From NCBI RefSeq assembly GCF_900120295.1, contig NZ_LT635469.1:434001-498000 (forward strand): a DNA stretch of 64,000 bases, given 5' to 3'. Each line of letters begins with the position of its first letter. The stretch's first letter is position 1. This document shows, piece by piece, positions 1-64,000 of the stretch. Position numbers and translations under genes: made by a program. The notes below the pieces were generated by a model that saw only the letters and a list, made by a program, of their open reading frames with translations, had not been told where the DNA came from and searched no databases. The DNA is from Blautia sp. Marseille-P3201T. Its GTDB lineage: Bacteria; Bacillota; Clostridia; Lachnospirales; Lachnospiraceae.

Positions 1-99
1 GAAGGAAAAGAAATTGAAATGAATTGTCATTTCTGCAATAAGAATTATATTTTTACAGTAGAAGAATTAAAGAATATTTTAAAAGCGTGCAGAAAATAA
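1..99 (+). CDS. hslO: C-terminal end of Hsp33 redox chaperone (partial)
   Basis: The window opens inside this gene; only the last 32 codons and the TAA are present. They encode a CHFC motif (residues NCHFCNKNY) followed by a short helix, which matches the end of Hsp33, where a CxC pair and a CxxC pair bind zinc and act as the redox switch of this cytosolic holdase. The CxC pair lies outside the window. The next gene starts 26 bases later with its own ribosome site, so the two could be co-transcribed. The call rests on the zinc motif and its closeness to the stop; a different zinc-binding C-terminus is possible but less likely. Confidence 0.7.
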   Translation, partial: EGKEIEMNCHFCNKNYIFTVEELKNILKACRK

Positions 100-125
100 A
101 AGAAGCAGGAAAGGTGTGGTAAGTA

Positions 126-2039
126 ATGAAGGATGGTTTCATAAAAGCAGCAGCAGCAACACCACAAATTGAAGTGGCAGATTGCATCCATAACACACAG
201 GAAATTATAAAAAAAGCAAAAGAAATGAGTGCAGAGGGAGCCAGAATTCTGGTGTTTCCTGAGCTGTGTATTACAGGCTATACCTGTCATGATTTATTTT
301 TTAATGAGACTTTATTACAGTCAGCAAAGAAACAGCTTTTGGTTTTAGCAGAGGAATTAAAAGATACAGAGGGACTCATTTTTGTAGGACTTCCTTTGGA
401 ATATAATGGGAAACTTTATAATACGGCAGCGGCAATTAACAGAGGAGAAATTCTGGGAATTATTCCAAAACACAGCATTCCTAATTATGGTGAATTTTAC
501 GAAGCAAGGTATTTTACATCAGGCAGAGATATAGAAGGCGAGATAAAACTGGGAGATAAAATGGTTCCTTTCGGAAGTAAGGTGTTGTTTGAATGTGAAG
601 AAATGCCTCAGCTTTGTATTGCAGCAGAAATCTGTGAAGATGTATGGACACCTGTATCACCGGGATTGTTTCATGCTATGGCAGGAGCTAATGTAATTGT
701 AAATCTCTCTGCCAGTGATGAAGTCGCAGGAAAATCCGAATATCGCAGAGATCTGGTAAAAGGTCAGTCAGCAAGACTTTTGTGTGGGTATATTTATGCT
801 ACTGCAGGAAATGGTGAGTCTACACAGGATTTGGTTTTTGGAGGTCAGAATTTAATCTGTGAAAATGGCAGTGTTCTTGCAGAAGCACAGTTATTTAAAA
901 ATGAAACGATTTATGCAGTATTAGATGTCCAGAAACTTCGTGGAGAGAGAAGAAGAATTTCTACATGGATGGAGGAGAAAGGAGAGAAGCATCTTCATAT
1001 TTCCTTCCATTTACCAATGGAAGAAACAGAACTGCAAAATAATTTTGCAAAAAATCCTTTTGTTCCGGATTGTGATTTGGAGAGAGCAAAAAGATGCGAG
1101 GAAATTCTTACCATACAGGCAATGGGACTGAAAAAGAGAATGGAGCACACAAGATGCAAATCAGCTGTTCTGGGTATTTCAGGCGGTTTGGACTCCACGC
1201 TTGCACTTCTGGTTACTGCAAGAGCCATGGACTTTATGGGATTGGACAGAAAAAATATTACGGCAGTGACAATGCCATGTTTTGGAACTACAGACAGAAC
1301 ATATACAAATGCCTGTGAGCTTACCAAACGTCTGGGGGCAGAGCTTTTGGAAGTAGATATTAAAAAGGCTGTTTTGCAGCATTTTGAGGATATTGGTCAC
1401 GATTATAATGTGCATGATGTTACTTTTGAAAATGCACAGGCAAGAGAGAGAACCCAGGTTATTATGGATATTGCAAATCAGCAGGGCGGTATGGTAATCG
1501 GAACGGGAGATTTCTCAGAGCTGGCGCTTGGATGGGCAACTTATAACGGAGACCATATGTCTATGTACGGTGTAAACGGCGGTGTGCCAAAAACCATGGT
1601 TCGCCATTTGGTTCGCCATTATGCGGATACCTGCAAAGAAGAAAAGCTTGCAGAAATTTTAAGAGATGTTTTAGATACACCGGTAAGTCCGGAATTACTG
1701 CCTCCAAAGGAAGGGGAAATTGCACAGAAAACAGAGGATTTAGTAGGACCTTATGAGCTTCACGACTTTTTCCTCTATTATATGCTGCGTTTTCATTTTT
1801 CACCTTCTAAGATTTACCGTATTGCCAAGAAAACCTTTGCGGGAATTTATACAAAAGAAGAAATTTTAAAATGGATGAAAAAGTGCTATTGGAGATTTTT
1901 CTCACAGCAGTTTAAACGTTCCTGTCTGCCGGATGGACCAAAGGTAGGAAGCGTATCGGTTTCACCGAGAGGAGATTTGCGTATGCCAAGTGATGCCTGC
2001 GTGAGAATTTGGATGGATGAAATAGAAAAATTAAATTAA
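126..2039 (+). CDS. nadE: Glutamine-dependent NAD+ synthetase
   Basis: Makes NAD+ from deamido-NAD+, ATP and glutamine, the last step of NAD synthesis in the cytosol. The 637-aa protein has the two expected parts. The N-terminal nitrilase-like glutaminase has Glu46 (FPELC), Lys115 (IPKHS) and Cys170 (EICEDVW) as its catalytic triad. The C-terminal synthetase has the PP-loop GISGGLDST near residue 350 and the GTGDFSELALGW stretch. Length fits the long glutamine-using form. The ATG follows an AGGAAAGG ribosome site. The glutaminase domain means it can use glutamine rather than only free ammonia. Confidence 0.95.
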   Translation: MKDGFIKAAAATPQIEVADCIHNTQEIIKKAKEMSAEGARILVFPELCITGYTCHDLFFNETLLQSAKKQLLVLAEELKDTEGLIFVGLPLEYNGKLYNTAAAINRGEILGIIPKHSIPNYGEFYEARYFTSGRDIEGEIKLGDKMVPFGSKVLFECEEMPQLCIAAEICEDVWTPVSPGLFHAMAGANVIVNLSASDEVAGKSEYRRDLVKGQSARLLCGYIYATAGNGESTQDLVFGGQNLICENGSVLAEAQLFKNETIYAVLDVQKLRGERRRISTWMEEKGEKHLHISFHLPMEETELQNNFAKNPFVPDCDLERAKRCEEILTIQAMGLKKRMEHTRCKSAVLGISGGLDSTLALLVTARAMDFMGLDRKNITAVTMPCFGTTDRTYTNACELTKRLGAELLEVDIKKAVLQHFEDIGHDYNVHDVTFENAQARERTQVIMDIANQQGGMVIGTGDFSELALGWATYNGDHMSMYGVNGGVPKTMVRHLVRHYADTCKEEKLAEILRDVLDTPVSPELLPPKEGEIAQKTEDLVGPYELHDFFLYYMLRFHFSPSKIYRIAKKTFAGIYTKEEILKWMKKCYWRFFSQQFKRSCLPDGPKVGSVSVSPRGDLRMPSDACVRIWMDEIEKLN

Positions 2040-2062
2040 AAAATTAAGAGCTGTTACATTAA

Positions 2063-2156
2063 GAATATGGATACATTTTAGGCTCAGTTTGCGCTTACTT
2101 TGAGCTTGTAATCTCAAAGTGTGCTCAACAAATTCGCTAAAAATGTATCCATATTC
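2063..2156. repeat. Long hairpin element with 17-bp outer stem
   Basis: Between nadE and the convergent minus-strand gene, 2063-2079 and 2140-2156 are perfect 17-bp inverted repeats. Inside them are a second inverted pair, ACTTTGAG (2097-2104) and CTCAAAGT (2113-2120), and a partly paired zone. Read on the minus strand, the segment between the two stems begins TTAGCGAA and ends GAGCCTAA. That resembles the core of the hairpins found in the ribosomal protein operon at about 47.5, 52.4 and 53.0 kb. It has no coding capacity and no clear U-tract of its own, so it is not a simple terminator. Confidence 0.65.
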
Positions 2157-2186
2157 TCACTATCTACCTAGTGGAACCGCTTTTTT

Positions 2187-2618
2187 TTATTTTCTGGCTT
2201 TTTCTAAGGCACTGTCGATGGCTTCTAAAAGCAGCATAGAGGTGTACTTGTTTTCCTCAGAATAGGTGATGTTTTCTGTGGACTGTGATGTATAAATCTG
2301 GTCGGAGAGTGCATCAAGGGCAGGCTCTACCAGGGGATACATGGCAGTGGTGGTTTCACTGAGATTGACAAGGGAAATAGAATTAATGTGGTTTTCATCT
2401 ACAGTAACCTCCACGTCAAAGGTATTGTCATTTAGAGTAATAGGGCTGGTGTAAACACCTGCATGATATATAGCATCTGCACTGGCAGGATCTGCATTTT
2501 TATTTTTTCCAAACATTAAAAAAAGCAAAACGGCCAGTACAACGGCCAAAACTACAAAAATCCCGGTATAAATAACTTCCTTTGTATGTAAAACGACAAT
2601 TTTAGTTTTTGAACTCAT
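2187..2618 (-). CDS. Membrane-anchored protein with degenerate FMN-bind-like domain
   Basis: A 143-aa protein with one N-terminal membrane helix (about residues 15-37, VIYTGIFVVLAVVLAVLLFLMF in part) and an extracellular domain. The domain order is a beta-rich segment (FDVEVTVDENHINSIS), a helix, and a C-terminal TSMLLLEAIDSALEKA. This follows FMN-binding domains of the RnfG/NosR type. However, the SGATxTS flavinylation motif is replaced by YSEENKYTS, so covalent FMN attachment at the usual Thr is doubtful. An upstream in-frame ATG exists, but GGGAGGTG sits correctly for the ATG at 2618, so that start is chosen. The family assignment is inference from weak similarity. Confidence 0.55.
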   Translation of the reverse strand: MSSKTKIVVLHTKEVIYTGIFVVLAVVLAVLLFLMFGKNKNADPASADAIYHAGVYTSPITLNDNTFDVEVTVDENHINSISLVNLSETTTAMYPLVEPALDALSDQIYTSQSTENITYSEENKYTSMLLLEAIDSALEKARK

Positions 2619-2755
2619 GGCTGCACCTCCCATATTCCTTTTTATAGCATATTACAGAAATAAGAAAAATATACCTGATAATTTCAACTGCTTTCATTGG
2701 AATTTAAAAGAAATTCATGATAAAATGGACACCGAAAGGAGAATAGACACTTATA

Positions 2756-3625
2756 ATGAACATGAAAAAACAATACAAGGGAATTTTTTATATTATTTTA
2801 TCTGCATTTTGCTTTTCTCTTATGGACATGTTTGTTCGTATGTCAGGGGATTTACCTTCTATACAGAAAAGCTTTTTCAGAAATATTGTGGCGGCAGTTT
2901 TTGCCTGTGCTTTCGTATTAAAAGACAGAGAAGCCTTTCAGTGGAAGAAAGGAAGCGGGAAATATTTAATTTTACGATCGATGTTTGGAACATTGGGAAT
3001 TTTATGTAATTTTTATGCCATTGATCATCTGGCATTAGCAGACGCATCTATGCTGAATAAAATGTCCCCATTTTTTGTAGTGATTTTCAGTTTTTTACTT
3101 TTAAAAGAAAAAGTGACAGTGACACAGACGCTTTTAGTTATCGGCGCTTTTTTGGGAAGTTTGTTTGTAGTAAAACCTACGATTTCTAATCTGGATTTAG
3201 TACCGTCTTTAATTGGACTTTTAGGAGGTCTGGGGGCGGGGGCTGCATACACTATGGTTCGAAAATTGGGAACCATAGGAGTAAAAGGGCCTTTTATCGT
3301 ATTTTTCTTCTCCACTTTTTCCTGTGTAGTTACATTGCCGTGGCTGATTTTTGATTATCATGTCATGACTTTGGCACAGATTGTTATCCTGTTGATGGCA
3401 GGGCTTTGTGCAGCAGGAGGGCAGTTTGCTATTACCGCAGCATATTGCTATGCGCCTGCCAGCGAAATATCAATTTATGATTATACAAAAGTTATTTTTT
3501 CCATGATTTTAGGATTTATTATGTTTCAGCAAATTCCTGATTTTTACAGCTGGATTGGATATATAATTATCTGCTTTATGGCTGTTCTTATGTTTTTTTA
3601 TAATAAAAAGAGAGGTACAAAATGA
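2756..3625 (+). CDS. EamA/DMT-family transporter
   Basis: A 289-aa protein made almost entirely of hydrophobic segments, about ten membrane helices in two similar halves, as in the drug/metabolite transporter superfamily. Family-typical features include FVRMSGDLPSIQKSFFRN near the start, a charged turn after helix 4 (LLLKEKVTVTQ), and the second-half repeat with FQQIPDFYSWIGYIII at the end. The substrate cannot be read from sequence; such proteins usually move amino acids or other small metabolites across the plasma membrane. Its TGA overlaps the next gene's ATG (ATGA), so it is translationally coupled to the phosphatase. A weak promoter (TTGGAA / TAAAAT) lies near 2698-2727. Confidence 0.85.
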   Translation: MNMKKQYKGIFYIILSAFCFSLMDMFVRMSGDLPSIQKSFFRNIVAAVFACAFVLKDREAFQWKKGSGKYLILRSMFGTLGILCNFYAIDHLALADASMLNKMSPFFVVIFSFLLLKEKVTVTQTLLVIGAFLGSLFVVKPTISNLDLVPSLIGLLGGLGAGAAYTMVRKLGTIGVKGPFIVFFFSTFSCVVTLPWLIFDYHVMTLAQIVILLMAGLCAAGGQFAITAAYCYAPASEISIYDYTKVIFSMILGFIMFQQIPDFYSWIGYIIICFMAVLMFFYNKKRGTK

Positions 3626-4428
3626 GATATAAATTATTAGTCTTAGATATTGACGGAACGGTAACCAATTCCAAGAAGCAGGTTACAGAGAAGACGAGAA
3701 ATGCAATTTTAAATTTGCAAAAAAGGGGAATTCCGGTAGCAATTGCGTCAGGGAGAGCTCCACAGGGAATTTATTCTGTTGCCAAGACATTGGAGCTTGA
3801 TAAATTCGGAAGCTATATTATGCCTTTTAACGGAGCCAGAATTGTAAATTTTCAAACAGGAGAATGTATTTACTCAAAGACACTTCCGCTGCATCTGCCT
3901 GCCAGATTATGGAAAGACGCAGTGGAGAACGGAATTGGTATTGTAACTTATGATGAGAAAGAAGTTATCGCAGGGATGAAACCTGATAAATATATGCTCC
4001 TTGAGGCAAAAATCGCAGGAATGCCTATTGCATATCATGAAGATTTTAATACTTATGTGGATTTTCCGGTAAATAAATGCCTTATGACAGGAGAACCGGA
4101 AGATTTGGAGGCATTAGAGCCTGTATTTGCGCAGAAATATTTTCATGAGGCGCAGATTTTCCGTTCAGAACCATACTTCTTAGAGGCTACACCCAAAAAT
4201 GTAGATAAAGCCTACTGTCTGAAGCATCTTTTGGAAATACTGGGAATTCAGAGAGAAGAAATGGTTTGCTGTGGTGATGGATTTAATGATATTTCTATGA
4301 TACAGTATGCCGGACTTGGTGTGGCAATGGCAAACGCTCAGGAAAAGGTAAAGGCAGTGGCAGATTATGTTACCCTTTGTGACAATGACCATGACGGAAT
4401 TGCGGAGGTTATTGAAAAGTTCTTTTAA
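3622..4428 (+). CDS. Cof-type HAD-superfamily phosphatase
   Basis: A 268-aa cytosolic hydrolase of HAD subfamily IIB (Cof/YidA-like), which removes phosphate from sugar phosphates, PLP or similar molecules. The nucleophile motif DIDGTVTN has Asp9 and Asp11, a Ser/Lys pair follows (IASGRAPQG and the later Lys), and CCGDGFNDISM near residue 220 supplies the Mg2+-binding acids. A C2-type cap lies between motifs 1 and 4. It starts inside the permease stop codon, which suggests a two-gene unit. The actual substrate cannot be predicted. Confidence 0.88.
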   Translation: MRYKLLVLDIDGTVTNSKKQVTEKTRNAILNLQKRGIPVAIASGRAPQGIYSVAKTLELDKFGSYIMPFNGARIVNFQTGECIYSKTLPLHLPARLWKDAVENGIGIVTYDEKEVIAGMKPDKYMLLEAKIAGMPIAYHEDFNTYVDFPVNKCLMTGEPEDLEALEPVFAQKYFHEAQIFRSEPYFLEATPKNVDKAYCLKHLLEILGIQREEMVCCGDGFNDISMIQYAGLGVAMANAQEKVKAVADYVTLCDNDHDGIAEVIEKFF

Positions 4429-4446
4429 AAGCAGCAGGAGGTTTTT

Positions 4447-7400
4447 ATGGCATTACAATTTATTTTCGGCGGAGCAGGTGCAGGAAAATCTTATTATCTT
4501 TACAACAAGATTATACAGCAGTCCATAGAAAATCCGAAAAAACAGTATTTGATTTTAGTACCGGAACAGTTTACTATGCAGACGCAAAAAGAGCTGGTTA
4601 CCATGCATCCTAGAAAGGGAATTCGCAATATAGATGTACTGAGTTTTGAGCGTCTGGCATTTCGTGTGCTGACGGAAATGGGAGAGAGCCAGAGAACACT
4701 TTTAGAGGAAACAGGAAAGAGCATGGTCCTTCGGAGAGTTGCTCAGGAAAAGAAAAAAGAGTTGAAAATACTGGGTGCGAAAATGGACAAGCAGGGTTAT
4801 GTTTCCCAGATGAAATCCATGGTATCAGAACTGCGCCAGTACGAAATTTCCACAGAAGATCTAGAGGATGTACTGGAAGATTTATCGTCTTCACCGGAGC
4901 TGTATTATAAATTGCAGGATATAAAAACATTATATCAGGGATTTTTTGACTATCTGGAAGGCAGTTTTATTACACAGGAAGAGGTGCTGGATGCCATGGG
5001 CAGAGTAGCGCCCCAGTCGAAAAAATTAAAAGACAGTGTGCTTGTTTTGGATGGATATACAGGATTTACACCTATTCAGCTCCAGCTTTTGGAAACGCTT
5101 TTAGGAATTTGTGAAGAGGTTTATGTGACAGTTACTGTTGCGGCAGGGGAAGACCCTTATAAAATGGGAAGTCCTCATGAATTGTTTTATCTTAGTAAAC
5201 AGACGGTGGCAAGTCTTTTAAGAATTGCAAAAGACAAGAAAATAAGCTGGAAGGAATATTGGATACCGGAAGGAAAGGGGGAGTATCGGGGCAGATTTAA
5301 AGATAATCCCCCTATGGTTTTTCTGGAAAAGAATGTTTTCCGATACAGAAGGAAAAAATATCTAAAACAACAGGATGCAGTTCAAATTTATGAAGCCCAA
5401 AATCCGGCCAGTGAAATGGAAATGACAGCAGGAGAAATCCGTCGTCTGGTGAGAACGGAAGGGTATCGATACAGGGATTTTGCAGTAATTACAGGTGATA
5501 TGCAGGTCTATGCGCCGGCAGCTGCAAGAGCCTTTGCGCGGTATGAAATTCCCTGTTTTATTGATGAAAAACATTCGGTATTTCTCAATCCTTTTGTGGA
5601 ATATCTGCGGGCAGCTGTAGATATGATTGTAGAAAATTTCAGCTATGAAAGTGTATTTCGTATGCTGCGATGTGGGTTGAATGATATTTCTGCAGAGGAA
5701 GCAGACCGTTTGGAAAATTATGTGATTGCCATGGGAATTCGCGGTTTTTCCCGCTGGCATCAGGAATGGGTGAGAAGTTATCGGGGAGAAAATCCGGAAG
5801 AATGTGTACAGATTGATAAAATAAGAGCAAGTCTTGTGGAAAAATGGGAGCCTTTTTATAAGAAAATGAAGACACCGGATGCTTCTGTGAGGACCTATAC
5901 GGAAGCACTGTATCAGTATATAACGGCAAATAAAATTCAGGAAAAATTAAAAGAATTTACAAAGAATTTTGAAGCAGAGGGCAATCTTTCTCTGGTAAAA
6001 GAATACAGCCAGATTTATGAAATTGTCATGAACTTACTGGATAAGCTGGTGGAAATATTAGGAGATAAAAAGGTTCGTATTCGGGAATTTAAAGAGATTT
6101 TGGAAGCAGGACTTTCAGAAGCAAAGGTGGGAATTATTCCTCCGGCTTATGACCAGGTTTTAGTAGGAGACATGGAGAGAACACGATTAAAAGACATTAA
6201 AATTGTGTTTTTTGTAGGGGTAAATGAAGGGAAAATTCCAAAGGAACAACAGGCAGGAAAGCTGTTATCGGATTTAAACAGAGAGGAGCTAAAGGGCTCT
6301 TTAAAAGAAAGAGGTTTGTCCTTAGCGCCTACGGCAAAGGAAAATCTCTATACGCAGAAGTTTTATCTCTACTTAAATCTTACAAAACCCAGTGAAAGAA
6401 TTTATCTTTCTTACAGCCGATTGAGCAGCAGCGGAGAGGCAATGTCACCTTCTTTTTTAGTTGCACAGATACAAAAACTGTTTCCTGATGCCATGAGGGA
6501 GTGGGATGTTCCACTATTTGCTGAAAGCAAGTACGGAGCCTTGGACAGATTGTCAGAAGAAATGCGAAAACAGGACAGGACATCTCCTGTATTTGAAGAA
6601 CTGATGAGCTGGTTTACCTCCCAGAAGGACTATGGAGAGCTTGTCAACAGGCTGATTGATGCTGCATATTATGTAAATCCACAGGAAAGTATCAGTAAAG
6701 GCGTGGCAGAAGCTCTTTATGGAACAGAGCTTTCCAACAGCGCCAGCAGGCTGGAGCAGTTTGCAAAATGTGCCTGTTCCCACTTTTTAAGCTATGGATT
6801 GATGCTGCGGGAACGTGTCCGCTATGAGTTCAGTATGGCTGACATGGGTACACTTTTGCATAACAGCCTTGATTTGTTTGCACGAAAAGTGCGGGAACAA
6901 GGGAAAAGCTGGGTGGATTTGGAAGATGAAGAGAGAGATACTCTGGCAGAAGACTGTGTAACGGAAGTTGTGGAAAAGTCAGGGGAAACCATTTTATTAA
7001 GCAGCGCCAGAAATGCTTATACCATTAACCGTGTGAAACGTATGGTAAAACGAAGTGTGTGGGCGTTGCAAAAGCAGTTAAAACAGGGAGAATTTTATCC
7101 TGCCCTTACGGAGTGGGCTTTTGGAGAAAAAGATAATATAGACAGTCTGAATTTTGATTTAGAGTCAGGACAAAAACTGCATTTGAAAGGACGAATTGAC
7201 AGAATTGATGTGTGTCAGGATAAAGAAAATCATCTCTATGTAAAGGTCATTGATTATAAATCAGGAACAACTCAGCTTGATTTGATAAAGCTTTATTACG
7301 GACTTCAAATTCAGTTAGCGCTCTACTTAAATGCAGCTATTGAGCTGGAAAAAAAGCGTTTTCCGGACAAGCTTGTACAGCCGGCAGGAGTGTTTTATTA

Positions 7401-7881
7401 TAATACGAAAGACCCGATTTTAAATAAAGAAGATGTGAAAAATCCGGAAAATCCACAGGAGGAAATCTTAAAGAAATTGAAGATGGACGGAATTTGCAGC
7501 GCTGAGCCAGAAATTTTGCAAAAGCTGGATAAAAATCTGGCAGCAGGAAAAAGTGTGGAGTCTTTTGCAGTGCCTGTAAAATATACGGCAAAGGGGACTT
7601 TTTCCAGTAATTCCAAGGTGGCAAATCAGGAAGAATTTGCTATTATGATGGATTATGTACAGGACAAGGCAAAGAAAATCGGCAGGGAGATTTTAAAGGG
7701 AAATACCAGTGTAAATCCTTTTGAACGGCAAAAGGAAAATGCCTGTGAATATTGTCCATATAAAGAAGTTTGCGGATTTGATGAAAAACTTCCGGGATAT
7801 GGATACCGCAGGCTGGAAAATTACAAGTCTGAGGAGCTGTGGCGGTTAATGAAAGATGAAATGGAAAGGAGGGAAAAGTAA
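4447..7881 (+). CDS. addB: ATP-dependent helicase/deoxyribonuclease subunit B
   Basis: The 1144-aa partner of AddA in the enzyme that processes double-strand breaks for RecA and recognises Chi-like sites. It has Walker A GGAGAGKS at residues 8-15 and a C-terminal RecB-type nuclease with VIDYKSGTTQ. The four cysteines of the AddB 4Fe-4S cluster are visible: one in FAKCACSHFL near residue 775 and three in CEYCPYKEVC near residues 1100-1109. An AGCAGGAGG ribosome site precedes the ATG. It lies 18 bases after the phosphatase and ends one base before the addA ATG, so addB and addA are clearly co-expressed. Confidence 0.95.
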   Translation: MALQFIFGGAGAGKSYYLYNKIIQQSIENPKKQYLILVPEQFTMQTQKELVTMHPRKGIRNIDVLSFERLAFRVLTEMGESQRTLLEETGKSMVLRRVAQEKKKELKILGAKMDKQGYVSQMKSMVSELRQYEISTEDLEDVLEDLSSSPELYYKLQDIKTLYQGFFDYLEGSFITQEEVLDAMGRVAPQSKKLKDSVLVLDGYTGFTPIQLQLLETLLGICEEVYVTVTVAAGEDPYKMGSPHELFYLSKQTVASLLRIAKDKKISWKEYWIPEGKGEYRGRFKDNPPMVFLEKNVFRYRRKKYLKQQDAVQIYEAQNPASEMEMTAGEIRRLVRTEGYRYRDFAVITGDMQVYAPAAARAFARYEIPCFIDEKHSVFLNPFVEYLRAAVDMIVENFSYESVFRMLRCGLNDISAEEADRLENYVIAMGIRGFSRWHQEWVRSYRGENPEECVQIDKIRASLVEKWEPFYKKMKTPDASVRTYTEALYQYITANKIQEKLKEFTKNFEAEGNLSLVKEYSQIYEIVMNLLDKLVEILGDKKVRIREFKEILEAGLSEAKVGIIPPAYDQVLVGDMERTRLKDIKIVFFVGVNEGKIPKEQQAGKLLSDLNREELKGSLKERGLSLAPTAKENLYTQKFYLYLNLTKPSERIYLSYSRLSSSGEAMSPSFLVAQIQKLFPDAMREWDVPLFAESKYGALDRLSEEMRKQDRTSPVFEELMSWFTSQKDYGELVNRLIDAAYYVNPQESISKGVAEALYGTELSNSASRLEQFAKCACSHFLSYGLMLRERVRYEFSMADMGTLLHNSLDLFARKVREQGKSWVDLEDEERDTLAEDCVTEVVEKSGETILLSSARNAYTINRVKRMVKRSVWALQKQLKQGEFYPALTEWAFGEKDNIDSLNFDLESGQKLHLKGRIDRIDVCQDKENHLYVKVIDYKSGTTQLDLIKLYYGLQIQLALYLNAAIELEKKRFPDKLVQPAGVFYYNTKDPILNKEDVKNPENPQEEILKKLKMDGICSAEPEILQKLDKNLAAGKSVESFAVPVKYTAKGTFSSNSKVANQEEFAIMMDYVQDKAKKIGREILKGNTSVNPFERQKENACEYCPYKEVCGFDEKLPGYGYRRLENYKSEELWRLMKDEMERREK

Positions 7882-7882
7882 G

Positions 7883-10800
7883 ATGGGTGTTTCATGGACA
7901 GAGGAACAACAGAAGGTCATTGATACCAGAAACTGCAACATTCTGGTAAGTGCGGCAGCAGGGAGCGGTAAAACAGCTGTTTTAGTGGAACGAATTATTC
8001 AAAGGATTACAGATAAAAACAATCCTGTGGATATTGATGAGCTTTTAATTGTGACTTTTACAAGAGCAGCAGCAGGGGAGATGAAAGAACGTATCCGACA
8101 GGCGATTGAGAAAAAACTGGAAGAAAATCCGGAGGACGAACATCTGCAAAGACAAAGCACTTTGGTGCATCATGCGCTGATTACCACCATTGACAGTTTT
8201 TGCTCTTATATTGTGAAAAATTATTTTCATCTTATTGACTTAGATCCTTCTTTTCGTATGGGAGATGAAGGGGAAATGCGCCTGCTGCAGGCAGATGTGG
8301 CAGATGCTGTCTTGGAGGAAGCATACACAGAAGAAGCCCCTTCCTTTCTTGCTTTTGCAGATGGATTTGCAGGAGGAAAGACAGATAAGAAAATTCCGGA
8401 AATGATGATAAAATTATACAGCTTTTCTATGAGCTATCCTTATCCGGAAGAATGGCTTTTGAACTGCCGTAAGGCTTATGAGGTAAAAACCTTAGAGGAG
8501 CTGGAAAATGCAGAATGGATGAAGCTTATAAAAAATGAAGTGAAACAGGAAATAAAAGAAGCTTCCATGTTGTTAAAGCAATCACTGGAAATTTCAAAAG
8601 AGCCGGATGGACCTGTTTTTTATCTTGGACTTTTGGAAGATGAAGTTTCAGCATTGGAAAAGTTAGAGCGGACAGAAAACTTTTTTGAATGGAAGGAAAT
8701 GCTGGATAAACTGGAATTTAAGCGGCTTCCGGCGGGGAAAAAGGCAGAAAAAGAGCTGGTATCAGAAAGCAGGCAGGAGCTTGCAAAAAACCTGCGAAGT
8801 GAAGCAAAAGACCAGATAAAAGCTTTAAAAGAGCGATATTTTCAGGAAACGGCAGAGGAAATGCTGGAAAATCTTCAAAGAGCAGGAGAACCGGTAGGCG
8901 TTTTAATAGATTTGACTTTGGCATTTATGAAGCTGTACAGGGAAAAGAAAAAAGAAAAGAATATTCTGGATTTTGGAGATTTAGAGCATTATGCTTTGGA
9001 AATTCTCATCAACCATACAGAGGAAAAAGATGAGCGAACAGACGCAGCCAGAGAATTGTCAAAGAAATTTGCCGAAATTATGATTGACGAGTATCAGGAC
9101 AGTAATCTTGTGCAGGAAAAGCTTTTAACATCTGTTTCAAAAATCGAAGACGGAATTTACAATATTTTCATGGTGGGAGATGTGAAGCAGAGTATTTACC
9201 GTTTTCGCCTTGCCAGACCGGATTTATTTATGGAGAAGTTTAAAACCTACCCACAGGAAGCGGGGAAAGACTGTCTTCGTATTGATTTGCATAAGAACTT
9301 CAGGAGCAGGGCAGAGGTTTTAGAAGGTGTAAACTACCTGTTTTATCAGATTATGGGAGAAGATTTAGGCGGTGTAGAGTATGACAGCACAGCAGCTTTA
9401 TATCCGGGAAGAACGTTTCCGCCTAAACAGGAAGAAGAAAGTGAGCCTGCAACAGAAGTCCTTCTTTTAGAAGACGAGGAGGAGAATACAAGAGAATTAG
9501 AGGCAAGAATGGTTGCTCTTCGTATTGGAGAATTAGCAGGGAAATATCTGGTTTTAGATAAGAAGACAGAGGAATACAGACCGGCAAAATATTCAGATTT
9601 TACCATTTTGCTTCGTACCATGTCCGGTTGGGCAGAAACCTTTAAAAAAATTTTAAATTCCTGTGGAATTCCTGCCAGTGTTACTACAAAAACAGGGTAT
9701 TTTTCTGCTCAGGAGGTAACCACTGTTCTGGATTATCTGAAAATTCTGGACAATCCTATGCAGGATATTCCACTTGCAGCAGCCCTTCACGGACTGCCTG
9801 AGGGATTTAGCTTTCAGGAACTGGCAGAAATCAAGGTGCTGGGTATGGAGAATGAGAAAACCGGATTTTACGAAGCGCTGCTTTTGGGAGAAAATCTTTC
9901 TTCTCCCTTAGGAGAAAAAATACGCAGATTTTTTGCTGTTTACAGAGAACTTCGCAGAAAAGTTCCCTATACACCTATGCATGAATTGATTTGGGATTTT
10001 TATGATGCCACGGATTTCCTGGTATACCAGCAATCATTTGTATCTGGGGAACAAAGAAAAGCTAATCTGCTGATGCTGGCAGAAAAGGCAAGAGATTACG
10101 AAAGCACCAGTTATCGAGGACTGTTTAACTTTATCCGTTATATCGAAAATCTGAAAAAATATCAGGTGAATTTCGGGGAGGCTAATACGCTTTCAGAAAA
10201 TGAAGATACGGTGCGTATTATGAGCATTCATGGGAGTAAAGGTCTGGAATTTCCCATTGTGTTTGTTTGTGGAATGGGAAAACAAATCAATATGCAGGAC
10301 GCCAGGGAGAGCATTGTCCTTCATCCTGATTTGGGCATTGGTTCTCCTTATGTAGATACCCAGCTTCGTATTCGTACACGAACAATCCTGCAAAAAGCAG
10401 TACAAAGAGAAATTTTGCTGGAAAGTTTGGGAGAAGAACTGCGTATTCTTTATGTGGCATTGACAAGAGCAAAAGAAAAACTCATTCTCACCGGTGTGAC
10501 ATCGAAACTGGAAGATACGTTAAAGCACTTTGAAATGTTGAAAAAACAAGAGGAAGAAAGACTGCCTTACGGACTAAGAGTAAAAGGAAAGAGTTATCTG
10601 GACTGGGTGCTTGCAGCGCTGGCAAGACACAGGGCAATGAAACCTTTTTATGAAATGTATAATCTTTCCGTGTATCCTTTCAACGAAATGTATGACAGAG
10701 AACCTGATTTTACAGTGAGACAAGTGCAGCCACTGGAACTGGTATTAGATGAAGCACAGCTTCGCACAGAAGAAATGTTGAAAAAGGGAGAATTACTTTT

Positions 10801-11527
10801 GTGGGACAGCAATGAAGTCTATGATGAAAAATGGCACGAACTTTTCAAAGACAGCTTTTCTTATGAATATCCTTATCAGGCAGAAGGCACTATTCCGGCA
10901 AAACTTACGGTATCTGAAGTAAAACGAATGCAGAATGCAGATATAGAAGAAAGTGAAATGCTTTTGGAAGAGGAAACAGAGGAAATCGTGCCTTTATTTA
11001 TGCAGGAAACAAAGAAAGAATTAAAAGGCGCTGCAAGGGGAACACTGTACCACAGAGTATGGGAAAATCTGGATTATGAAAAAATAGATACAAAAGAGCA
11101 GATAGAAGAGCAGTTGGAAAATATACTGACAGCAGAAGAAAAGAAATCTATATGGATACCTGATTTTTATCGTTTTGCGAAAAATCCTCTTGCGGTCAGA
11201 ATGAAAGAAGCTGCGCAAAAAGGGCAGCTATACCGAGAACAGCCCTTTGTGATTGCCATTCCTGCAAATCAGATGAAAAAAGAGTATGAAACGGAAGAAG
11301 AAATTTTGGTACAGGGGATTATAGATGCCTATTTTGAGGAAGAAAACGGTCTGGTTCTGGTAGATTATAAGACAGATAAAGTTCAAAAAGGACAGGAAAA
11401 AGAGCTGATAGAAAAATATAAGGTGCAGATGCAGTATTATAAAAAGGCGCTGGAAATGATTACCGATAGAAAGGTAAAAGAAGTCTATATTTATTCATCG
11501 GGACTGGGAAAAGCGGTGTTGGTGTAA
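7883..11527 (+). CDS. addA: ATP-dependent helicase/nuclease subunit A
   Basis: The 1214-aa UvrD/Rep-type helicase and nuclease subunit of AddAB. Walker A is AAAGSGKT (residues 24-31); motif IA/Ic FTRAAAGEMKER and the DEYQDSN Walker B follow, then GDVKQSIYRFR, SIHGSKGLEFP and YVALTRAKEKL. The RecB-family nuclease motif LVDYKTDK is near the C-terminus with the QMQYYKKALE helix. An earlier in-frame ATG lies inside addB, but AAAGGAGGG sits just before the ATG at 7883, giving the family start MGVSWTEEQQ. A terminator follows, so the operon ends here. Confidence 0.96.
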   Translation: MGVSWTEEQQKVIDTRNCNILVSAAAGSGKTAVLVERIIQRITDKNNPVDIDELLIVTFTRAAAGEMKERIRQAIEKKLEENPEDEHLQRQSTLVHHALITTIDSFCSYIVKNYFHLIDLDPSFRMGDEGEMRLLQADVADAVLEEAYTEEAPSFLAFADGFAGGKTDKKIPEMMIKLYSFSMSYPYPEEWLLNCRKAYEVKTLEELENAEWMKLIKNEVKQEIKEASMLLKQSLEISKEPDGPVFYLGLLEDEVSALEKLERTENFFEWKEMLDKLEFKRLPAGKKAEKELVSESRQELAKNLRSEAKDQIKALKERYFQETAEEMLENLQRAGEPVGVLIDLTLAFMKLYREKKKEKNILDFGDLEHYALEILINHTEEKDERTDAARELSKKFAEIMIDEYQDSNLVQEKLLTSVSKIEDGIYNIFMVGDVKQSIYRFRLARPDLFMEKFKTYPQEAGKDCLRIDLHKNFRSRAEVLEGVNYLFYQIMGEDLGGVEYDSTAALYPGRTFPPKQEEESEPATEVLLLEDEEENTRELEARMVALRIGELAGKYLVLDKKTEEYRPAKYSDFTILLRTMSGWAETFKKILNSCGIPASVTTKTGYFSAQEVTTVLDYLKILDNPMQDIPLAAALHGLPEGFSFQELAEIKVLGMENEKTGFYEALLLGENLSSPLGEKIRRFFAVYRELRRKVPYTPMHELIWDFYDATDFLVYQQSFVSGEQRKANLLMLAEKARDYESTSYRGLFNFIRYIENLKKYQVNFGEANTLSENEDTVRIMSIHGSKGLEFPIVFVCGMGKQINMQDARESIVLHPDLGIGSPYVDTQLRIRTRTILQKAVQREILLESLGEELRILYVALTRAKEKLILTGVTSKLEDTLKHFEMLKKQEEERLPYGLRVKGKSYLDWVLAALARHRAMKPFYEMYNLSVYPFNEMYDREPDFTVRQVQPLELVLDEAQLRTEEMLKKGELLLWDSNEVYDEKWHELFKDSFSYEYPYQAEGTIPAKLTVSEVKRMQNADIEESEMLLEEETEEIVPLFMQETKKELKGAARGTLYHRVWENLDYEKIDTKEQIEEQLENILTAEEKKSIWIPDFYRFAKNPLAVRMKEAAQKGQLYREQPFVIAIPANQMKKEYETEEEILVQGIIDAYFEEENGLVLVDYKTDKVQKGQEKELIEKYKVQMQYYKKALEMITDRKVKEVYIYSSGLGKAVLV

Positions 11528-11562
11528 TCACCTGAGTTTAAGCCACTCTAACGGAATAAAAA

Positions 11563-11590
11563 CCCCCATGAGATGCCGCTCATGGGGGGG
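11563..11590 (-). terminator. Rho-independent terminator at convergent addA and araC ends
   Basis: A 10-bp stem (CCCCCATGAG / CTCATGGGGG) with a 6-base loop. On the minus strand it is followed by TTTTTATT, the classic form, and ends the AraC-family gene. On the plus strand it is followed only by GGTTGTGT, so it would terminate addA transcripts more weakly. Confidence 0.85.
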
Positions 11591-11613
11591 TTGTGTGTAG
11601 TCCAATGGACCTT

Positions 11614-12450
11614 TTATCCATTTCGCCACTCTCTGGGTGAAATTCCGTAGACATTTTTAAACGCACGGGAGAAGTGCAGGGGATTACTATATCCCACAGC
11701 ATTTCCAATATCCGCAATAGAAAGTGTGGTCAATTTCAGCAGCTCAGTGGCTTTTACCATTCGATAATTCATTAAAAATTCCTGAGGGGAACGCCCAACG
11801 GAATTTCGAAAAATTTTACCCAGATAGCTGCGGTTAATCCCACAAACTTCGGCTATTTCTTCGATGGAAATATTATTCTGAAAATTCTGTTCTATATAGT
11901 GAATGGCTTCTTGTATATAATAATCGCTCATTTTGCTGCTTTGTGTCAGTCGTGTGGATTTTGCAGACTGAACAAAATAATCAAAAAACAGGTAAAGATG
12001 TCCTAAAAGATGAAAGGAGGACTCTTTGGGATGAGCAATAATATATTCTAATTCTTTTATCATTTGTTCCCGTAAATCTTTGGAATGCGTTCGATATACC
12101 GGATGATCGGTGGAAAAATCAGTAAGGGAAAGCGCTTCCTTTACTCTCAAACCATCGAATTCAATCCATAAATATTCCCATGGAGAATGTTGATCTGCAT
12201 AATAGGTTGTAATCTGGCCGGGAAAAATCAGAAATCCCTGCCCGCTTTTTACAGAATAAGTTTGGGTTATTCCTTTTGCATCATCTGCCATTAGAGTTCC
12301 TGTTCCGGAAAGAACGTAATGAAATAAGTAGTGATTTCTGGTAACGGGACCAAAGGAATGACAGGGAGTACAGGCTTCCCGTCCACATTGGAACATGCCC
12401 AAATCTATAAAATTTTCATTTGGAAAAATATTGAAGAAAACGTTTCCCAT
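11614..12450 (-). CDS. AraC-family transcriptional regulator, probably of the GH36 gene
   Basis: A 278-aa regulator. Residues 1-150 form an AraC-type cupin sensing domain (SGTGTLMADDAKG, GQGFLIFPGQITTYY). The C-terminal 100 residues hold two helix-turn-helix units, NISIEEIAEVCGINRSYLGK and LSIADIGNAVGYSNPLHFSR, ending in YGISPREWRNG. It is transcribed away from the alpha-galactosidase across a 175-base gap. That is the usual layout for an AraC/MsmR/RafR-type activator that senses a galactoside and turns on its neighbour; the ligand is inferred from the neighbour. A cre-like sequence (12435-12448) overlaps its first codons. Confidence 0.88.
   Translation of the reverse strand: MGNVFFNIFPNENFIDLGMFQCGREACTPCHSFGPVTRNHYLFHYVLSGTGTLMADDAKGITQTYSVKSGQGFLIFPGQITTYYADQHSPWEYLWIEFDGLRVKEALSLTDFSTDHPVYRTHSKDLREQMIKELEYIIAHPKESSFHLLGHLYLFFDYFVQSAKSTRLTQSSKMSDYYIQEAIHYIEQNFQNNISIEEIAEVCGINRSYLGKIFRNSVGRSPQEFLMNYRMVKATELLKLTTLSIADIGNAVGYSNPLHFSRAFKNVYGISPREWRNG
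12435..12448. promoter_or_regulatory. Possible catabolite-responsive element (cre)
   Basis: AGAAAACGTTTCCC, read on the other strand GGGAAACGTTTTCT, matches 12 of 14 positions of the CcpA consensus TGNAARCGNWWWCA, with misses only at the two ends. It covers the start of the AraC-family gene and lies upstream of the GH36 gene, where catabolite repression would make sense. This is a motif match only. Confidence 0.3.
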
Positions 12451-12625
12451 ATATAGCTCCTTTTGAATATAGCAAAATACGTTATAATAATATTATTATA
12501 CTACAGAATTAAGCATTGTGGTATAAAAGTGCTATATTTAGATATTTATAAGTTGCAAATTGGTATGCTATAATCTGTTCATAAAAATCAGTGTGTAAAA
12601 AGTAACTTTAGGAGGAAATGAAAAT
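12451..12625. promoter_or_regulatory. Divergent promoter region of araC-like and GH36 genes
   Basis: A 175-base AT-rich gap. It contains a perfect 18-bp palindrome made only of A and T (12483-12500), next to the likely minus-strand -10 region of the regulator gene. A TATAAT at 12569-12574 suits the GH36 gene. No good -35 lies 17 bases before that -10, as expected for an activator-dependent promoter. The GH36 ribosome site is AGGAGG at 12611-12616. Confidence 0.5.
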
Positions 12626-14803
12626 ATGGCAATAAAAGCAGAAAACAATGTTTTTTCTTTGGAAACAGCTCATACCCTTTATCAGATGAAGGTAGATATG
12701 TTTGGTGTATTAAATCATTTATGGTATGGAGCAAAAACAGATTGCTGTATGGACTATTTGTTGGATTATCCTGATTTGGGATTTTCGGGAAATATTTACG
12801 AGGCAGGAGATAACCGCAGCTATTCCTTAAACACAAGACCTTTGGAATACGGAGCAGAGGGTGTGGGAGATTTTCGTGTACCTGCAATTTCTGTTACTCA
12901 CGAAGACGGAAGTACAGCTCTTGACTTACGTTTTCAAAGCTATGAGATAAAAAGAGGAAAATATAAAATACAGGGATTGCCTGCGGTGTATGCAAAAGAA
13001 GATCAGGCAGAAACTTTGGAGATTATTCTAAAAGATACAGCAACAGAAACATTGGTGACGTTGCTTTACGGGGTGATTTCCGAGGCAGATGTGATTACCA
13101 GAAGTGTAATTGTGACAAATCAGGGAAAAACACCTGTTATATTAAATAAAGTGCATAGTTTTGCCATGGACATTCCTTATGGGGACTGGGAATGGATACA
13201 TTTTCATGGCAGACACGTAATGGAACGTCAGGCAGAGCGAGTACCTCTTATCCACGGTATTCAGGAGAGCAGCAGCACAAGAGGAACTTCCAGCCACCAG
13301 CAGAACCCCACAGCGCTTTTATGTGAAAAAGGATGTACAGAGACAACAGGATTTTGTATGGGAATGGCTTTGATGTACAGTGGAAGCTTTCAGACACAGG
13401 TACAGTTGGATGAACTTGAACAGGTTCGTATGACTATGGGAATTCATGCAGATAATTTTGCATGGACATTAAAGGAAGGAGAGAGTTTTTATGCACCTGA
13501 GGTTATCCTGTCTTGTTCAGATGAGGGTATGGGAGAACTTTCTCGCCGTTTTCACCATATTATCCGCAATCATGTGTGCAGAGGTCAATATCAGTTATCA
13601 AGCCGCCCTGTTTTAATTAACAACTGGGAAGCCACATATTTTGATTTTAATGAAGAAAAAATTGAGAAGATTGCAAGGCAGGCAGCAGAGCTGGGTATTG
13701 ATATGATGGTTCTGGATGATGGATGGTTTGGAAAAAGAGACAGCGATACTTCCGGTTTGGGTGATTGGTTTGTCAATGAAGAAAAACTCAGAGGCGGTTT
13801 AAACACATTAGTAGAAAAGATTAATCATATGGGTATGAAGTTTGGTCTGTGGTTTGAGCCGGAAATGGTTTCGGAAGACAGTGAATTATACCGAACACAC
13901 CCTGACTGGGCAATTCGTATTCCGGGGAGAAATCCTTCACGGAGCAGATATCAGCTTGTTTTAGATATGGCAAATCCTGAAGTGACAGAGTATTTGTATG
14001 AGACAATCAGTAAAGTTTTGAGAGAAAATCATATTGAATATGTGAAATGGGATATGAACAGGAGTATCTGTGACTGGTATACTAAGACATTACCAGACAG
14101 CCGTCAGAAAGAAATGCCACATAGATATGTTTTAGGGCTGTATGAACTGCTGGAGCGATTGACAGGAGAATTTCCTCATATTCTGTTTGAAGGATGCAGC
14201 GGTGGAGGCGGCAGATTTGATGCAGGTATGTTATATTACTGTCCGCAGATCTGGTGCAGTGATGATACAGACGCACATGAAAGAACGTTTATTCAGTACG
14301 GAACCAGCTTTTTCTATCCTATTTCAGCAGTAGGTTCTCATGTTTCAGCAGTGCCAAATCATCAGACAGGAAGAAGTACTTCTATTGAGACAAGAGGTAC
14401 AGTAGCCATGGCAGGCAGCTTTGGATATGAACTGGACTTAAATATTTTAAGTGAGGAAGAGAAACAGGAAGTTGCCAAGCAGATAAAAACTTATAAAGAG
14501 TATCAGCCCCTTATTCATAATGGTTTCTATTATCGTTTGAGTAATCCACATAAAGAAAATATGGCTGTATGGGAATTTGTATCACAGGATGGAAAGGAAG
14601 TATTGGTGCAGGGCGTGGTATTTCGTGCAAAACCAAATACTTTGCGCATCAGGATACGGCTTGCAGGGCTGGAAGAGGGAATGTATGAAGTTCTCGGTAC
14701 AGGAGAAGTTTATACAGGAAAAGCACTGATGACAGGTGGAATTTTACTGCCTAAAGTAAGCGGGGATGATGTGTCCTTTGAATTCTATTTGAAGAAAAAA
14801 TAA
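12626..14803 (+). CDS. Alpha-galactosidase, glycoside hydrolase family 36
   Basis: A 725-aa cytosolic enzyme that cleaves terminal alpha-1,6-galactose from raffinose-family sugars, melibiose or galactomannan. It has the N-terminal beta-sandwich, then the TIM barrel with VLDDGWFGKRD, GLWFEPEMVS, the nucleophile motif KWDMNR (Asp476) and the acid/base motif WCSDDTDAHERT (Asp546 or Asp547), and a C-terminal beta domain. Length fits the bacterial tetrameric GH36 group. No signal peptide is present, so substrate must be imported, but no transporter gene is next to it here. Expression is probably controlled by the divergent AraC-family regulator. Confidence 0.95.
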   Translation: MAIKAENNVFSLETAHTLYQMKVDMFGVLNHLWYGAKTDCCMDYLLDYPDLGFSGNIYEAGDNRSYSLNTRPLEYGAEGVGDFRVPAISVTHEDGSTALDLRFQSYEIKRGKYKIQGLPAVYAKEDQAETLEIILKDTATETLVTLLYGVISEADVITRSVIVTNQGKTPVILNKVHSFAMDIPYGDWEWIHFHGRHVMERQAERVPLIHGIQESSSTRGTSSHQQNPTALLCEKGCTETTGFCMGMALMYSGSFQTQVQLDELEQVRMTMGIHADNFAWTLKEGESFYAPEVILSCSDEGMGELSRRFHHIIRNHVCRGQYQLSSRPVLINNWEATYFDFNEEKIEKIARQAAELGIDMMVLDDGWFGKRDSDTSGLGDWFVNEEKLRGGLNTLVEKINHMGMKFGLWFEPEMVSEDSELYRTHPDWAIRIPGRNPSRSRYQLVLDMANPEVTEYLYETISKVLRENHIEYVKWDMNRSICDWYTKTLPDSRQKEMPHRYVLGLYELLERLTGEFPHILFEGCSGGGGRFDAGMLYYCPQIWCSDDTDAHERTFIQYGTSFFYPISAVGSHVSAVPNHQTGRSTSIETRGTVAMAGSFGYELDLNILSEEEKQEVAKQIKTYKEYQPLIHNGFYYRLSNPHKENMAVWEFVSQDGKEVLVQGVVFRAKPNTLRIRIRLAGLEEGMYEVLGTGEVYTGKALMTGGILLPKVSGDDVSFEFYLKKK

Positions 14804-14906
14804 AATTTACTGTGGTAAATTGTAATGCATTCCTTTTCCTGAATTACTATGATATAATTCTACTACAGAAAAGTGTATTTATTCAGTGGAAAGGGGGAAA
14901 TACAAT

Positions 14907-15743
14907 ATGAAAAAATTTATAGGTGTAGTTGGCATCGGGCTTATCTGTTGTTTGATACTTGTTGTCTTGTGGAAAGGAAAAAATCCGGAAGGAAATGAGG
15001 AAGAAATAGATGAGCAATATCAGTATGAACCATATGAACTGCATGAAGATACATCGTTTTCTCAAGTTAAAAAAAATCCCAAAGGAAACTGGGTGCAAGC
15101 AGATGAAGGCTGGCGTTATCAGTATGAAGACGGAGCGTTTGCCACAGATACGTGGATAGCTCTGGATGGAGAAAGGTATCACTTTGACAAAGATGGCTGG
15201 ATGCAGGTAGGTTGGATTGAAGTAGATGGGAATGATTATTATCTAAATGAAGATGGAGTAATGTTGCAAGATGCATTTACCGAAGATGGATATTATTTAA
15301 ACGGAGATGGAATTCGAACCTCTGATCAATTGATGGAAGGAGATGGAATTACTTATATGGTTGATACGGATCCAAGAGGGCAGGACTCTTATTGGGATAT
15401 GTATTATTATGATATTCCTACGTCTAATCATTATGAATTGCATGAAGGAAAAGTTTTTGAGGGATGGGAAAATCCTTTAACACCGGAAATGTTACATAAG
15501 ATTGATATGGAGGCAGTTGAGGAGAATAGTATCATTCTGGATCATAAGAATTACAAAGATGGGTATTCCCCATCAATGCGATTTATAGATTATGATGAGA
15601 CAAAGAAAAAGGCTGTTGTAATAGGACAGTATACAAAATCTGTATATCAGAACGTAGAAGAGTGTATCGGAACGTATTTAACGAGAGAATATAATCTGGA
15701 AACAGGAGAGTTAATCCAAGAAACTGAAGATCAATTAAAATAA
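14907..15743 (+). CDS. Membrane-anchored protein with cell-wall-binding repeats
   Basis: A 278-aa exported protein. After MKKF comes one hydrophobic anchor (VVGIGLICCLILVVLW), then an acidic linker. From about residue 55 to 140 there are three to four choline/glucan-binding-type repeats with the Trp/Tyr-Gly spacing of CW_binding_1 (for example GWRYQYEDGAF, GERYHFDKDGWM, GNDYYLNEDGVM, GYYLNGDG). The C-terminal 140 residues match nothing I recognise. An upstream in-frame ATG (14886) is possible, but AAGGGGG at 14891-14897 fits the ATG at 14907. A weak promoter with TATAAT at 14853-14858 precedes it. Function is unknown; attachment to wall glycan is inferred. Confidence 0.65.
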   Translation: MKKFIGVVGIGLICCLILVVLWKGKNPEGNEEEIDEQYQYEPYELHEDTSFSQVKKNPKGNWVQADEGWRYQYEDGAFATDTWIALDGERYHFDKDGWMQVGWIEVDGNDYYLNEDGVMLQDAFTEDGYYLNGDGIRTSDQLMEGDGITYMVDTDPRGQDSYWDMYYYDIPTSNHYELHEGKVFEGWENPLTPEMLHKIDMEAVEENSIILDHKNYKDGYSPSMRFIDYDETKKKAVVIGQYTKSVYQNVEECIGTYLTREYNLETGELIQETEDQLK

Positions 15744-15781
15744 TTGTATGAAAGTACAGAATTTCGTTCATATATTTGTGA

Positions 15782-15862
15782 AGGGCAGAATTCGAAGAGA
15801 TAATGGATAGAATGGAGGGAGAGTTGTATACGATTGGGGATGTTCCGCAAGATGAAGTATAA
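15782..15862 (+). pseudogene. Possible 3' remnant of a lost gene
   Basis: A stop-free frame of 26 codons ending in TAA, reading RAEFEEIMDRMEGELYTIGD and on to PQDEV. Its acidic, helical composition resembles a real protein C-terminus. It is preceded by a TGA and has no ribosome site or start at a sensible place, and a good terminator follows 24 bases later as if serving it. The simplest reading is the tail of a gene whose front was deleted. No family could be named. Confidence 0.3.
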
Positions 15863-15885
15863 TATATAATGTGAAAATTGAGAAA

Positions 15886-15923
15886 GAGGGATTGCGCTTA
15901 ACCGTGCAGTCCTTCATTTTTTT
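15886..15923 (+). terminator. Rho-independent terminator
   Basis: A stem of GAGGGATTGC (15886-15895) with GCAGTCCTTC (15906-15915), allowing G-U pairs, a 10-base loop, then A and seven T. It ends transcripts from the cell-wall-repeat gene and the remnant. Confidence 0.75.
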
Positions 15924-15961
15924 CTTTAAAAATTCTTTCGAATTTCTTTTATAAAATATCA

Positions 15962-15991
15962 TTGACAAAATAATATTATATATCGTATAGT
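15962..15991 (+). promoter_or_regulatory. Promoter and likely operator of the PadR operon
   Basis: TTGACA (15962-15967), an 18-base spacer and TATAGT (15986-15991). The spacer, the -10 and the bases after it hold repeated, partly palindromic AT elements (AATATTATATATCG, ATAGTATT, ATAGTATTGCGTAT). PadR-family repressors commonly bind such sites in their own promoters; autoregulation is inferred. Confidence 0.6.
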
Positions 15992-16053
15992 ATTAAATAT
16001 AAAATAGTATTGCGTATAAAACAATATTATAGCAATAGAAACGAGGTGAAGTT

Positions 16054-16377
16054 ATGGTTTTTAATACAGGCGCCGCCCTCTTAGATGCTATTGTACTGGC
16101 AGTTGTATCCAATGAGAGTGAAGGGACTTACGGGTATAAAATTACACAGGATGTCCGTCAGGTTCTGGATGTTTCAGAGTCTACCCTTTATCCGGTACTT
16201 CGCAGACTTCAAAAAGACGAATGTTTGGAAACCTATGATAAAGAATATGGTGGCAGAAACAGGAGATATTATAAAGTGACAGAAAGAGGAAGAGTGCAGT
16301 TGGATTTATATCGCGTAGAATGGAAAAGCTACTCAACAAAGATAAGTACATTGTTTGAGGGAGGAATAGGGAAATGA
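16054..16377 (+). CDS. PadR-family transcriptional regulator
   Basis: A 107-aa winged-helix repressor of the short PadR-s2 type. It has LLDAIVLAVVSNES, the recognition helix region SESTLYPVLRRLQKDECLE, the wing with GGRNRRYYKVTERGR, and a short C-terminal dimerisation helix. The ATG follows ACGAGGTGA. Its TGA overlaps the ATG of the DUF1700 gene. First place in the operon suggests it represses this operon until an envelope or antibiotic stress signal arrives. The signal is unknown. Confidence 0.92.
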   Translation: MVFNTGAALLDAIVLAVVSNESEGTYGYKITQDVRQVLDVSESTLYPVLRRLQKDECLETYDKEYGGRNRRYYKVTERGRVQLDLYRVEWKSYSTKISTLFEGGIGK

Positions 16378-17060
16378 TGAGAAGAAAGGAATTTTTAGAG
16401 CAGTTAGAACGACTGCTGTGGGATATACCGGAACAGGAGAGAAAAGAGGCATTGGAGTTTTATGAAAATTATTTTGACGATGCCGGAGAGGAAAACGAAG
16501 CAACTGTTATTCAGGAACTGGGAAGTCCGGGGAAAGTTGCAGCAACGATTAAAGCGGATTTAGACGAAAACGGCAGTGAACATGGAGAGTATCGCGAAAC
16601 GGGTTATACCGATGAACGTTTTGAAGAAAAGAATATGCCGGATATACAAAGCGAAAGAGCAGCACAAAAACCAAAAAGAAGCAGTTTATCATGGGCATTG
16701 ATTTTATTATTGGCGGTTATAACTTCACCTGTCTGGGGTGCATTGCTATTAGCAGGGCTTGGACTGATTGCAGCAGTTGTGGGAGCAGCAATTGGTGTGG
16801 CCGCAGCATTATTCTTTGGATGTATTGGCCTTTTAATAGGAGGTGTAATCTGTCTGGGCGTGTCTATATCACAGCTTCCGGCTGTTCCTACAGCAGCGTT
16901 GGTGGCAGGAGCAGGACTTTTAATGATTTGTATCGGTTTTCTGCTGCTACTTGGATTTTTGTGGCTGGCAGTAAAAATATTTCCAATATGTTTTCGTTGG
17001 GGAATTGATTTTATACAAAGAATTTTGCACAAAAGAATTTCAGGAGGTGAAAGAAAATGA
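16374..17060 (+). CDS. DUF1700/HAAS-domain membrane protein
   Basis: A 228-aa protein. Residues 1-65 form the helical HAAS/DUF1700 domain (MRRKEFLEQLERLLWDIPEQ and YYENYFDDAG-type motif YENYFDDAGEENEATVIQELGSP). Several Gly/Ala-rich membrane helices follow (about residues 100-215), then a basic tail. DUF1700 proteins are typically encoded between a PadR regulator and a DUF4097 protein, as here, and are thought to carry signals at the membrane. It overlaps both neighbours by four bases, so the three proteins are made together. Its molecular function is not established. Confidence 0.85.
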   Translation: MMRRKEFLEQLERLLWDIPEQERKEALEFYENYFDDAGEENEATVIQELGSPGKVAATIKADLDENGSEHGEYRETGYTDERFEEKNMPDIQSERAAQKPKRSSLSWALILLLAVITSPVWGALLLAGLGLIAAVVGAAIGVAAALFFGCIGLLIGGVICLGVSISQLPAVPTAALVAGAGLLMICIGFLLLLGFLWLAVKIFPICFRWGIDFIQRILHKRISGGERK

Positions 17061-17890
17061 AAAAATTTACAAAAATTGCATTGATTGTAATACTTGTTAC
17101 CGGTGTGATAGGTGGATGTCTCATGGGCGCCGGATTAGTATTTGGAGGTTCGCTTAGAAGTGTTAATGGAAATTTTGGCAATAGTCGTCTGTACCATTTT
17201 CTTTGCAGAATGGACAGAGAACTGGATGATGACCACTGGGATATAGAAGATGATTTTGATGATTACCATCACAGAGGAAAAAACTTGGGACAATCTTCTG
17301 AAACAACAGAAGGTTCTGTTTCACAAAGCTTTCCGGCTTCAGAAGTAGAGAGTCTGGATATTGAAATGCATGTGGGAAAAATAGAAATCAGAACTATGCA
17401 GGAAGATGAAATCAGAATATCCGGGTTATCAGGCTCTGATTTGATAGAGTTTGATGCAGAGGACAGAGAAGTTGTATTAGAAAAACCTTACAATGATTAT
17501 GGAGTACAAGAAACAGTAGTTATTGAAATTCCGGAAAACAAGGTATTTTCATCTTTTGATGCTCATGTAGATGCAGGACAATTTGCTGTGTCAGGAAAAC
17601 TTTCTGTAAGAGAATGTGATTTATCTTTGACATCCGGGGAAATAAAAATGGATCTTTTAGATGCACAGGAAACAGATGTTGAAGTGGTATCAGGCAATAT
17701 GGATATTACACATACAGGAAAATTGGAAGATTATGCAGTGTCAGTACAGCGTGCAAGTGGGCAGCTTCTGTTAAACGGAGAGGAGTATGCAGGGACTGCC
17801 AATGCCAGATATGGTACTATGGGAAGTATGAAAAAAATTGATATTGAAAGTACTTCAGGAAGTATAGCTGTTAATTTTGAAAACAAGTAA
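17057..17890 (+). CDS. DUF4097 (LiaG-like) beta-helix surface protein
   Basis: A 277-aa exported protein with an N-terminal anchor or signal segment (IALIVILVTGVIGGCLMGAG), an acidic linker, and from about residue 95 a repetitive beta-rich domain with the DUF4097 pattern (ESLDIEMHVGKIEIRTM, DLSLTSGEIKMDLLDAQETD, VEVVSGNMDITHTG, IDIESTSGSIAVNF). The family includes LiaG and putative adhesins facing the wall. The DUF1700-DUF4097-PspC order suggests a role in envelope stress response. GGAGG at 17042-17046 serves its ATG. Confidence 0.85.
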   Translation: MKKFTKIALIVILVTGVIGGCLMGAGLVFGGSLRSVNGNFGNSRLYHFLCRMDRELDDDHWDIEDDFDDYHHRGKNLGQSSETTEGSVSQSFPASEVESLDIEMHVGKIEIRTMQEDEIRISGLSGSDLIEFDAEDREVVLEKPYNDYGVQETVVIEIPENKVFSSFDAHVDAGQFAVSGKLSVRECDLSLTSGEIKMDLLDAQETDVEVVSGNMDITHTGKLEDYAVSVQRASGQLLLNGEEYAGTANARYGTMGSMKKIDIESTSGSIAVNFENK

Positions 17891-17904
17891 AGGGAGAGAT
17901 TATT

Positions 17905-18090
17905 ATGTCGGATAAAAGATTATATCGTTCATCAACAAATTATATGTTAGCAGGTGTTTGTGGAGGTATTGCAGAGTATTTTAATATTGACCCTACATTA
18001 GTTCGTCTAGCCTGGATTATCCTTACCTGCATGGGATTTGGAACAGGAATTATTGCTTATATTGTTGCAGCAATTGTAATTCCAAAATAA
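17905..18090 (+). CDS. PspC-domain protein
   Basis: A 61-aa protein nearly all made of the PspC domain: the soluble start KRLYRSSTNYMLAGVCGGIA, then EYFNIDPTLVRLAWIILTCM and one long membrane helix ending in IVAAIVIPK. PspC domains sense or respond to membrane stress (phage shock and LiaF-like systems). It follows the DUF4097 gene after 14 bases and has AAAGGGAGAG as ribosome site, so it is the last gene of the padR operon; a terminator follows. Confidence 0.92.
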   Translation: MSDKRLYRSSTNYMLAGVCGGIAEYFNIDPTLVRLAWIILTCMGFGTGIIAYIVAAIVIPK

Positions 18091-18103
18091 AAGTGCAGTT
18101 TTT

Positions 18104-18131
18104 GTATAAAAATTAAAATCAGGGCCATACT
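18104..18131 (+). promoter_or_regulatory. Sigma-G-like promoter of the small spore protein gene
   Basis: GTATA (18104-18108), a 17-base spacer and CATACT (18126-18131). This agrees with the forespore consensus GHATR / CATNHTA except the last base. The -10 overlaps the left arm of the hairpin at 18125-18152. Start of transcription would fall about 7 bases after the -10, in the hairpin loop. Confidence 0.5.
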
Positions 18132-18159
18132 CCAAAGAAGAAAGGAGTGTGGCTTTTTT
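18125..18159 (+). terminator. Terminator of the padR operon that also covers the next gene's ribosome site
   Basis: CCATACTCC (18125-18133) pairs with GGAGTGTGG (18144-18152), with a 10-base loop and then CTTTTTT. It is a good rho-independent terminator for pspC. Its right arm carries the GGAG ribosome site of the small spore protein gene starting at 18160, so RNA reading through from upstream would hide that site. Confidence 0.8.
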
Positions 18160-18363
18160 ATGTCAGCAAAAAAAGAAGAAAAAATTGATTTAAATAATAT
18201 TCCGGAAGAAGAAAAAGTAAAGTATGAAATTGCAGAGGAATTAGGACTTTTAGATAAAGTTTTAGACAGCGGATGGAAAAGTCTGTCGGCCAAAGAAACA
18301 GGGCGTATAGGCGGACTTATGACAAAGCGAAAAAGGGAAAATGAGAGAAAGAAAAATGCTTGA
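18160..18363 (+). CDS. Small acid-soluble spore protein, alpha/beta-type-like
   Basis: A 67-aa, Lys/Glu-rich protein. The core KYEIAEELGLLDKVLDSGWK followed by SLSAKETGRIGGLMTKRKR follows the two conserved blocks of alpha/beta-type SASPs (the E/Q-LG block and the G-R-x-GG-x-M-x-KR block). Those proteins coat and protect forespore DNA and are degraded on germination. It is the divergent clostridial form, so the call is by pattern. The promoter just upstream looks sigma-G-dependent, which supports it. The ribosome site AAAGGAG is 12 bases before the ATG, inside the preceding terminator stem. Confidence 0.75.
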   Translation: MSAKKEEKIDLNNIPEEEKVKYEIAEELGLLDKVLDSGWKSLSAKETGRIGGLMTKRKRENERKKNA

Positions 18364-18388
18364 CTGTGAATAGGGAGAATGGTATTAT
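18360..18388 (+). promoter_or_regulatory. Promoter of the cobalamin riboswitch RNA
   Basis: TTGACT (18360-18365), a 17-base spacer and TATTAT (18383-18388). The -35 overlaps the TGA of the small spore protein gene. It puts the RNA start about 10 to 15 bases before the riboswitch begins. Confidence 0.65.
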
Positions 18389-18404
18389 GATGTTGTATAA
18401 TTCC

Positions 18405-18676
18405 ATAAACCTATTAAGTGCATCTGCGTTGACCGCACAACGCCGGTGAAAAGGGAATCAGGTGAGAGTCCTGAGCGATCCGGTCACTGTATTTGGGGAG
18501 CAATGCTTCAAAAGTCCATTGTATATAAATACGAGAAGGAGAAGCAAAGCAATGAACCATGAGTCAGGAAACCTGCTTAATAGCAGTAAGGTGAAAACTT
18601 CCGTGCAAAGTTTGGATCCCTCATACTGTGAGATACAGTAGATGACTCCACTTTCATGATGAAGGTGGTTTTTTTA
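18405..18676 (+). promoter_or_regulatory. Cobalamin (AdoCbl) riboswitch with terminator
   Basis: The conserved B12-riboswitch blocks appear in order: CCGGTGAAAAGGGAA (18443-18457), CAGGTGAGAGTCCTGAGC (18459-18476), GGTCACTGT (18482-18490) and the B12 box region GAGTCAGGAAACCTGC (18561-18576). A terminator follows with CCACTTTCAT / ATGAAGGTGG (18648-18668) and seven T. Binding of adenosylcobalamin would normally stop transcription before the gene. No cobalamin gene follows: the next coding sequence, an ABC exporter ATPase, is about 470 bases further, behind two more terminators. Confidence 0.88.
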
Positions 18677-18906
18677 TGGAATGCCGAAAGGTAAGAACCT
18701 GAACTTATAGAATTATGCATTGATTAAATGGCAGGTGGGGTGTCCTGCTTCTGCTATCCTGTTTTACAAAGTTTTGTTTTCCCGCAACAGACAAAACGGC
18801 GCATCCTCCGCAGGAACAGAATAATTCGTGACTAAAGTCAGGGCACTTCATCAGAAAACAATATTTCATATTTTTTATAGGGCTGTGTATCGAGAGATAT
18901 GCAGTC
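18677..18906. other. Non-coding stretch after the riboswitch
   Basis: About 230 bases without a supported gene. There is a hairpin GCAGG / CCTGC at 18731-18747 and a 34-codon stop-free stretch (18720-18824) with only a TTG near its beginning and no ribosome site. It could be the eroded end of the gene once controlled by the riboswitch. A terminator lies at its end (18881-18911). Confidence 0.5.
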
Positions 18907-18911
18907 TTTTT
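18881..18911 (+). terminator. Rho-independent terminator
   Basis: GGCTGTGTAT (18881-18890) pairs with ATATGCAGTC (18897-18906), followed by TTTTTATTT. It is positioned as the end of the unit that the cobalamin riboswitch controls or once controlled. Repeat copy A begins in its U-tract. Confidence 0.75.
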
Positions 18912-18993
18912 ATTTCATAGGAAATTGCGTTCTATGAAATAAAAAATGCTCCGCAAGGATGCGCAGCTCGCGGAAATGAAATTATCACTTTGT
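18907..18993. repeat. Palindromic repeat, copy A (18.9 kb)
   Basis: An 87-base unit that is almost identical to 45031-45116. It begins with the interrupted palindrome TTTATTTCATAG / CTATGAAATAAA around GAAATTGCGT, then continues with GCTCCGCAAGGATGCGCAGC and a tail ending CACTTTGT. It starts directly in the U-tract of a terminator. It has no coding capacity. The family name, if any, is unknown to me. Confidence 0.85.
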
Positions 18994-19010
18994 GAACCGC
19001 TCGCGCGCGG

Positions 19011-19037
19011 AGATTGTGCTTTTGCACAATCTTTTTT
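19011..19037 (+). terminator. Rho-independent terminator
   Basis: AGATTGTGC (19011-19019), a four-base loop, GCACAATCT (19024-19032) and a T tract. It follows repeat copy A, and another short repeat-like palindrome starts in its U-tract. Confidence 0.7.
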
Positions 19038-19100
19038 ATGTATAGGAAATTCTGTCATAATATTCTTACTCTTGTACAGGAAACTTTGCTTTTGTATAAT
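19038..19100. repeat. Two degenerate short palindromes of the same repeat type
   Basis: TGTATAGGAAATTCTGTCATAA (19039-19060) and TTGTACAGGAAACTTTGC with TTTTGTAT (19072-19097) resemble the CATAGGAAATTGCGTNCTATG core of copies A, B and C, but with mismatches in the arms. The first directly follows a terminator U-tract. Confidence 0.45.
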
Positions 19101-19149
19101 AAGAGAAAATAATGGAAAATAGAGGGTAAAACCAGTAGGAGGGGAATTG

Positions 19150-20031
19150 ATGGCTGTAATAGAAATTGATAAATTAACCAAGGATTATGGAAATAAAAAA
19201 GGAATTTTTGATGTGTCATTTTCTGTAAATAGAGGTGAAGTTGTGGGATTTTTAGGTTCTAATGGTGCAGGAAAAACGACAACTATCAGACATCTTATGG
19301 GATTTATAAGTCCACAAAAAGGAAGAGCACAGATTTTAGATATGGATTGTTTTTGCAATGCCTCTTGTGTCCAGGAACAGGTAGGATATCTTCCGGGAGA
19401 AATTGCCTTTATGGACAATATGTCAGGCAAAGAGTTTATTGAATTCATGGCGAAAATGAAGAAGATTAAAAATCTGACCTATGCGAGAGAACTAACGGAA
19501 TATCTGGAAATCGATACGCGGGTTAAGATAAAAAAGATGTCTAAGGGTATGAAGCAAAAAATAGGACTTATTATTGCCTTTATGCAGAATGCGCCGATTT
19601 TGATTTTAGATGAACCAACAACGGGTCTGGATCCAATTATGCAAAATAAGTTTGTGGAGTTGATTAAAAGGGAGAAAGCTTCAGGAAAGACGATTTTAAT
19701 GTCATCTCATATCTTTGAAGAAGTAGAAAATACATGTGACAGGATTGTCATGATAAAAGATGGAAAAATTGTTGCAGATAAAAATATAGACAAAATCAAA
19801 AACAACAGAATTAAGCACTATGAAATTACTTTTTCCAGTACGAAAAGTGCAGAAGCTTTTCAAGGGTTTTATTCCAACAGCAAACGAGAGGATAATAAGG
19901 TTTGTTTATCTTTAAAAGGACAGATTAATGAATTGCTTTGTCAGTTGAAGGAATATGATATACAGGATATTAATGCCAGAAATCAGACACTTGAAGAAGT
20001 ATTTTTACAGTATTACGGGGAGGAAAAGTAA
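19150..20031 (+). CDS. ABC transporter ATP-binding protein
   Basis: A 293-aa ATPase of the CcmA/BcrA drug- or lantibiotic-export type. Walker A is GSNGAGKTT near residue 37, the Q-loop region follows, the signature is KMSKGMKQK, Walker B is ILILDEPTTGLD, and the switch His is in MSSHIFEEVE. The C-terminal extension ends LEEVFLQYYGEE, typical of ABC-2 exporters. The ATG at 19150 is preferred over the TTG just before it; AGGAGGGG lies at 19137-19144. It ends in the overlap TAATG with the permease. The substrate is unknown. Confidence 0.9.
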   Translation: MAVIEIDKLTKDYGNKKGIFDVSFSVNRGEVVGFLGSNGAGKTTTIRHLMGFISPQKGRAQILDMDCFCNASCVQEQVGYLPGEIAFMDNMSGKEFIEFMAKMKKIKNLTYARELTEYLEIDTRVKIKKMSKGMKQKIGLIIAFMQNAPILILDEPTTGLDPIMQNKFVELIKREKASGKTILMSSHIFEEVENTCDRIVMIKDGKIVADKNIDKIKNNRIKHYEITFSSTKSAEAFQGFYSNSKREDNKVCLSLKGQINELLCQLKEYDIQDINARNQTLEEVFLQYYGEEK

Positions 20032-20828
20032 TGAGTATACCGTTGTTAAAAAGAGAAATAAGGTCAAATTATAAAATCTTGCTGTTGTTTATGGGGATTG
20101 TTACTCTTTATTCCAGTATTATTACTGCAATGTATGACCCGGAAGTGGGAGCTGGAATTAACGCTATGGCAGAGAGCATGCCGGAATTTTTTGCTGCATT
20201 TGGCATGGAAAATCCGGGAGTTACTTTGCTGGATTTTTTGAATAATTATTTATATGGATTTATTTTACTTATTATTCCGTTTATTTACATCATTATTATG
20301 TGTTACAAATTAGTTGCTAAGTATATGGAAAAAGGTTCTATGGCATATTTATTGAATACGCATTATAGTCGAAGTAAAATTATTGTTACACAGTTTGCAG
20401 TCCTGATTTCAGGAGTGATTTTACTGGTTTTATATGCTGTAGTTCTAATCTTAGTATGCAGTGAGATTATGTTTGAAGGAGAATTGGAGATTGAGAAATT
20501 TCTTGTGTTGAATTTTGGACTGGTTTCTCTGGAAATATTTTTGGCTGCGATGTGCTTTCTGTTTGCCTGTTTGTTTAATGAAATGAAGTTTTCTGTTGGT
20601 CTGGGAGCAGGAATTGGACTGGGATTTTTCTTAATTCAGATGCTTTCGCAGGTAAACGAAGATATTGAATTTTTAAAATACTTTACTCCACTGACGCTGT
20701 TTGATGCTGAAAAAATAATAGAATATGATCGTGTTGGATTTGTGTATATAGGGATATTGTGGTTCTTAGCAGGGGCATTCTTCATAATAGGAATAATAGG
20801 ATTTAAAAAACGGGATTTGCCTTTGTAG
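20031..20828 (+). CDS. ABC-2 type permease
   Basis: A 265-aa membrane protein with about six helices, beginning MSIPLLKREIRSNYKILLLF and containing the ABC-2 hallmarks of a long first extracellular segment (AMAESMPEFFAAFGM) and paired helices after NTHYSRSKIIVTQF. It partners the ATPase encoded just before it with a one-base overlap. The pair could export a peptide, lipid or drug. About 50 bases separate it from dgkA. Confidence 0.85.
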   Translation: MSIPLLKREIRSNYKILLLFMGIVTLYSSIITAMYDPEVGAGINAMAESMPEFFAAFGMENPGVTLLDFLNNYLYGFILLIIPFIYIIIMCYKLVAKYMEKGSMAYLLNTHYSRSKIIVTQFAVLISGVILLVLYAVVLILVCSEIMFEGELEIEKFLVLNFGLVSLEIFLAAMCFLFACLFNEMKFSVGLGAGIGLGFFLIQMLSQVNEDIEFLKYFTPLTLFDAEKIIEYDRVGFVYIGILWFLAGAFFIIGIIGFKKRDLPL

Positions 20829-20876
20829 AAAAATGAAGTATAATAAAAGTATGCTAATGGGACGGGAGGCGATACC

Positions 20877-21263
20877 ATGGACAGGAGTAGAAAACAGCCG
20901 CTGTATAAGAGCTTCGGATATGCGTTTGAAGGTATATTTGCAGTCATCAAAAAAGAGCGAAATATGAAAATTCACTGTTGTGTGATGATTTTAGTCCTGA
21001 TAGCAGGGATTATTCTTCAAATTCCTCTGTGGAAGTGGTGTGTATGTTTTTGCCTGTTTGGCCTGGTAATGGCATTGGAACTGGTAAATACAGCAGTAGA
21101 GGCAGTGGTAGACCTTGTAACAAAAGAATATAAGCCATTGGCGAAATTGGCGAAGGATGCGGCAGCAGGAGCAGTACTGATTGCAGCTATCATGTCGATT
21201 TTTGCAGGATTGGCTATGTTTGTTCCGGAAGGAATGCGATTTTTACAGGAAGTAATCGGATGA
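20877..21263 (+). CDS. dgkA: Diacylglycerol/undecaprenol kinase
   Basis: A 128-aa integral membrane kinase. It has the SFGYAFEGIFAVIKKERNMKIH cytoplasmic N-terminus in part, three membrane helices, and the DgkA signature ALELVNTAVEAVVDLV (Glu/Asn active site) followed by KLAKDAAAGAVL. In Gram-positives this family mainly phosphorylates undecaprenol and so recycles the lipid carrier of wall synthesis. The ribosome site is GGGAGG. It is followed closely by the phasin-like gene and ubiB and may be co-transcribed with them. Confidence 0.93.
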   Translation: MDRSRKQPLYKSFGYAFEGIFAVIKKERNMKIHCCVMILVLIAGIILQIPLWKWCVCFCLFGLVMALELVNTAVEAVVDLVTKEYKPLAKLAKDAAAGAVLIAAIMSIFAGLAMFVPEGMRFLQEVIG

Positions 21264-21279
21264 AAGGAGAAAAAATATT

Positions 21280-21642
21280 ATGGATGGAATTGGTGAAAAT
21301 GTAAAGAAAATTTTATTGGCGGGAATTGGAGCAGTTGCAACCACAGCAGAGAAGTCGAAAGAAATTCTTGATGAAATGGTAAAAAAGGGAGAGTTAACCG
21401 TTGAGCAGGGGAAAGTACTGAATGAAGAACTGAAACATAATATGAAACAGACGGTTAAGGAGAATGTACATGTGTCAGTAAAGGTATCCAAGCCGGAAGA
21501 CCTGGATGAACTTCTTGAAAAAATGACTCCGGAGCAGGTTGCCTTGTTGAAAGAACGTATTGATAAATTGAATGGGGAGGCTAAGGAGGATATTACAGAA
21601 GAAACAGAAACAAAAGAAAAGGAAGATACGGCCAATGAATAA
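21280..21642 (+). CDS. Phasin-like / polyhydroxyalkanoate-synthesis-regulator-like protein
   Basis: A 120-aa protein that is mostly amphipathic helix. It has VKKILLAGIGAVATTAEKSK, then DEMVKKGELTVEQGKVLNEE, a C-terminal helix-turn (EDLDELLEKMTPEQVALLKE) and an acidic tail. This matches the small phasin-family proteins that are encoded next to UbiB/ABC1 kinases in Firmicutes. No PHA synthase is visible, so a lipid- or membrane-surface role is more likely. It overlaps the ubiB start by eight bases, which implies coupled translation. Confidence 0.75.
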   Translation: MDGIGENVKKILLAGIGAVATTAEKSKEILDEMVKKGELTVEQGKVLNEELKHNMKQTVKENVHVSVKVSKPEDLDELLEKMTPEQVALLKERIDKLNGEAKEDITEETETKEKEDTANE

Positions 21643-23218
21643 ACAGGAGTCTTCAGAGTATAAGAGCAGACTTCGGGAGATGACGGCAGTATTACACAAA
21701 CATGGGATTACCCGTGGAGTTACTCCGGAAAAATTGAGATTGATTTTAGAAGATTTGGGCCCAACGTATATTAAAATAGGACAGATTATGTCCATGCATT
21801 CGGATATTCTTCCTAAGCGATATTGTGAAGAACTGATGCGGTTACGTTCAGAGGTAGCGCCAATGCCATTTGAGGAGGTTGAAGAAATACTTCAGGACTC
21901 ATATGGTATGGATTGGAGAGAAATTTTTCAGAGTATTGAAGAAACACCGTTGGGTTCTGCTTCCATTGCACAGGCTCATAAGGCTGTATTGAAGGATGGC
22001 AGACCGGTGGTTATGAAAATTCAGCGCCGTGGAATTTATGAAACCATGGCGCGGGATATTGTACTGTTGAAACGTGCAGTGAAAGTACTTCCTCCGGTCA
22101 GTTTAAAAGATATGGTAGATCTGGATATGGTATTGGATGAGCTGTGGGCTGTTACAAGAGAAGAAATGAACTTTTTGACAGAAGCAGCGAATATGGAAGA
22201 ATTTGCACGGAAAAATCAGGATGTTTCTTTTGTGGGTGTGCCGATTTTATACCAAGAATATACAACGCCCCATGTTCTGGTTATGGAGTATATTGACGGA
22301 TTTAGTATTGATGATAAAGAAACATTGCTGGCAGAAGGCTATGATTTGAAAGAAGTCGGCAGTAAACTGGTAGATAATTATATCAAACAGGTAATTGAGG
22401 ATGGATTTTTTCATGCAGATCCTCATCCGGGTAATTTGCGTATTCGTGATGGGAAAATTATCTGGATTGATATGGGAATGATGGGACGTTTATCAGAAAG
22501 AGACAGAGAATTTCTGGAGCTGGCAGTCAGAGGAGTAGCAGTCAATGATGTTGGTATGATACAGGAAGCAGTTATGGCTTTGGGAGAATTCAAAGAAAGA
22601 CCGGATTCGAGTACTTTGTATGAAGATATCAGTACTTTGCTTGGGAAGTATGGCACAACAGAGATAGGAGAAATTGACATTGCACAGGTCATGATGGATT
22701 TGATGGATGTTATGAAGGAAAACAAAATCGTGATGCCACATGGTCTTACCATGCTTGCAAGAGGATTGACGCACATGGAAGGAATTCTTGCAGATATTTC
22801 TCCGGACATTAATATGATTGGGATTGCAGCCACGAGGATTAAAGGGGATTTGCTCCATACAATGGATTGGAAAAGGGAGATAAAAAGGAATGGAAAGCTT
22901 TTATATCGTTCTTTGCACAAATCCATAGAATTGCCTGCACTTCTTTCAGACATTATGCATGGATATTTGAAAGGGCAGACAAGGGTGAACTTGGATTTGC
23001 ATGCCTCCAGAGAACTGGAACAGCTATTACGAAGACTTATTCGAAATATTGTTATGGGATTGTGGGTTATGGCATTGCTGATCAGTTCCAGTATTATCTG
23101 TACCACAGATATGAAGCCTAAAATATGGGGAATTCCGGCAATCGGTGCAATTGGATATTTGATTGCATTCTGTATAGTAATCTATGTCTTTTTAAAACAT
23201 ATTTTTTCCAAAAAGTAA
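21635..23218 (+). CDS. UbiB/ABC1-family atypical kinase
   Basis: A 527-aa protein of the ADCK/UbiB family. It has the family N-terminal LGPTYIKIGQIMSMHSDILP (KxGQ motif), the Ala-rich loop PLGSASIAQAHKA, VVMKIQRRG, VMEYIDGFS, the catalytic DGFFHADPHPGNLRI, and DMGMMG in place of DFG. Two C-terminal membrane helices follow. In ubiquinone makers UbiB supports quinone synthesis; in this anaerobe a general membrane-lipid role is inferred. An upstream in-frame start lies inside the phasin gene, but AAGGAAG before 21635 and the family length favour this start. Confidence 0.9.
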   Translation: MNKQESSEYKSRLREMTAVLHKHGITRGVTPEKLRLILEDLGPTYIKIGQIMSMHSDILPKRYCEELMRLRSEVAPMPFEEVEEILQDSYGMDWREIFQSIEETPLGSASIAQAHKAVLKDGRPVVMKIQRRGIYETMARDIVLLKRAVKVLPPVSLKDMVDLDMVLDELWAVTREEMNFLTEAANMEEFARKNQDVSFVGVPILYQEYTTPHVLVMEYIDGFSIDDKETLLAEGYDLKEVGSKLVDNYIKQVIEDGFFHADPHPGNLRIRDGKIIWIDMGMMGRLSERDREFLELAVRGVAVNDVGMIQEAVMALGEFKERPDSSTLYEDISTLLGKYGTTEIGEIDIAQVMMDLMDVMKENKIVMPHGLTMLARGLTHMEGILADISPDINMIGIAATRIKGDLLHTMDWKREIKRNGKLLYRSLHKSIELPALLSDIMHGYLKGQTRVNLDLHASRELEQLLRRLIRNIVMGLWVMALLISSSIICTTDMKPKIWGIPAIGAIGYLIAFCIVIYVFLKHIFSKK

Positions 23219-23225
23219 AGAAAAC

Positions 23226-23266
23226 GGAGTTAGCGCATTAATATCTAAAGAGCTAGCTCCATTTTT
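23226..23266 (+). terminator. Rho-independent terminator after ubiB
   Basis: GGAGTTAGC (23226-23234) pairs with GCTAGCTCC (23252-23260), followed by ATTTTT. It closes the dgkA-phasin-ubiB block at a convergent junction. Confidence 0.8.
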
Positions 23267-23273
23267 AGAAATA

Positions 23274-23696
23274 TTATTCCAATGTAAAACGAAACTCAAA
23301 TGGAACGTTATCAAGATTTGCTTCTGAGTCTTTACATTGAAACAGCAAAACTGTTTTTGAAATGCAAGGGAAATCTGTAATGGATTGCGGAGACTCCCAT
23401 GTACATTTTTGGTTATAAATTTCAGAGAAAACCACATCTTGAATTGACTCAATGTCATAATCTTCGTTGTATAAAAATTGTTCTGCATCAGAGGATGAAA
23501 AGAGCCAAGTTGCAGCATCGTAGCTTAGAATATTGTTTCGTTTAGTAAATTTTGAAATGTGTTTTTCAATAACAGATACTTTGGCAAAAAGTTTATCATC
23601 TATCTTTGGATATTCCAGTGTACATATCGTAAGTTCATCTGAATACAGATAAATTTTATTATTTGTACTACCTTCTTGAGCAGCTATTTTTTCCAT
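23274..23696 (-). CDS. Hypothetical protein, probably exported; true start unclear
   Basis: From the first ATG it is 140 aa, Glu/Asp-rich, with no family I recognise. In the same frame upstream of the ATG there is an uninterrupted 34- to 36-codon extension (to 23798 or 23804). It reads IKIKKKILFLSAIPVVTIAI then IFFLILQRFT, a textbook signal anchor. That extension is directly preceded by AAGGGGGG, which lies just after the TAA of the upstream endonuclease gene. No ATG, GTG or TTG is available there, only ATT (23804) and ATC (23798). So the gene either uses a rare start or has lost its start by mutation. It is downstream of the endonuclease-like gene on the same strand. Confidence 0.55.
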   Translation of the reverse strand: MEKIAAQEGSTNNKIYLYSDELTICTLEYPKIDDKLFAKVSVIEKHISKFTKRNNILSYDAATWLFSSSDAEQFLYNEDYDIESIQDVVFSEIYNQKCTWESPQSITDFPCISKTVLLFQCKDSEANLDNVPFEFRFTLE

Positions 23697-23810
23697 ATCT
23701 AAATTTTTATATTCTGTAAATCTCTGTAATATAAGAAAGAAAATAATAGCAATGGTGACAACTGGAATTGCTGATAGGAAGAGTATTTTCTTTTTGATTT
23801 TAATCCCCCC

Positions 23811-24869
23811 TTACTTTAAAGAAATTTCCATCTGAACCGGCTGATGGTCGGTGTATTCAAAGTCTGTGTTGATAACGGAAATATCAGAAACTTTTATATT
23901 ATCTGATACAATAAAGCCGTCAATCACGTAAACTTGTGAAGTTTTATAAGAGCCGGTGTAAGGCGCATTTAAAAGCCGGCAGGTAGGATAAGTGTCATCA
24001 ACTGCAAAGGAAAAATGTTCCGGGAGCGTATCTTGGCTGATAATTCCGGGAACCCAGTTTTCTGTGTTGGTAATGGGATATTTGTCCATTCTCTCAAAGG
24101 TCTGGTTAAAGTCGCCTCCTGCAATAACGTAGTTTCCCGCTTCATATTCTTTGGAGAGCTTTTCAGCCAGCATTTTACTCTGGGCAATTTTTCCGTCTCC
24201 GTCATCATAAGCCTCCAAATGGAAGTTAATCAATACCAGCTCTGCGTCAGTACCTTCCAGTGGAATGCGTGTTTCCTGCATACAGCGTTTTAAGTTACAT
24301 GTTTTTACAGGCCATGAGAAAGACTCAGGAAGTGCAAGGCGGGCAGCACTGTTTACCTGTAAATCTGTCATGGTGAAAATACCGCTGTTTACTTTTCCAA
24401 TGGGCGGAAGGGGATAAGGAACAAAATCGCATTTAAAGTTACAAGCAAAAATTCCTTCCATGTCTAATGCATTCTTTAAATATTCTGTTTCATCAATATG
24501 AAAAGAACGTTTAGAGTCTTTGTCCACCTCCTGAAGAAAGTAAACATCAGCAGGATTTTCCGTAAGAACCTTTTCAATACCTTTTAAGTTTACTTCTACC
24601 TGTTCTTTCTTGTCAGGCTGTACTTCGGAACCGCCGTCCATGAAGAAATCTTCGCTTTTATCAAGCCCTGCATATCCGATGTTGTAAGTCATAATACGCA
24701 GAGAGTCATCTAAAGACAGTGTACGGGTATTTTTTGGCACTTTTAGAGCTTCTTCTTTTTCCGGACGATATTCCCGAATGGTAAGCCAGAGAACCGCACA
24801 AATTAATAAAATAAGGATAATCAGAAAAACAATTCCCAATCCTTTGAAAAATTTTGAAAATTTTGGCAT
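23811..24869 (-). CDS. Membrane-anchored endonuclease/exonuclease/phosphatase family protein
   Basis: A 352-aa protein. One N-terminal membrane helix (LGIVFLIILILLICAVLWL) is followed by an EEP-fold domain: RIMTYNIGYA with the first metal site, VYFLQEVD (Glu), NFHLEAY, AGGDFNQT (Asp/Asn) and YTDHQPVQME (Asp-His pair) at the end. All core catalytic residues are present. The domain would sit outside the cell, where relatives act on phospholipid head groups, nucleic acid or other phosphodiesters; the substrate is not predictable. GGGAGGTG precedes its ATG. It is divergent from the valS leader. Confidence 0.85.
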   Translation of the reverse strand: MPKFSKFFKGLGIVFLIILILLICAVLWLTIREYRPEKEEALKVPKNTRTLSLDDSLRIMTYNIGYAGLDKSEDFFMDGGSEVQPDKKEQVEVNLKGIEKVLTENPADVYFLQEVDKDSKRSFHIDETEYLKNALDMEGIFACNFKCDFVPYPLPPIGKVNSGIFTMTDLQVNSAARLALPESFSWPVKTCNLKRCMQETRIPLEGTDAELVLINFHLEAYDDGDGKIAQSKMLAEKLSKEYEAGNYVIAGGDFNQTFERMDKYPITNTENWVPGIISQDTLPEHFSFAVDDTYPTCRLLNAPYTGSYKTSQVYVIDGFIVSDNIKVSDISVINTDFEYTDHQPVQMEISLK

Positions 24870-24972
24870 AAAGCACCTCCCATGGTGGAATTAATTATAT
24901 ATAGATTTTAACATAACCGAACAGGAAAGAACAGTTTTAATATTGGTTAGAAAGATTTTAGAATTTCCTGTC

Positions 24973-25001
24973 TTGACAAATCAGGTGTTTGTGCTTATGA
25001 T
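24973..25001 (+). promoter_or_regulatory. Promoter of the valS leader
   Basis: A consensus TTGACA (24973-24978), a 17-base spacer and TATGAT (24996-25001). Transcription would start at about 25008, just before stem I of the T-box. Confidence 0.8.
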
Positions 25002-25004
25002 AGA

Positions 25005-25265
25005 ACGAAGTAAAGGTAGAGAGAAAGAGGAGTACATTCAGGGAACTTGCAGAGAGAGCGGCTCATCGGCTGGAAGGCGGCTCAAGGGAAATGGATGGAA
25101 GGTAGCTTTTGAACCGGAAGGCTGAAGGAGAAAACTTTGGTAGGCTTTCACGCATCGTCAGCGTTAAAGGACTTTTGAGTGATAAATAAAGGTGGTACCG
25201 CGATGAATAATCGCCCTTTGTAACTATTTTATAGAAAAAATGGTTATGAAGGGTATTTTTTATAT
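25005..25265 (+). promoter_or_regulatory. T-box leader controlling valS
   Basis: A tRNA-sensing leader. Stem I elements are visible: the AGAGAG motif (about 25051), the distal loop GGCTGGAAGG (25068-25077), and a likely specifier GTA for valine at 25102-25104. The T-box proper, AAAGGTGGTACCGCG, is at 25188-25202 and can pair with CGCCCTTT (25212-25219) as antiterminator. The competing terminator pairs CCCTTTGTAAC (25214-25224) with GTTATGAAGGG (25243-25253), then TATTTTTT. Uncharged tRNA-Val would favour read-through. A further perfect 12-bp inverted repeat (25244-25255 with TACCCTTCATAA at 25280-25291) can also compete with the terminator. Confidence 0.9.
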
Positions 25266-25311
25266 AATAAATTCTTTTTTACCCTTCATAATCAGAAAAG
25301 AGGAGGAAACC

Positions 25312-27957
25312 ATGAGCAAGGAACTTGCAAAGACTTATGATCCAAAAGGATTAGAGGATCGTATTTATCAAAAATGGCTGGATAACAAATATTTTCATGC
25401 AGAGGTAAACAGAGACAAAAAACCATTTACCATTGTTATGCCGCCGCCAAATGTTACAGGACAGCTTCATATGGGACACGCATTGGATGAAACCATGCAG
25501 GATATCCTTATTCGTTTCAAAAGAATGCAGGGATATGAAGCACTGTGGCAGCCGGGAACTGACCATGCAGCTATCGCTACAGAAGTAAAGGTTATTGAAA
25601 AATTAAAAGAGCAGGGCATTGATAAGAATGAAATCGGCAGAGAAGAATTTTTGAAACATGCCTGGGAATGGAAAGAAGAATACGGCGGAAAGATTATCAA
25701 TCAGTTGAAAAAGCTGGGTGCTTCTGCTGACTGGGACAGAGAACGTTTTACTATGGACGAAGGCTGTTCCAAAGCAGTACAGGAAGTTTTCATTAAATTA
25801 TATGAAAAAGGATATATTTACAAAGGTTCCAGAATTATTAACTGGTGTCCTGTATGTCAGACTTCTATTTCTGATGCCGAAGTAGAACACGAGGATCAGG
25901 ACGGATTTTTCTGGCATATTAATTATCCGGTAGCAGGGGAAGAAGGACAGTTTGTAGAAATCGCTACAACAAGACCGGAGACTTTATTAGGTGATACTGC
26001 AGTTGCAGTTAATCCGGAAGATGAGAGATACAAACATCTGGTTGGAAAGATGCTGAAACTGCCTTTGACAGACAGAGAAATTCCTGTAATTGCAGATGAA
26101 TATGTTGACAAAGAATTTGGAACAGGATGTGTAAAAATTACACCGGCTCATGACCCTAACGACTTTGAAGTTGGAAAACGTCATAACTTAGAAGAAATCA
26201 ACATTATGAATGATGATGCGACTATCAATGAGCTGGGCGGAAAATATGCAGGTATGGATCGCTATGAAGCCAGAAAGGCTATGGTAGCAGATTTGGAAGC
26301 ACAGGGACTTTTAGTAAAAGTTGTTCCTCATTCCCACAGCGTTGGTACACATGACCGCTGTAAGACAACGGTAGAACCTATGATTAAGCCACAGTGGTTT
26401 GTAAGAATGAAAGAAATGGGAGAAGCTGCCATTGAAACTTTGAAAAACGGAGAATTGCAGTTTGTTCCGGAACGCTTTGACAAGACCTATATGCACTGGC
26501 TGGAAAATATCAGAGACTGGTGTATTTCCCGTCAGTTATGGTGGGGACACAGAATTCCTGCATACTATTGTGATGAATGTGGGGAGACTGTAGTTGCAAG
26601 AGAAATGCCGGAAAAATGTCCAAAATGCGGATGTACACATCTTCATCAGGACGAAGATACACTGGATACATGGTTCTCTTCAGCTCTTTGGCCATTCTCA
26701 ACATTAGGCTGGCCGGAAAAGACAGAGGAAATGGAATACTTCTATCCAACAGACGTTCTGGTAACAGGATATGATATTATTTTCTTCTGGGTAATCCGTA
26801 TGGTATTCTCAGGTCTGGAACAGACAGGCAAGACACCGTTCCACCATGTTTTAATCCATGGTCTGGTAAGAGACTCTCAGGGACGTAAGATGAGTAAATC
26901 TCTTGGAAATGGTATCGACCCACTGGAAGTTATTGATAAATATGGAGCAGATGCTCTTCGTCTGACTCTAATGACAGGCAATGCACCGGGAAATGATATG
27001 CGTTTCTATTGGGAGCGTGTAGAAGCAAGCAGAAACTTTGCAAATAAAGTATGGAATGCATCCAGATTTATTATGATGAACCTGGAAAAAGCAGATATTC
27101 CGGAAAATATTGATTTACAGACATTAACAGGTGCAGATAAATGGATTTTATCCAAAGTAAATACACTGGCAAAAGAAGTAACAGAAAATCTGGATAAGTA
27201 CGAACTTGGAATTGCAGTTCAGAAAGTATATGACTTTATCTGGGAAGAATTCTGTGACTGGTATATTGAAATGGTAAAACCACGTCTTTACAACGATGAA
27301 GATACTACAAAGGCAGCAGCGCTTTGGACATTAAAAACTGTTTTAAGTAATGCATTAAAGCTGCTTCATCCATATATGCCGTTTATTACAGAAGAAATTT
27401 ACTGTACACTTTGTCCGGAAGAAGAGTCTATTATGATTTCTGCATGGCCGGAGTTTACAGAAGAATGGAATTTTGCAGCAGATGAAGAAGCTGTGGAAAC
27501 AATTAAGGAAGCCGTAAGAGGAATTCGTAATGTTCGTACAGGTATGAACGTTCCACCAAGTAAAAAAGCAAAGGTGTTCGTTGTTTCTGAAGAAGAAGGA
27601 GTCAGAAGCATATTTGAAAACGGAAAAGTCTTCTTTGCTACACTTGGTTATGCAAGTGAAGTTTTCGTACAGGCTGACAAAGAGGGAATTGCAGAAGATG
27701 CAGTATCAGCGGTAATCGGAAATGCTGTTATTTATATGCCGTTTGCAGAACTGGTAGATATTGAAAAAGAAATTGAGAGATTGAAGAAAGAAGAAGAAAA
27801 ACTGGAAAAAGAACTTGCACGTGTAAATGGTATGCTGAATAATGAGCGTTTCATTAGTAAGGCACCGGAAAGCAAAGTGCAGGAGGAGCGTGAAAAGTTA
27901 GAACGCTATACAAATATGATGGAACAGGTAAAAGAGCGTTTAACACAGCTTCAGTAA
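25312..27957 (+). CDS. valS: Valyl-tRNA synthetase
   Basis: An 881-aa class I synthetase that charges tRNA-Val in the cytosol. It has the HIGH-type motif [13 protein letters not shown] near residue 47, the KMSKSLGN loop near residue 525, the editing domain with [10 protein letters not shown], a zinc-like [14 protein letters not shown] region, and the C-terminal coiled-coil arm ending VKERLTQLQ. An upstream in-frame ATG at 25240 lies within the terminator stem; AGGAGG at 25300-25305 shows the ATG at 25312 is the start. It is controlled by the T-box leader just upstream. Confidence 0.97.
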
Positions 27958-28044
27958 TTCTTTAGGCACAAATCAGGGACAGAAGGATAAGGCTTCTATA
28001 GTCGTACACCCCTGTTCTCATTGCTATTAAGGAGAATAAATTGT

Positions 28045-30126
28045 ATGAAAGAAATAAAAAAAGTATTTTGTCTGAAATACCTCAATATGTTTTCTGTTCC
28101 TTTGCAAATGCTGGCAGTCTGTATCGGATATTTTTTCATTGAAGCAATGTCCAGACATTCTATATGGAATGCATGGGAATTTTTACAGGAACGCCCACTG
28201 GTATTCTTTTACAATGCATTTTTAATTTTTACAACGACACTGATTGTATATCTATTTCGAAGAAGAGTATTTGTGAGAACAATTTTGACAATTTTCTGGC
28301 TGGGACTTGGAATTATTAACGGTGTGCTGCTTACAACACGTGTCACTCCATTTACAGGACCAGATTTACACATGATTACAGATGCTTTTCAGATTGCAGA
28401 CAGATATTTGTCACCATTCTTTTTTGGCGTGGTGGTGGTAGTGGCAATTATTGCGGTAATCGGACTGGTGCTTTTATTTTTTAAGGGACCGAAGTATCAG
28501 GGCAAACTCAGTTATAAAATGAATGTACCATTGATTATTGCAGGGGTATTGGCATTTTCAGGAATAACAAAACTAGCGCTGGAAAAGAGAGTGCTTTCTA
28601 ATTATTTCGGAAATATTGCTTTTGCTTATGAAGATTACGGATACCCTTATTGTCTTGCAACTACCGTATTTAATACAGGAATTGCATCTCCAAGAGAATA
28701 CTCAAAAGAGGTAATAGACGAAATTAAAAAAAATGAGGAAGTATTGCCGGAAACAGGAGAAAAAAGACCGAATATTCTGTTTTTGCAGTTAGAGTCTTTC
28801 TTTGATCCTACTTTAGTAGAATACTTGGAGGTTTCCGAAGATCCAATTCCAAATTTCAGAAAAATGATGAATGATTATTCTTCCGGTTATTTTAAGGTTC
28901 CTTCTGTTGGAGCCGGTACTGCGAATACAGAGTTTGAGTCTATTACCGGAATGAGTATGCGTTATTTTGGCCCGGGAGAGTACCCATATAAAAGTATTCT
29001 GAAAGAAACTACCTGTGAAAGTGCTCCCTATGTGTTAAAAGGGCTGGGTTATGGAACTCATGCAATCCATAATAATGAAGCAAACTTTTATGGAAGAAAA
29101 AATGTTTTTGCTAATCTGGGGTTTGATACTTTTACTTCTGAGGAGTATATGTCATCACAGGATGATACCAATCCCAATGACTGGATGCGTGACAGAAACC
29201 TGACCAGATATATTTTAGAAGCAATGGAGTCTACACCGCAGCCGGATTATGTATACACGATTTCTGTACAGGGACATGGCGATTATCCTGAAGAGCCGGT
29301 ACTGGAAAATCCCAAGATTACAGTGAAAGGCTCAAGTACTCAGGCAGAAAATTATAAGTGGGAGTATTATTGTAATCAGATTTATGAAATGGATCAGTTT
29401 GTAAAAGAGCTGACAGATGAGCTTTCTAAGCTGGATGAAGATGTTGTACTGGTAATGTACGGGGATCATCTTCCAACCATGGGATTAAAGGTTACTGACG
29501 TGAAGAATAAATATCTTTTCCAGACACAGTATGTCATCTGGGATAATATGGGACTGGAAAAGAAAGATAAAAATCTGGCAGCATATCAGATGGCAGCTGA
29601 AGTAATGGACAGAGTGGGCATTCATGAGGGTAATATTTTCCGTTTCCATCAGGCAAGAAGAAATACGAAAAATTATCAGGTGGATTTAGAAACTTTGCAG
29701 TATGATATTTTATATGGCAAGAAATATATATATGGAGGAAAAAATCCTTTCCAGAGAACAAAAACACATTTGGGTGTAAAGGAAGCAGAACTTCATGGAA
29801 TTGATACGCTGGGGGAAACACAATATTATATTAGAGGCGCCAATTTTACTCAGTCATCCTTTATGGAAATTAACGGGGAATTGGCAGAGGCAAATTTTGT
29901 AGATGAAAATACATTGTTGTTGTTAAATGCCGCCCTAAAAGAAGGTGATATTGTGGATGTGGCAATGCGAAGCAACAGTTCAACTCACAAGGTATTAACA
30001 AGAACAGAGAAGTATATTTATCATGAACCAGTCGAAGGAAGTTCAAGCGCAGAGCTGGAATTGATTGTTACAGAAGAACCGGAAACAGGTGTAACAGAGG
30101 AAAGTCAGAAGGAAAAAGAAGAATAA
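28045..30126 (+). CDS. LtaS-family sulfatase-fold phosphoglycerol transferase
   Basis: A 693-aa membrane enzyme. Five membrane helices fill residues 1-190, then an extracellular alkaline-phosphatase-fold domain begins at NILFLQLESFFDP (metal-binding Glu). The catalytic Thr is expected in GAGTANTEFESITG; HGDYPE and YGDHLPTMG supply further metal ligands. It is of the lipoteichoic acid synthase type, which polymerises glycerol phosphate on the membrane surface, although related enzymes modify other glycolipids. An extra C-terminal beta domain and acidic tail follow. The ATG at 28045 follows TAAGGAG; the upstream TTG is not needed. Confidence 0.88.
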   Translation: MKEIKKVFCLKYLNMFSVPLQMLAVCIGYFFIEAMSRHSIWNAWEFLQERPLVFFYNAFLIFTTTLIVYLFRRRVFVRTILTIFWLGLGIINGVLLTTRVTPFTGPDLHMITDAFQIADRYLSPFFFGVVVVVAIIAVIGLVLLFFKGPKYQGKLSYKMNVPLIIAGVLAFSGITKLALEKRVLSNYFGNIAFAYEDYGYPYCLATTVFNTGIASPREYSKEVIDEIKKNEEVLPETGEKRPNILFLQLESFFDPTLVEYLEVSEDPIPNFRKMMNDYSSGYFKVPSVGAGTANTEFESITGMSMRYFGPGEYPYKSILKETTCESAPYVLKGLGYGTHAIHNNEANFYGRKNVFANLGFDTFTSEEYMSSQDDTNPNDWMRDRNLTRYILEAMESTPQPDYVYTISVQGHGDYPEEPVLENPKITVKGSSTQAENYKWEYYCNQIYEMDQFVKELTDELSKLDEDVVLVMYGDHLPTMGLKVTDVKNKYLFQTQYVIWDNMGLEKKDKNLAAYQMAAEVMDRVGIHEGNIFRFHQARRNTKNYQVDLETLQYDILYGKKYIYGGKNPFQRTKTHLGVKEAELHGIDTLGETQYYIRGANFTQSSFMEINGELAEANFVDENTLLLLNAALKEGDIVDVAMRSNSSTHKVLTRTEKYIYHEPVEGSSSAELELIVTEEPETGVTEESQKEKEE

Positions 30127-30156
30127 AAGAAAATTTTTCTAACCGACATAATTTGC

Positions 30157-30184
30157 TTGCATATTCTTTTCACTCCATTATAAT
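30157..30184 (+). promoter_or_regulatory. Promoter upstream of folC
   Basis: TTGCAT (30157-30162), a 16-base spacer and TATAAT (30179-30184). The start of transcription would be at about 30191, just before the hairpin at 30200-30233. Confidence 0.65.
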
Positions 30185-30199
30185 GGTAATTGATATGAG

Positions 30200-30240
30200 G
30201 CTACCGCATTAGGCAAAGTCTTAGTGCGGTAGCTTATATT
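30200..30240 (+). terminator. Strong hairpin between the promoter and folC (terminator or attenuator)
   Basis: GCTACCGCATTA (30200-30211) pairs with TAGTGCGGTAGC (30222-30233), loop of 10, followed by TTATATTTT. It could end the LtaS-like transcript. However, a good promoter fires just before it, so it may also act as a leader hairpin for folC. The U-tract is imperfect. Confidence 0.6.
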
Positions 30241-30260
30241 TTCAGAACAGGAGGGATAGC

Positions 30261-31562
30261 TTGTTTACTTATGACGAAGCGGTAAATTATATAGAGGATA
30301 TACCGAAGTTTACAACGAAAAATAAATTAGAACACACCAGGAAATGCCTGGATATGCTGGGCAGCCCTGATAAAGATAGAAAAATTATTCATGTTGCAGG
30401 AACGAATGGAAAGGGGAGTGTCTGTGCTTTTCTTTCTACTATGCTGGAAGAGCATGGCTTTCGATGTGGTTTATTCACATCTCCTCATCTTGTAAAGATT
30501 AATGAGCGTTTTCAGATTAATGAGATAATGGTTTCCGATGAAGCTTTTGTAGAAGCTTTTTTGCGTGTGAAAAAGCTGGCAGATGAGCTTTTAGAGGCAG
30601 GAGATTATCATCCTACTTATTTCGAATTTCTTTTCCTTATGGGAATGGTGATTTTCCAGAAGGAAAATGTGGATTATATCATTTTGGAAACCGGTTTAGG
30701 TGGAAGACTGGATGCTACAAACGCTGTATTAAATCCTATTGCATGTGTGATTACGTCCATAAGCCTTGATCATGTAGAATATCTGGGAAATACCATTGCA
30801 CAGATTGCAGGAGAAAAAGCGGGAATTATAAAGCCCCAGGTGCCGGTAATCTTTGATGGAAATAATCAGGAAGCAGCAGAAGTGATAAAAAAGAGAGCGC
30901 AGGAATTGGAATGTCCCTGGTGTGAGGTGAAAGAAGAAAATCAGAAGCTTTTAGATTTTACACCGGAAGGAATTCGCTTTATCAGTCAGTCAGCTGTCTA
31001 TGGAGATACAGAGTTGTTTGTTCCTTTTACTGCAAAATATCAGATGATGAATGCTTCTCTGGCATTGGAAACCATGGGTGTTTTGAAGAAGTATCATGGT
31101 ATGGAAAAGATGGAACTGGTACAGGGTATGAAAAATACTCACTGGCAGGGGCGCATGGAAACCATACTTCCCGGTGTCATTGTAGATGGAGCGCATAATG
31201 AAGACGGCATTGCAAAGTTTGTAGAAACTGTACGCCATTTCCAGAAAGATTATGAAATTACGCTGCTTTTTACAACAGTTTCAGATAAAGAGTTTCCTGA
31301 TATGATTGCTAAAATCTGTGACGGGCTTCACTTTGAAAATGTGGTGACAACAGAAATATGGGGCAGCAGAAAGCAGTCTGCTCTGGAGCTTGCAGGACTT
31401 TTCAAGGAAAACGGATGTGAAAATGTTCTGGTGGAAACAAATCCGGAGAAGGCTTTTGAAAAAGCGTATAAATTGAAGAAAGACGGGCTGTTGTTTGTGG
31501 TTGGTTCTTTATATCTTGTAGGGGAGATTAAGGACTATGTAAGGAGGAGAGTACATGATTAA
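30261..31562 (+). CDS. folC: Bifunctional folylpolyglutamate/dihydrofolate synthase
   Basis: A 433-aa Mur-ligase-fold enzyme that adds glutamate to dihydropteroate and folates. It has the ATP loop HVAGTNGKGSVCAFL near residue 45, TSPHLVKINERFQI, the ETGLGGRLDATNA block, SLDHVEYLG with its metal His, and a C-terminal domain with VDGAHNEDG. It starts with TTG at 30261: AGGAGGG at 30249-30255 is well spaced, and no in-frame ATG exists nearby. Its last codons overlap the start of a small conserved-looking gene. Confidence 0.94.
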   Translation: MFTYDEAVNYIEDIPKFTTKNKLEHTRKCLDMLGSPDKDRKIIHVAGTNGKGSVCAFLSTMLEEHGFRCGLFTSPHLVKINERFQINEIMVSDEAFVEAFLRVKKLADELLEAGDYHPTYFEFLFLMGMVIFQKENVDYIILETGLGGRLDATNAVLNPIACVITSISLDHVEYLGNTIAQIAGEKAGIIKPQVPVIFDGNNQEAAEVIKKRAQELECPWCEVKEENQKLLDFTPEGIRFISQSAVYGDTELFVPFTAKYQMMNASLALETMGVLKKYHGMEKMELVQGMKNTHWQGRMETILPGVIVDGAHNEDGIAKFVETVRHFQKDYEITLLFTTVSDKEFPDMIAKICDGLHFENVVTTEIWGSRKQSALELAGLFKENGCENVLVETNPEKAFEKAYKLKKDGLLFVVGSLYLVGEIKDYVRRRVHD

Positions 31563-31704
31563 TTACGAGGAGGAACTGAAGAAGTTTCAGCCGTGTTTAG
31601 ATGTAGATGATGCAGAAGGAGCAATTTATAAACAGGATTTGACAGATGTTATTGATATTTTAAAAGAAATGATGCGAGATAATCATAAAACATCAGAGAA
31701 ATAG
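31555..31704 (+). CDS. Small hypothetical protein (49 aa)
   Basis: It begins inside the end of folC with an excellent ribosome site (AAGGAGGAGAGTACATG) and reads MINYEEELKKFQPCLDVDDA, then a helix with DLTDVIDILKEMMRDN. It is acidic, probably helical, with one Cys and no membrane segment. It ends nine bases before the zinc-ribbon TPR gene, which also has its own ribosome site. Coupling to folC and the coding quality support a real gene; no function can be assigned. Confidence 0.7.
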   Translation: MINYEEELKKFQPCLDVDDAEGAIYKQDLTDVIDILKEMMRDNHKTSEK

Positions 31705-31713
31705 GAGAAGACT

Positions 31714-33207
31714 ATGAATTGTGTTGTATGTCAAGCAGTATTGACGGCTTCTGACTATTGTCCGAAATGCGGATGTAATGTAAAGGCACTGAAGAAAATC
31801 GATGCTTTATCCAATTTTTATTATAATCAGGGGCTTGAGAAAGCTCAAATTCGAGATTTGTCAGGGGCCATTACCTGTCTGAAGCGAAGCCTGAAAATGA
31901 ATAAAATGAATATACAGGCAAGAAATCTTCTGGGACTGGTATATTTTGAAACAGGGGAAGTGGTGGCTGCTTTAAGTGAATGGGTAATCAGCAAGAATAT
32001 GATGCCGGAGGGAAATCTGGCAAGCACATATATTGACAAGCTGCAAAAAAATACCAATCGCCTTGATATGATCAATACAAGTATTAAAAAGTATAATCAA
32101 TGTCTGGAATATTGTAGAAACGGTAATCCGGATATGGCGAAAATGCAGTTAAAGAAAGTGCTTACCAACAATCCAAAGCTGATTAAGGGGTATCATTTAC
32201 TGGCACTTTTATATATTCATGAGGGTGAGTATGAAAAGGCCAGAAAACAACTGAAAACAGCGGCAAAAATTGATAAAACCAATACCACAACTCTTCGCTT
32301 TTTAAGAGAAATTGAGGAGCAGACAGGAAGAGCTACGAATTTGGACTCGCGATTTAAGATAAGAGAGAAAGAGGAAGAAAAGCAAAACGGAAGTGTTGTA
32401 TATAAGTCCGGCAATGATACCATTATTCAGCCGCCGGAATATAAGGAAAAGAGTATTACAAATACACTGGTCAATCTGCTTTTGGGACTTTTAGTAGGTG
32501 CAGCAGCTCTTTGGTTTTTGATTGTGCCTGCAAAGACGCAGAAAATCAATCAGGAAGCGAATAAAAAGGTTGTGGAATACAGTGGGAAAATGGCAACCTT
32601 ATCTGCAGAACTTGCACGTATGCAGGAGGAGATGGACGCTTCAACAGAGTCTGTAAATACGGCGCAGACCCAAATTCAGGAGGCAGGAGAAAAGGCTGCG
32701 GCTTATGAAAATCTTATAAAAGCATGGCAGGCTCATCAGGAAGGGAATTCCGATACAGCAGCCAATGCCATTGAAGGAGTCAACGCAGAACTTCTTTCTG
32801 TAGAAGCCAAAAGTATGTACGACAGCATTATGAAATCTGTAGGCTCTATGGTGCGTAAAAAATATGTGAATGAAGCTTCCGCTGCTGTGGAAAGCGGAGA
32901 TTATGATACTGCTATTGCCAGTTTGGAAAAAGCTTTGAATATTGGAAAACAGGATAGAAATACCATGTTCCAGTTAGCACAGGCTTATGATAAAAAAGGT
33001 GATACAGAAAATGCAAATCAGTGGTATCAGAAAATTATAGATGAATTCCCCGGAACAAAGGCGGCTTCTGATGCCAAGGATTATCTGGAGGCGAATGGCG
33101 GTTCCGCCCAAGCTCCATCAGAAAGCGAAGGAGATGGAGAAGCCCCAACAGAAGACGGGGGACAGACAGATGGAGAACTACAGTCAGGAGAAACTATAGA
33201 AGAATAA
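31714..33207 (+). CDS. Zinc-ribbon, TPR and single-membrane-helix protein
   Basis: A 497-aa protein. A zinc ribbon comes first (CVVCQAVL...CPKCGC, residues 3-22), then cytosolic TPR repeats (about 30-200), one membrane helix (LVNLLLGLLVGAAALWFLIV, about residue 252-272), a coiled coil, and extracellular TPRs (AAVESGDYDTAIASLEKAL, MFQLAQAYDKKGDTENANQW). The C-terminal tail of 45 residues is Glu, Ser and Gly rich. TPRs on both sides of the membrane suggest a scaffold for an envelope complex; the partner is unknown. It is last in the folC unit and is followed by a terminator. Confidence 0.8.
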   Translation: MNCVVCQAVLTASDYCPKCGCNVKALKKIDALSNFYYNQGLEKAQIRDLSGAITCLKRSLKMNKMNIQARNLLGLVYFETGEVVAALSEWVISKNMMPEGNLASTYIDKLQKNTNRLDMINTSIKKYNQCLEYCRNGNPDMAKMQLKKVLTNNPKLIKGYHLLALLYIHEGEYEKARKQLKTAAKIDKTNTTTLRFLREIEEQTGRATNLDSRFKIREKEEEKQNGSVVYKSGNDTIIQPPEYKEKSITNTLVNLLLGLLVGAAALWFLIVPAKTQKINQEANKKVVEYSGKMATLSAELARMQEEMDASTESVNTAQTQIQEAGEKAAAYENLIKAWQAHQEGNSDTAANAIEGVNAELLSVEAKSMYDSIMKSVGSMVRKKYVNEASAAVESGDYDTAIASLEKALNIGKQDRNTMFQLAQAYDKKGDTENANQWYQKIIDEFPGTKAASDAKDYLEANGGSAQAPSESEGDGEAPTEDGGQTDGELQSGETIEE

Positions 33208-33233
33208 ATACAGAAGAAAAACCTTGGAGAAAA

Positions 33234-33261
33234 GGCGTGTACGAGAAGTATGCGTCTTTTT
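33234..33261 (+). terminator. Rho-independent terminator after the TPR gene
   Basis: GGCGTGTAC (33234-33242) pairs with GTATGCGTC (33248-33256) with G-U pairs, five-base loop, then TTTTT. The large palindrome starts in its U-tract. Confidence 0.7.
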
Positions 33262-33511
33262 GCTGTTTTACATAATGAATATATGTTTCAGAAGTGCAGG
33301 CGTAGCTATTCCATGGCAAACGCAGTTATTTTCTTGTTTTTCTGCACCATTTATGGATATTTTGTCCGCCAAACTCGTGCTGACGCACTCAGACACGGTT
33401 CCCAAAATACCATTATGCTCGAAAAACTGCGAAAATATTCTGCATTGTTTGCCATTGGAATACTGAGCCTGCATCTGGAAATGGATATAAGTTATTTATG
33501 CAAAACAGCGT
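33259..33511. repeat. Imperfect palindrome of about 250 bp
   Basis: The left half (33259-33383) and the reverse complement of the right half (33387-33511) align nearly end to end. Outer ends are GCTGTTTT and AAAACAGC; then TGCAGGCGTAGCTATTCC with GGAATACTGAGCCTGCA, CCATGGCAAAC with GTTTGCCATTGG, and TTTTTCTGCACCAT with the matching right-hand segment. The centre is CGTG / CACG around a short loop. It resembles a long-hairpin MITE or a long-stem structured RNA. I see no terminal target duplication and no coding. Confidence 0.75.
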
Positions 33512-33617
33512 AGAGATTTCTAAATCATTAGTTGAATTTGTCTATACAAAATAGTAGTAAATAAATCTTAGTATTAAATATAAGTATAATAGTTGAAATG
33601 AAAGGGTGACAGTGAAG

Positions 33618-33953
33618 ATGGAGGATAGAATTAAGAAGCGTGGAAATCAGTTGATTGTGTATGTCCCAAAGGAGTTAGACCATCATTTTGCAGAGCAGAT
33701 TACGCCGCAGGTTGACAGGGAACTGGAAAAGGGGTTGATAAAGCAGCTGGTTTTTGATTTTTCGGAAACCAGTTTTATGGACAGTTCAGGAATTGGGATG
33801 GTAATGGGAAGAAAGCGTATTCTAAGTTACAGTAAAGGGACAGTTGTTGCTATTCATGTGAATGACAGAGTTTTAAAAATTATGCAGCTTTCCGGTATTT
33901 ACAAACATATTGAAATCAGTCAGGAACCGGTATGGAATTATAGAATGAGATAA
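33618..33953 (+). CDS. spoIIAA: Anti-sigma F factor antagonist SpoIIAA
   Basis: A 111-aa STAS-domain protein. The phosphorylatable Ser lies in SFMDSSGIGMVMGR, the exact family motif; before it is GLIKQLVFDFSET, after it AIHVNDRVLKIMQLSGIYK. Dephosphorylated SpoIIAA binds SpoIIAB and frees sigma F in the forespore. Two upstream in-frame GTG codons (33606, 33612) are alternative starts; AAAGGG at 33601-33606 is compatible with either 33612 or 33618. It is first of the three-gene spoIIA operon. Confidence 0.93.
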   Translation: MEDRIKKRGNQLIVYVPKELDHHFAEQITPQVDRELEKGLIKQLVFDFSETSFMDSSGIGMVMGRKRILSYSKGTVVAIHVNDRVLKIMQLSGIYKHIEISQEPVWNYRMR

Positions 33954-33963
33954 GGGGGAGAAT

Positions 33964-34407
33964 ATGAACGGGGATAACAAAATGGTTCTGAAAGTAGAGA
34001 GCCGTTCTTGCAATGAAGGACTGGCAAGAATTGCAGTGGCTGCGTTTACTACGCAGCTTAATCCTACATTAGAAGAGGTAGCAGATATTAAGACGGCAGT
34101 ATCAGAGGCAATTACAAATTGCATTGTTCATGCATATCAGAGGGAAACAGATATGATTACGATAGAATGCAGACGACATCAGAGAGAATTGACCGTGTTG
34201 GTACAGGATAAAGGAAAAGGGATAGAAGACGTAGAACAGGCAATGCAGCCGCTTTTTACTACAAAACCTGAGCAGGACAGATCAGGAATGGGATTTGCAT
34301 TTATGGAAGCATTTATGGATGAGGTTTTGGTAGAGTCTAAGCTTGGAGAAGGAACAACTGTAACTATGAAAAAAACAATAGGCAGACAGAAAGATGTCTT
34401 TGAGTAG
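33964..34407 (+). CDS. spoIIAB: Anti-sigma F factor and kinase SpoIIAB
   Basis: A 147-aa GHKL-fold kinase that holds sigma F inactive and phosphorylates SpoIIAA. The N-box VSEAITNCIVHAY, the G1 box VQDKGKGIEDVEQA, the lid TTKPEQDRSGMG and the G2 region GTTVTMKK are all present. The ATG follows AAGGGGGAG, ten bases after spoIIAA. Gene order spoIIAA-spoIIAB-sigF is the same as in Bacillus and Clostridium. Confidence 0.95.
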   Translation: MNGDNKMVLKVESRSCNEGLARIAVAAFTTQLNPTLEEVADIKTAVSEAITNCIVHAYQRETDMITIECRRHQRELTVLVQDKGKGIEDVEQAMQPLFTTKPEQDRSGMGFAFMEAFMDEVLVESKLGEGTTVTMKKTIGRQKDVFE

Positions 34408-34416
34408 GAGGGCTGT

Positions 34417-35130
34417 ATGGATGATATCCTTGCCCTTATCGGGCGTGCACACCAGGGAGATAAGAGCGCAAGAGATATACTTACAGAAAAAAATATGGGA
34501 CTGGTACATAGTATTGCCAGAAGATTTCAAAACAGGGGGGCTGAGTTGGAGGACTTGATACAGATAGGCTGTATCGGGCTTTTAAAGGCCATAGATAAAT
34601 TTGATTTAAGCTATGAAGTGAAATTTTCCACGTATGCAGTGCCTATGATAACAGGAGAAATTAAGCGTTTTTTAAGAGATGACGGTATGGTAAAGGTAAG
34701 CCGGTCTTTAAAGGAAGCAGCGGGAAAGGCTTATGCAGTAAGGGAAGAATTATTAATGAAAACAGGACAGGAGCCATCTACGGAGGAAATAGCAAAGGAA
34801 CTGTCTTTATCAAAAGAAGAATTAATTATGGCAATGGAGTCTTCGGCACAGGTAGAGTCTTTACAGAAAACCATTTATCAAAGTGATGGCAGTGATATTG
34901 CTTTGGAGGACAAACTGCCTTATGAAAAAGATGAACAGGAGGAAGTTTTAGACAAGCTTCTTTTAGAAGATATACTGGGGAGTCTGAATGCAAGGGAAAG
35001 AGAACTGATTTACCTGCGATTTTTCAGAGAAAAGACACAGACCAGTATTGCTCAGATAATGGGAATGTCTCAGGTACAGGTTTCCAGATTGGAAAAGAAA
35101 ATTTTAAAAGCGCTGAGGGAACGGATATAA
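34417..35130 (+). CDS. sigF: RNA polymerase sporulation sigma factor F
   Basis: A 237-aa sigma-70-family factor, the first forespore-specific one. Region 2 contains HSIARRFQNRGAELEDLIQI, GLLKAIDKFD and YEVKFSTYAVPMITGEIKRF; region 3 is SLKEAAGKAYAVREEL; region 4 ends with QTSIAQIMGMSQVQVSRLEK. It has AGGAGG nine bases after spoIIAB. The next operon, spoVA, begins 49 bases later with its own promoter-like signal and a hairpin over the ribosome site. Confidence 0.95.
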   Translation: MDDILALIGRAHQGDKSARDILTEKNMGLVHSIARRFQNRGAELEDLIQIGCIGLLKAIDKFDLSYEVKFSTYAVPMITGEIKRFLRDDGMVKVSRSLKEAAGKAYAVREELLMKTGQEPSTEEIAKELSLSKEELIMAMESSAQVESLQKTIYQSDGSDIALEDKLPYEKDEQEEVLDKLLLEDILGSLNARERELIYLRFFREKTQTSIAQIMGMSQVQVSRLEKKILKALRERI

Positions 35131-35151
35131 TGATGAAATTCGGACATAATA
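35123..35151 (+). promoter_or_regulatory. Sigma-G/F-like promoter of the spoVA operon
   Basis: CATAATA (35145-35151) is a perfect match to the sigma-G -10 consensus CATNHTA. GGATA (35123-35127) lies exactly 17 bases before it and matches GHATR except its second base. The -35 lies within the last codons of sigF. In Bacillus spoVA is a sigma-G operon, which supports the call. Confidence 0.65.
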
Positions 35152-35171
35152 CTCCTTAGTAATGTAAGGAG
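35152..35171 (+). promoter_or_regulatory. Hairpin covering the spoVAA ribosome site
   Basis: CTCCTTA (35152-35158), a six-base loop and TAAGGAG (35165-35171). The right arm contains the AAGGAGG Shine-Dalgarno of spoVAA. The left arm begins right after the sigma-G-like -10 box, so RNA started there (about 35158) would lack most of it. No U-tract follows, so it is not a terminator. Confidence 0.65.
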
Positions 35172-35179
35172 GTTGTCAG

Positions 35180-35812
35180 ATGAGCGAAATCTTATATATA
35201 CAGACAGAGAAAAATGTAGAAGTACAAAGTCCTGAAGTTTATTTGCAGGATGTGGCAAAACTTACGTGCAGTGATAATAAGGTTTTAAACAGGAACAAAG
35301 TAAGAAAAGTTTTTTCCATTCCAAATGGGACGCCGGGCAGATATGTGATTTCAGCTGTGGATTTAGTCCATGCCGTGGCAAAAGAAGAACCTAATGTAGA
35401 TGTAACCCATATTGGAGAAGCAAATTTTGTGGTTACTTATGAAAAAGCAAAGCATCAACAAAAATGGTATAGCTGGTTAAAGACTTTATTTGTCTGCGTG
35501 CTGACTTTTTTTGGAGGTGCTTTTTCTATTATGACCTTTAATACTGATGTAGATACAGCGAATTTATTTTCTAAAATTTATACACAGTTTACAGGGGAGA
35601 TAGCTGCAGGTCCTACGATTTTAGAATTCACTTACTCTGTGGGGATTGGAATTGGTGTTATCTTTTTCTTTAACCATTTTGGGAAAGGTAAGCTTACGCA
35701 AGATCCAACACCGGTGGAAGTTCAGATGCGGTTATATGAAGATGATGTGAATAAAACTCTTATTGCGGATAAAAATCGCAGCAGGAAAACACAGAAGGGG
35801 GAAAAATCTTAA
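35180..35812 (+). CDS. spoVAA: Stage V sporulation protein AA
   Basis: A 210-aa protein with a cytosolic domain (about 1-95, EILYIQTEKNVEVQSPEVYL, HIGEANFVVTYEK) and two membrane helices (LFVCVLTFFGGAFSIMTF; YSVGIGIGVIFFFN) with the conserved FNTDVDT between them. It is part of the SpoVA channel that takes dipicolinic acid into the spore and releases it at germination. It overlaps spoVAB by one base (TAATG). An AAGGAGG ribosome site lies inside the hairpin at 35152-35171. Confidence 0.92.
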   Translation: MSEILYIQTEKNVEVQSPEVYLQDVAKLTCSDNKVLNRNKVRKVFSIPNGTPGRYVISAVDLVHAVAKEEPNVDVTHIGEANFVVTYEKAKHQQKWYSWLKTLFVCVLTFFGGAFSIMTFNTDVDTANLFSKIYTQFTGEIAAGPTILEFTYSVGIGIGVIFFFNHFGKGKLTQDPTPVEVQMRLYEDDVNKTLIADKNRSRKTQKGEKS

Positions 35813-36231
35813 TGTGGCAGGGAGAAATTCTGGCGGGTATTGCAGGTATCTGCGGCGGAGCAGTAGTGGCAGTGGCTTTGGCGGCGTTTATAATAGAGTT
35901 GGGAATTATTCCAAGGTTCGCTGGGATTACGCATACGGCGGACCATATTTTCTTATATGAAAATTGCCTTATACTGGGAAGTTTTCTGGGAAATCTGGTA
36001 TATATTTATCATCTGTCTGTACCACTTGGGAAAGTTTTTGCAGGTTTGACAGGGATTTTTTTCGGAATGTTTTTAGGCTGCTGGATTATCGCCCTTGTGG
36101 AAGTTATTAATGTATTCGCTGTAATGGCAAGAAGGCTGGGGTTGAAAAAAGGAATTGGCTGGATTGTAATCTGCATTGCAGCCGGAAAAACTCTGGGGAG
36201 CCTTTTCCAATTTTGGACAATGGGACGTTGA
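35812..36231 (+). CDS. spoVAB: Stage V sporulation protein AB
   Basis: A 139-aa protein with four to five membrane helices. It begins MWQGEILAGIAGICGGAVVA, contains ELGIIPRFAGITHTADH typical of SpoVAB, and ends with KKGIGWIVICIAAGKTLGSL. It is a membrane partner in the SpoVA dipicolinic acid channel. Translation is coupled to spoVAA through the TAATG overlap. It is followed by an 85-base gap, the largest inside this operon. Confidence 0.92.
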   Translation: MWQGEILAGIAGICGGAVVAVALAAFIIELGIIPRFAGITHTADHIFLYENCLILGSFLGNLVYIYHLSVPLGKVFAGLTGIFFGMFLGCWIIALVEVINVFAVMARRLGLKKGIGWIVICIAAGKTLGSLFQFWTMGR

Positions 36232-36316
36232 GCCTATATTTAAGGAGAAGTTTCAATCCGTTTGCATAAGATTGGAAGATACTCCGCATAATAGGCTTAA
36301 AGGTGGTGAATGGAAA

Positions 36317-36763
36317 ATGGATGCAAAACAATATGAAAAATATGTAAAGGAAAAGACACCGACGCATAATTTGTTTTTAAATATGTTAGGGGCTTTTGTG
36401 AGCGGAGGAATGATTTGTACGTTGGGACAGTTGATTTTAAATATTTGTAAAAATATAGGACTGGATAAAGAAATCAGCGGCAGTTGGACTTCGTTGATTT
36501 TAGTTTTAATCAGTGTGCTTCTGACAGGATTTAATATTTATCCTAAATTGGCGAAGTGGGGCGGGGCAGGAACGTTAGTTCCGATTACAGGATTTGCCAA
36601 TTCTGTGGCAGCGCCTGCTATTGAATACCAAAAGGAGGGGCAGGTTTTCGGCATTGGGTGTAAAATTTTTACTATAGCAGGACCTGTTATTTTATATGGG
36701 ATTTTAACTTCTTCCCTGTTGGGGCTGATTTATTATTTTTTGCATATATGGGGGATTGTGTGA
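36317..36763 (+). CDS. spoVAC: Stage V sporulation protein AC
   Basis: A 148-aa membrane protein with NLFLNMLGAFVSGGMICTLG, a central GAGTLVPITGFANSVAAPAI motif shared with SpoVAE, and a C-terminal hydrophobic helix. SpoVAC is the mechanosensitive channel component of the dipicolinate system. The reading frame extends further upstream, but AAAGGTGGTG just before 36317 and the family length give this start. Its TGA overlaps the spoVAD ATG by one base (TGATG). Confidence 0.95.
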   Translation: MDAKQYEKYVKEKTPTHNLFLNMLGAFVSGGMICTLGQLILNICKNIGLDKEISGSWTSLILVLISVLLTGFNIYPKLAKWGGAGTLVPITGFANSVAAPAIEYQKEGQVFGIGCKIFTIAGPVILYGILTSSLLGLIYYFLHIWGIV

Positions 36764-37776
36764 TGGAACAGATTGTAGGAAAACAGAGTATACAGTTTCA
36801 GCGTGCCGCCCATATATTAAGTGCGGCATCAGTTGTAGGAAAGAAAGAAGGAGACGGACCTCTTGGAAAGTATTTCGATAAGGTAGGAGAGGAAGATGGG
36901 CTTTTTGGATGTACTTCATGGGAGGAGGCAGAAAGTAATCTGCAAAAAGAAGCGGTTACGCTGGCTCTTGAAAAAGCGGAGCTTGAAAAGTGGCAGCTGC
37001 GTATGATTTATGCAGGAGATTTATTAGCTCAGACCATAGCTTCTTCTTTTGGAATTATGGGATTTCATACTCCAATATATGGACTTTATGGAGCATGTTC
37101 TACTATGGGAGAGGCACTTTCGCTTTCTGCTATGGCAGTTGCAGGGGGATATGCACCTTATGTAGCTGCTGTTACATCCAGTCATTTTGGCAGTGCAGAG
37201 AAAGAATTTCGTTTTCCCTTAGGTTATGGAAATCAACGTCCTTTATCTGCTACATGGACTGTGACGGGAAGCGGTGCCTGCATCCTGGGGACTAAAGGAG
37301 GAAAGGCGAGAATTGCAGGGATTACAACAGGGAAAATTGTGGACTATGGATTTAAAGACTCTTTAAATATGGGAGCCTGTATGGCACCGGCTGCCTGCGA
37401 TACTATTTATCAAAATCTCATGGATTTTAATCGCCTTCCTGAAGATTATGACAAAATTATTACCGGAGACTTAGGAGAAGTAGGTCAGAGAATTCTCTTT
37501 GATTTGATGAAAGAAAAGGGATTTGATATTGAAAAGCAGCATATGGACTGCGGCATTGAAATTTTTGACCAGAATACGCAGGATACCCATGCGGGAGGAA
37601 GCGGCTGTGGCTGTGCTGCAGTTACTTTTGCCGCCTATATTCTTCCTAAAATAGAAAAGGGGGAATGGAAGCGTATTTTGTTTGTGCCTACAGGTGCGCT
37701 GCTTTCAAAGGTCAGTTTTAATGAGGGAAAAAGCGTGCCGGGGATTGCGCAGGCGGTGATTATTGAACATTGTTAG
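36763..37776 (+). CDS. spoVAD: Stage V sporulation protein AD
   Basis: A 337-aa soluble thiolase-fold protein that binds dipicolinic acid for the SpoVA channel. It has GKQSIQFQRAAHILSAASVV, LLAQTIASSFG, YGACSTMGEALSLSAMAVAG, TSSHFGSAEKEFRFPL and a C-terminal HAGGSGCGCAAVTFAAYILP. The start chosen is the ATG overlapping the spoVAC stop, with GGGGG seven bases before. Length and motifs match the family throughout. Confidence 0.96.
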   Translation: MEQIVGKQSIQFQRAAHILSAASVVGKKEGDGPLGKYFDKVGEEDGLFGCTSWEEAESNLQKEAVTLALEKAELEKWQLRMIYAGDLLAQTIASSFGIMGFHTPIYGLYGACSTMGEALSLSAMAVAGGYAPYVAAVTSSHFGSAEKEFRFPLGYGNQRPLSATWTVTGSGACILGTKGGKARIAGITTGKIVDYGFKDSLNMGACMAPAACDTIYQNLMDFNRLPEDYDKIITGDLGEVGQRILFDLMKEKGFDIEKQHMDCGIEIFDQNTQDTHAGGSGCGCAAVTFAAYILPKIEKGEWKRILFVPTGALLSKVSFNEGKSVPGIAQAVIIEHC

Positions 37777-37787
37777 GAGAAGAAATT

Positions 37788-38144
37788 ATGGAATACATCA
37801 ATGCGTTTTGGGTGGGAGGATTGATTTGCGCTTTGGTACAGATCCTCCTGGAAAAAACAAAATTGCTTCCGGGAAGAGTAATGGTTTTGCTGGTGTGTGC
37901 TGGAGCAGTACTGGGAAGTTTTGGAGTTTATGATAAAATTATTGAATTTGCAGGAGCAGGGGCAAGTGTGCCTTTGCTGGGATTTGGAAATACACTTTTT
38001 AATGGCGTGAAAAAGGCAGTTCTGGAACATGGTTTTTTGGGGATTTTCATGGGTGGATTTACTGCAAGCGCAGTGGGAATTGCGGCTGCGTTGATTTTTT
38101 CCTATCTTGCCAGTCTGATTTTTAAACCAAAGATGAAAAACTAA
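37788..38144 (+). CDS. spoVAE: Stage V sporulation protein AE
   Basis: A 118-aa membrane protein with about three helices and the SpoVAC/AE motif GAGASVPLLGFGNTLFNGVK. It begins YINAFWVGGLICALVQILLE and ends near LIFKPKMKN. It is a membrane part of the dipicolinate channel. TTAGGAGAAG precedes the ATG; an in-frame TTG further upstream is ignored. It is the last gene of the spoVA operon here; no spoVAF is seen. Confidence 0.94.
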   Translation: MEYINAFWVGGLICALVQILLEKTKLLPGRVMVLLVCAGAVLGSFGVYDKIIEFAGAGASVPLLGFGNTLFNGVKKAVLEHGFLGIFMGGFTASAVGIAAALIFSYLASLIFKPKMKN

Positions 38145-38227
38145 GCTATACTTTTTAGTTAATCAATAGTATAATGATAGTGTTTAGCTTAAATTATGAA
38201 AATAAAAGTTTTGTATGAATTGTGTAT

Positions 38228-38276
38228 TGTATCATTCTGCTGGTCAATTGACAAAATGTGAGTGATACAGTACACT
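38228..38276 (+). promoter_or_regulatory. Promoter with inverted repeat before tcdA
   Basis: TTGACA (38248-38253), a 17-base spacer and TACACT (38271-38276). TGTATCATTC (38228-38237) and GAGTGATACA (38260-38269) are inverted repeats that flank the -35 box, so a dimeric regulator could bind here. The regulator is unknown. Confidence 0.6.
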
Positions 38277-38327
38277 GCATTTTATTTAATAATTTATAAA
38301 AAATGTAGTAACAGGAGGAAACGGAAA

Positions 38328-39062
38328 ATGCTGCATGCATTCTCACGTTCAGAAGAACTATTAGGAAAAGAAGGACTTCAGATACTTGCCAATTCCAAAG
38401 TTGCGGTTTTTGGCATTGGAGGGGTAGGCTCTTATGTGGTAGAAGCGTTGGCAAGGGCAGGGGTAGGAAACCTGACTTTGGTAGACCATGATGAAGTGAG
38501 CCTGACAAATCTTAACAGACAGTTGGTTGCTCTTCGTTCAACCATGGGCAGAAAAAAGGTATCCGTGGCAAAGGATAGAATTATGGATATTAATCAGGAT
38601 GCGGTAGTACATACTTATGATACCTTTTTTAATGCAGATACAGCACAGCTATTTGATTTTTCGGGATATGATTATATTGTGGATGCGGTTGATACAGTTT
38701 CTGCAAAGCTGCTTCTGATAGAGAAAGCAAAGGAAGCAAATATACCGGTGATTTCCTGTATGGGAACCGGAAATAAATTAAATCCATCCTGTTTTCAAAT
38801 TGCAGATATATCAAAGACAAGTGTATGCCCTCTTGCAAAGGTGATGCGTACAGAACTGAAAAAGAGAAAGATTAAAAAAGTAAAAGTTTTATTTTCGACA
38901 GAAACAGTACATAAGGCGAAAAAAGGGGAACCGGTGGAGGTAAGAAGTGCAAGCAAGCGGCCTGTTCCGGCCAGTGTGTCTTTTGTACCAGGCGTGGCAG
39001 GACTTATGATAGCCGGAGAAGTTATCAAGGATTTGGTTTTTGGAAAGGGTAAAAGAGGATAA
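38328..39062 (+). CDS. tcdA: tRNA threonylcarbamoyladenosine dehydratase (ThiF/E1-like)
   Basis: A 244-aa E1-like enzyme. It starts HAFSRSEELLGKEGLQILAN and has the nucleotide loop VFGIGGVGSYVVEALARAG, then DHDEVSLTNLNRQ, DYIVDAVDTV and SCMGTGNKLNPS, closing with FVPGVAGLMIAGEVI. These are diagnostic of TcdA, which cyclises the t6A base at position 37 of ANN-decoding tRNAs using ATP. AGGAGGAAACG precedes the ATG at 38328; the open frame upstream crosses the promoter and is not used. It is 11 bases before murB and probably shares its transcript. Confidence 0.92.
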   Translation: MLHAFSRSEELLGKEGLQILANSKVAVFGIGGVGSYVVEALARAGVGNLTLVDHDEVSLTNLNRQLVALRSTMGRKKVSVAKDRIMDINQDAVVHTYDTFFNADTAQLFDFSGYDYIVDAVDTVSAKLLLIEKAKEANIPVISCMGTGNKLNPSCFQIADISKTSVCPLAKVMRTELKKRKIKKVKVLFSTETVHKAKKGEPVEVRSASKRPVPASVSFVPGVAGLMIAGEVIKDLVFGKGKRG

Positions 39063-39073
39063 GAGGTATAAGC

Positions 39074-39988
39074 ATGGAAAATAACAGCATAGAGAATATA
39101 TTTTGCGCTACTTTAGGCAGTGATAATGTCAGATTGCATGAGCCGATGAAAAAACATACTACTTTTCGAATTGGAGGCCCGGCAGATTATTATCTTTGCC
39201 CTCACAGCATTGAGGAACTGCAAAAAATTCTTCAGATATGCAAGGAAAAGAAAATAGAATTCTTTATTTTGGGAAATGGAAGCAATCTTCTGGTAAGTGA
39301 TAAAGGATATCGAGGTGCAGTAATCCAGTTGTGGAAGAACTTTAGTGATATTACAGTAAAAGGAACCACGATTATTGTGAAGGCAGGGGCTCTTCTTTCA
39401 AAAATTGCTGCAGAAGCGTTAGAGGAAGGCCTTACAGGTATGGAATTTGCATCTGGAATTCCGGGAACCATTGGTGGGGCAACGGTAATGAATGCAGGCG
39501 CTTACGGTGGTGAGATGAAGAATATTATTAAAGAGGTAACAGTTCTTACTCAGGAAGGTGAGCTGTTGACTCTTTCTAATGAGGAAATGAAGCTGGGATA
39601 TAGAACCAGTATTGTCAAGGAAAAGGGATATGTGGTAGTTTCTGTAGTTTTACAGCTGAAAAAGGGCGATAAAGAAGAAATACGAAAAGTTATGGAAGAT
39701 TTGAAGGAAAGACGTGTGACAAAACAGCCTTTAGATATGCCAAGTGCAGGCAGTACCTTTAAAAGACCGGAAGGATATTTTGCGGGTAAATTGATTATGG
39801 ATGCCGGGCTTCGCGGATTTTCTGTAGGCGGTGCACAGATTTCGGAAAAACATTGTGGTTTTGTAGTGAATAAGGGTGATGCGACTGCAGCCGATGTTCT
39901 GGGACTTATCAGGGAAGTGCAGAAAAGAGTAGAGGAGCAGTTCCACGTTACTTTAGAGCCTGAAGTGAAGTTTTTAGGAGAATTTTAG
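39074..39988 (+). CDS. murB: UDP-N-acetylmuramate dehydrogenase
   Basis: A 304-aa FAD enzyme that reduces UDP-GlcNAc-enolpyruvate to UDP-MurNAc for peptidoglycan. It has the FAD-binding TTFRIGGPADYYLCP, GNGSNLLVSDKGY, ASGIPGTIGGATVMNAGAYG, the catalytic Ser in PSAGSTFKRPEG, and the terminal Glu in LEPEVKFLG. It is type II, lacking the long Tyr loop of the E. coli enzyme. The start follows AAGAGGTATAAGC. It is nine bases before rapZ. Confidence 0.96.
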   Translation: MENNSIENIFCATLGSDNVRLHEPMKKHTTFRIGGPADYYLCPHSIEELQKILQICKEKKIEFFILGNGSNLLVSDKGYRGAVIQLWKNFSDITVKGTTIIVKAGALLSKIAAEALEEGLTGMEFASGIPGTIGGATVMNAGAYGGEMKNIIKEVTVLTQEGELLTLSNEEMKLGYRTSIVKEKGYVVVSVVLQLKKGDKEEIRKVMEDLKERRVTKQPLDMPSAGSTFKRPEGYFAGKLIMDAGLRGFSVGGAQISEKHCGFVVNKGDATAADVLGLIREVQKRVEEQFHVTLEPEVKFLGEF

Positions 39989-39996
39989 GAGGAAGT

Positions 39997-40887
39997 ATGC
40001 GGTTTGTAATTGTGACGGGAATGTCAGGTGCCGGAAAAAGTACAGCGCTTAAAATGCTGGAAGATATGGAATATTTTTGTGTAGATAATCTTCCGGTTAT
40101 GTTAATTGAAAAATTTGTGCAGCTTTTAAGAGAAGGCGGATCAGGAGAAATTGAGAAAGTTGCAGTAGGTGTGGACATTCGTAACGGAAAAGCATTAGAT
40201 GAATTGGAAACAGTGCTTGAAAATATTAATTTTTCAGGAGTGGGAATTGAAATTCTGTTTTTAGATGCAGATGATGATGTTCTGGTAAGACGATATAAAG
40301 AGAGCAGACGAAATCATCCTCTGGCAGCCGGCAGCAGGGTAGATGACGGAATTCGTAAAGAAAGAGAAAAACTGCGTTTTTTAAAAGAATATGCAGATTA
40401 TATTTTGGATACCAGCAAACTTTTGACAAGAGAGCTGAAGGTTGAGCTGGAAAAGATTTTTGTGGAAAACGGAAGCTTTAAAAACCTTATGGTTACAGTG
40501 CTGTCCTTTGGTTTTAAGTATGGTATTCCTCAGGATGCGGACCTGGTATTTGATGTGAGATTTTTGCCAAATCCTTATTATATTGAGGAACTGCGTCCTT
40601 TAAGCGGAAATGACTCTCCTGTCAGTGATTATGTTATGAGCTTTGATCTGGCTCACGAGTTTTCAGATAAGCTGGAAGAAATGATCCGCTTTTTAATTCC
40701 CAATTATATTACAGAGGGGAAAACACAGTTGGTAATTGCTGTAGGCTGTACCGGCGGGAAACATCGTTCTGTAACTCTTGCAAATGAGCTTTACCGAAGA
40801 TTAGGCGAAAATGAAGAATATGGAATTCGTGTAGAACATAGAGATATAGAAAAGGATGGGAAAAAATGTCTTTCTCCGGAAGTGTAA
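39997..40887 (+). CDS. rapZ: RNase adapter/nucleotide-binding protein RapZ (YvcJ)
   Basis: A 296-aa P-loop protein. Walker A is GMSGAGKS (residues 8-15), then ADDDVLVRRYKESRRNHPL, FDVRFLPNPYY and the C-terminal VAVGCTGGKHRSV-type block (IAVGCTGGKHRSVTL). In E. coli RapZ controls amino-sugar synthesis; in Firmicutes YvcJ influences competence and nucleotide signalling. Its last 22 bases overlap whiA. The Bacillus order is yvcJ-yvcK-whiA-crh; the middle gene is missing here. Confidence 0.95.
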   Translation: MRFVIVTGMSGAGKSTALKMLEDMEYFCVDNLPVMLIEKFVQLLREGGSGEIEKVAVGVDIRNGKALDELETVLENINFSGVGIEILFLDADDDVLVRRYKESRRNHPLAAGSRVDDGIRKEREKLRFLKEYADYILDTSKLLTRELKVELEKIFVENGSFKNLMVTVLSFGFKYGIPQDADLVFDVRFLPNPYYIEELRPLSGNDSPVSDYVMSFDLAHEFSDKLEEMIRFLIPNYITEGKTQLVIAVGCTGGKHRSVTLANELYRRLGENEEYGIRVEHRDIEKDGKKCLSPEV

Positions 40888-41825
40888 AGGAAGAATTACT
40901 TCGCTATGAGGACAGTGCAAGGCATTGCTGTATCGCAGAACTGGCTGCCATGATTGCTTTTCATGGAGAAATTATGCCCATGCCACAAGGACGGTTAATC
41001 CTTTCGATATCTTCGGAAAATGAAAGTATTCTTAGAAAAGTCTTTACATTACTGGAAAAAACGTTTACAATGGAAGTCAAAGTTTCTACTGATAGACAGA
41101 TCGTCAGGAAAAACAACAGATTTACTATTAACATAGATGATACAGAATTGACCGTTAAAATCTTGCAAGCGGTAAAACTGCTTAGCGCTGACCGAAGACC
41201 TGTAACGACAAATGCTCTGGTCAATCCCATCATCATTCAAAGGAGCTGCTGTAAACGTGCATTTCTAAGGGGTGCATTTTTATGTGCCGGCTCTATTAGC
41301 GACCCCGAAAAGTTTTATCATTTCGAGGTGGTCTGTACAACACAGGAAAAGGCACGACAGATGCAGGAGCTTATACAATCATTTGGCATTGATGCCAAAA
41401 TTGTAAAGCGAAAAAAGTATGAAGTTGTTTATGTGAAGGAAGGAGCACAAATCGTAGAACTTTTAGGTCTTATGGGAGCAGGGGTATCTCTGATGAATTT
41501 GGAAAATGTCCGGATATTAAAGGGGATGCGAAATACTGTAAACAGAAAGGTAAACTGCGAAACAGCAAATATTAATAAAACTGTAAATGCAGCGGTGAAG
41601 CAGATGGACGATATTATATATATCCGTGACACTGTAGGGCTTCACAGACTGCCTGAAAATCTGGAGGAAACAGCTTTATTGAGATTGGAATATCCGCAGG
41701 CATCCTTAAAAGAATTAGGCAGTTTACTGTCTGCCCCGGTAGGCAAGTCGGGTATTAACCACAGATTAAGGAAAATTTGCAGCATAGCAGAACAGCTCAG
41801 AGGATTCAAGGAGGAACAGGTATGA
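40866..41825 (+). CDS. whiA: DNA-binding protein WhiA
   Basis: A 319-aa protein. The N-terminal half has the degenerate LAGLIDADG homing-endonuclease fold (SCCKRAFLRGAFLCAGSISD), and the C-terminal half a helix-turn-helix (RLEYPQASLKELGSLL, VGKSGINHRLRKI). WhiA affects cell division and chromosome segregation in Bacillus and sporulation in Streptomyces. It starts within rapZ and overlaps the following HPr-like gene (ATGA), so the three are translationally coupled. Confidence 0.96.
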   Translation: MSFSGSVKEELLRYEDSARHCCIAELAAMIAFHGEIMPMPQGRLILSISSENESILRKVFTLLEKTFTMEVKVSTDRQIVRKNNRFTINIDDTELTVKILQAVKLLSADRRPVTTNALVNPIIIQRSCCKRAFLRGAFLCAGSISDPEKFYHFEVVCTTQEKARQMQELIQSFGIDAKIVKRKKYEVVYVKEGAQIVELLGLMGAGVSLMNLENVRILKGMRNTVNRKVNCETANINKTVNAAVKQMDDIIYIRDTVGLHRLPENLEETALLRLEYPQASLKELGSLLSAPVGKSGINHRLRKICSIAEQLRGFKEEQV

Positions 41826-42085
41826 TTAGGAAACCAATTACCATCGGGATTTCAAACGGTCTTGAAGCAAGACCAATCGCAATGCTCGTACAGGTGGCAA
41901 GTCAGTATGCCAGCAACATTTATTTAGAGAGCGAAGCAAAAAAAGTAAATGCAAAGAGCATTATGGGAATGATGAGTTTGGGATTGGACGTTGGTGAGAG
42001 TATAACAGTTTCTGTCGATGGCGTGGATGAAGAAGAAGCCATGAAAAGTATTGAAGAATACTTGAGTAAAAAAGAAGAAATATAA
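41822..42085 (+). CDS. Crh-like HPr-family protein lacking the phosphotransfer His
   Basis: An 87-aa HPr-fold protein. At the PTS active site the usual GLHARP is GLEARP, so His15 is replaced by Glu15. The regulatory site KSIMGMMSLG with Ser46 is intact. Bacillus Crh has Gln15 and Ser46 and lies directly after whiA (yvcL), as here. So this is most likely a Crh-type co-regulator phosphorylated by HPr kinase and working with CcpA, not a sugar-transport phosphocarrier. It overlaps whiA by four bases, has GGAGG before the ATG, and is followed by a terminator. Confidence 0.85.
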   Translation: MIRKPITIGISNGLEARPIAMLVQVASQYASNIYLESEAKKVNAKSIMGMMSLGLDVGESITVSVDGVDEEEAMKSIEEYLSKKEEI

Positions 42086-42115
42086 GCTCTGCATACCGAA
42101 AAAGAAAATAAAGAG

Positions 42116-42148
42116 GGAGATGTGGCATGGAGCTGCGTCTCCTTTTTT
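42116..42148 (+). terminator. Rho-independent terminator of the tcdA-crh block
   Basis: GGAGATG (42116-42122) pairs with CGTCTCC (42136-42142), followed by six T. Repeat copy C starts in its U-tract. Confidence 0.8.
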
Positions 42149-42200
42149 ATTGCATAGGAAATTGCGTCCTATACAATAAAAACGCTCCGCAAGGATTGCA
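42143..42200. repeat. Palindromic repeat, copy C (42.1 kb, shortened)
   Basis: It has the same head as copies A and B: TTATTGCATAGGAAATTGCG and TCCTATACAATAAAAACGCT, then CCGCAAGGATTGC. The downstream half seen in A and B is absent or diverged. The arm changes (TTTCATAG versus TTGCATAGG, with matching changes on the right) keep most of the pairing. Confidence 0.75.
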
Positions 42201-42225
42201 TTATGGTGAATAGAGGCAAGCTATC

Positions 42226-42254
42226 TTGCAATTGGAACAAAGATGTAGTAAAAT
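42226..42254 (+). promoter_or_regulatory. Promoter of the M18 aminopeptidase gene
   Basis: TTGCAA (42226-42231), a 17-base spacer and TAAAAT (42249-42254), ending 33 bases before the ATG with AGGAGG between. Confidence 0.65.
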
Positions 42255-42287
42255 CGAGAAAGATGAAAGAACAGGAGGTTTTTAGAC

Positions 42288-43661
42288 ATGAAAACAGAAA
42301 ATGCGTGGAAAAAGTATACAGATACAACAGAGGTATTTCAGTTTAACGAAAAGTATAAAGCTTTTATCAGCAACTGCAAGACAGAGCGTGAGTGCATTTC
42401 AGAAATGATTTCTCAGGCAAAGGCAGCAGGTTACCGTAACCTTGACGATATCATTGCAAATAAAGAAACCTTGCAGGCAGGAGATAAAGTATATGCCAAT
42501 AACATGGATAAAACTCTGGCGATGTATATTATCGGTGAAGAACCTATGGAAAAGGGCATGAGAATTTTAGGCGCTCATGTGGACTCTCCTCGTATTGATT
42601 TAAAACAAAATCCGTTGTACGAAGATCAGGAGCTGGCTCTTTTAGATACACATTATTATGGTGGTGTAAAAAAATATCAGTGGGTAACAATTCCGTTGGC
42701 ATTACATGGTGTTGTTGCTAAGAAAGACGGACAGATGGTTCAGGTTGTGATTGGTGAAGAAGAAACAGACCCTGTTTTCGGTATTTCTGATTTGTTAATC
42801 CATCTTTCTGCCAAACAGCTTCAGAAACCGGCAGCAGAAGTGGTTGAAGGAGAAAATCTCAATGTGCTGGTAGGAAGCATTCCTCTTTCCGGCGAGGAAG
42901 AAGAGCCTGTAAAAGCACAAATTCTTCAGATTTTAAAAGAAAAATATGATATGGAAGAAGAAGATTTTCTTTCTGCAGAATTTGAAGTTGTTCCTGCAGG
43001 AAAAGCCAGAGATTATGGATTTGACAGAAGTATGATTATGGGATACGGACATGATGACAGAGTTTGTGCATATCCATCCTTTGAAGCAATGCTGGCACAG
43101 GATAAAGTAAAATATACAGCAGTGTGTCTTTTGGTAGATAAAGAAGAAATCGGAAGTGTAGGAGCAACCGGAATGCAGTCACGTTTCTTTGAAAATGTTA
43201 CTGCTGAAGTAATGCATGCGGCAAATCAGTATAGCGAACTGCTTTTACGCAGAGCACTGAAAAATTCTATGATGCTGTCTTCTGATGTAAGCGCCGGATT
43301 TGATCCAAATTTCCCGGAAGTAATGGAAAAGAAAAACTGTGCGTACTTAGGACATGGAATTACGTTTAATAAATATACAGGTTCCAGAGGAAAAAGCGGA
43401 TCTAATGATGCAAATCCGGAATACATAGCAAAACTGCGTAAAGTTATGGATGACAATCATGTGGCATTCCAGACAGCAGAGCTTGGAAAAGTAGACCAGG
43501 GCGGCGGCGGAACAATCGCTTATATTCTTGCAAACTATAATATGGAAGTAATTGATTGTGGTGTACCGGTATTAAATATGCATGCGCCATGGGAAATTGC
43601 AAGTAAAGTGGATATTTATGAAGCATATAGAGGTTATTGTGCATTTCTGAAAGATATGTAA
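42288..43661 (+). CDS. M18-family aminopeptidase
   Basis: A 457-aa cytosolic zinc exopeptidase that removes N-terminal, often acidic or neutral, residues. It has GAHVDSPRIDLKQNPLYE with the first metal His and Asp, DTHYYGGVKKYQW, VDKEEIGSVGATGM (catalytic Glu pair), YGHDDRVCAY, and the C-terminal HAPWEIASKVDIYEAYRGY with the last metal His. Length fits the family. A single-gene unit with its own promoter; the ribosome site is AGGAGG. Confidence 0.95.
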   Translation: MKTENAWKKYTDTTEVFQFNEKYKAFISNCKTERECISEMISQAKAAGYRNLDDIIANKETLQAGDKVYANNMDKTLAMYIIGEEPMEKGMRILGAHVDSPRIDLKQNPLYEDQELALLDTHYYGGVKKYQWVTIPLALHGVVAKKDGQMVQVVIGEEETDPVFGISDLLIHLSAKQLQKPAAEVVEGENLNVLVGSIPLSGEEEEPVKAQILQILKEKYDMEEEDFLSAEFEVVPAGKARDYGFDRSMIMGYGHDDRVCAYPSFEAMLAQDKVKYTAVCLLVDKEEIGSVGATGMQSRFFENVTAEVMHAANQYSELLLRRALKNSMMLSSDVSAGFDPNFPEVMEKKNCAYLGHGITFNKYTGSRGKSGSNDANPEYIAKLRKVMDDNHVAFQTAELGKVDQGGGGTIAYILANYNMEVIDCGVPVLNMHAPWEIASKVDIYEAYRGYCAFLKDM

Positions 43662-43754
43662 ATATAAATTTGCTCTATACATCTTCGCTAAAAGATGTTA
43701 ATATAAATATATTATGAAACTATGCGGCGAAGCTGTAAAGTAAGGAGTACACAA

Positions 43755-44978
43755 ATGTCAAAAGTATTAAAATTCATTGTGAACCTGGTGGTTCTCTTAT
43801 CCATAGTCGTAGCGGCGGCTCTTTTGGTGCCTCCTTTGTTAGGTGTGGATACTGTTATAAATGATAACTCAAATATAGAAACAAATCTTCCTGTGGGAAC
43901 AGTTGCGTATGGCAAACAAATTGATGTAAAAGAGCTGGATAAGAAAGATAAAATTATTTATATGGAAGGTTCAGCACAGTACGTATATGAAATTCAGGAT
44001 ATGGATACAACAGCAGGTGCTTATACGGTAAAGGATGTATATAATAAGAATAGTGATACAGAAAGCATTATGCTGCAGGAAAAAGTATCTAAGGAAGTGA
44101 TAGCCATTCCACTAATCGGATATGCAGCGATTGCCCTGCAGAGTAAAACCGGCTTAATGGTTGTGGGAGCGGTAATTGTTCTTCTGATTATTTTATTTGT
44201 TCTCTCAGAAGTTCTTCGCAGAGGTGATGATGAAGAAGATGAAGAGGATGAAGAAGAATACGAAGAAGACGATGAGGACGACGAGGAAGATGATGAACCG
44301 GGATATTGGGAACGCCGTCGTTTGAAGAAAGAGGAGAAACGCCGTCAAAAAGAAGCTGAGTATGAGGATGAAGAGGAAGACGAAGACGACGAGGAAGATG
44401 ATGAGCCGGAATTAAGCGCCAAGGAACGTCGACGTTTGAAAAAAGAAGAAAAGCGGAGACGTAAATTAGCGAAAAAGGGACTTCTGGAAGAAGATGAAGA
44501 AGAGGATGAAATAGAAGAACCGCAAGAAATGTTCCAGCCGGAAAATACACCTTCTGAAACAGTACAGGAAATTCAAGGGTTTGATGAAGCAATGAAAGAT
44601 GCAATGTCTTCTATAGCATCCGGGGTTGCACAAGTGAGTGAACCGGAGAACGTTCCTGATGCAACGATGGTCATGCCTGATGCTGAAGAACTGGAAAAGG
44701 CTGTACAAGAAGCTGAAATCGAAGAGGAAGAGGAAATCGATGCTTCGGAAAACAGTGTTGCAGATGATACTGGAGATACTATAATAATAGAAGAAACAGA
44801 ACCAGAAGAAATTGAAATGGAAGAAGTGGAAGAGCCTCCTGTAAATGCCGATGCAGTTCCGAAGACACCAAGTGTGGAAGAGTTATTGGCAAAAGCAGCA
44901 GCTATAGGTGAACAGCCTGAGGTTAAGAAGGATGAAGAAAACGATGTAACACTTCTTGATTATTCTGATCTATTATAA
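43755..44978 (+). CDS. Two-helix membrane protein with signal-peptidase-like ectodomain and long charged tail
   Basis: A 407-aa protein. Helix 1 is VNLVVLLSIVVAAALLVPPLL; an extracellular domain of about 100 residues (PVGTVAYGKQIDVKELDKKD, IPLIGYAAIALQSKTG) is followed by helix 2 (LMVVGAVIVLLIILFVLSEV). A cytosolic tail of about 245 residues alternates Glu/Asp runs with basic blocks (ERRRLKKEEKRR occurs twice). The ectodomain resembles SipW-type S26 signal peptidases, but the Ser-Met catalytic motif is not there, so it is probably not an active protease. The start at 43755 follows AAGGAG. It stands alone between an aminopeptidase and the S10 operon. Confidence 0.6.
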   Translation: MSKVLKFIVNLVVLLSIVVAAALLVPPLLGVDTVINDNSNIETNLPVGTVAYGKQIDVKELDKKDKIIYMEGSAQYVYEIQDMDTTAGAYTVKDVYNKNSDTESIMLQEKVSKEVIAIPLIGYAAIALQSKTGLMVVGAVIVLLIILFVLSEVLRRGDDEEDEEDEEEYEEDDEDDEEDDEPGYWERRRLKKEEKRRQKEAEYEDEEEDEDDEEDDEPELSAKERRRLKKEEKRRRKLAKKGLLEEDEEEDEIEEPQEMFQPENTPSETVQEIQGFDEAMKDAMSSIASGVAQVSEPENVPDATMVMPDAEELEKAVQEAEIEEEEEIDASENSVADDTGDTIIIEETEPEEIEMEEVEEPPVNADAVPKTPSVEELLAKAAAIGEQPEVKKDEENDVTLLDYSDLL

Positions 44979-44990
44979 GCAGGAAAGAAA

Positions 44991-45034
44991 CGCTATATTG
45001 ATAATGCATGGCATTGTTGATATAGTGTTTTTTT
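44991..45034 (+). terminator. Rho-independent terminator
   Basis: A 17-base stem, CGCTATATTGATAATGC (44991-45007) with GCATTGTTGATATAGTG (45011-45027) including a few G-U pairs or mismatches, followed by seven T. It ends the acidic membrane protein gene. Confidence 0.85.
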
Positions 45035-45116
45035 ATTTCATAGGAAATTGCATCTTATGAAATAAAAAATGCTCCGCAAGGATGCGCAGCTCGCGGAAAT
45101 GAAATTATCACTTTGT
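45028..45116. repeat. Palindromic repeat, copy B (45.0 kb)
   Basis: It matches copy A at 18.9 kb almost base for base over about 86 bases (differences at GCGTTC versus GCATCT). It has the same CATAG / TATG palindrome, the same GCTCCGCAAGGATGCGCAGC and the same tail GAAATTATCACTTTGT. It begins in the U-tract of the terminator before it. Confidence 0.85.
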
Positions 45117-45210
45117 CACCCTATGCAGGCGGAGAATGGAATGTATTTTACCAGAAAAATAATGTATTGAAAAAAATACAAAAAAATACAAAAAGAATTG
45201 TAAAAAACAC

Positions 45211-45239
45211 TTGCAATATGGAAAAACTTCCATTATACT
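45211..45239 (+). promoter_or_regulatory. Promoter of the S10 ribosomal protein operon
   Basis: TTGCAA (45211-45216), a 17-base spacer and TATACT (45234-45239). It is preceded by a run of A tracts (45150-45205) that could serve as an UP-like element. Confidence 0.75.
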
Positions 45240-45245
45240 TACTTG

Positions 45246-45467
45246 TGCTGTGACATGATAGCTATGAAGTGTGAGGTTGCTGCCTTTGGCAGGTTTTCCA
45301 CGGAGCGAATGTCAAGTTAGGAAACTGACGACAAGTCACTGTATTACATCTAAAGACTTACCACTAAGGGTGGGAGTGTGTGCAGTTTTGAGATGACACA
45401 CACGGGAATGTGTACAGTCGCCGCTTGTCGTACTAATTAAAAGTGCGAAAAGGAGGAGACTTTTTTT
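45246..45467 (+). promoter_or_regulatory. Structured leader of the S10 operon
   Basis: About 220 untranslated bases with strong pairing potential. An outer stem CGACAAG (45329-45335) with CTTGTCG (45424-45430) encloses ACCACTAAGGGTGG and a GTGTGTG / CACACAC hairpin. Such leaders usually serve autoregulation by a ribosomal protein, often L4 in S10 operons, but I cannot show which one binds here. Part of the sequence (ACCACYAGGGTG, CGTACTRATTAAA) recurs before rpsM. Confidence 0.6.
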
Positions 45468-45785
45468 ATGGCAAGTCAAGTAATGAGAATCACTTTGAAA
45501 GCTTATGACCATCAGTTAGTAGATGCGTCAGCAGGCAAAATTATCGAAACTGTTAAAAAGAATGGAGCAACTGTTAGTGGACCGGTACCACTTCCTACAA
45601 AGAAAGAAGTAGTAACAATCTTACGTGCAGTTCACAAATATAAAGACTCCAGAGAACAGTTCGAACAGAGAACTCACAAAAGACTGATCGATATCATTGC
45701 ACCAACACAGAAAACTGTTGACGCTCTGGCACGTCTTGAAATGCCAGCTGGTGTTTACATTGATATCAAAATGAAACAGAAATAA
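45468..45785 (+). CDS. rpsJ: 30S ribosomal protein S10
   Basis: A 105-aa S10/NusE protein beginning after MASQ with [20 protein letters not shown], then [20 protein letters not shown] and [20 protein letters not shown]. Part of the 30S head and of the transcription antitermination complex. It leads the S10 operon after a 220-base leader; AGGAGGAG precedes the ATG. The 144-base gap to rplC holds no gene and no clear terminator. Confidence 0.98.
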
Positions 45786-45929
45786 TTATTCTGTTTAAGG
45801 TTAAGAGAGATTATCCTTACAAGGTTGATATAGAAGCAATGCTTTAAGCATCCACTTATGTTAACTGTTTGTCTAGGATGATTGCACATCACAGTGTAAT
45901 CCGCTGTAGATTCACAGGAGGTAAAAAGA

Positions 45930-46559
45930 ATGAAGAAAGCAATCTTAGCTACTAAAGTCGGAATGACTCAAATCTTCAACGAAGACGGAGTTTTAACTCC
46001 AGTAACTGTATTGCAGGCTGGACCTTGTGTAGTAACACAGGTAAAGACACAGGACAATGACGGTTACGAAGCAGTACAGGTTGGATTTGGCGACAAGAGA
46101 GAAAACATTGTCAACAAACCAATGAAAGGACACTTTGAAAAAGCTGGTGTTTCCTGCAAGAGATTTGTCAGAGAATTAAAATTAGAAGGCGAATACACAT
46201 TAGGACAGGAAATCAAAGCTGATATCTTTGCGGCAGGTGACAAAATCGATGTTACTGCAACAAGCAAAGGTAAAGGATTTCAGGGCGCTATCAAAAGACA
46301 TGGACAGTCCAGAGGACCTATGGCTCACGGTTCTAAATACCATCGCCATGCAGGTTCAAACGGTGCTTGTTCTGATCCTTCTAAAGTATTCAAAGGAAAA
46401 AGAATGCCAGGACATATGGGACATGTAAGAGTAACTGTTCAGAACTTAGAAGTTGTAAGAGTTGATGCTGAAAACAACTTACTGTTAGTTAAAGGTGCAG
46501 TACCAGGACCTAAAAAATCCTTAGTTACAATCAAAGAAACAGTTAAATGCGGTAAATAA
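45930..46559 (+). CDS. rplC: 50S ribosomal protein L3
   Basis: A 209-aa L3 protein: [20 protein letters not shown] at the start, the long tentacle [20 protein letters not shown] that reaches the peptidyl-transferase centre, and [13 protein letters not shown]-like [13 protein letters not shown]. It binds 23S rRNA and helps start 50S assembly. AGGAGG lies just before the ATG. It is second in the S10 operon. Confidence 0.98.
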
Positions 46560-46588
46560 GTTTTCGTTGGAAAGGAGGACCACATAAA

Positions 46589-47209
46589 ATGGCAAACGTA
46601 TCTGTTTATAATATGGAAGGCAAAGAAGTTGGAACAATGGAATTGAACGATGCTGTGTTCGGTGTTGAAATCAACGATCACTTAGTACATTTAGCTGTTG
46701 TTCGTCAGCTTGCAAATAATCGTCAGGGAACACAGAAAGCAAAAACACGTTCTGAAGTTTCCGGTGGCGGAAGAAAACCTTGGAGACAGAAAGGAACTGG
46801 TCATGCAAGACAGGGTTCAACAAGATCTCCACAGTGGGCTGGTGGTGGAGTTGTGTTCGCACCAACACCAAGAGATTACTCTCTGAAAATGAACAAAAAA
46901 GAAAGACGTGCAGCTTTAAAATCTGTTCTTACAAGCAGAGTACAGGAAAACAAGCTTATCGTTCTTGATGAACTGAAATTAGACGAAGTAAAAACAAAAG
47001 CAATGCAGAATGTTTTAAATAACTTAAATGTTTCTAAAGCATTAGTTGTTTTAGCTGACAATGATGCAAACGTAGTATTATCTACAAGAAACATCCCTGA
47101 TGTTGTTACAGCATTACCAAATACAATCAATGTATACGATGTTCTGAAATACAACACAGTAATCTTAACAAAAGCTTCTGCTGCAGCAATTGAGGAGGTA
47201 TACGCATAA
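46589..47209 (+). CDS. rplD: 50S ribosomal protein L4
   Basis: A 206-aa L4 (L1e family) with the exit-tunnel loop [20 protein letters not shown] then [20 protein letters not shown]. It is a 50S assembly protein and in many bacteria the repressor of the S10 operon. AAAGGAGG precedes the ATG. Its TAA overlaps the rplW start codon by one base. Confidence 0.98.
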
Positions 47210-47508
47210 TGGCAAATGTAAAGTATTATGATGTAATCCTGAAACCAGTTGTAACTGAAAAAAGTATGGCTGCTATGGGCGAGAAAAAATATACTTTCTT
47301 AGTTCACACTGAAGCAAACAAAACAATGATCAAAGAAGCTGTTGAAAAAATGTTTGAAGGAACAAAAGTAAAAAGCGTTAACACAATGAACTTAGACGGA
47401 AAAACAAAAAGACGCGGTATGACTTTTGGTAAAACAGCGAAAACAAAGAAAGCTATCGTTACATTAACAGAAGATAGCAAAGATATTGAAATCTTTGAGG
47501 GGTTATAA
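47209..47508 (+). CDS. rplW: 50S ribosomal protein L23
   Basis: A 99-aa L23: [20 protein letters not shown], then [20 protein letters not shown] and the basic loop [19 protein letters not shown]. It sits at the tunnel exit and docks trigger factor and SRP. Coupled to rplD by a one-base overlap. A 220-base non-coding gap with paired hairpins follows before rplB. Confidence 0.98.
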
Positions 47509-47615
47509 GACTTGGCGAAACAGAGCCGAAGGCGATAGATGAGCCTTAGTCGGACCCCGTTCACGAACCTTAATGAGGATGAGCGTGAGCGAAAGCCGAA
47601 TTTAGTTGAGTGAAC
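47509..47615 (+). repeat. Paired structured hairpins, locus R1 (rplW-rplB gap)
   Basis: Two consecutive units. Unit a (47509-47551): GACT / AGTC ends, CTTGGCGAA, an inner GCC-GAA-GGC hairpin and GAGCCTTAG. Unit b (47559-47615): outer stem GTTCAC / GTGAAC, core GAACCTTAATGAG on the left and GAATTTAGTTGAG on the right. The same core with different outer stems occurs at loci R2 and R3. No coding. Confidence 0.7.
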
Positions 47616-47682
47616 AAACCCGTTAAAAATATAGACAAGCAGTCGAGAAAAAATAATCCGATATTTGGCTGCGGCAAAGAAA

Positions 47683-47706
47683 CACCAGGATGAGTTGAAA
47701 CTGGTG
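47683..47706 (+). promoter_or_regulatory. Hairpin just before the rplB ribosome site
   Basis: CACCAG (47683-47688) and CTGGTG (47701-47706) with a 12-base loop, ending seven bases before AAAGGAG. It could affect rplB translation; no U-tract follows. Confidence 0.4.
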
Positions 47707-47728
47707 GATTATGAAAGGAGAGCTAGTA

Positions 47729-48574
47729 ATGGGAATTAAAACATATAGCCCATATACACCTTCCAGAAGACACATGACAGGTTCTGATTTCTCTGAAATC
47801 ACAACTTCTACACCGGAGAAATCTCTGGTAGTGTCCTTAAAGAAAAATGCTGGACGTAATAATCAGGGTAAAATCACAGTTAGACACCGCGGAGGCGGAA
47901 GCAGAAGAAAATATAGAATTATCGACTTCAAGAGAAGAAAAGATGATGTGCCTGCAGTTGTTAAAACAATCGAATACGATCCAAACAGAACAGCTAACAT
48001 CGCTTTAATCGCTTATACTGATGGTGAAAAAGCATACATCTTAGCTCCTGAAGGATTAAAAGTTGGTATGAAAGTTATGAATGGTGCTAACGCAGAAGTT
48101 AGAACAGGTAACTGCTTACCATTATCTGAAATCCCAGTTGGTACAATGGTACACAACGTTGAACTGTATCCGGGAAAAGGCGGACAGTTAGTTCGTTCCG
48201 CTGGTAACGGAGCACAGTTAATGGCAAAAGAAGGTAAATATGCAACACTTCGTCTGCCATCTGGTGAAATGAGAATGGTTCCATTAAACTGCCGCGCTTC
48301 TATCGGCGTTGTAGGAAATGGCGAGCACAGCCTTATCAACATTGGTAAAGCAGGACGTAAACGTCACATGGGTATCAGACCAACAGTTCGTGGTTCTGTT
48401 ATGAACCCGAATGACCATCCACATGGTGGTGGTGAAGGTAAGACTGGTATCGGACGCCCAGGTCCATGTACACCATGGGGCAAACCAGCTCTTGGCTTGA
48501 AGACAAGAAAGAAAAAGAAACAGTCTAACAAGTTAATCGTAAGAAGACGAGATGGTAAAACATTAGCTAAATAG
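47729..48574 (+). CDS. rplB: 50S ribosomal protein L2
   Basis: A 281-aa L2: [20 protein letters not shown], then [20 protein letters not shown], and the C-terminal [20 protein letters not shown] containing the conserved His needed for peptidyl transfer. The ATG at 47729 follows AAAGGAG; an earlier in-frame ATG at 47711 lies before that site. One of the earliest 23S rRNA binders. Confidence 0.98.
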
Positions 48575-48588
48575 TAGGAGGTAAGACA

Positions 48589-48870
48589 ATGGCTCGTTCA
48601 TTAAAAAAAGGACCGTTCGCAGATGAAAGCTTACTGAAAAAAGTAGATGCTATGAATGCTGCTGGAGATAAGACAGTTATTAAAACATGGTCACGTCGTT
48701 CCACAATTTTCCCTTCTTTCGTTGGACACACAATTGCTGTTCATGATGGAAGAAAACATGTGCCAGTATATGTAACAGAAGATATGGTTGGTCACAAACT
48801 CGGTGAGTTCGTAGCAACAAGAACATACAGAGGACACGGAAAAGACGAGAAAAAATCAGGTGTTCGCTAA
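48589..48870 (+). CDS. rpsS: 30S ribosomal protein S19
   Basis: A 93-aa S19: [58 protein letters not shown]. It lies in the 30S head beside S13. AGGAGG precedes the ATG 14 bases after rplB. Confidence 0.98.
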
Positions 48871-48892
48871 TATTTGAAAGGAGGCTTTTATC

Positions 48893-49279
48893 ATGGCAAA
48901 AGGACATAGAAGTCAGATTAAAAGAGCAAGAAATGCTAATAAAGATACAAGACCGTCTGCAAAATTATCCTACGCAAGAATGTCCGTACAGAAAGCTTGC
49001 TATGTACTGGATGTAATTCGTGGTAAAGATGTTCAGACAGCACTGGGTATCTTAACATACAACCCAAGATACGCTTCCAGCGTAATCAAAAAATTATTAG
49101 AGTCAGCAATCGCAAACGCTGAAAATAACAATGGTATGAATCCGGAAAATCTTTACATTGCAGAGTGCTACGCTAACAAAGCACCTACAATGAAGAGAAT
49201 TAAACCAAGAGCTCAGGGTAGAGCTTACAGAATTGAAAAGAGAAACTGCCATATCACTGTTGTGTTGGATGAAAGATAA
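48893..49279 (+). CDS. rplV: 50S ribosomal protein L22
   Basis: A 128-aa L22: [20 protein letters not shown], the exit-tunnel hairpin near [20 protein letters not shown], and [10 protein letters not shown] at the end. AAAGGAGG precedes the ATG. Macrolide-resistance changes in other bacteria map to the tunnel hairpin; nothing unusual is visible in it here. Confidence 0.98.
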
Positions 49280-49290
49280 GGAGGACTATC

Positions 49291-49947
49291 ATGGGACAGA
49301 AAGTTAACCCACACGGACTCAGAGTCGGAGTTATCAAAGACTGGGATTCCAAATGGTATGCTGAAGGCGATTTCGCTGATAACTTAGTAGAAGACTATAA
49401 CATCAGAACATACCTGAAAAAGAAATTATACAGCGCAGGTGTTTCCAAGATTGAAATCGAAAGAGCATCTGACAGAGTGAAAATCATTATCTACACTGCT
49501 AAACCAGGTGTTGTAATTGGTAAAGGCGGAGCAGAAATTGAAAAAGTTAAAGTTGAATTACAGAAATTCACAGATAAAAAATTAGTTGTTGACATTAAAG
49601 AAGTAAAAAGACCAGACAAAGATGCTCAGTTAGTAGCTGAAAATATTGCATTACAGTTAGAAAACCGTATTTCTTTCCGTCGTGCTATGAAATCTACAAT
49701 GTCCAGAACAATGAAAGCTGGTGCTAAAGGTATTAAAACAGCTGTATCCGGACGTCTTGGTGGTGCTGATATGGCTCGTACAGAGTTCTACAGCGAAGGA
49801 ACTATTCCACTTCAGACATTAAGAGCAGATATCGACTATGGTTTCGCTGAAGCAGATACAACTTACGGCAAAGTTGGCGTAAAGGCATGGATCTACAATG
49901 GCGAAGTACTTCCAACAAAAGGAACTAAGGAAGGGAGCGATAAATAA
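49291..49947 (+). CDS. rpsC: 30S ribosomal protein S3
   Basis: A 218-aa S3: [20 protein letters not shown], the KH-domain loop [19 protein letters not shown], and the C-terminal [20 protein letters not shown]. It forms part of the mRNA entry site with helicase activity. AAGGAGG precedes the ATG. Confidence 0.98.
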
Positions 49948-49949
49948 TT

Positions 49950-50387
49950 ATGTTAATGCCAAAAAGAGTTAAACGTCGTAAACAATTCCGCGGATCCATG
50001 AAAGGAAAAGCATTAAGAGGAAATAAAATCAACTACGGTGAATTCGGTTTAGTAGCAACAGAACCATGCTGGATCCGTTCCAACCAGATCGAAGCAGCCC
50101 GTGTTGCCATGACTCGTTATATCAAACGTGGTGGTAAAGTATGGATTAAAATTTTCCCAGATAAACCAGTAACAGCAAAACCAGCAGAAACACGTATGGG
50201 TTCCGGTAAAGGTGCCTTAGAATACTGGGTAGCAGTTGTAAAGCCAGGCAGAGTAATGTTTGAAATCGCAGGTGTTCCGGAAGAAACAGCTCGTGAAGCG
50301 TTACGTCTTGCGATGCACAAATTACCATGTAAATGTAAAATCGTTTCTCGTGCAGACTTAGAAGGCGGTGATAACAGTGAAAATTAA
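49950..50387 (+). CDS. rplP: 50S ribosomal protein L16
   Basis: A 145-aa L16: [20 protein letters not shown] is the usual start, then [40 protein letters not shown]. It organises the A-site of the 50S subunit. It starts two bases after rpsC and its last 11 bases overlap rpmC, implying coupled translation. Confidence 0.98.
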
Positions 50388-50580
50388 AAATTATGTAGAA
50401 GATTTAAAGACAAAATCAGCTGCAGAATTACAGGAAGAATTAGTAGCTGCTAAAAAGGAACTCTTTAACTTGAGATTTCAGAATGCAACAAATCAGCTGG
50501 ACAACACAAGCAGAATTAAAGAAGTTCGTAAGAACATCGCTAGAATCCAGACTCTGATTGCTCAGAAGGCAAATGCATAA
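50377..50580 (+). CDS. rpmC: 50S ribosomal protein L29
   Basis: A 67-aa helical L29: [56 protein letters not shown]. It uses GTG at 50377, which gives the family start MKIKNYV; an earlier in-frame GTG at 50368 would add three residues. GAAGGCGG sits before it inside the rplP coding region. Confidence 0.96.
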
Positions 50581-50619
50581 GGAATTACTTCCTCATAAAT
50601 AGAAAGGAGCAGCATAATC

Positions 50620-50874
50620 GTGGAAAGAAATCTTAGAAAAACACGTGTTGGTAAAGTTGTAAGCGACAAAATGGACAAGACCATTGTTGTAGCTATTGAA
50701 GACCACGTTAAACATCCTCTTTATGGAAAAATCGTAAAGAGAACATATAAATTAAAAGCGCATGATGAAGAAAACACATGCAAAATCGGTGATACTGTAA
50801 AAGTTATGGAAACAAGACCATTATCTAAAGATAAAAGATGGAGACTTGTTGAAGTAGTAGAAAGAGCAAAATAA
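50620..50874 (+). CDS. rpsQ: 30S ribosomal protein S17
   Basis: An 84-aa S17 with a GTG start after [27 protein letters not shown], then [20 protein letters not shown], and [20 protein letters not shown]. An OB-fold protein that binds 16S rRNA early in 30S assembly. Confidence 0.98.
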
Positions 50875-50895
50875 TTTGTAAGGAGGAATCTAAGC

Positions 50896-51264
50896 ATGAT
50901 TCAACAGGAAAGTAGACTTAGAGTCGCTGACAATACAGGTGCAAAAGAAATCCTCTGCATCCGTGTTTTGGGTGGTTCTACTAGAAGATATGCTAACATC
51001 GGTGATGTAATCGTTGCTACTGTAAAAGATGCAACACCAGGCGGTGTTGTGAAAAAAGGCGATGTTGTGAAAGCCGTTGTTGTTCGTAGTGTAAAAGGTG
51101 TTCGTCGTAAAGATGGTTCTTACATTAAGTTCGATGAAAACGCTGCTGTTATCATCAAAGATGATAAAACACCAAAAGGAACTCGTATTTTTGGACCAGT
51201 AGCCAGAGAGCTTCGTGATAAACAGTTTATGAAAATTGTTTCCTTAGCTCCGGAAGTATTATAG
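50896..51264 (+). CDS. rplN: 50S ribosomal protein L14
   Basis: A 122-aa L14: [60 protein letters not shown]. It forms an intersubunit bridge. AAGGAGG precedes the ATG. First of the classic spc gene order, but here continuous with the S10 genes. Confidence 0.98.
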
Positions 51265-51276
51265 GAGGTAAGCCTG

Positions 51277-51582
51277 ATGTTTAAGATTAAAAAAGGTGAT
51301 ACTGTAAAAGTTATCGCTGGTAAAGATAAAGACAAAGAAGGAAAAGTAATCTCTGTTAATCCGAAAAAAGGCGCTGTTCTGGTTGAAGGCGTAAACATGA
51401 TCACAAAACACACAAAACCATCCATGGCTAATCAGCAGGGCGGTATTGTAAATAAAGAAGCTTGGATTGATGCATCTAACGTAATGGTTATGCATGAAGG
51501 AAAAGCTACCAGAGTAGGCTTTAAAGTTGAAGATGGTAAAAAAGTGCGTGTTGCTAAAACTACAGGCAAAGTAATCGATTAA
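51277..51582 (+). CDS. rplX: 50S ribosomal protein L24
   Basis: A 101-aa KOW-fold L24: [40 protein letters not shown]. It is an assembly initiator of the 50S. AGGAGG lies 12 bases after the rplN coding end region. Confidence 0.98.
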
Positions 51583-51603
51583 TAAGAGAGGAGGCCATTT
51601 AAA

Positions 51604-52143
51604 GTGAGCAGACTGAAAGAAATGTACAAAAATGAGATCGTAGATGCTATGATCAAAAAGTTTGGTTATAAGAATATCATGGAAGTGCCGAAACTCGACA
51701 AAATCGTTGTTAACATGGGTGTAGGTGAAGCCAAAGATAACGCTAAATTGTTAGACGCAGCTGTAGCTGATATGGAATTAATCACAGGTCAGAAAGCTGT
51801 TACAACAAAAGCAAAAAATTCCGTTGCTAACTTCAAAATTCGTGAAGGTATGCCAATCGGTTGTAAAGTAACATTAAGAGGCGAAAAAATGTATGAATTT
51901 GCTGATCGTCTCATCAACTTAGCACTGCCTCGAGTACGTGACTTCCGCGGCGTTAATCCTAATGCTTTTGACGGCAGAGGAAACTACGCATTGGGAATCA
52001 AAGAGCAGTTAATTTTCCCTGAAGTGGAATACGATAAAGTCGATAAAGTAAGAGGTATGGATATTATTTTCGTAACTACTGCTAAAACAGACGAAGAAGC
52101 TCGTGAATTATTGACATTATTTAATATGCCATTTGCAAAGTAA
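51604..52143 (+). CDS. rplE: 50S ribosomal protein L5
   Basis: A 179-aa L5 with a GTG start after [49 protein letters not shown], and [20 protein letters not shown]. It binds 5S rRNA and contacts P-site tRNA. Confidence 0.98.
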
Positions 52144-52166
52144 GATAAATTTAGGAGGGAAAATTC

Positions 52167-52352
52167 ATGGCTAAAACAGCAATGAAAGTTAAACAGCAGC
52201 GCAAACAGAAATTCTCCACAAGAGAATACAGCCGTTGCCGTATCTGTGGACGTCCACATGCTTACTTGAGAAAATACGGTATCTGCCGTGTTTGCTTCCG
52301 TGAATTAGCATACAAAGGACAGATCCCAGGAGTTAAAAAAGCAAGCTGGTAA
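52167..52352 (+). CDS. rpsN: 30S ribosomal protein S14, zinc type
   Basis: A 61-aa short S14 (type Z). Two zinc pairs are intact: CRICGRPH and CRVCFRE, with [20 protein letters not shown] at the end. No zinc-independent copy is seen in the window. AGGAGGG precedes the ATG. It is followed by a 227-base gap with paired hairpins. Confidence 0.98.
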
Positions 52353-52359
52353 ACCGAAA

Positions 52360-52470
52360 GCAACTTAGTGAGACATCGCCCTTCGGCGATGCTCGAACTT
52401 AGTGCGAGGTTGTTCGCAAATCTTAACGAAGCCGAGCCAAAGGCGAAAGCTGAGTTTAGCTGAGCGAACA
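52360..52470 (+). repeat. Paired structured hairpins, locus R2 (rpsN-rpsH gap)
   Basis: Unit a (52360-52413): outer stem CAAC / GTTG, core CTTAGTGAG and CTTAGTGCGAG, inner stem CATCGCC-CTTC-GGCGATG. Unit b (52411-52470): outer stem TGTTCGC / GCGAACA, core ATCTTAACGAA and GAGTTTAGCTGAG, inner AGC / GCT and GCC-AAA-GGC. After it comes ACATACCCCTTCTTT, like the bases after R3. No coding. Confidence 0.75.
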
Positions 52471-52579
52471 TACCCCTTCTTTAGGTGTCGGGGAACATAC
52501 CTAAATGAAACCTAAAGAGGATTTCAAATAAAACAAAAAATATATTACATGAAAAGTCTAAAAACAGGAGGAAACTATC

Positions 52580-52981
52580 ATGACAATGAGCGATCCAATC
52601 GCAGATATGCTTACAAGAATTCGTAACGCAAATACTGCTAAACACGATACAGTAGATGTTCCAGCATCTAAAATGAAACTTGCTATTGCAGACATTCTGT
52701 TAAAAGAAGGTTACATTGCAAAATATGATGTTCTTGAAGATGGAGCATTCAAAACAATCCGCATCACATTAAAATACGGTGCAGACAAAAATGAAAAAAT
52801 CATTACAGGTCTGAAGAGAATTTCTAAACCAGGTCTTCGTATTTACGCTGGAAGCCAGGAAATTCCAAGAGTATTAGGCGGATTAGGAATTGCAATCCTT
52901 TCTACAAACCAGGGAGTTATCACAGACAAAGAAGCTAGAAAACTTCACGTAGGCGGAGAAGTTTTAGCATTTGTTTGGTAG
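52580..52981 (+). CDS. rpsH: 30S ribosomal protein S8
   Basis: A 133-aa S8: [60 protein letters not shown]. It binds helix 21 of 16S rRNA and in E. coli represses the spc operon. AGGAGG lies eight bases before the ATG at 52580; the ATG two codons later is an alternative. It is flanked by hairpin-rich gaps on both sides. Confidence 0.98.
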
Positions 52982-52988
52982 GCATTGA

Positions 52989-53086
52989 ACACTTAGCAAG
53001 TACAAGCCGAAGGCGAAGTACGAGGTTAGTGTGAAAGCCCATCTCGAACCTTAGCGAAAACGCAGTTTGAGCTTAGTTGAGAGATG
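52989..53086 (+). repeat. Paired structured hairpins, locus R3 (rpsH-rplF gap)
   Basis: Unit a (52989-53032): ACACT / AGTGT outer stem, core CTTAGCAAG and CGAGGTTAG, then GTAC / GTAC and GCC-GAA-GGC inner stems. Unit b (53040-53086): outer stem CATCTC / GAGATG, core GAACCTTAGCGAA and GAGCTTAGTTGAG, inner AAC-GCA-GTT. It is followed by ACATACCCCTTTT. The rest of the gap to rplF (53120-53278) holds no further structure I can name except the rplF ribosome site. Confidence 0.75.
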
Positions 53087-53278
53087 TTTCCGCTAAAGTA
53101 GAAAAACATACCCCTTTTAGAGTCTGATGAAACAATCAGAATGTGTCCAAGCGAGTTTTTTATTATGTCCAAGCGAGAGGATAACAGGACTTTGTCCTTT
53201 ATCATATAAATGCAATACTGAAAACAGAAGGGAACCATAATCGGCCCTTCCGAAAATCTAAGTAAGGAGGAAATTGGT

Positions 53279-53818
53279 ATGTCACGAATTGGAAGACTGC
53301 CTGTAGCTGTTCCAGCAGGAGTAGAAGTTAAAATTGCTGAGAACAACGTAGTGACTGTAAAAGGTCCTAAAGGAACACTTGAAAAAGCGTTACCTGTTGA
53401 AATGTCAATCAAATTAGAAGATGGTCATGTAGTTGTTACAAGACCAAGCGACTTAAAGAAAATGAAAGCTTTACATGGTTTAACAAGAACATTGATCCAG
53501 AATATGGTAATCGGTGTTAGCCAGGGATATGAAAAAACTCTGGAAGTTAACGGTGTAGGTTATAGAGCAGCAAAACAGGGTAAAAAATTAGTTTTGAACC
53601 TTGGTTACTCTCATCCAGTAGAAATGGAAGATCCAGAAGGATTAGACTGTAAAGTAGACGGAAACAAAATCATTGTATCCGGAATTGACAAAGAAAAAGT
53701 TGGCCAGTACGCTGCTGAAATCAGAGATAAGAGAAGACCTGAACCATACAAAGGTAAAGGTATTAAATATGCTGATGAAGTTATCAGACGTAAAGTTGGT
53801 AAAACTGGTAAGAAATAA
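53279..53818 (+). CDS. rplF: 50S ribosomal protein L6
   Basis: A 179-aa L6 with two similar domains: [34 protein letters not shown], then [20 protein letters not shown] close to the factor-binding site. AAGGAGG precedes the ATG. It follows a gap of 297 bases. Confidence 0.98.
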
Positions 53819-53835
53819 GTAAGGAGAGTGTAAAA

Positions 53836-54204
53836 ATGGTTAGTAAAGTATCAAGAGCGAAAGTTCGCGCAAAAAAACATAGAAGATTACGTAATCATCT
53901 TAGCGGTACATCTGCTACACCACGTTTAGCAGTATTCCGCAGCAATAATCATATGTATGCTCAAATTATTGACGATACAGTTGGAAGAACTCTTGTTTCT
54001 GCTTCTACAACACAGAAAGAAGTAAAAGCTGAGTTAGAAAAAACCAATAACGTTGATGCAGCAGCATACTTAGGAACAGTAATTGCTAAAAGAGCAATTG
54101 AAGCTGGTATTAAAGAAGTTGTTTTCGACAGAGGCGGCTTCATTTACCATGGAAAAGTTAAAGCATTAGCAGACGCAGCAAGAGAAGCTGGGTTAGAATT
54201 CTAA
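53836..54204 (+). CDS. rplR: 50S ribosomal protein L18
   Basis: A 122-aa L18: [40 protein letters not shown], and [20 protein letters not shown]. It binds 5S rRNA with L5. AAGGAGAG precedes the ATG. Confidence 0.98.
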
Positions 54205-54223
54205 TAAGGGAGGAAATGAACAC

Positions 54224-54733
54224 ATGAAACGTTCTATCATTGATGCTAGTCAGTTTGAATTAGAAGAAAAAGTAGTGTCAATCAAGCGTGTAACAAAGGT
54301 TGTTAAAGGTGGTCGTAACTTCCGTTTCACAGCTTTAGTTGTTGTTGGTGATGGCAACGGACACGTTGGCGCAGGTTTAGGTAAAGCAACTGAAATTCCT
54401 GAAGCAATCCGCAAAGGAAAAGAAGATGCTATGAAAAAATTAGTTACAGTAGCAAGAGATGAAAACGGAAGTATTACACATGACTTCATCGGAAAATTCG
54501 GAAGCGCAGAAATGCTGCTGAAGAAAGCTCCAGAAGGTACTGGTGTTATCGCCGGAGGTCCAGCTCGTGCAGTTATTGAACTTGCAGGTATTAAGAATAT
54601 CCGTACAAAATGTATGGGTTCCCGTAACAAACAGAACGTAGTTCTCGCTACAATCGCAGGTTTAAGCCAGTTAAAGACTCCGGAAGAAGTTGCTAAACTT
54701 CGTGGAAAATCTGTAGATGAGATTTTTGCATAG
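54224..54733 (+). CDS. rpsE: 30S ribosomal protein S5
   Basis: A 169-aa S5: [20 protein letters not shown] with the basic loop, [20 protein letters not shown] and [19 protein letters not shown]. It takes part in decoding fidelity and the mRNA entry site. GGGAGG precedes the ATG. Confidence 0.98.
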
Positions 54734-54746
54734 GGAGGATTAGAAA

Positions 54747-54929
54747 ATGGCAGATAAATTAAAAATCACTCTGGTGAAATCTACAATCGGTGCTGTTCCG
54801 AAACATAAAAAAACAGTAGAAGCTTTAGGTTTAAAGAAACTTAACAAAACAGTTGAAATGCCTGACAATGCTGCAGTTCGTGGTATGATTCAGCAGGTAA
54901 GACACTTAGTTAAAGTAGAAGAAATCTAA
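54747..54929 (+). CDS. rpmD: 50S ribosomal protein L30
   Basis: A 60-aa L30: LKITLVKSTIGAVPKHKKTV, EALGLKKLNKTVEMPDNAAV, RGMIQQVRHLVKVEEI. A small 50S protein of normal length. GGGAGG precedes the ATG. Confidence 0.98.
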   Translation: MADKLKITLVKSTIGAVPKHKKTVEALGLKKLNKTVEMPDNAAVRGMIQQVRHLVKVEEI

Positions 54930-54953
54930 TTAATATAAGAAGGAGGTGCCATC

Positions 54954-55394
54954 ATGGAATTATCAAACTTAAGACCAGCTGAAGGTTCCAGACAGAGCGA
55001 TAACTTCAGACGCGGTCGTGGACATGGTTCAGGTAATGGTAAGACAGCAGGTAAGGGCCACAAAGGTCAGAAAGCACGTTCAGGTGCAAAAAGACCAGGA
55101 TTTGAAGGTGGTCAGATGCCTTTATATAGAAGACTTCCTAAGAGAGGCTTCAAATGTAGAAATTCTAAAGAAATCATTGCAGTAAACGTTGATATCTTAA
55201 ACAGATTTGAAGACGGTGCTGATGTTACACCAGCAGCTTTATTAGCTTCTGGAGCTATCTCCAAATTAGGAGATGGCGTTAAACTTCTGGGTAATGGAGA
55301 ACTTACTAAGAAGCTTAATGTTAAGGTTAATGCTGTAAGCGAAACCGCAAAAGCTAAAATTGAAGCCGCAGGTGGAACAGTAGAGGTGATCTAA
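54954..55394 (+). CDS. rplO: 50S ribosomal protein L15
   Basis: A 146-aa L15: [20 protein letters not shown], then [39 protein letters not shown] late 50S assembly protein. Its TAA overlaps the secY ATG by one base, linking it to the translocon gene. Confidence 0.98.
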
Positions 55395-56710
55395 TGCTCA
55401 AGACTCTTAAGAATGCCTTTAAAATTAAGGATGTAAGACGTCGTCTTTTCTATGTATTTCTGATGCTGGTGGTTGTGCGTATTGGTTCACAGCTTCCTAT
55501 ACCAGGAGTAGATAGTAATTATTTCAAAAATTGGTTTGCGAGCCAGTCCAGTGATGCGTTCAATTTCTTTGACGCATTCACTGGCGGTTCCTTTACCGAA
55601 ATGTCAATTTTTGCATTGAGCATTACACCATATATTACATCTTCTATTATCATTCAGCTTTTAACCATTGCGTTTAAGAGTCTGGAAGATATGCAGAGAG
55701 ATGGTGAAGAAGGCAGAAAGAAATTAACAGCTATTACGCGTTATGTTACAATCGGACTTGCTTTATGCCAGTCTATTGCTATGACAATCGGATTTGGTAA
55801 TAAAGGACTTATTCCAGATATGAACTTTTTAAAAGGTGTTGTAGTTGTATGCTGCCTGACTGCTGGTTCAGCAATGCTTATGTGGATTGGGGAACAAATT
55901 ACTGAAAAAGGTGTGGGAAATGGTATTTCCATCATTTTGATGATTAATATTGTATCCAGAATTCCAAGTGATTTGGTAACTCTTTTTGAACAGTTTGTTA
56001 AAGGGAAAACAATCGCAAAAGGTGCTTTAGCAGCACTTATTATTGCAGCGGTAATTCTCGTTGTAGTAGTACTGGTTTTAATCTTAAACGGTGGTGTAAG
56101 AAAAATTCCGGTACAGTATTCCAAAAAGATGGTGGGAAGAAAAGTTATGGGTGGACAGTCAAGTTCTATTCCATTGAAAGTAAACACAGCAGGTGTTATT
56201 CCTATTATCTTTGCTTCCTCTTTAATGTCTTTCCCAGTCATTATTATGACTTTAATGGGTAAAACAGGAGGAAAAGGTATTGGAGGACATATTTTAAAAG
56301 CCCTCACTTCCAACAATTGGTTTAATCCAAGCGAACCAGTGTATTCTATCGGATTGATAGTTTATATTTTATTAGTTATCTTCTTTGCATATTTCTATAC
56401 ATCCATTACTTTTAATCCTATGGAAGTAGCTGATAATATGAAAAAGCAGGGTGGATTTATTCCGGGTATCAGACCTGGTAAACCAACACAGGAATACCTT
56501 GAGCAAATCTTAAGTTACCTGATTTTCATCGGTGCAACAGGTCTGGTAATTGTAGCTGTTATTCCATTCTTCTTTAATGGAGTATTCGGTGCAAATGTTT
56601 CTTTTGGTGGAACATCTTTAATCATTGTGGTTGGTGTTGTACTGGAAACATTAAAACAGATTGAGTCCCGTATGTTAGTCCGTAACTATAAAGGATTTTT
56701 AAGCGAATAA
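55394..56710 (+). CDS. secY: Protein translocase subunit SecY
   Basis: A 438-aa membrane channel with ten helices. It has RIGSQLPIPGVDSNYF (plug region follows), FALSITPYITSSIIIQLLTI, VGNGISIILMINIVSRIP, IPLKVNTAGVIPIIFASSLM, and the C-terminal loop PGKPTQEYLEQILSYLIFIG. It exports unfolded proteins with SecE, SecG and SecA. It ends the S10/spc transcript; a terminator follows. Confidence 0.98.
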   Translation: MLKTLKNAFKIKDVRRRLFYVFLMLVVVRIGSQLPIPGVDSNYFKNWFASQSSDAFNFFDAFTGGSFTEMSIFALSITPYITSSIIIQLLTIAFKSLEDMQRDGEEGRKKLTAITRYVTIGLALCQSIAMTIGFGNKGLIPDMNFLKGVVVVCCLTAGSAMLMWIGEQITEKGVGNGISIILMINIVSRIPSDLVTLFEQFVKGKTIAKGALAALIIAAVILVVVVLVLILNGGVRKIPVQYSKKMVGRKVMGGQSSSIPLKVNTAGVIPIIFASSLMSFPVIIMTLMGKTGGKGIGGHILKALTSNNWFNPSEPVYSIGLIVYILLVIFFAYFYTSITFNPMEVADNMKKQGGFIPGIRPGKPTQEYLEQILSYLIFIGATGLVIVAVIPFFFNGVFGANVSFGGTSLIIVVGVVLETLKQIESRMLVRNYKGFLSE

Positions 56711-56729
56711 TGTAGATAGTATATTTTAT

Positions 56730-56777
56730 GACCGTCGCAGGGAGAGCAGAAGTTTTCTGTTGTTGCGGCGGTCTTTT
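56730..56777 (+). terminator. Terminator after secY
   Basis: GACCGTCGCA (56730-56739) pairs with TGCGGCGGTC (56764-56773); an inner AGCAGAA / TTCTGTT extends the stem; TTTT follows. It separates the S10/spc transcript from adk. Confidence 0.8.
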
Positions 56778-56804
56778 AAAATGATATATTTATATATAGC
56801 GAAA

Positions 56805-57529
<725 letters not shown>

Positions 57530-57531
57530 AA

Positions 57532-58287
57532 ATGTCAGTAACAATTAAAACTGCCAGAGAAATTGAACTAATGAGAGAGTCCGGAAGACTTCTGGAAAAA
57601 GTACATGATGAGCTTGGTGAATTTATTAAACCGGGAATTAGTACTCTGGATATAGACCGGTTAGGCGAAAAGCTTATCAGAAGTCTTGGCGGTATTCCTA
57701 ATTTTCTTAACTATAATGGTTACCCGGCATCTATTTGTGTATCTGTAAATGATGAAGTGGTACATGGTATTCCAAATAAACACAGAATTCTTCAGGATGG
57801 AGATATTGTCAGCCTTGATGCAGGACTGATTTATAAAGGATATCATTCTGATGCAGCACGTACTTATGCAGTAGGTACAATTTCACCGGAAGCACAGAAG
57901 TTAATTGATGTAACAAAACAGAGCTTTTTCGAAGGAATAAAGTATGCAAAAGCTGGCAATCATTTACATGATATTTCTGCTGCAATCGGCGGATATGCAG
58001 AGAAATTCGGCTATGGTGTTGTACGCGATTTAGTAGGACACGGCATTGGAACACACTTACATGAAGATCCACAAATTCCTAATTTCCCTCAAAGACGCAG
58101 AGGTATACGGCTAGTTCCGGGTATGACGCTGGCCATTGAACCTATGATTAATATGGGGCGGGCAGACGTGGAATGGCTGGATGATGACTGGACTGTTGTA
58201 ACTCAGGACGGTTCTTTATCAGCGCATTATGAGAATACAATTCTGATTACAGACGGCGAGCCGGAAATTCTCACCCTGAGTAAATAA
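57532..58287 (+). CDS. map: Methionine aminopeptidase, type I
   Basis: A 251-aa enzyme that removes the first Met from new proteins. Metal ligands are in SLDAGLIYKGYHSDAARTYA (two Asp), GHGIGTHLHEDPQIPN (His), EPMINMG (Glu) and SAHYENTILIT (Glu). It starts two bases after adk with GTTAGGAGAG as ribosome site, so translation is coupled. Confidence 0.97.
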   Translation: MSVTIKTAREIELMRESGRLLEKVHDELGEFIKPGISTLDIDRLGEKLIRSLGGIPNFLNYNGYPASICVSVNDEVVHGIPNKHRILQDGDIVSLDAGLIYKGYHSDAARTYAVGTISPEAQKLIDVTKQSFFEGIKYAKAGNHLHDISAAIGGYAEKFGYGVVRDLVGHGIGTHLHEDPQIPNFPQRRRGIRLVPGMTLAIEPMINMGRADVEWLDDDWTVVTQDGSLSAHYENTILITDGEPEILTLSK

Positions 58288-58298
58288 CAGGAGGCTTT

Positions 58299-58565
58299 AT
58301 GCGAGAATTTGAAAAAGGTATGCTTGCCAGATCAAAGGCAGGGCATGATATTGGAAAGCTGTATGTAGTGATGCATGTAGATGCTGAATATGTTTATCTG
58401 GCAGATGGGATACACCGGACTGTGGATAACTTAAAAAAGAAAAAAAGAAAACACATTCAGATCATATATAAGATCCCTTCTGTTTTGCAGGAAAGAATAC
58501 AGGGAAATAAAGAAATGCAGAACGAACATATTAAAAAAGCCATTAAAGATTATGAAAACGATTAA
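58299..58565 (+). CDS. KOW/L14e-like RNA-binding protein
   Basis: An 88-aa protein: FEKGMLARSKAGHDIGKLYV then VDAEYVYLADGIHRTVDNLK and KKKKRKHIQIIYKIP. The first half is a KOW/L14e-type RNA-binding fold. Such proteins are commonly found between map and infA in Clostridia and Bacillus and associate with ribosomes. A C-terminal helix of 30 residues (VLQERIQGNKEMQNEHIKKA) follows. AGGAGG precedes the ATG. The exact role is unknown. Confidence 0.85.
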   Translation: MREFEKGMLARSKAGHDIGKLYVVMHVDAEYVYLADGIHRTVDNLKKKKRKHIQIIYKIPSVLQERIQGNKEMQNEHIKKAIKDYEND

Positions 58566-58580
58566 CAGGAGGTTTAGTCT

Positions 58581-58799
58581 ATGTCAAAGGCAGACGTTAT
58601 TGAAGTAGAAGGAACAGTGTTGGAAAAATTACCTAACGCTATGTTTAAAGTAGAACTGGAAAACAAACATGTGATTTTAGCTCATATCAGCGGAAAATTA
58701 AGAATGAATTTCATTCGCATTCTTCCGGGAGATAAAGTTACGATTGAAATGTCACCTTATGATTTAAGTAAGGGAAGAATTATCTGGAGAGATAAATAA
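58581..58799 (+). CDS. infA: Translation initiation factor IF-1
   Basis: A 72-aa S1-like OB-fold factor: [57 protein letters not shown]. It binds the 30S A-site with IF-3. AGGAGG precedes the ATG. It is last in the adk unit; a terminator and a new promoter follow. Confidence 0.98.
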
Positions 58800-58807
58800 G
58801 ATAGAGA

Positions 58808-58850
58808 AGCTGATGTTCTTTTTCTATATATGAAAGAACATTGGCTTTTT
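58808..58850 (+). terminator. Terminator after infA
   Basis: AGCTGATGTTCTTT (58808-58821) pairs with AAAGAACATTGGCT (58833-58846) allowing G-U pairs, then TTTT. It separates infA from rpmJ. Confidence 0.75.
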
Positions 58851-58883
58851 CTATTTAAAAATGGAAAAATCTTAAAAAAGTGC

Positions 58884-58912
58884 TTGCAATCTTGCTGCAT
58901 AGGTGCTATTAT
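58884..58912 (+). promoter_or_regulatory. Promoter of the rpmJ-rplQ (alpha-type) operon
   Basis: TTGCAA (58884-58889), a 17-base spacer and TATTAT (58907-58912). The CTTGCAA -35 and spacing are the same as in the S10 operon promoter. Confidence 0.75.
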
Positions 58913-58950
58913 ATAAAGCGTACTTTTATGCTCAGAAAGGAGGAAGAACA

Positions 58951-59064
58951 GTGAAAGTTAGATCATCTGTAAAACCAATTTGCGAAAAGTGCAAGGTTAT
59001 TAAAAGAAAGGGAAGTATCAGAATTATCTGTGAAAACCCAAAACACAAACAGCGCCAGGGTTAA
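58951..59064 (+). CDS. rpmJ: 50S ribosomal protein L36, zinc type
   Basis: A 37-aa protein with a GTG start after [28 protein letters not shown] and [12 protein letters not shown]. The zinc ligands CxxC, C and H are intact, which makes it the zinc form. It is followed by a 280-base leader before rpsM. Confidence 0.97.
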
Positions 59065-59120
59065 TTTCAAGTATAAATGAAATGTATGACGATTAGTTTG
59101 TGAAAATTTTAGTGCGGCTG

Positions 59121-59154
59121 CAGTATGAACCACCAGGGTGCGTTGTTCGTACTG
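59121..59154 (+). promoter_or_regulatory. Leader hairpin between rpmJ and rpsM
   Basis: CAGTATGAAC (59121-59130) pairs with GTTCGTACTG (59145-59154), loop CACCAGGGTGCGTT, followed by ATTAAA. It shares ACCACYAGGGTG and CGTACTRATTAAA with the S10 leader. It may be the protein-binding site for feedback control of this operon, S4 being the usual regulator; this is inference. The rest of the 59065-59344 gap holds no supported gene. Confidence 0.55.
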
Positions 59155-59344
59155 ATTAAATATAGTAATATTATCACGTTAACTGTTTTACCGAGAACAG
59201 GATAAAATATTGCTTAATACCGGTATCCGCCAAATGCCGGAAAGGCTGCGTAAAATTATTTTTGCGGCTGGATATGTAAAACCCCGTCAGTTTTATATAT
59301 CTCAATTAGGAACAATATTAACAGAAAAATGGAGGAACAAATAC

Positions 59345-59716
59345 ATGGCTCGTATAGCTGGTGTAGACTTACCAAGAGAAAAACGTGTTGAAATCGGATT
59401 GACTTATATCTACGGAATTGGTAGAGTAACTTCAAACCGTATTCTTGAAAAGGCAGGCGTAAATCCTGACACTCGTGTCAGAGACGTTACAGACGAAGAA
59501 GTAGGAAAAATCCGTGATGCTATCGAAGAATTACAGATTCCGGTAGAAGGTGATTTAAGAAGAGAAATCGCTTTAAACATCAAGAGACTTCAGGAAATCG
59601 GATGCTACAGAGGTATCCGTCATCGTAAAGGACTTCCTGTTCGTGGTCAGAAGACTAAAACAAATGCAAGAACAAGAAAAGGTCCTAAGAGAACTGTTGC
59701 TAACAAGAAAAAATAA
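59345..59716 (+). CDS. rpsM: 30S ribosomal protein S13
   Basis: A 123-aa S13: [40 protein letters not shown], and the C-terminal [20 protein letters not shown]-like [20 protein letters not shown]. It contacts P-site tRNA and forms bridge B1. The frame is open 45 codons upstream without a good start; GGAGG with the ATG at 59345 defines the beginning. Confidence 0.98.
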
Positions 59717-59788
59717 TAAGTAACAGCTTAAATAAGATTGAGAATTACTATTAAGTTTGAATATTAGAGAAAGTAGGTTAGTTTAAAA

Positions 59789-60181
59789 ATGGCTAAAGTT
59801 ACAAAAAAAGTGACAAAAAAGCGTGTTAAGAAAAACGTTGAACGCGGACAGGCACATATCCAGTCTTCTTTCAATAACACAATCGTTACATTGACAGATG
59901 CTGAAGGTAATGCTTTATCATGGGCAAGTGCCGGTGGTCTGGGATTTAAAGGTTCAAGGAAATCTACTCCATATGCAGCTCAGATGGCTGCAGAAACAGC
60001 AGCAAAAGCAGCTGTTATTCATGGTCTGAAGACTGTTGACGTTTTTGTAAAAGGACCTGGTTCAGGTAGAGAAGCAGCAATCCGTGCATTGGCAGCTTGT
60101 GGTATCGAAGTTACAAGTATCAAAGATGTAACACCAGTTCCACACAACGGTTGTCGTCCACCAAAACGTAGAAGAGTCTAA
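59789..60181 (+). CDS. rpsK: 30S ribosomal protein S11
   Basis: A 130-aa S11: [60 protein letters not shown], and [14 protein letters not shown] at the end. Part of the 30S platform. Its ribosome site (AGAAAGTAGG) is weaker than its neighbours'. Confidence 0.98.
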
Positions 60182-60199
60182 TTAGGAGGTCAAAGAATC

Positions 60200-60793
60200 A
60201 TGGCAGTAAATAGAGTACCAGTTCTGAAAAGATGTAGATCATTAGGTCTTGATCCTGTATATTTAGGAATTGACAAAAAATCTACTAGACAGTTAAAAAG
60301 AGCAAATAGAAAAATGTCTGAATACGGACTTCAGTTAAGAGAAAAACAGAAAGCTAAATTCATTTACGGCGTTCTGGAAAAACCTTTCCGTAACTACTAC
60401 AAAAAAGCAGACCAGAAACCAGGACAGACAGGTGAAAACCTGATGATCATGCTGGAAACACGTCTGGATAACGTAGTATTCCGTATGGGACTTGCCAGAA
60501 CAAGAAAAGAAGCAAGACAGATCGTTGACCACAAACATGTACTGGTTAACGGAAAACAGGTTAATATCCCATCTTACTTAGTAAAAGCTGGCGATGTTAT
60601 TGAAATCAAAGAAAAATGCAAAGGTTCTCAGAGATATAAAGATATCCTTGAAGTAACTGGCGGACGTTTAGTTCCAGCTTGGTTAGATATCGATCAGGAA
60701 GCTTTAAAAGGTGAAGTAAAAGCACTTCCTACAAGAGAAGAAATCGACGTACCGGTTGATGAAGTGTTAATCGTCGAGTTATATTCTAAATAA
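60200..60793 (+). CDS. rpsD: 30S ribosomal protein S4
   Basis: A 197-aa S4: [79 protein letters not shown]. It nucleates 30S assembly and in many bacteria represses its own operon. The zinc cysteines of some S4 forms are absent. AGGAGG precedes the ATG. Confidence 0.98.
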
Positions 60794-60833
60794 TTAAAAA
60801 GTGAAATTGTGCACGTAGCAAGGAGGGCTTTGC

Positions 60834-61793
60834 ATGTTCGATTTTAACAAACCCAAAATTCAAATCACAGAAATGTCTGATGATAAGAGATATGGGAAAT
60901 TCGTGGTAGAACCTCTGGAAAGAGGATATGGTATTACTTTAGGTAACTCTTTAAGAAGAATTATGCTGTCTTCTTTACCGGGTGCTGCAGTAAGCCAAGT
61001 GAAAATTGATGGTGTTCTTCACGAATTCAGTTCTATTCCAGGTGTAAAGGAAGATGTTACAGAAATCATCATGAACCTGAAAAATCTGGCAATTAAGAAC
61101 GTAAGTGACAGCAATGAACCAAAAACTGCATATATTGAGTTTGAAGGTGAAGGTGTTGTGACTGGTGCTGATATTCAGGTAGACCAGGATTTGGAAATTT
61201 TAAATCCTGACCTGGTAATTGCTACTTTAAATGGTGGTGCAGACTGCAAATTCAATGCAGAGCTGACAATTACAAAGGGACGTGGATATGTAAGCGCAGA
61301 CAAAGGAAAAACAGATGACATGCCGATTGGCATGATTGCAGTAGATGCAATCTATACACCGGTTGAACGTGTAAATATGGCTGTTGAAAATACCCGTGTT
61401 GGTCAGGTTACAGACTATGATAAACTGACACTGGATATTTATACAAACGGCACACTGGATGCAGACGAGGCTGTCAGCCTGGCTGCAAAGGTACTGAGCG
61501 AGCATTTAAGCCTCTTTATTGATCTTTCTGAAAGTGCAAAGACTGCTGAAGTCATGATTGAGAAAGAAGACAATGAAAAAGAAAAAGTTCTGGAAATGAA
61601 TATTGATGAGTTAGAATTATCTGTTCGTTCCTATAACTGCTTAAAACGTGCTGGTATCAATACAGTAGAAGAACTTTGCAATCGTACTTCTGAAGATATG
61701 ATGAAAGTTCGTAATCTGGGACGTAAATCTTTAGAAGAAGTTTTAGCAAAATTAAAAGAATTAGGCTTACAGTTAAATCCAAGCGAAGAGTAA
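60834..61793 (+). CDS. rpoA: RNA polymerase subunit alpha
   Basis: A 319-aa alpha subunit. The N-terminal assembly domain has [40 protein letters not shown] and [20 protein letters not shown]; a linker follows, then the C-terminal UP-element-binding domain [20 protein letters not shown] and [23 protein letters not shown] precedes the ATG. Confidence 0.98.
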
Positions 61794-61884
61794 GCCTCTG
61801 ATATAAATTTATGGAAGAAAAGCAATACGTCAGTAAGTCCGAAGAAGCATGGCGTATTGTTCCACAAATGGAGGAAAATCTAAA

Positions 61885-62421
61885 ATGGCAAAATATAGAA
61901 AATTAGGCAGAACTGCTGACCAGAGAAAAGCTTTACTTAGAAATCAGGTAACAAACTTATTATATCATGGAAGAATTGTTACAACTGAAACAAAAGCAAA
62001 AGAAGTTCGTAAAATTGCTGATGGTTTAATCGCTATGGCAGTTCGCGAAAAAGATAACTTCGAAACAGTAACAATTACAGCAAAAGTTGCTCGTAAAGAT
62101 GCTGAAGGCAAGAGAGTAAAAGAAGTTGTAGATGGTAAAAAAGTTACTGTATACGATGAAGTACAGAAAGAAATCAAGAAGGATGCTCCTTCCAGATTAC
62201 ATGCCAGAAGACAGATGTTAAAAGTTCTTTACCCAGTGAAAGAAGTTCCAACAGCTGCAGCTGGTAAAAAGAAAAACACAAAAGAAATCGACTTAACAGA
62301 AAAATTATTTACAGAAATCGCACCAAAATACGCTGACCGTAATGGTGGTTATACAAGAATTATCAAAATCGGACCACGTAAAGGTGATGCTGCGATGGAA
62401 GTAGTTCTGGAATTAGTATAA
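61885..62421 (+). CDS. rplQ: 50S ribosomal protein L17, long form
   Basis: A 178-aa L17, longer than the usual 115-130. The start [20 protein letters not shown] and [20 protein letters not shown] are typical. The middle (about residues 60-135) carries an insertion with [20 protein letters not shown] and a Lys-rich [14 protein letters not shown]; the end [20 protein letters not shown] is standard again. Similar insertions occur in other Lachnospiraceae L17. GGAGG precedes the ATG at 61885. Confidence 0.95.
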
Positions 62422-62438
62422 TATCAGAATAATAAAAC

Positions 62439-62473
62439 GAGCCAAGATGCAAAATGTGTCTTGGCTCATTTTA
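62439..62473 (+). terminator. Terminator after rplQ
   Basis: GAGCCAAGA (62439-62447) pairs with TCTTGGCTC (62459-62467), followed by ATTTTATTT. It ends the rpmJ-rplQ operon. Confidence 0.85.
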
Positions 62474-62560
62474 TTTCGTACAGTCTAAGTCGTTTTGCTT
62501 GTTTAATTTGTTCAAAAGTAGTAAAATAATAAATCGAAGAAATGACAGGAGGACTGTGGT

Positions 62561-63481
62561 ATGGGAAAAAAAATGCTTTTTATATTTAATCCAAGATCAG
62601 GAAAAGGAAGTATTAAAAACCGCCTGATGGATATTCTGGATATTTTCGTGAAAGGTGGATATGAAATTACCGTTCACCCTACACAGGCCTATATGGACGG
62701 ATTAAAGGTAACAAAGAGGAAAGCGGGAAATTATGACATTGTAGTTGCCAGTGGCGGTGATGGGACTCTTGATGAGGTAGTTACCGGCATGCTCATAGGA
62801 GGACATCAAGTCCCTATTGGCTATATTCCGGCAGGAAGTACCAATGATTTTGCCAATAGCCTTCATATATCAAAGAATATGCTGCAGGCAGCAACGGATA
62901 TTGTAGAAGGAATTCCTCATGCTTTTGATGTAGGGGGATTTAATGACGATTATTTTGTATATATTGCAGCTTTTGGACTTTTTACAGATGTTTCCTATGA
63001 AACAAATCAGGATATGAAGAACATTTTGGGACATGCAGCTTATATATTAGAAGGAACACAGCGACTTTTTAATATTAAATCTTACAATCTTCATGTGACA
63101 AGTGATTATATGGATCTGTCAGGAGAATTTATTTTTGGTATGATAAGCAATTCTACTTCTGTAGGAGGATTTAAACGTCTTACAGGACCGGATGTTATGT
63201 TAGATGATGGGGTTTTTGAAGTTATGTTTATCCGAAGACCAAAAAATATTTTAGAATTAAATGAAATTATTGCGTCACTTGTCGGAACCAATGACTCAAA
63301 AATGATTGAAGTGTTTAAGACAACAGAGTTAACAATAGAATGTGAAGAAGAGATTTCATGGACATTGGATGGAGAGTTTGGAGGACAGCATAAAAATGTT
63401 CAGATTAAAAACCTGAAGCATGTAGTTCAGATTATGTTGGCGAAAAATGATCAGGTGCCATTAATCAATCCGCCGGAATAA
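62561..63481 (+). CDS. YegS/DagK-family lipid kinase
   Basis: A 306-aa soluble kinase of the diacylglycerol-kinase catalytic family. It has FIFNPRSGKGSIKNRLMDIL, VVASGGDGTLDEVVTGMLIG (the GGDGT motif), GYIPAGSTNDFANSLHI and the C-terminal ISWTLDGEFGGQHKNVQIKN. In Gram-positives the DgkB relative returns diacylglycerol from lipoteichoic acid synthesis to phosphatidic acid, which would suit the LtaS-like enzyme at 28 kb; the substrate is inferred. AGGAGG precedes the ATG. Confidence 0.9.
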   Translation: MGKKMLFIFNPRSGKGSIKNRLMDILDIFVKGGYEITVHPTQAYMDGLKVTKRKAGNYDIVVASGGDGTLDEVVTGMLIGGHQVPIGYIPAGSTNDFANSLHISKNMLQAATDIVEGIPHAFDVGGFNDDYFVYIAAFGLFTDVSYETNQDMKNILGHAAYILEGTQRLFNIKSYNLHVTSDYMDLSGEFIFGMISNSTSVGGFKRLTGPDVMLDDGVFEVMFIRRPKNILELNEIIASLVGTNDSKMIEVFKTTELTIECEEEISWTLDGEFGGQHKNVQIKNLKHVVQIMLAKNDQVPLINPPE

Positions 63482-63541
63482 AAACCTGTTCCTGATTTTG
63501 TCATATAATAATAAAAACAGGCAAAACAGGTGAATAACAGG

Positions 63542-64000
63542 ATGGAAATGATAATCAAAGAAATAGTATTGATTTTTGTACTGACCACAGACTCTTTTGT
63601 GGTCAGTTTTGCTTATGGAATGAGAAGAGTAAAGATGCCTTTTAAAATTGTGGCAGGTATGAATGTGATTATGAGTGGATTGTTAGGAATTGCCTTGCTG
63701 ACAGGCAGTTTTCTTTCAGGTTTTTTTTCTGAAAATGTAACAACATATCTGGGGGCAATTCTTCTTACAGGAATTGGTTTATATCGAATTTTAAGTTTTT
63801 TCTTTCAAAAAGAAGAAAATCAGGAAATATATAAAGCGCTTACCACCGGAGAAGGATTTACACTGGCATTTTTGCTTTCTTTGGACAGTCTGGCTGTGGG
63901 AGTAGGAACCGGTTTGGTTCAGGCAGGGCAGTTATTTCTGGCAGCAGGAACTTTTATTGGTGGAATACTCATGATGGAACTGGGATGGAAATTGGGATGT
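63542..64000 (+). CDS. MntP/YtaF-family membrane protein (partial, runs off the window)
   Basis: The first 153 codons of a membrane protein with helices IVLIFVLTTDSFVVSFAYGM, VIMSGLLGIALLTGSFLSGF and FTLAFLLSLDSLAVGVGTGL. The paired motifs TTDSFVVSFA and SLDSLAVGVG are the repeated Asp motifs of the MntP/YtaF family; MntP exports manganese, and YtaF is a sporulation membrane protein in Firmicutes. Which one this is cannot be decided from the fragment. The ribosome site (CAGGTGAATAACAGG) is modest; the start at 63542 is chosen, with 63548 as an alternative. Confidence 0.75.
   Translation, partial: MEMIIKEIVLIFVLTTDSFVVSFAYGMRRVKMPFKIVAGMNVIMSGLLGIALLTGSFLSGFFSENVTTYLGAILLTGIGLYRILSFFFQKEENQEIYKALTTGEGFTLAFLLSLDSLAVGVGTGLVQAGQLFLAAGTFIGGILMMELGWKLGC

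Follow-up and report, generated by a model that had tools for sequence, protein, structure and literature searches.

Fold-back inhibition in the insertion sequences IS10 and IS50 guards a mobile element against external promoters: transcripts entering the element fold so as to cover the start region of the transposase gene. In bacteriophage T4, genes such as e (lysozyme), soc and I-TevI are carried on long early RNAs that fold over the Shine-Dalgarno (SD) sequence or AUG, whereas RNAs from the late promoters just upstream are missing the 5' portion of this fold and are translated; for gene e, two reports give an effect of about 100-fold (PMC3014915, PMC2988022). For Bacillus subtilis sigG (spoIIIG), one report proposes a predicted hairpin that would keep RNA reading through from the spoIIG promoter from being translated; in RNA initiated at PsigG, this hairpin would be unable to form (PMC5942855). 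The T4 hairpins belong to phage late promoters and have been shown experimentally, whereas the spoVA hairpin described here belongs to a chromosomal forespore-type promoter and the evidence for it is comparative. Likewise, the B. subtilis case concerns one gene, with 20 or more pairs, in Bacillus, whereas Lachnospiraceae present candidates at spoVA, ytvI, a Clp-protease-family gene and SASP genes besides sigG, where the arm sits at the -10 box. The same two operons can also be kept apart by an intrinsic terminator lying between sigF and spoVA, but this operates at the level of transcription. What looks new is the extent of the mechanism across forespore genes; T4 provides the known case and B. 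subtilis sigG a proposed one. The open literature yielded no account for spoVA, ytvI, Clp-family or SASP genes, which is weak evidence, as the queries named no ytvI, SASP or Clp and subscription papers lay mostly outside the search.

The window, a stretch of 64,000 nucleotides from the 2.94-Mb genome of Blautia sp. Marseille-P3201T (Lachnospiraceae), contains spoIIAA-spoIIAB-sigF followed, after a gap of 49 nt, by spoVAA and more spoVA genes (Table 1). NCBIfam models for SpoIIAB and SpoVAE and the subfamily models for SigF/SigG and SpoVAD scored above their cut-offs, and those for SpoIIAA, SpoVAC and SigF specifically scored below. The intergenic region carries a forespore promoter of the consensus type (GNATA-like -35 element, about 17 nt, CATAMTA-like -10 element), with a spacer of 17 nt and the -35 element immediately before the sigF stop codon TAA (35128-35130). 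Most relatives have GTATA, GCATA or GAATA as their -35 element, and GGATA is weaker than these. GGACATAATA fits the -10 consensus of sigma-F equally well, the promoter fitting both sigma-F and sigma-G. The C. difficile spoVAC promoter is described as nearer the SigF consensus (PMC7438776). The preliminary description had reported a GGATA-17-CATAATA promoter running directly into CTCCTTA-loop-TAAGGAG, with the right arm as the spoVAA SD, and both the arrangement and the identity of that arm were confirmed. A leader element or riboswitch was considered and rejected, as no Rfam match reached the gathering score in 33200-38300. The promoter-like site before spoVAC (36264-36293) reads GCATA-18-CATAATA; at the equivalent site of L246, GCCCTC pairs with GAGGGC, and L254 and L265 pair weakly.

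Table 1. Promoter, hairpin and gene features in the window.
Feature	Position	Strand	Basis or remark
spoIIAA-spoIIAB-sigF	33606..35130	+	ORFs, NCBIfam; co-directional, presumed source of read-through RNA
-35 element GGATA	35123..35127	+	Overlaps sigF 3' end; sigma-F/sigma-G (forespore-type) promoter
Outer left arm GACA	35143..35146	+	Duplex calculation; can pair with UGUC 35174-35177
-10 element CATAATA	35145..35151	+	Sequence; relatives have a similar promoter behind sigF
Left (locking) arm CTCCTTA	35152..35158	+	Between -10 element and predicted start site
Loop GTAATG	35159..35164	+	Sequence
Right arm TAAGGAG, spoVAA SD	35165..35171	+	Anti-SD duplex -12.8 kcal/mol
spoVAA, 210 aa, first spoVA-operon gene	35180..35812	+	ATG 35180; Pfam PF12164 SporV_AA
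CATAATA before spoVAC, promoter-like, inside spoVA operon	36287..36293	+	Counter-case: no lock, duplex 5.7 kcal/mol
Second in-window instance	18104..18159	+	GTATA 18104-18108, 17 nt, CATACTC 18126-18132
Second-instance stem AGGGCCATACTCC / GGAGTGTGGCTTT	18121-18133 / 18144-18156	+	Covers -10 element and SD; T-run before ATG
Alpha/beta-type SASP-family gene, 67 aa	18160..18363	+	PF00269 above cut-off; behind second instance

From the usual promoter geometry, transcription presumably starts at 35158 (+), 6-7 nt past the -10 element, which places the left arm between the -10 element and the start; across the family, the spoVA pairing signal stops near the predicted start. The helix over the spoVAA start region covers the SD, and the possible GACA-UGUC pairing would bring the -10 box partly into the stem. 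The spoVA promoter would thus also be the template of an anti-ribosome-site arm. RNA running in from spoIIAA-AB-sigF would include the -10 region together with the seven bases after it (...ACAUAAUACUCCUUA), and by pairing with UAAGGAG this arm would make the start region of spoVAA inaccessible; a transcript from the spoVA promoter would start at about 35158, lack the arm and be translatable. The lock would therefore let spoVA follow sigF immediately, with no terminator between them, and yet keep spoVA translation dependent on the spoVA promoter. A promoter-encoded lock on read-through RNA is considered the best explanation of the spoVAA hairpin, with a probability of about 0.8; the sequences, the pairing specific to each locus, the place of the signal and the contrast in terminators are observed, and the start site, read-through, effect on translation and timing are what we infer.

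Among the 56 SD-bearing open frames of at least 100 codons on both strands of the window, some of which are surely no genes, a 7-bp Watson-Crick stem onto the SD occurs once, at spoVAA, and the others include one 6-bp and four 5-bp stems. One gene below this length limit, at 18160, has a longer stem than that of spoVAA, with a G-U pair. The fold from 35151 onwards has an energy of -10.6 kcal/mol (shuffle z of -1.98), which by itself is not convincing for the spoVAA hairpin. An SD that happened to meet a pyrimidine-rich stretch in one strain, to no functional effect, would agree with this z of only about -2, with the shortness of a 7-bp stem and with the lack of a clear stem in many relatives. 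Set against this, when the 60 nt upstream were shuffled 20,000 times with dinucleotides preserved, at least seven Watson-Crick pairs to UAAGGAGG within 40 nt arose 20 times, the hairpin is kept in two relatives (L002 and L003), and locus-specific pairing recurs family-wide and in further gene families; chance is thus unlikely and was rejected as the main reading.

spoVAA was present in all 20 genomes of the genus searched. The hairpin is unchanged in L002, and L003 keeps the 7-bp stem with a changed loop, GGCA at its outer-arm site preserving pairing through a G-U pair; the loop measures 5-6 nt in L001-L003 and is far longer in L084 and L068. In L006 and L007, TTCCTG faces CAGGAA, adjoining the SD, while in a second Blautia clade (e.g., L015, L016, L018 and L019) the arm lies between the -35 and -10 elements (CCTTCCCTG-type against CAGGGAGG) and is consequently absent from any locally started RNA. 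Pairing is weak to moderate in L004, L005, L012, L017 and L020, no clear lock was found at the chosen start in L009-L011 (Blautia), and the pairing of L008 is unsafe owing to an apparent frame disturbance near its start. Runs of 16 consecutive pairs in L084 and 11 in L068 involve arms in the -35/-10 spacer, which a locally started RNA would not contain. In L068, a MITE-like insertion with inverted ends (GAGTGTGTCT...AGACACGCTC) lies between the -10 element and the start and parts the arms, which are still complementary over 11 bp despite it. The spoVA operon is rearranged in L075, L100 and L107, where a spoVAE-like ORF rather than sigF precedes spoVAA.

The family-wide evidence comes from a swap test at the first gene after sigF, in which the 35 nt from the -35 element to the predicted start site were paired with the start region of that gene and the duplex energy of each locus was compared with that of permuted partners, so that motifs, SDs and composition were kept on both sides. 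Own promoters paired better than swapped ones in Blautia (n=20, z=4.2), in 41 other exploratory loci (z=4.9) and in 37 later-fetched loci (z=4.4), with control windows further upstream at z -1.9 to 1.0. A contiguous-stem measure gave z of 2.8 (Blautia), 5.6 (exploratory) and 3.5 (later), with one upstream control at 2.7. The later loci were fetched after the idea had been written down, but their sequences were seen before the test windows were fixed, so this set is not blind; without its hand-set loci (n=35), 0 of 20,000 permutations were as good. Eighty later loci were taken in match-list order, skipping matches from the own genus, one second match and three that lay close to contig ends, and 37 entered with a recognised sigF end, a promoter score of at least 13 and a credible start. 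In an earlier set of 80 named loci, 43 had no recognised sigF end and lay outside the test (upstream DNA viewed for 29, ORFs for four). Excluded were 17 loci repeating others already in the set and the identical cores L120 and L178, and L132, L113, L034, L088 and L196 were dropped for want of a credible start. Starts were set by hand for L204, L161, L023 and L014, and L068, L070 and L017 were added by hand; these choices of loci and starts were made after the sequences had been seen.

Sliding windows placed the signal at -20..+12 of the -10 element (z=6.5 at -4..12 in non-Blautia loci), with z of at most 1.7 further upstream. In 29 loci with long leaders, the leader itself gave -0.07 as against 3.25 for the promoter window. 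A two-way map identified the SD/start region as the pairing partner and revealed, at spoVA loci, an extra outer helix between -40..-24 and codons 10-14 (z=3.9). By eye, this outer helix is discernible in L023, L030, L031, L032, L038, L039, L049, L147 and L152, where up to about 11 bp join the region just past the sigF stop to codons ~11-15 of a small first gene; between L023 and L031, the letters differ in both strands of the helix. Many Lachnospiraceae loci (e.g., L030, L032 and L049) have an ORF of about 50-60 codons, apparently for a membrane protein, between the promoter and spoVAA.

With one locus per 70%-identity cluster (24 clusters), z was 3.7 (4/20,000); at 62% identity, z was 1.7 with only 5 clusters left, and clustering below 70% is uninformative because 5 or 1 clusters remain. 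At least seven consecutive Watson-Crick pairs occur in 9 of 73 non-Blautia spoVA loci, compared with 5.5% of swaps, from which it follows that many loci have a weak lock or none. The lock is a tendency across loci and no rule, and a good part of the single loci show no pairing. The pairing is kept in relatives through sequence change, statistically across loci; a lack of pairing conservation was a refuting outcome named in the preliminary description, and the lock was not refuted on this count. Inverted repeats at -10 are a common form of operator, and the repeat might instead be a DNA site through which a forespore regulator acts over the promoter. Arm sequence, length and spacing vary widely, yet complementarity to the SD/start region stays; a fixed operator is very improbable and was rejected as the main reading.

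As controls, the same kind of window was applied to neighbouring genes: z was 8.1 for the first gene after sigF, 0.2 for the start of sigF itself, and 1.9 and 1.7 for the gene following the first. The mean excess was -1.0 in the nine loci whose promoter is separated from sigF by an intrinsic terminator, compared with 2.1 in 89 others (p=0.004). A terminator after sigF was found in 11 of 12 loci outside Lachnospiraceae versus 8 of 98 inside, or 16 of 138 inside without the promoter filter. The 12 outside loci are those with a recognised sigF end among 17, from genomes drawn by a class search (10/147) and a phylum search (10/199), the own genome being counted in both. Two terminator scans inside the family made the same call on 5 loci and differed on the rest; the terminator called at L019 by the second scan is probably false, since this locus has a strong lock. 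Such a contrast would be expected if read-through is dealt with either by a terminator or by a lock. In L043, L096, L099, L115 and L146, the sigF-end terminator (GCGGGGAAAG...CTTTCCCCGTATATTTTT) and the -35 box of the spoVA promoter overlap, and these loci have little or no pairing excess.

The hairpin could itself be a terminator of the upstream operon that forms in read-through RNA only, with the SD as its right arm. Such a role would be in keeping with a run of at least four T residues before the ATG, present in 6 of 18 Clp-family loci, in the SASP gene of the window and in 5 of 27 strong-pairing versus 2 of 61 weak-pairing spoVA loci. At spoVA in the window, however, no T-run follows the hairpin (GTTGTCAG), and the terminator scan detected no + strand site between sigF and spoVAA, none at 35152-35171 either, where a weak match lies on the - strand; at ytvI, 0 of 18 loci have a T-run. 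As the main reading at spoVA, termination was rejected as quite improbable, and a terminator function is probably an added layer in some genes.

The lock is not special to spoVA; pairing recurs at ytvI, the Clp-family gene, sigG and SASP genes. The pattern GNATA-N17-CATAMTA has 18 matches in the genome of the window species, versus 4 for the reversed control pattern. Besides spoVA, two of the 18 stand before a credible gene and have a co-directional upstream neighbour whose end reaches the promoter, namely an RluA-family gene before ytvI and yebC before the Clp-protease-family gene, which we take to be tepA-like. The -10 region pairs with the start region in both, and they were picked for the family test because these own-genome examples paired. 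With windows fixed beforehand, promoter scores of at least 13 and L300 dropped, the family-wide z was 5.7 for ytvI (n=18) and 7.4 for the Clp-family gene (n=18). When loci of the own genus were omitted, the values were 4.9 (n=16) and 6.9 (n=17), each with 0 of 20,000 permutations as good, and lifting the score filter as well gave 6.1 (n=25) and 7.6 (n=26); control windows ranged from -1.3 to 1.2. At L306, about 15 consecutive pairs run across the -10 element and spacer. In L229, L246, L299, L307 and others, the upstream stop codon falls within the -35 box or at its end (GTATAA, GTATAG, GAATAA), a very tight packing of promoter and coding end.

For sigG (n=30), the highest z among 8 windows was 5.4, at -60..-44 relative to the start codon, and the whole of -75..-20 gave 6.1. 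SASP genes with a co-directional stop within 100 nt (14 genes) pair at 10.1 kcal/mol, versus 6.9 in 16 genes without one (one-sided p=0.005). Among those with strong promoters, the difference between abutting and free genes (7 vs 7) was not significant (p=0.15), and the own-pairing z of the 14 strong promoters was only 1.3. The in-window SASP gene has a predicted fold of -21.8 kcal/mol with 13 pairs. Over 18104-18363, its T-run adjoins the ATG after the stem, and terminator and start-site lock are possibly combined there.

Accessibility calculations compare the predicted cost of opening the start region in long and short RNAs. The long RNA had a family-mean excess of 4.5 kcal/mol at spoVA, 7.1 at ytvI and 8.6 at the Clp-family gene, as against 2.4, 2.9 and 2.5 with a foreign promoter; for the SD core, the corresponding values were 2.3, 3.6 and 7.2, as against 1.3, 1.7 and 2.5. 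The SD core is harder to open in the long RNA by 7.0 kcal/mol in L002 and 7.5 kcal/mol in L003. In the window species, opening the whole region costs 9.5-10.5 kcal/mol in the long and 7.2-8.6 in the short RNA. Its SD core costs 7.5 versus 0.65 with 9 nt of coding RNA and 5.5-8.0 versus 4.6-5.6 with 30-60 nt. When 40 nt of upstream and 30-60 nt of coding RNA are included, the SD-core gain is 0.9-2.4 kcal/mol; in the calculation of the type used for L002 and L003 it is 3.3. This modest predicted discrimination is attributed to the ability of the short RNA to pair UGUAAGGA with early codons. The earlier expectation that the SD stays open in the short RNA looks clear in L002 and L003, and the predicted effect is modest in the window species.

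Rather than choosing between RNAs, the pairing might also damp the locally started RNA. Its model would be the small second hairpin in the B. subtilis sigG leader (PMC5942855). The foldable short RNA of the window species points the same way, as does the Clp-family signal, which extends to +20, beyond the predicted start (z=4.5, n=11), so that part of the arm may remain in local RNA there. Damping is nonetheless improbable, given that long spoVA leaders lack locus-specific internal pairing and that arms in the -35/-10 spacer cannot occur in local RNA at all. The lock on read-through RNA, for its part, had been described as closing on that RNA only. This core idea gains strong comparative support: at each locus, the arm ahead of the predicted start is matched to that locus's start region, in other families too, and SASP genes pair more where a co-directional gene abuts the promoter. 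The preliminary interpretation as a whole is partly supported.

The same solution would apply at Lachnospiraceae forespore-type promoters behind co-directional genes, namely those of ytvI, the Clp-protease-family gene, sigG and some SASP genes, and at the loci examined outside the family a terminator after sigF would mostly take its place. It appears somewhat probable that such promoters are under double selection, for sigma binding and for an antisense arm to the start region, and that a regulon-wide lock replaces the sigF terminator of other Firmicutes, with forespore translation being set by promoter identity. Spore formation needs a strict order, yet forespore genes often lie directly behind earlier or vegetative genes. 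If the proposed mechanism is true, a promoter-encoded lock would explain the silence of leaky RNA, and promoter-to-start-site complementarity would be a searchable signature of internal developmental promoters. RNA-seq reads over spoVA and similar genes in gut Lachnospiraceae would then be no proof of protein.
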